A DNA stretch of 10,376 nt from Micropruina sp. (GTDB lineage: Bacteria > Actinomycetota > Actinomycetes > Propionibacteriales > Propionibacteriaceae), in NCBI GenBank assembly GCA_013693855.1, contig CP059261.1, forward strand, positions 1,393,769 to 1,404,144, read 5' to 3'. Below, piece after piece: positions 1-10,376 of this stretch. The number at the start of each line of letters is the position of its first letter. Positions within the stretch are counted from its first letter, which is position 1. Position numbers and translations under genes: made by a program. Under the pieces are notes generated by a model. The model made no database searches, had not been told where the DNA came from, and saw nothing but the letters and a program-made list of their open reading frames with translations.

Positions 1-291
1 CCCTCCGCTCAGCCCGCGGATCCGGTGCGACCCGCTCCCCGACCCGTCACGTCGCTGCAACATCGGCTCACGAAGGACTCCGTGGTGTGGACGTGGACGG
101 ATTCATCCGGCGGGGCGGTGCGGTACACCTACACGATCCGCCGCGCCGGCCAGCCCGACAAGTCCGGCAGCACCACCCTCACCGAGATCGACAGCGGACC
201 CGCGCGGGGCCGGGTGTGCATCGAGGTGATGGCGGTCAGCTCCGACGGACGTCCCTCCGCCCCGGTCGAGGATTGCGCCACGCTGCCGTAG
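1..291 (+). CDS. C-terminal end of an fn3/Ig-like domain protein (partial)
   Basis: The reading frame is open from the first base of the window to the TAG at 289-291, so this is the last ~96 residues of a longer protein. It starts with a Pro/Ala-rich stretch (linker-like) and continues into a beta-rich segment with alternating hydrophobic residues (VVWTWTD, YTYTIRR, GRVCIEVMAV). This resembles the last strands of a fibronectin type III or Ig-like domain. Two cysteines, in VCIEV and EDCATLP, could form a disulfide, which would fit a location outside the cytoplasm. It converges on the FHA gene with 42 nt between the two stops. Neighbouring FHA and fn3-like proteins are common around Ser/Thr kinase or phosphatase clusters in actinobacteria, but that is inference from context. 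The family assignment is tentative. Confidence 0.6.
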   Translation, partial: PSAQPADPVRPAPRPVTSLQHRLTKDSVVWTWTDSSGGAVRYTYTIRRAGQPDKSGSTTLTEIDSGPARGRVCIEVMAVSSDGRPSAPVEDCATLP

Positions 292-333
292 GCGGCGAGC
301 CCGCCGGTCGGCGCCAGCCGCGGACGAGGCCGG

Positions 334-1435
334 TCAGGTATCCCGGCCGCGGACCTCGACCACCACGCCCTCGCCGAGTTCGAGGCTGTCCCCTTCGGCG
401 AGTTCGACGCCCCGAACGCGACGAGTTCGGTGCGCGCCCCGTCCGGCCGCCGGATGACGGTGCCGTTGGACGAGCCGAGATCCATGACCGTCACCGGTCC
501 GTGGGGTCGGACATCACCACGCAGTGGGAGCGCGAGATCTCCGCGTCCGGACTTGGCACCCGCAGGGTCATCGCGGGCGGCCGTCCGCCGAGCGCCCGCA
601 TGTCGGGGTCGCGGCCGATGACCACGTCCCCGGTGACCGCGACCGGTGCCGTGCCGGCGAACACCAGCACGGGGACGCGGCGCGGCAGCGTCACCGGGCT
701 CGTGGGATTCGGCCGGGCCCGGTGCTGAGCCAGCCGGGCTTGGGAGATGGTGGCGTCGTAGGCCTCTGTGGGGTCGACGGGGAGGGGGTCGGGAACGTGA
801 ACGGGCTGGCCGCGGACGGACTCGCCGGTGACGGACTCACCGAGGGCCCCGGCTCGCCGGCCCCGTGTGGCGGTGGGTAGGCCAGCGTCGGGGCCTGCCG
901 GTAGGTGAGTTCCGGGTCTACGTCCGACGGGGAGCGACGCCGGCGCAGCCGCGTCCGGCACCTGGACGGCGGCAGTAACGGCGACGTCCGGGAGCGCCGT
1001 CTCAGTCGCCGGGGCGGGACTCGCGGCGGGCGCGCCCGTGACGCCCGGGTACCCGATCCGCACGACGCCGGCGGCGGCGGTGCCATGCCACAACGGCAGC
1101 CACGGGCCCGTGAGGGCGTCCTGTGCCACCACCTCCAGCGCCACGTACTCGGCGGGGTCCAGTTGCGCGCCGAGGAAGTCCTCGGTCCAGGTGTCGGGCT
1201 CGTCGTGGCCGTACCGCCAGGCACGCACCGTGAGCCCGCCCTGCACGGTCATCAGCGGCAGGGGAGCGGCGAGGTCGAGCAGGAAGGCGCGGTGCCGGCC
1301 CGAGGCCAGGGACGTCGCGAACCGAGCCGGTTCGAGGTGGCCGGTGACCACCTGATGTGCGGGTTCGAGCAGATCCGCGGTCACCAGGGCCACCCCAAAG
1401 GCCCGGTGACGACGTACGAACCCGTGCCGCGGCAT
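334..1435 (-). CDS. FHA (forkhead-associated) domain protein, broken by two apparent frameshifts
   Basis: The start is the ATG at 1435-1433, preceded by AGGTGGG (1451-1445) at 9-nt spacing. The N-terminal ~150 residues form a domain I do not recognise, followed by a Pro/Ala-rich linker and a C-terminal FHA domain, a phosphothreonine-peptide-binding module. FHA hallmarks visible are VVIGRDPDM, ISRSH and DLGSSNGT. The frame breaks twice within the FHA domain. The first frame ends ...HCVVMSDPTDR-stop near 491, while DLGSSNGT sits in the next frame. The second break is near 410, after which the last strands (VELAEGDSLELGEGVVVEV) read to the TGA at 336-334. Adding one C (minus strand) to the run at 506-503 and one G to the run at 413-410 restores a continuous protein of about 367 residues ending in a complete FHA domain. 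The domain assignment is secure. Whether the gene is broken in the organism is doubtful. Confidence 0.8.
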
Positions 1436-1576
1436 TGGACGTGTCCCACCTGGAACATCCCGGCCCCCTTCCGACCGCCGGTCCGGACGGTCGCCGGTGC
1501 CATTCTTCCGTCTCCGGCTGTGCTTCGTGGGCGTTCCGTCTCCGCACCCGCCCCGCCGCGCCGTCCCGCGCCCGGC

Positions 1577-1582
1577 TAGGCT
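1577..1582 (+). promoter_or_regulatory. -10 hexamer TAGGCT of the prs promoter (leaderless start)
   Basis: TAGGCT is a typical actinobacterial -10 variant. It ends 8 nt before the GTG at 1591, so transcription should begin at or within a base or two of the start codon. No Shine-Dalgarno sequence precedes this GTG, and no clear -35 hexamer is visible in the GC-rich stretch upstream. Confidence 0.55.
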
Positions 1583-1590
1583 GTTCGGTC

Positions 1591-2550
1591 GTGAGCGACA
1601 TCACCGTGTTCTCTGGTTCGGCCCACCCGGAGTTCGCCGAGGAGGTCTGCGAGCTCCTCGGGGTCGACCTCTCTCCGGCCCGGACCACCCGGTTCAGCAA
1701 CGACTGCCTACAGGTCCAGTTGCGCGGCAACTGCCGCAAACGGGACGTGTTCATCGTCCAGCCCCTCGTGCCGCCGGTGCAGGAGAACCTCGTCGAGTTG
1801 CTGCTGATGCTCGACGCCGCGCGCGGCGCTTCCGCCGGGCACATGACCGTGGTGATGCCGCACTACGCGTACGCACGCTCGGACAAGAAGGACGCCCCGC
1901 GGATCTCGATCGGGGCCCGGCTGGTCGCCGACCTGCTGCACAAGGCCGGTGCGCAGCGGGTGGTGACGATGGCCCTGCACTCCCCACAGGTGCATGGCAT
2001 GTTCGAGATGCCGGTCGACCACCTGAACGCGACCGAGGTGCTGGCCCGGCACTTCCGGCAGCGGGATCTGACCAACACGGTCGTGGTGTCACCGGACTTC
2101 GGCAACGTCAAGGAGGCCAACCACTTCGCCCGCGCCCTGGACGCGCCGGTGGCCGCCGGCGCGAAGCGCCGCCTCGCCGACGACCGGGTGGTGATCGACG
2201 CGATCGTGGGCGACGTGAAGGACAAGGACGTGATCGTCCTCGACGACGAGATCGCCACGGCGGGCTCGCTGGTGGAGTTGTTCGACCACCTGCGCGAGAT
2301 CGGGGTGCGCTCGATCTCGGCGGCCTGCGTCCATGGCCTGTTCACGGGGCCGGCGATCGACCGGCTGAAGGCGCAGCCGGACCTGCGCGAGATCGTCACC
2401 ACCAACACCGTCCCCGTGCCGGACGCCAAGCGGCTGCCCAACCTCACCGTGCTGTCGGTCGCGCCGCTCTTCGCCGAAGCCATGCGGCGGATCAACAATG
2501 GAGAGTCGATCTCGTCGCTGTTCTCCGACGAGGTCACCCACGGAGCCTGA
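1591..2550 (+). CDS. prs: Ribose-phosphate pyrophosphokinase (PRPP synthetase), divergent paralogue
   Basis: PRPP synthetases transfer pyrophosphate from ATP to ribose 5-phosphate, giving PRPP for nucleotide, histidine, tryptophan and NAD synthesis in the cytoplasm. The 319-residue product has the family length and architecture: SGSAHPEFAEEV at the N-terminus, YARSDKK (94-100), LHSPQVHGMF (129-138), SPDFG (167-171), a KRR flexible loop (192-194), DDEIATAGS (218-226), and the C-terminal VLSVAPLFAEAM segment. The divalent-ion ligands H130 and D169 are kept. Two usually conserved positions differ: the Asp of the DLH motif is Ala (MALH), and the ribose-phosphate loop reads IATAG instead of the usual IDTAG. 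It may therefore be a second, divergent Prs rather than the housekeeping copy. The GTG at 1591 was chosen because SDITVFSGS matches family N-termini and a -10 lies directly upstream. It leads a plus-strand cluster, with 9 nt to the next gene. Confidence 0.88.
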   Translation: MSDITVFSGSAHPEFAEEVCELLGVDLSPARTTRFSNDCLQVQLRGNCRKRDVFIVQPLVPPVQENLVELLLMLDAARGASAGHMTVVMPHYAYARSDKKDAPRISIGARLVADLLHKAGAQRVVTMALHSPQVHGMFEMPVDHLNATEVLARHFRQRDLTNTVVVSPDFGNVKEANHFARALDAPVAAGAKRRLADDRVVIDAIVGDVKDKDVIVLDDEIATAGSLVELFDHLREIGVRSISAACVHGLFTGPAIDRLKAQPDLREIVTTNTVPVPDAKRLPNLTVLSVAPLFAEAMRRINNGESISSLFSDEVTHGA

Positions 2551-2559
2551 GGAGCACCG

Positions 2560-2868
2560 ATGACCGAGGAGATCCGCGACTCGCTCCCGCAGTTGCCGCC
2601 AGAACCCCACCGGGGCTCGGCGCACGAGGAACTGGACGAGTGGCACGAGCGGCTGGAGCGGGAACACAACGGCGGCCCCCGCGTGTTCGACGACGGCACG
2701 CTCAACGACAGTGCCGTGCACGAGCGGGTGCGGCGGGAGCCCAGGGCCGGTGGCGGGGCTGTCGACGACGACAGCGACGACGCGGCGGACGACCCGTCCG
2801 GGCTGCAACCGTGGGAGGGGTCCCGTTCGTTCCAGGAGCATGAAGGCAGCAACGAAGACCGAGGCTGA
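2560..2868 (+). CDS. Small acidic hydrophilic protein of unknown function
   Basis: This 102-residue protein has no recognisable domain. It is hydrophilic and strongly charged, rich in Glu, Asp and Arg, with an acidic run (VDDDSDDAADD) near residues 68-78 and no hydrophobic segment, so it is probably cytoplasmic and partly disordered. The ATG at 2560 has AGGAG at 2550-2554 with 5-nt spacing; that Shine-Dalgarno overlaps the prs stop codon, so translation is likely coupled to prs. Its 3' end overlaps the sigma factor start (2840) by 29 nt. The strong ribosome site and operon position argue for a real gene. No function can be assigned. Confidence 0.6.
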   Translation: MTEEIRDSLPQLPPEPHRGSAHEELDEWHERLEREHNGGPRVFDDGTLNDSAVHERVRREPRAGGGAVDDDSDDAADDPSGLQPWEGSRSFQEHEGSNEDRG

Positions 2869-3343
2869 GTTCACCGCCTTCGTGGCCAATGCGGGTCCCG
2901 GCCTCGCCAGGACCGCCGCGTTGCTGACGGGCAACCGGACCACTGCCGACGACCTGCTGCAGGAGGCCCTCGTCCGGGTCTACCTGAACTGGCCCAAGGT
3001 GATTCCGGGTGCCGAGAAGGCGTACGCGCGCCGCGTCATGAGCAACCTGGCCACCGACTGGTGGCGCCGCGCACGCTGGGAGCGCGTCGGCCCGCCACCC
3101 GAGCGATCCGTCTGGTCGCCGACCAACGAGGTGGACGACGATGACGCGTTCCTGCGCCACCTGGCCGGGCTCAGCGCGCGCGAGCGCGCCGTCCTGGTGC
3201 TGCGGTTCCACGCAGACCTCACCGAGGCTCAGGCCGCCGAGGAACTCGGCCTGCCGCTCGGCACCGTCAAATCACTGGCAGCGCGCGCTCTGGCGAAACT
3301 GCGCACGACGCTGACCCTGGAGCCCTCGGGGAGCAATCAATGA
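2840..3343 (+). CDS. SigE-family (ECF) RNA polymerase sigma factor
   Basis: This 167-residue protein has only sigma regions 2 and 4, as in extracytoplasmic-function sigma factors, which direct RNA polymerase to stress or surface regulons. Region 2 covers roughly residues 10-80 (EFTAFVANAGPGLARTAALL, DDLLQEALVRVY, AYARRVMSNLATDWWRR). Region 4 covers 105-157 with the helix-turn-helix LTEAQAAEELGLPLGTVKSL. Wording and length fit the actinobacterial SigE-like group. The ATG at 2840 matches the usual N-terminus; AGGAG (2834-2838) lies only 1 nt before it, so translation may depend on coupling from the overlapping upstream gene. The frame is open further upstream, to 2711, but that part is low-complexity and overlaps the preceding gene. 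The stop overlaps the next start as ATGA, suggesting coupled expression with the membrane partner. Confidence 0.9.
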   Translation: MKAATKTEAEFTAFVANAGPGLARTAALLTGNRTTADDLLQEALVRVYLNWPKVIPGAEKAYARRVMSNLATDWWRRARWERVGPPPERSVWSPTNEVDDDDAFLRHLAGLSARERAVLVLRFHADLTEAQAAEELGLPLGTVKSLAARALAKLRTTLTLEPSGSNQ

Positions 3344-4178
3344 ACGCCACCTACGAAGAACGCCTGCGCGAACGCATGGCCGCGCTTACCGTGTCGCCGA
3401 CCCACGATGTGGCCGCCCGCGCCGTCGGAAAGGCCCGCCGCCGTCGGTTGACCCACCTGGTGGTCGCCGTCCTCGCCCTGGTCGGTGTCGCGGCGCTGGC
3501 GCTGACGCTGTGGCGTCCGCCCGTCTTCTGGGCGGTCCCCGAACCCGACCCGCTGGGCACCCGGTCGGGGCCCCGCCCACAACGTCCGCGCCCGTGGCCA
3601 CCCCGACATCCTCGCCGTCGCGCGTCCCTGGCTCCCCGACGGTCTCGTCGCCGGTTCCGAGCGCGTCCGGCCCGGCGACCGCGGCGGCCGCACTGCGCCT
3701 CGACGGGGTGGGCCGGCTCACGCTCGGCATGTCCGTGGCGCAGGCCCAGCGCGCCGGCCTGCTGGTGGACCACCCGGACTTCCAATGCGGCACCGTGATG
3801 ACGGCGACGTTCGAGCGGCAGTACCCGGGCGTGTACCCCGACTGGGGTCAACGGGGTCCGCTCCGCGGGATCCTGGTCAAGGACGTCGATCGCTATCGGA
3901 CGGACCGGGGCATCGGGATCGGGTCGACGCTGGAGCAGGTCCGAGCGGCCTACGGCGCCGAACTGAGCGAACTGCCCCGGACCACGACCTACTTCGACGA
4001 CATCTCCAACGAAGCCGCCGGCGCGTGGCTGGGCAGCAAGGTGCGGGTCATCACCAACGGCAAGCGGTACCTGGCGTTGCTGATCCCGGCCTCCGGGGAC
4101 GGCGCGGGCACGGTCACGGGGCTGTGGATCGGCGGCATCAACGCCAAGGGTCAGCTCGTGACGGTGAAGGGCTGCTGA
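3340..4178 (+). CDS. Membrane-anchored protein paired with the sigma factor (one apparent frameshift)
   Basis: The ATG at 3340 overlaps the sigma stop (ATGA). Residues 1-37 are polar and end in KARRRR. One transmembrane segment follows at about 38-57 ([21 protein letters not shown]), then a Pro/Ser/Thr linker, then a soluble C-terminal domain. The Arg-rich cytoplasmic side predicts an extracytoplasmic C-terminus. That domain contains [16 protein letters not shown], a [16 protein letters not shown] motif and a C-terminal VKGC, with another Cys in DFQCGT. The frame shifts at GGGGCCCC (3567-3574): upstream reads ...DPLGTRSG, downstream [13 protein letters not shown]. One extra G joins them into about 279 residues. 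Topology and coupling suggest a regulator or sensor of the sigma factor, but no zinc-binding anti-sigma motif is visible, so the role is inference. Confidence 0.72.
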
Positions 4179-4214
4179 GCGAGCCGCGGCACCGGTCGCA
4201 CCGCCGGGTGCACC

Positions 4215-4220
4215 TAGGAT
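4215..4220 (+). promoter_or_regulatory. Possible -10 hexamer TAGGAT upstream of dapB
   Basis: TAGGAT lies 28 nt before the dapB ATG, leaving room for a short 5' leader that carries the ribosome site. Unlike the other promoters in the window, this one would give a leadered mRNA. No good -35 is seen. An imperfect hairpin (GCACCGG at 4190-4196 pairing with CCGGGTGC at 4205-4212) partly overlaps the spacer region. Confidence 0.35.
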
Positions 4221-4248
4221 GACCCTCACGCGCGTGAGGAGGCTCTCG

Positions 4249-4983
4249 ATGAAGGTGGCGGTGTTCGGATCCCGGGGACGGATGGGGGCCGAGGTGATGG
4301 CGGCGATCAGCGCGTCCCCCGACTTGGAGCTGGTGGCGGCGGTCGACGCCGGGGACGATCGGGCCGCGGTGGAGGCTGCGGACGTGGTCGTCGACTTCAC
4401 CAACCCCGACGCGGTCGAGGACAACATCGGCTGGTGCCTGGAACGGGGCATCCATGCGGTCGTCGGCACGTCCGGCTTCGACGAGGCCAAGTTGGACCGG
4501 GTGCGCGCGCTCGTCGAGGCACAGCCGACGGCGAACGTGCTGGTGGCGCCCAACTTCTCGATCGGCGGGGTCCTGATGATGCGGTTCGCCGAACTGGCCG
4601 CCCCGTTCTTCGAGTCCGCGGAGGTCATCGAGTTGCACCACCCCAACAAGGTCGACGCGCCGTCAGGCACCGCGCTCAACACCGCCGAGCGGATCGCGGA
4701 GGCCAGGGCTGCGGGGGCTCGCTGAGCCCCGGACGCCACCACCTCCGACCCCGACCACGCGCGCGGTGCCGCCGTGGGCGGGGTGCACGTGCACGCCGTC
4801 CGGCAGCGCGGGCTGTTCGCCAACCAGCAGGTCCTGTTCGGCAACGAGGGCGAGGCGCTGACCATCGTCCACAACTCGTTCACCCGCGCCTCGTACATGC
4901 CGGGCGTGCTGGCCGCGGTGCGTGCCGTCGGGTCGCGCCCCGGACTCACCGTCGGCATCGACGCCATCCTCGGGCTGGACTGA
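4249..4983 (+). CDS. dapB: 4-hydroxy-tetrahydrodipicolinate reductase, interrupted by an in-frame TGA
   Basis: DapB reduces hydroxy-tetrahydrodipicolinate with NAD(P)H in the diaminopimelate/lysine pathway. The ATG at 4249 has GAGGAGG (4236-4242) at 6-nt spacing and gives the family N-terminus [13 protein letters not shown] with the dinucleotide-binding glycines. Further motifs are [33 protein letters not shown], and the catalytic [15 protein letters not shown] with H130 and K134. A TGA at 4723-4725 stops the protein after residue 158, but the same frame resumes with [33 protein letters not shown] and [20 protein letters not shown], all typical of the DapB C-terminal part. The total, 244 codons, is normal family length. 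Either one codon is mutated, or there is a base missing in GGGGG (4713-4717) and a compensating extra G after 4730; that reading gives AAGGSLSPDATT, closer to the family. The ATG at 4219 is in frame but lies outside the family N-terminus. Confidence 0.88.
4714..4730 (+). repeat. Perfect 7-bp hairpin containing the dapB internal stop
   Basis: GGGGCTC (4714-4720) and GAGCCCC (4724-4730) are perfect inverted repeats around a 3-nt loop. The interrupting TGA spans the loop/stem junction. Stable GC hairpins like this are typical places for sequencing or polymerase errors, which bears on whether the stop is real. Confidence 0.7.
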
Positions 4984-4987
4984 GCCG

Positions 4988-5677
4988 TTGCGCCGGTTGC
5001 TGGTCGTCCTGGCCGTCCTGGTCCTGTTGGGCGGGGCGGCGGTCGGCGGCGAACTGTGGACGCGCACCTACCTGGCCGACCAGATCGCCCAAGGGCTGCA
5101 ACGCGAACTCGCCCTCTCCGGGCCGCCCGCGGTGAGCCTGACGGGTGGGCCGGTGCTCGTCGGGCTCGCCCGGCAGCGACTCGACGGGGTCCACGCGGAG
5201 ACCGCAGCCTGGCCGATGACGATCAGCGGCTATCAGGTGACGCTGCGCGACCCGGTGGTGGACGCGACCGGCATCGCCATCAAGGGCAGGGATGCGGTCA
5301 TCGGACGGCTCGCCGCCACCGCGCGGCTCGACACCGCCGATCTGTCCACGTTGGCCGGTGTCCCGGTACAGACCGACAACGGCCGGCTGGCCATCGACTA
5401 CTCGGTGACCGTGCTGGGCCAGGAGTTGACCGCCCGCGTCAGCGGCGTCCCGGAACTCGACCCGCAAGCCCAGACCCTGAAGATCGGGGACGCCCAGATC
5501 AGCGTCGTGGGCTTTCCGCTGACCCCGGAGCTGTCCCAGCAACTCGTCGACCAGGTGGTGAAACCGATTCCGGTGACGCTGGACTACGGCCTGAAACTCG
5601 AAGCGATCCGGGTGGCCGCCGACGGACTGACGTTGCAGGTGACCGGTCAGGACGTCGTCCTGCCCTGGCGCCGCTGA
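4988..5677 (+). CDS. DUF2993 (LmeA-like) exported protein
   Basis: This 229-residue protein has an N-terminal signal or membrane segment (RRLLVVLAVLVLLGGAAVGG), then a soluble domain of the DUF2993 type: a helical ADQIAQGLQREL stretch, then beta-rich repeats (VSLTGGPVLVGLARQRLDGVHAETA, GYQVTLRDPVVDATGI). In mycobacteria the DUF2993 protein LmeA acts at the cell envelope in lipomannan elongation and binds phospholipid. A similar envelope or lipid role here is inference. The TTG at 4988 was chosen because it places RRLL directly before the hydrophobic segment and lies 4 nt after the dapB stop, which fits translational coupling. Earlier in-frame starts lie inside dapB and would add a Pro/Ser-rich tail in front of the signal. 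Confidence 0.75.
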   Translation: MRRLLVVLAVLVLLGGAAVGGELWTRTYLADQIAQGLQRELALSGPPAVSLTGGPVLVGLARQRLDGVHAETAAWPMTISGYQVTLRDPVVDATGIAIKGRDAVIGRLAATARLDTADLSTLAGVPVQTDNGRLAIDYSVTVLGQELTARVSGVPELDPQAQTLKIGDAQISVVGFPLTPELSQQLVDQVVKPIPVTLDYGLKLEAIRVAADGLTLQVTGQDVVLPWRR

Positions 5678-5711
5678 CTTCCTCCACCTTCCGGGGGCGG
5701 GTGCGACCGGC

Positions 5712-6752
5712 TCAGAGCGGGTTGGGCACTTCCTCGCCGGGACGGACAGGGCCGGGCGGGGTGCCGTCCCCGAACGGCCGGCCGCCGAGCGCCTCTCGTC
5801 CGTGCGGGGTGAGCCAGCCGCCCAGATCCGGCCCCTTCGGCACGATCGAGAGCGGGTTCAGGTCGGTGTGGACGACGTAGTAGTGCCGCTTGATCTGGAC
5901 GAAGTCGACGGTGTCGCCGAAGCCGGGGGTCTGGTACAGGTCGCGGGCGTAGCCCCACAGGTTCGGCAGGTCGACCAGCCGCTGCCGGTTGCACTTGAAG
6001 TGGCCGTGGTAGACGGGGTCGAACCGGACGAGCGTGGTGAACAGCCGCACGTCGGCCTCGGTGATCGATCCGCCCATCAGGAACCGCCGGGTGGCCAGGC
6101 GTTCCTCCAGCCAGTCCAGGGCGGTCCACAGCCGGTCGTGCGCGGCGTCGTAGGCCTCCTGGGTGCCGGCGAAGCCGCACTGGTAGACGCCGTTGTTGAC
6201 CTCGGTGAAGATACGCCGCATCACCTCGTCCAACTCGTCGCGGAGGTGCGCGGGGTAGAGGTCGGGGGCGCCGGGACGGTGATACGCGGTCCACTCGGTG
6301 GCGAAGTCGAGGGTGATCTGGGCGAAGTCGTTGGTGACCACCTGCCCGGTTGCGATCTCGACGATGGCCGGGACGGTGATCCCGCGCGGGTAGCCGGGGA
6401 AGCGGGCCTCGTAGGCGTCCTTGAGCCGACCGATGCCGAGCACGGGATCGATCCCGCCCGGGTCGAGGTCGAACGTCCAGGAGTCGGCGTCGTGGGTGGG
6501 GCCGGGCAGGCCGACCGAGATCGCGTCCTCCAGGCCCAGCAGGCGCCGGACGATCAGGGTGCGGTTCGCCCAGGGGCAGGCCCGGGCGGCGACGAGCCGG
6601 TAGCGGCCGGCTTCGACGGGCCACTCGTCCGGGGCGCTGGGGTGCGCGACGATCCGGTCGGTGATGTACCGGCTGTCGCGGACGTACTCCTTGCCCTTCG
6701 CGGAGTACACCCCGCCCTGGGCGTGCTCAGCGGCCTCCGGAGAATGATTCAT
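5712..6752 (-). CDS. Glutathionyl-hydroquinone reductase-like protein (xi-class GST, YqjG/ECM4 family)
   Basis: The 346-residue product has the full family length and layout: a thioredoxin-fold N-terminal half with ACPWANR (catalytic Cys59 in CPWA), the insert GLPGPTHDADSWTFD, the cis-Pro region ITVPAIVEI, then an all-helical C-terminal half with EVNNGVYQCGFAGTQEAYD, GGSITEADVRLFTTLVRFDPVY and NLWGYARDLYQTPGF. Family members reduce glutathionyl-hydroquinones. Actinobacteria mostly make mycothiol instead of glutathione, so the true thiol partner here is uncertain. The ATG at 6752 is directly behind a -10 hexamer on the minus strand. The gene converges on the DUF2993 gene with 34 nt between stops, and its upstream side abuts the first repeat array. 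Confidence 0.92.
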   Translation of the reverse strand: MNHSPEAAEHAQGGVYSAKGKEYVRDSRYITDRIVAHPSAPDEWPVEAGRYRLVAARACPWANRTLIVRRLLGLEDAISVGLPGPTHDADSWTFDLDPGGIDPVLGIGRLKDAYEARFPGYPRGITVPAIVEIATGQVVTNDFAQITLDFATEWTAYHRPGAPDLYPAHLRDELDEVMRRIFTEVNNGVYQCGFAGTQEAYDAAHDRLWTALDWLEERLATRRFLMGGSITEADVRLFTTLVRFDPVYHGHFKCNRQRLVDLPNLWGYARDLYQTPGFGDTVDFVQIKRHYYVVHTDLNPLSIVPKGPDLGGWLTPHGREALGGRPFGDGTPPGPVRPGEEVPNPL

Positions 6753-6758
6753 CGTTCA

Positions 6759-6764
6759 ATCATA
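6759..6764 (-). promoter_or_regulatory. -10 hexamer TATGAT for the xi-class GST gene
   Basis: On the minus strand TATGAT (one mismatch to TATAAT) is followed by 6 nt and then the ATG, predicting a leaderless mRNA. It sits just outside the first repeat array, whose first core begins near 6779, so any -35 contact would fall in or next to repeat DNA. Confidence 0.6.
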
Positions 6765-6773
6765 CCGTGGGGG

Positions 6774-7200
6774 TGCGCGGTTGAGCTTGTCGACCAGGCT
6801 CCAGTGCGAGCGGAGTTCCGGTGCGGCGGTTGAACCGTCCACGGTGCGGCGGTTGAGCTTGTCGAAACCCCGCCACCGCACGCGTGGGTACCGCGGCGGT
6901 TGAGCCTGTCGAAACCCCGCCAGCACGCGTGGGCTGCTGCGGCCGTCGAGCTTGTCAACCCAGCGCCAGTGCGAGCGGGGTTGCTGCGGCGGTTGAGAGT
7001 GTCGAGACCGCGCGAGCACGCGTGGGTTGCTGCGGCGGTTGAGCCTGTCGATACCCCGCCAGCACGCGTGGGCTGCTGCGGCGGTTGAGCTTGTCGAAAC
7101 CCCGCGCCAATCCCGTGGGTTGCTGCGGCGGTTGAGCGTGTCGATACCCCGCCACCGCGCGTGGGTTGCTGCGGCGGTTGAGCCTGTCGAAACCCGCGCC
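6774..7200. repeat. Repeat array 1: about 10 tandem units of 46-47 bp
   Basis: This gene-free stretch is filled by a tandem repeat whose units begin GCGGCGGTTGAG. Unit starts are at 6774, 6823 (a 23-bp half unit), 6846, 6893, 6939, 6986, 7032, 7078, 7125 and 7171, a steady 46-47 bp spacing after the half unit. Each holds a 19-bp core such as GGTTGAGCCTGTCGAAACC, then a variable segment often ending GCGTGGGTTGCT. All cores face the same way. Cores at units 3, 4, 8 and 10 have perfect GGTT/AACC arms, and three others (6, 7 and 9) differ at one arm position. Reading frames crossing it are low-complexity artefacts. It lies downstream of the GNAT gene and upstream of the GST gene. Confidence 0.9.
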
Positions 7201-7213
7201 GCGGCGAAGGGAC

Positions 7214-7756
7214 TCAGGCCGTGCTGATGTCGGTGTGCAGCCGGATGAGCTTGACCCGGGCGTGGTCGTCCTCGGTGCCGATCTCGCGGTGGGCGCCGTC
7301 CGGCGCCCACCCGGCCCCGGTGACGAACGTCCGCAGGTCGTCGTCGGTGGAGCGCACCCACCACGTCGCACGGACGAAGCCGTCGGCGCGGAACGTGTCG
7401 ACGCAGGCGTTCAGCAGCCGGGACCCGTGGCCCTGGCCGCGGGCGGCCGGATCGACCACGAACTCGGCGACCAGGGCGTCCTCGCCACCGGCGGCGTCGG
7501 GATCGTCACTGGGCCCGATCGCGGCGAAGCCGACGACCCGTCCGGTGCCCGCGACGGCGACCAGGACCCGGAACTGGGCCAGCGGCGGTCGGAGGATCGC
7601 GCGCTCCCATGCCTCGGTCATGGCGGCCAAGTCGACCTCACCCAGCAGGGCGGTGGTCAGTTCGTCCGATGGCGTGGACGACCAGGCGCGGCGCTGCAAC
7701 GCGGCGATCTGCCCGGCCTCGGCGGGCAGGGCCAAACGGACGGAGTCGGCGATCAC
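7214..7756 (-). CDS. GNAT family N-acetyltransferase
   Basis: This 180-residue single-domain protein of the Gcn5-related N-acetyltransferase fold transfers an acetyl group from acetyl-CoA to an amine. The acetyl-CoA binding motif is AEFVVDPAARGQGHGSRLL (pyrophosphate loop RGQGHG at 106-111). Before it are the strands FRVLVAVAG and RVVGFAAIG, and after it GFVRATWWVRSTDDDLRTFVTGAGW, which fits motif B. The substrate is unknown. The GTG at 7756 was chosen because the family N-terminus (DSVRLALPAEAGQIAALQRRAW) begins there and a TACCAT hexamer lies 6 nt upstream. The open frame extends to 8284, but that extension is only translated repeat DNA. The gene is flanked on both sides by the repeat arrays. 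Confidence 0.87.
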   Translation of the reverse strand: MIADSVRLALPAEAGQIAALQRRAWSSTPSDELTTALLGEVDLAAMTEAWERAILRPPLAQFRVLVAVAGTGRVVGFAAIGPSDDPDAAGGEDALVAEFVVDPAARGQGHGSRLLNACVDTFRADGFVRATWWVRSTDDDLRTFVTGAGWAPDGAHREIGTEDDHARVKLIRLHTDISTA

Positions 7757-7762
7757 CGCGTC

Positions 7763-7768
7763 ATGGTA
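7763..7768 (-). promoter_or_regulatory. -10 hexamer TACCAT for the GNAT gene
   Basis: On the minus strand TACCAT is followed by 6 nt and then the GTG start at 7756, the same geometry as the GST and PrsW genes in this window. There is no Shine-Dalgarno sequence. The repeat array begins about 50 nt further upstream. Confidence 0.45.
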
Positions 7769-7820
7769 ACCGGCGAGTTGATGCGTATCCCCGGCCGCCG
7801 AGACCCCGGACGAACCCGGA

Positions 7821-8730
7821 GGTCGAGCGTTGTCGAGACCTGGCCAGCCCCGGCGGTCGAGCGTGTCGAGACCTGGTCGTCTTCGGCGGTCGAGCTTGTC
7901 GAGACCCCGGAGCGGAACCTGACGGTGCGGGATGTCGAACAGGCTCAATCGGCGCACGTCGCCGTGCCGGGTGCGGGATTGCGACAGGCTCAATCGCCGC
8001 ACGTCTCCGGGGTCTAGCGGGTCGAGACCTGGCCAACTCCGGCGGTCGAGCGTGTCGAGACCTGGTCGTCTCCGGCGGTCGAGCGTGTCGAGACCTGGTC
8101 GTCTCCGGCGGTCGAGCTTGTCGAGACCCCGGAGCGGAACCTGGACAGTGCGGGATGTCGACGGGCTCAATCGCCGCAGGTTCTTCGGCGGTCGAGCGTG
8201 TTGAGACCTGGTCGTCTCCGGCGGTCGAGCGTGTCGAGACCCCGGAGTGGAACCTTGGCTTGTGCGGGATGTCGACGGGCTCAATCGCCGCAGGTTCTTC
8301 GGCGGTCGAGCGTGTTGAGACCTGGTCGTCTCCGGCGGTCGAGCGTGTACCTTGGCTTGTGCGGGATGTCGACAGGCTCAATCGCCGCACGTTCTCCGGC
8401 GGTCGAGCGTGTCGAGACCCCGGAGCGGAACCTGGCCTGTGCGGGATGTCGACAAGCTCAATCGGCGCACGTCGCCGTGCCGGGTGCGGGATTTCGACAG
8501 GCTCAATCGCCGCACACTGCCCTGTCCGGGTGCGGGATTTCGACAGGCTCAATCGCCGCACACTGCCCTGTCCGGGTGCGGGATTTCGACAGGCTCAATC
8601 GCCGCACGTTCTCCGGCGGTCGAGCGTGTCGAGACCCCGGAGCGGAACCTGGACGGTGCGGGATTTCGACAAGCTCACGCCGCACGCCCCCTGCCCGGGC
8701 GAGGGATGTCGACAGGCTCATCGCCGCACC
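7821..8730. repeat. Repeat array 2: mosaic of 13 forward and 11 reverse cores
   Basis: About 0.9 kb without genes holds two families of the same core in opposite orientation. Forward cores, e.g. GGTCGAGCGTGTCGAGACC, begin at 7821, 7855, 7888, 8011, 8044, 8077, 8110, 8190, 8223, 8304, 8337 (truncated), 8401 and 8618; where tandem they repeat every 33 bp. Reverse cores (GATTTCGACAGGCTCAATC or GATGTCGAC variants) begin at 7931, 7977, 8154, 8268, 8365, 8445, 8490, 8536, 8582, 8662 and 8705; where tandem they repeat every 45-46 bp. Forward and reverse cores are often joined by CCCCGGAGCGGAACCTGG, giving imperfect long hairpins. The layout resembles REP/BIME mosaics. It sits between the divergent GNAT and PrsW promoters. 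Confidence 0.9.
8154..8348. repeat. Recent 114-bp direct duplication inside array 2
   Basis: The block from 8154 to about 8234 recurs at 8268-8348 with no difference I can see, a 114-bp offset. Just after it, the second copy lacks 17 nt (equivalent to 8235-8251) and rejoins at ACCTTGGCTTGTGCGGG. This points to a recent duplication followed by a small deletion that removed half of one forward core. Confidence 0.75.
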
Positions 8731-8768
8731 GTGGCTCCTGGCGGTCCGGCGGCGGAACCGTCCCTCGC

Positions 8769-8774
8769 TACCCT
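8769..8774 (+). promoter_or_regulatory. -10 hexamer TACCCT for the PrsW gene
   Basis: TACCCT is followed by 6 nt and a GTG at 8781-8783, matching the leaderless geometry of the neighbouring genes. That GTG is in a different frame from the PrsW body, but one extra G in the GGG at 8822-8824 would join them, giving MTTLVPGRLAGSRAG then LFVRKVGMPLAI. Confidence 0.42.
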
Positions 8775-8845
8775 GTGCCGGTGACCACCCTCGTCCCTGG
8801 CCGGCTCGCCGGCTCCCGCGCGGGCTGTTCGTCCGCAAAGTGGGG

Positions 8846-9865
8846 ATGCCGCTGGCGATCCTGATCCTGCTCGCGATCGTGGCAGCCCTGCTGACCGCGC
8901 TCCCGGCGGTGTTGGGGCCGCGGATGTTCACGCTCGCCGTGGTGCCCACGACGGCGGCGTTCGCGCTGGGCACGGCCGCCCTGCTGTGGCTCGACCGCTG
9001 GGAGCCCGAGCCGCGCCGCCTGCTGGTCTTCGCCGCCCTGTGGGGCGCCTCGGTCGCGGTGCTGCTGGCGCTCGCCCTCGAAGTCGCGTTCGCCAGCCAC
9101 GACGTGATCGAAACTGCGGTGGCCGCGCCCGTGTTCGAGGAGTTCGCGAAAGGCACCCTGCTGATCGTCATGGTCACCGGACGACGCGGCCGGGAGATGT
9201 CGACGCTGGTCGATCACCGGGTCTACGCGGGGCTCTGTGGGCTGGGCTTCGCCTACTCGGAGAACCTGATGTACCTGTCCGGGGCGAGCGACCTGGGCGA
9301 CCTGTGGCAGATGATCGTGGTCCGGCTGGGCCTGAAGGTGTGGGGCCACCCGCTGTATGCGATGGTGCTGGCGCTCGGGGTCTACCTGGCTCGTCAGCCG
9401 GGGCCGTGGTGGAGCCGGATTCTGGCCATCCCGGCAGGCTTCGTCGGTGCCACGACACTGCACGGGATCTGGAACGGGTCGGTGTTCTTCCACCTGTGGG
9501 TCACCGTGGCGGTTTACCTCGGGGCTCTGCTGCCGGCCCTCGGGCTGCTGGTGTGGAGCGGGGTGCAGCAGCGCCGGCGCGAGGGCGTCCTGGTGGCCGG
9601 CGAACTGCCCCGCCTGGTCGCTGCGGGCTACCTCGGTCCCGCGCTGGCAGGCACGTTGGCGGCACTCCCCGTCCGGCGGAGCGTGCTGGGCGGACTGCCG
9701 AAAGCGGTCCAGCCGGCGTACCGGGAACTCGCGGACGCCGTCGCCGAACTCGCCTTCCTCAACGAGCGCATCGAGCAGGTCGGGACGGACCCGCGGCTCG
9801 CCGGTCTCCGCCAGGAACTGCTGGCTCGCATCGGGACCGCCCGGACCGTCCTGCCGCCCGGCTGA
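8846..9865 (+). CDS. PrsW-family intramembrane metalloprotease
   Basis: PrsW proteins are multi-spanning membrane proteases; Bacillus PrsW makes the first cut in the anti-sigma factor RsiW. This 339-residue product has several hydrophobic spans and the family motifs in order: LDRWEPEP (50-56), the EExxK site in APVFEEFAKG (E98, E99, K102), GLGFAYSEN (132-140), H168 in WGHPLYAM and H206 in LHGIWN. A soluble C-terminal tail (about 240-339) contains a helical segment QPAYRELADAVAELAFL. The start is uncertain. ATG 8846 (or GTG 8840) is the first sensible start in the intact frame, but the upstream -10 points to GTG 8781 with a one-base frameshift at 8822-8824. The open frame reaches back to 8198, but that is repeat DNA. 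Its substrate is unknown; the sigma partner encoded at 3340-4178 is a possible but unproven candidate. Confidence 0.88.
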   Translation: MPLAILILLAIVAALLTALPAVLGPRMFTLAVVPTTAAFALGTAALLWLDRWEPEPRRLLVFAALWGASVAVLLALALEVAFASHDVIETAVAAPVFEEFAKGTLLIVMVTGRRGREMSTLVDHRVYAGLCGLGFAYSENLMYLSGASDLGDLWQMIVVRLGLKVWGHPLYAMVLALGVYLARQPGPWWSRILAIPAGFVGATTLHGIWNGSVFFHLWVTVAVYLGALLPALGLLVWSGVQQRRREGVLVAGELPRLVAAGYLGPALAGTLAALPVRRSVLGGLPKAVQPAYRELADAVAELAFLNERIEQVGTDPRLAGLRQELLARIGTARTVLPPG

Positions 9866-9953
9866 CCCGGCGACGGCCCTGGTCGCGCGGGAGGGTCGGA
9901 TGCCTTGCCCAGGAACGGGCGATCCCGGATGAGGCGCTGTCGGTGGTCCTCAC

Positions 9954-9959
9954 TAAGGT
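9954..9959 (+). promoter_or_regulatory. -10 hexamer TAAGGT for the RNase J gene
   Basis: TAAGGT is followed by 7 nt (GGGGGCC) and the GTG at 9967. The G-run could in principle serve as a weak ribosome site, but the spacing predicts transcription starting at or just before the GTG. No clear -35 is present in the 101-nt gap after the PrsW gene. Confidence 0.5.
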
Positions 9960-9966
9960 GGGGGCC

Positions 9967-10376
<410 letters not shown>

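Follow-up and report, generated by a model that had tools for sequence, protein, structure and literature searches.

A covarying, REP/BIME-like hairpin repeat with a nearly fixed loop in intergenic arrays of Micropruina sp. and in other bacterial lineages

The stretch of DNA analysed here, referred to below as the window, comprises 10,376 nucleotides of the genome of Micropruina sp. (assembly GCA_013693855.1, contig CP059261.1, positions 1,393,769 to 1,404,144) and contains two arrays of a short repeat. A gene with glutathione S-transferase (GST) domains (5712..6752, reverse strand) precedes the first array, whose intergenic slot begins at the start of that gene. Between array 1 and array 2 lies a GNAT-family acetyltransferase gene (7214..7756, reverse strand), and beside array 2 a gene for a PrsW-family membrane protease (8798..9865, forward strand; the match to one model is below the cut-off). 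A 19-bp core is present in about 30 copies across the two arrays. Scanning the window with the consensus recovered 28 cores with no more than three mismatches, compared with a mean of 0.16 and a maximum of 1 in 50 dinucleotide shuffles.

Array 1 (6779..7194, forward strand) consists of nine copies in one direction, mostly spaced by 46–47 bp, with arms GGTT/AACC. In array 2, 13 forward cores with arms GGTC/GACC (7821..8641) are interleaved with reverse-strand copies whose arms are GATT/AATC (7925..8725). The counts of matching arms given in the original prediction, which was made from the window alone, agree with the sequence copy by copy. Four array 1 copies have perfect arms (6851, 6898, 7083 and 7176), three have a single mismatch (6991, 7037 and 7130), and the arms of the copies at 6779 and 6944 are broken. 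Twelve of the 13 forward copies of array 2 are perfect; these 13 include the copy at 7821, whose loop is by eye one base longer, and that at 8337, which is truncated and is the sole one to fail the arm match. The reverse copies are perfect at 7977, 8490, 8536 and 8582, have one mismatch at 7931, 8154, 8268, 8365 and 8445, and are worse than this at 8662 and 8705.

The 4-bp arms are the inner part of a longer stem of 8–10 bp, which has one bulged C in the 5′ arm and encloses an 11-nt loop, GAGCNTGTCGA. The extended stems read GCGG[C]GGTT...AACCCCGC in array 1 (for example at 7078-7105), TCCGG[C]GGTC...GACCCCGGA in the forward copies of array 2 (8612-8641) and GTGCGG[C]GATT...AATCCCGCAC in the reverse copies (8484-8515), several of which carry one arm mismatch. 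Each copy has the same layout: a short 5′ foot, a stem that is freely lettered but paired, and a nearly frozen loop. The foot is CGGC in the host genome, as read from logos built for each genome from copies with three or more arm pairs, and CGYT, CGTTC or CGTC elsewhere.

With both DNA and RNA parameters (ViennaRNA) the extended hairpin is the minimum-energy fold, although for the forward variant some loop bases are paired as well under the DNA parameters. For four window hairpins the energies are only modestly below those of shuffled sequences (z of −1.1 to −2.8), and 3 to 28 of 200 shuffles fold as well; as RNA, the sequences adopt this same hairpin with greater stability (−9.8 to −14 kcal/mol). 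Folding energy alone is not proof of the hairpin, and covariation is the stronger evidence.

Copies were aligned and their arm positions tested for covariation against a shuffled null. The original prediction held that the outer four bases on each side always change as a pair; in the host genome this is so at positions −1/+1 (C-G or T-A) and −3/+3 (G-C or A-T), which vary in step, but not at −2 and −4, which are nearly invariant and say little on covariation. Among 102 distinct, unfiltered rows from the host, and with shuffles that ignore relatedness, both sides have changed in 25 cells at −1/+1, in 7 at −3/+3 and, in the bulge register of the outer stem, in 16 at −9/+8; for each of these pairs the score was reached by 0 of 2000 shuffles. 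The last is the only one of the five outer pairs in the bulge register to covary significantly in the host. Across all lineages sampled (138 rows treated in the same way), positions 1 to 4 each show 31–42 both-sided changes, again with a score that 0 of 2000 shuffles reach, and independence of the arms is not seen at the positions that vary. Four perfect arm pairs are present in 87 of 116 exact-loop host copies, sampled from 20 evenly spaced 20-kb stretches and the window, versus none of three reversed-loop control sites. The earlier suggestion that the dyad itself is kept is therefore supported, arm pairs covarying genome-wide and across lineages, and the covarying, REP/BIME-like hairpin family is real.

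In the host genome of 3.67 Mb the exact loop is found at 688 places (339 and 349 on the two strands), and the reversed control pattern at 36 (16 and 20). Two samples of the host genome were drawn, one evenly spaced and a second aimed at known clusters. By a codon-usage gene call, which assigns 82% of the sampled sequence to genes, 101 of 106 host copies with three or more arm pairs are intergenic. Divergent gaps are not avoided: 30 of 98 gene-flanked copies lie between divergent genes, and such gaps make up 28% of the intergenic bases. Relative to co-directional neighbours 31 copies have the same orientation and 18 the opposite one, a weak difference since the copies are clustered. The repeat is thus of high copy number, extragenic and palindromic, within the 20–40 bp size used for REPs, and forms inverted dimers and arrays of mixed stem types, as REPs and BIMEs do.

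Numbers in other genomes differ widely. Two congeners have 602 and 383 loops, and three others 48–56 (controls 34–41). Among further relatives G021 has 661, G084 has 201, and G020, G022, G024 and G028 have 190–207; in most of the remainder the loop count is within a few-fold of its own control. With a narrower pattern applied to 396 genomes of the phylum the host ranks first with 640, and the next has 134. Expansion is patchy, huge in some species and near control in close relatives. Stretches of three additional genomes (G453, G146 and G343) contain few copies and were left out of the counts, and 80 named actinobacterial loci (991,553 bases) gave five exact-loop matches, none with four arm pairs. 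Judged by titles and the openings of abstracts, with figures outside the searchable text, the literature yielded no recognised description of the repeat or of its loop.

The hairpin is also found on plasmids. A BLAST query with a sphingomonad form matched 33 plasmid records, among them those of Alpha-, Beta- and Gammaproteobacteria and of Bacteroidota. In eleven of these the counts of loop and control are 35/3, 18/11, 2/0, 7/0, 50/20, 57/10, 1/2, 6/3, 1/1, 36/11 and 43/17; enrichment is strong in sphingomonads and Comamonas endophytica and modest or absent in the others, and some loop matches are plainly within genes. Six of nine annotated plasmid sites are between convergent genes. The proteobacterial copies commonly have the form CCGTTC-GNNCT-loop-AGNNC and frequently occur in inverted pairs whose feet point outward. 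Other actinobacteria and plasmids of Proteobacteria and Bacteroidota have the same loop with different yet paired stems. In Hymenobacter, locus L191 combines the exact loop with a foot of GGTC, and L304 and L305 have a CGTC foot, an AT-first stem and a loop with one base different.

Perfect 4-bp stems of 15 different sequences were observed (GGTC, GGTT, GATT, GATC, CCCT, CGTT, CCTT, CGCT, CCCC, GACC, GGCT, TCCT, TGCT, CACT and CCGG). In 14 of these, pyrimidines occupy both stem positions that directly precede the loop; the exception is CCGG, and the copy with that stem may be a chance match. Loop and closing pairs together give the frame YY-GAGC-NTG-TCGA-RR, and with the wider frame GAGC-NNN-TCGA, summed over groups, 284 of 287 perfect hairpins are closed by a pyrimidine-purine pair. 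Hairpins capped by tandem sheared G.A pairs are a known motif, and its frame, Y-GAG...CGA-R on a Watson-Crick stem, is present here at the level of sequence. The common frame Y-GAGC...TCGA-R is suggestive of a cap in which two sheared G.A pairs and one G-C pair would carry an exchangeable apical loop. No Rfam family matched at its gathering score, the only matches being two sub-threshold ones to mir-484.

The position of the arrays was compared with the same site in congeners. The starts of the GNAT and RNase J genes are about 80–140 bp apart in G002, G004 and G005, which have no PrsW gene between them, and about 540 bp apart in G001; in the host the distance is 2.2 kb, with array 2 and the PrsW gene inside. 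In G001 the GNAT and GST genes are separated by about 20 bp. A different palindrome of CGTC-REP type, CGTCATCCCGG...CCGGGAT, lies in one of these gaps in G001 and in G004; this pattern has 66–524 copies in all five congeners, none in the host, and 0–1 in the remaining genomes of the 57 searched. REPs of CGTC type are thus abundant in the host's actinobacterial genus.

Neighbouring copies follow different rules according to their relative orientation. When loops were allowed a single mismatch at most and three or more arm pairs were required, same-direction neighbours less than 150 bp apart have the 4-nt stem in common in 186 of 225 pairs, and inverted neighbours in 2 of 119 (2 of 118 once a Sphingobium dimer counted twice, through the overlap of L189 and L220, is corrected for). 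In arrays with both orientations, sampled from Actinobacteria and Proteobacteria with that duplicate removed, the majority stems of the two orientations coincide in 1 of 54 (15.9 expected; 0 of 100000 shuffles as low), and 52 of the 54 have no stem common to both. The stem combinations differ, with 29 genome-by-combination classes of which one is same-stem, and the rule therefore does not descend from one founder dimer, although some classes, such as nine Sphingobium dimers, may each represent one. Four Hymenobacter dimers, which fall outside these counts, break the rule by eye, with the stem ATGCT on both halves; two of them have nearly the same loop in both halves and two have different loops. 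Di Nocera et al. (2013; PMC3733652) state that heterodimers prevail in most families with "no obvious explanation", and propose protection from clearance of the SbcCD type. The hetero-stem rule fits that idea.

Three sites in Sphingobium were aligned between strains. At one, the dimer is present in all eight strains aligned (eight of 14 matching records), with the stems in the order CCCT then GGCT in five strains and GGCT then CCCT in three, while feet and loops are essentially unchanged. Since the two states differ in four arms, this is an inversion or re-insertion and not a series of compensating mutations. At a second site (five of 11 records aligned) two strains have the element and three have, at the orthologous position, a sister element with the same foot and 12-nt loops of the form GAGC-GNAR-TCGA, a loop that is not expanded in 96 genomes. 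The third (six of 14 records aligned) occurs in single, dimer and half-swapped states. No clean insertion with a target duplication, of the kind expected for a MITE with terminal inverted repeats derived from a classical transposon, was seen at any of the three, strains lacking the element carrying the sister at one of them, and a Novosphingobium plasmid query for an empty site matched only its own record.

A search for a mobilising enzyme was made with the Y1 transposase family (PF01797), which matched in 5 of 14 control genomes. It was not found in the host, and it is present in 6 of 96 genomes with no visible relation to repeat number. There were no matches in the repeat-rich genomes G000 (the host), G004, G020, G021, G022, G024 and G028; the repeat-rich G005 has one Y1 gene, and G003 has one without the repeats. 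Of the 21 Y1 matches listed, 12 loci, all actinobacterial, were inspected, and none has an exact loop closer than about 1.5 kb. A tblastn search with Y1 over plasmids gave 26 records. The link to a RAYT or TnpA-REP transposase raised in the original prediction is thus not upheld, and the absence of a Y1 match from all but one of the eight family members richest in repeats, among those examined, points to another mobiliser or a host factor; a loop-reading Y1 enzyme is conceivable, though none was found in the Y1 searches. Reverse transcriptase (RVT_1) was also considered as a mobiliser and rejected: it does not track repeat number in 57 genomes, being present in G000, G022, G024 and G028 and absent from G004, G005, G020 and G021.

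Among known repeats, the CGTC REPs, as described in PMC3733652, are alike in being short extragenic hairpins of several phyla, mostly inverted dimers and commonly heterodimers, for which no dedicated transposase is reported there. There they have stems of 8–9 bp, loops of 4–5 nt and mostly a CCA tail, whereas the present hairpins have an 11-nt nearly invariant loop, a stem of 4–10 bp and, in the logos, no CCA tail; the host foot is CGGC and tandem arrays are frequent. The combination of a CGTC (or TGTC or CCTC) tag with an AT-first stem is absent in the host and present at the Hymenobacter loci L304 and L305. The word 'Actinobacteria' does not occur in the main text of PMC3733652 as available, and Mycobacterium tuberculosis is named there only for untagged REP-like sequences.

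The GTAG REPs and BIMEs of Escherichia coli and Pseudomonas also combine a foot with a hairpin at high copy number (PMC8266576 and PMC6006769), with a bulged stem in E. coli and mosaics of different REP types (y-z1 and y-z2). They differ in that the host has no GTAG/GTGG foot in its logos and no Y1 gene, and in that the loop of the E. coli REP is not read, whereas here the loop is the fixed part. Our hairpin family behaves as a REP does; it is not in the GTAG families and is outside the published CGTC description, and the Hymenobacter copies bridge to CGTC.

REPINs consist of two inverted REPs with similar partners that disperse as a unit by means of a RAYT. The inverted two-hairpin unit is common to REPINs and the present repeat; the partner stems here are unlike, and no RAYT was found.

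Several other explanations were weighed. A classical REP moved by a Y1 (RAYT/TnpA-REP) transposase, whose gene was lost or missed in the host, would account for the foot, hairpin, inverted dimers and arrays, and could draw on the single Y1 gene of G005. PMC6006769 reports REPs that persist without a tnpA-REP gene, where loss of the gene is suspected, and some TnpA classes (2.6 and 3) whose flanking hairpins are atypical and lack a GT[AG]G foot. Seven repeat-rich genomes with no Y1 match, a Y1 genome without repeats, Y1 loci with no exact loop nearby and the missing GTAG/GTGG foot nevertheless make it unlikely. As to the loop, E. coli TnpA-REP showed no preference in SELEX, though the group-3 enzymes of Stenotrophomonas and Marinomonas do read some loop bases (PMC8266576). 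We regard as similarly improbable the proposal that the repeats act as RNA hairpins in transcripts, in 3′ end protection, termination or attenuation. The greater stability of the RNA fold and the convergent genes at six of nine plasmid sites agree with it, and the RNA hairpin foot named in the original prediction could exist, but it is not favoured because host copies occur in both orientations and between divergent genes. The equal use of the two strands, the proportionate occupation of divergent gaps, the orientations of 31 and 18 in clustered arrays and the lack of an Rfam family at threshold all speak against such a role.

Covariation could also have arisen with no selection on structure, through the expansion of a few founders whose arms were kept complementary by template switching or gene conversion, either from arm to arm or from one dimer half to the other. 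The objection that each variant is one recently expanded founder does hold inside the window, where each is largely one local expansion and the variants amount to about three events, but not across lineages. Direct neighbours commonly have the same stem, one Sphingobium flip alters four arms at once and one copy has a half-swapped arm; some compensatory changes are therefore not serial point mutations. A loop frozen across phyla, pyrimidines before the loop in 14 of 15 stems and many unrelated yet paired stems in each lineage are all left unexplained, and we give this account a minor chance as a full explanation. A double-stranded palindrome bound by a dimeric protein, also put forward originally, would have arms symmetric about the centre, as observed. 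We consider it very improbable because the symmetric part, the would-be half-sites, changes freely, whereas the fixed 11-nt centre is asymmetric.

The explanation that we prefer, and regard as probable, is that the arrays consist of a REP/BIME-like extragenic mobile hairpin that acts as single-stranded DNA and is kept for its foldback and loop. When DNA becomes single-stranded in replication or transcription, each copy would fold to a hairpin capped by a structured loop, in which tandem sheared G.A pairs would be joined by a G-C pair that encloses a small apical loop. An enzyme or host factor would recognise cap and foot and copy or move the element, mostly as a two-hairpin unit. The pairing of the stem would be read and its letters would not, so that stems could drift in compensating steps or be swapped when a dimer flips. 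Inverted copies with identical stems would merge into a single long palindrome and be prone to loss, leaving two-stem dimers as survivors, and the host arrays would then have been enlarged by local tandem duplication. Counting against this explanation are the modest folding energies, a CGGC foot unlike that elsewhere and the same-stem Hymenobacter dimers, as well as the lack of a mobiliser among Y1 and reverse transcriptase genes and the fit of the convergent plasmid sites to an RNA role.

More tentatively, the repeat may belong to a third large trans-phylum class of REP-like elements defined by the cap, with a YGAGC-(NTG or GNAR)-TCGAR foldback and non-Y1 machinery on single-stranded DNA, in which compensatory stem changes would keep the hairpins foldable and the inverted partners unmerged; this is possible, though we would not yet expect it. 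The loop and foldback are fixed and the stem letters free, which makes this a dispersed repeat whose constrained part is readable by comparison. For the hairpin family with loop GAGCNTGTCGA, the excess of heterodimers becomes a sharp, testable rule.

The same intergenic slots hold CGTC-type REPs, a class of short extragenic hairpins, in two congeners of the host (L148:2370-2925, a locus of G001, and L151:9230-9460, a locus of G004). The CGTC-type pattern occurs in 66-524 copies per genome across five congeners, and a pattern count returned 0 matches in the host genome itself; the term 'Actinobacteria' does not occur in the main text of the 2013 survey of this class (Di Nocera et al., PMC3733652).

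Beside array 2, a gene for a PrsW-family membrane protease (window positions 8798-9865) lies between the GNAT and RNase J genes, a slot from which it is absent in congeners G002, G004 and G005. Elsewhere in the window the dapB reading frame is in two pieces (4249-4983), with the first (4249-4725) matching the DapB N-terminus and the beginning of the C-terminal domain, and the second (4774-4983) matching the remainder; either dapB is a pseudogene here or the split is a sequencing error, the completeness score of the host genome being 80%. Two reverse-transcriptase genes, separated by ~5 kb, are located in the host genome at G000:C1:2618737-2624451.

Sphingobium plasmids (L284:430-590, L285 and L286) carry a sister family of hairpins whose loops are 12 nt long (GAGCGNARTCGA); it shares the foot CCGTTCG with the 11-nt-loop element, and at one orthologous Sphingobium site it occupies the position of the 11-nt-loop dimer. 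Loop copies in Hymenobacter plasmids (L191:10011 and L303-L305:590-720), either exact or one base off, have CGTC, TGTC, GGTC or CATC as feet and ATGCT as stem, with inverted partners carrying the identical stem; in L191, one 11-nt loop is paired with one 12-nt loop.
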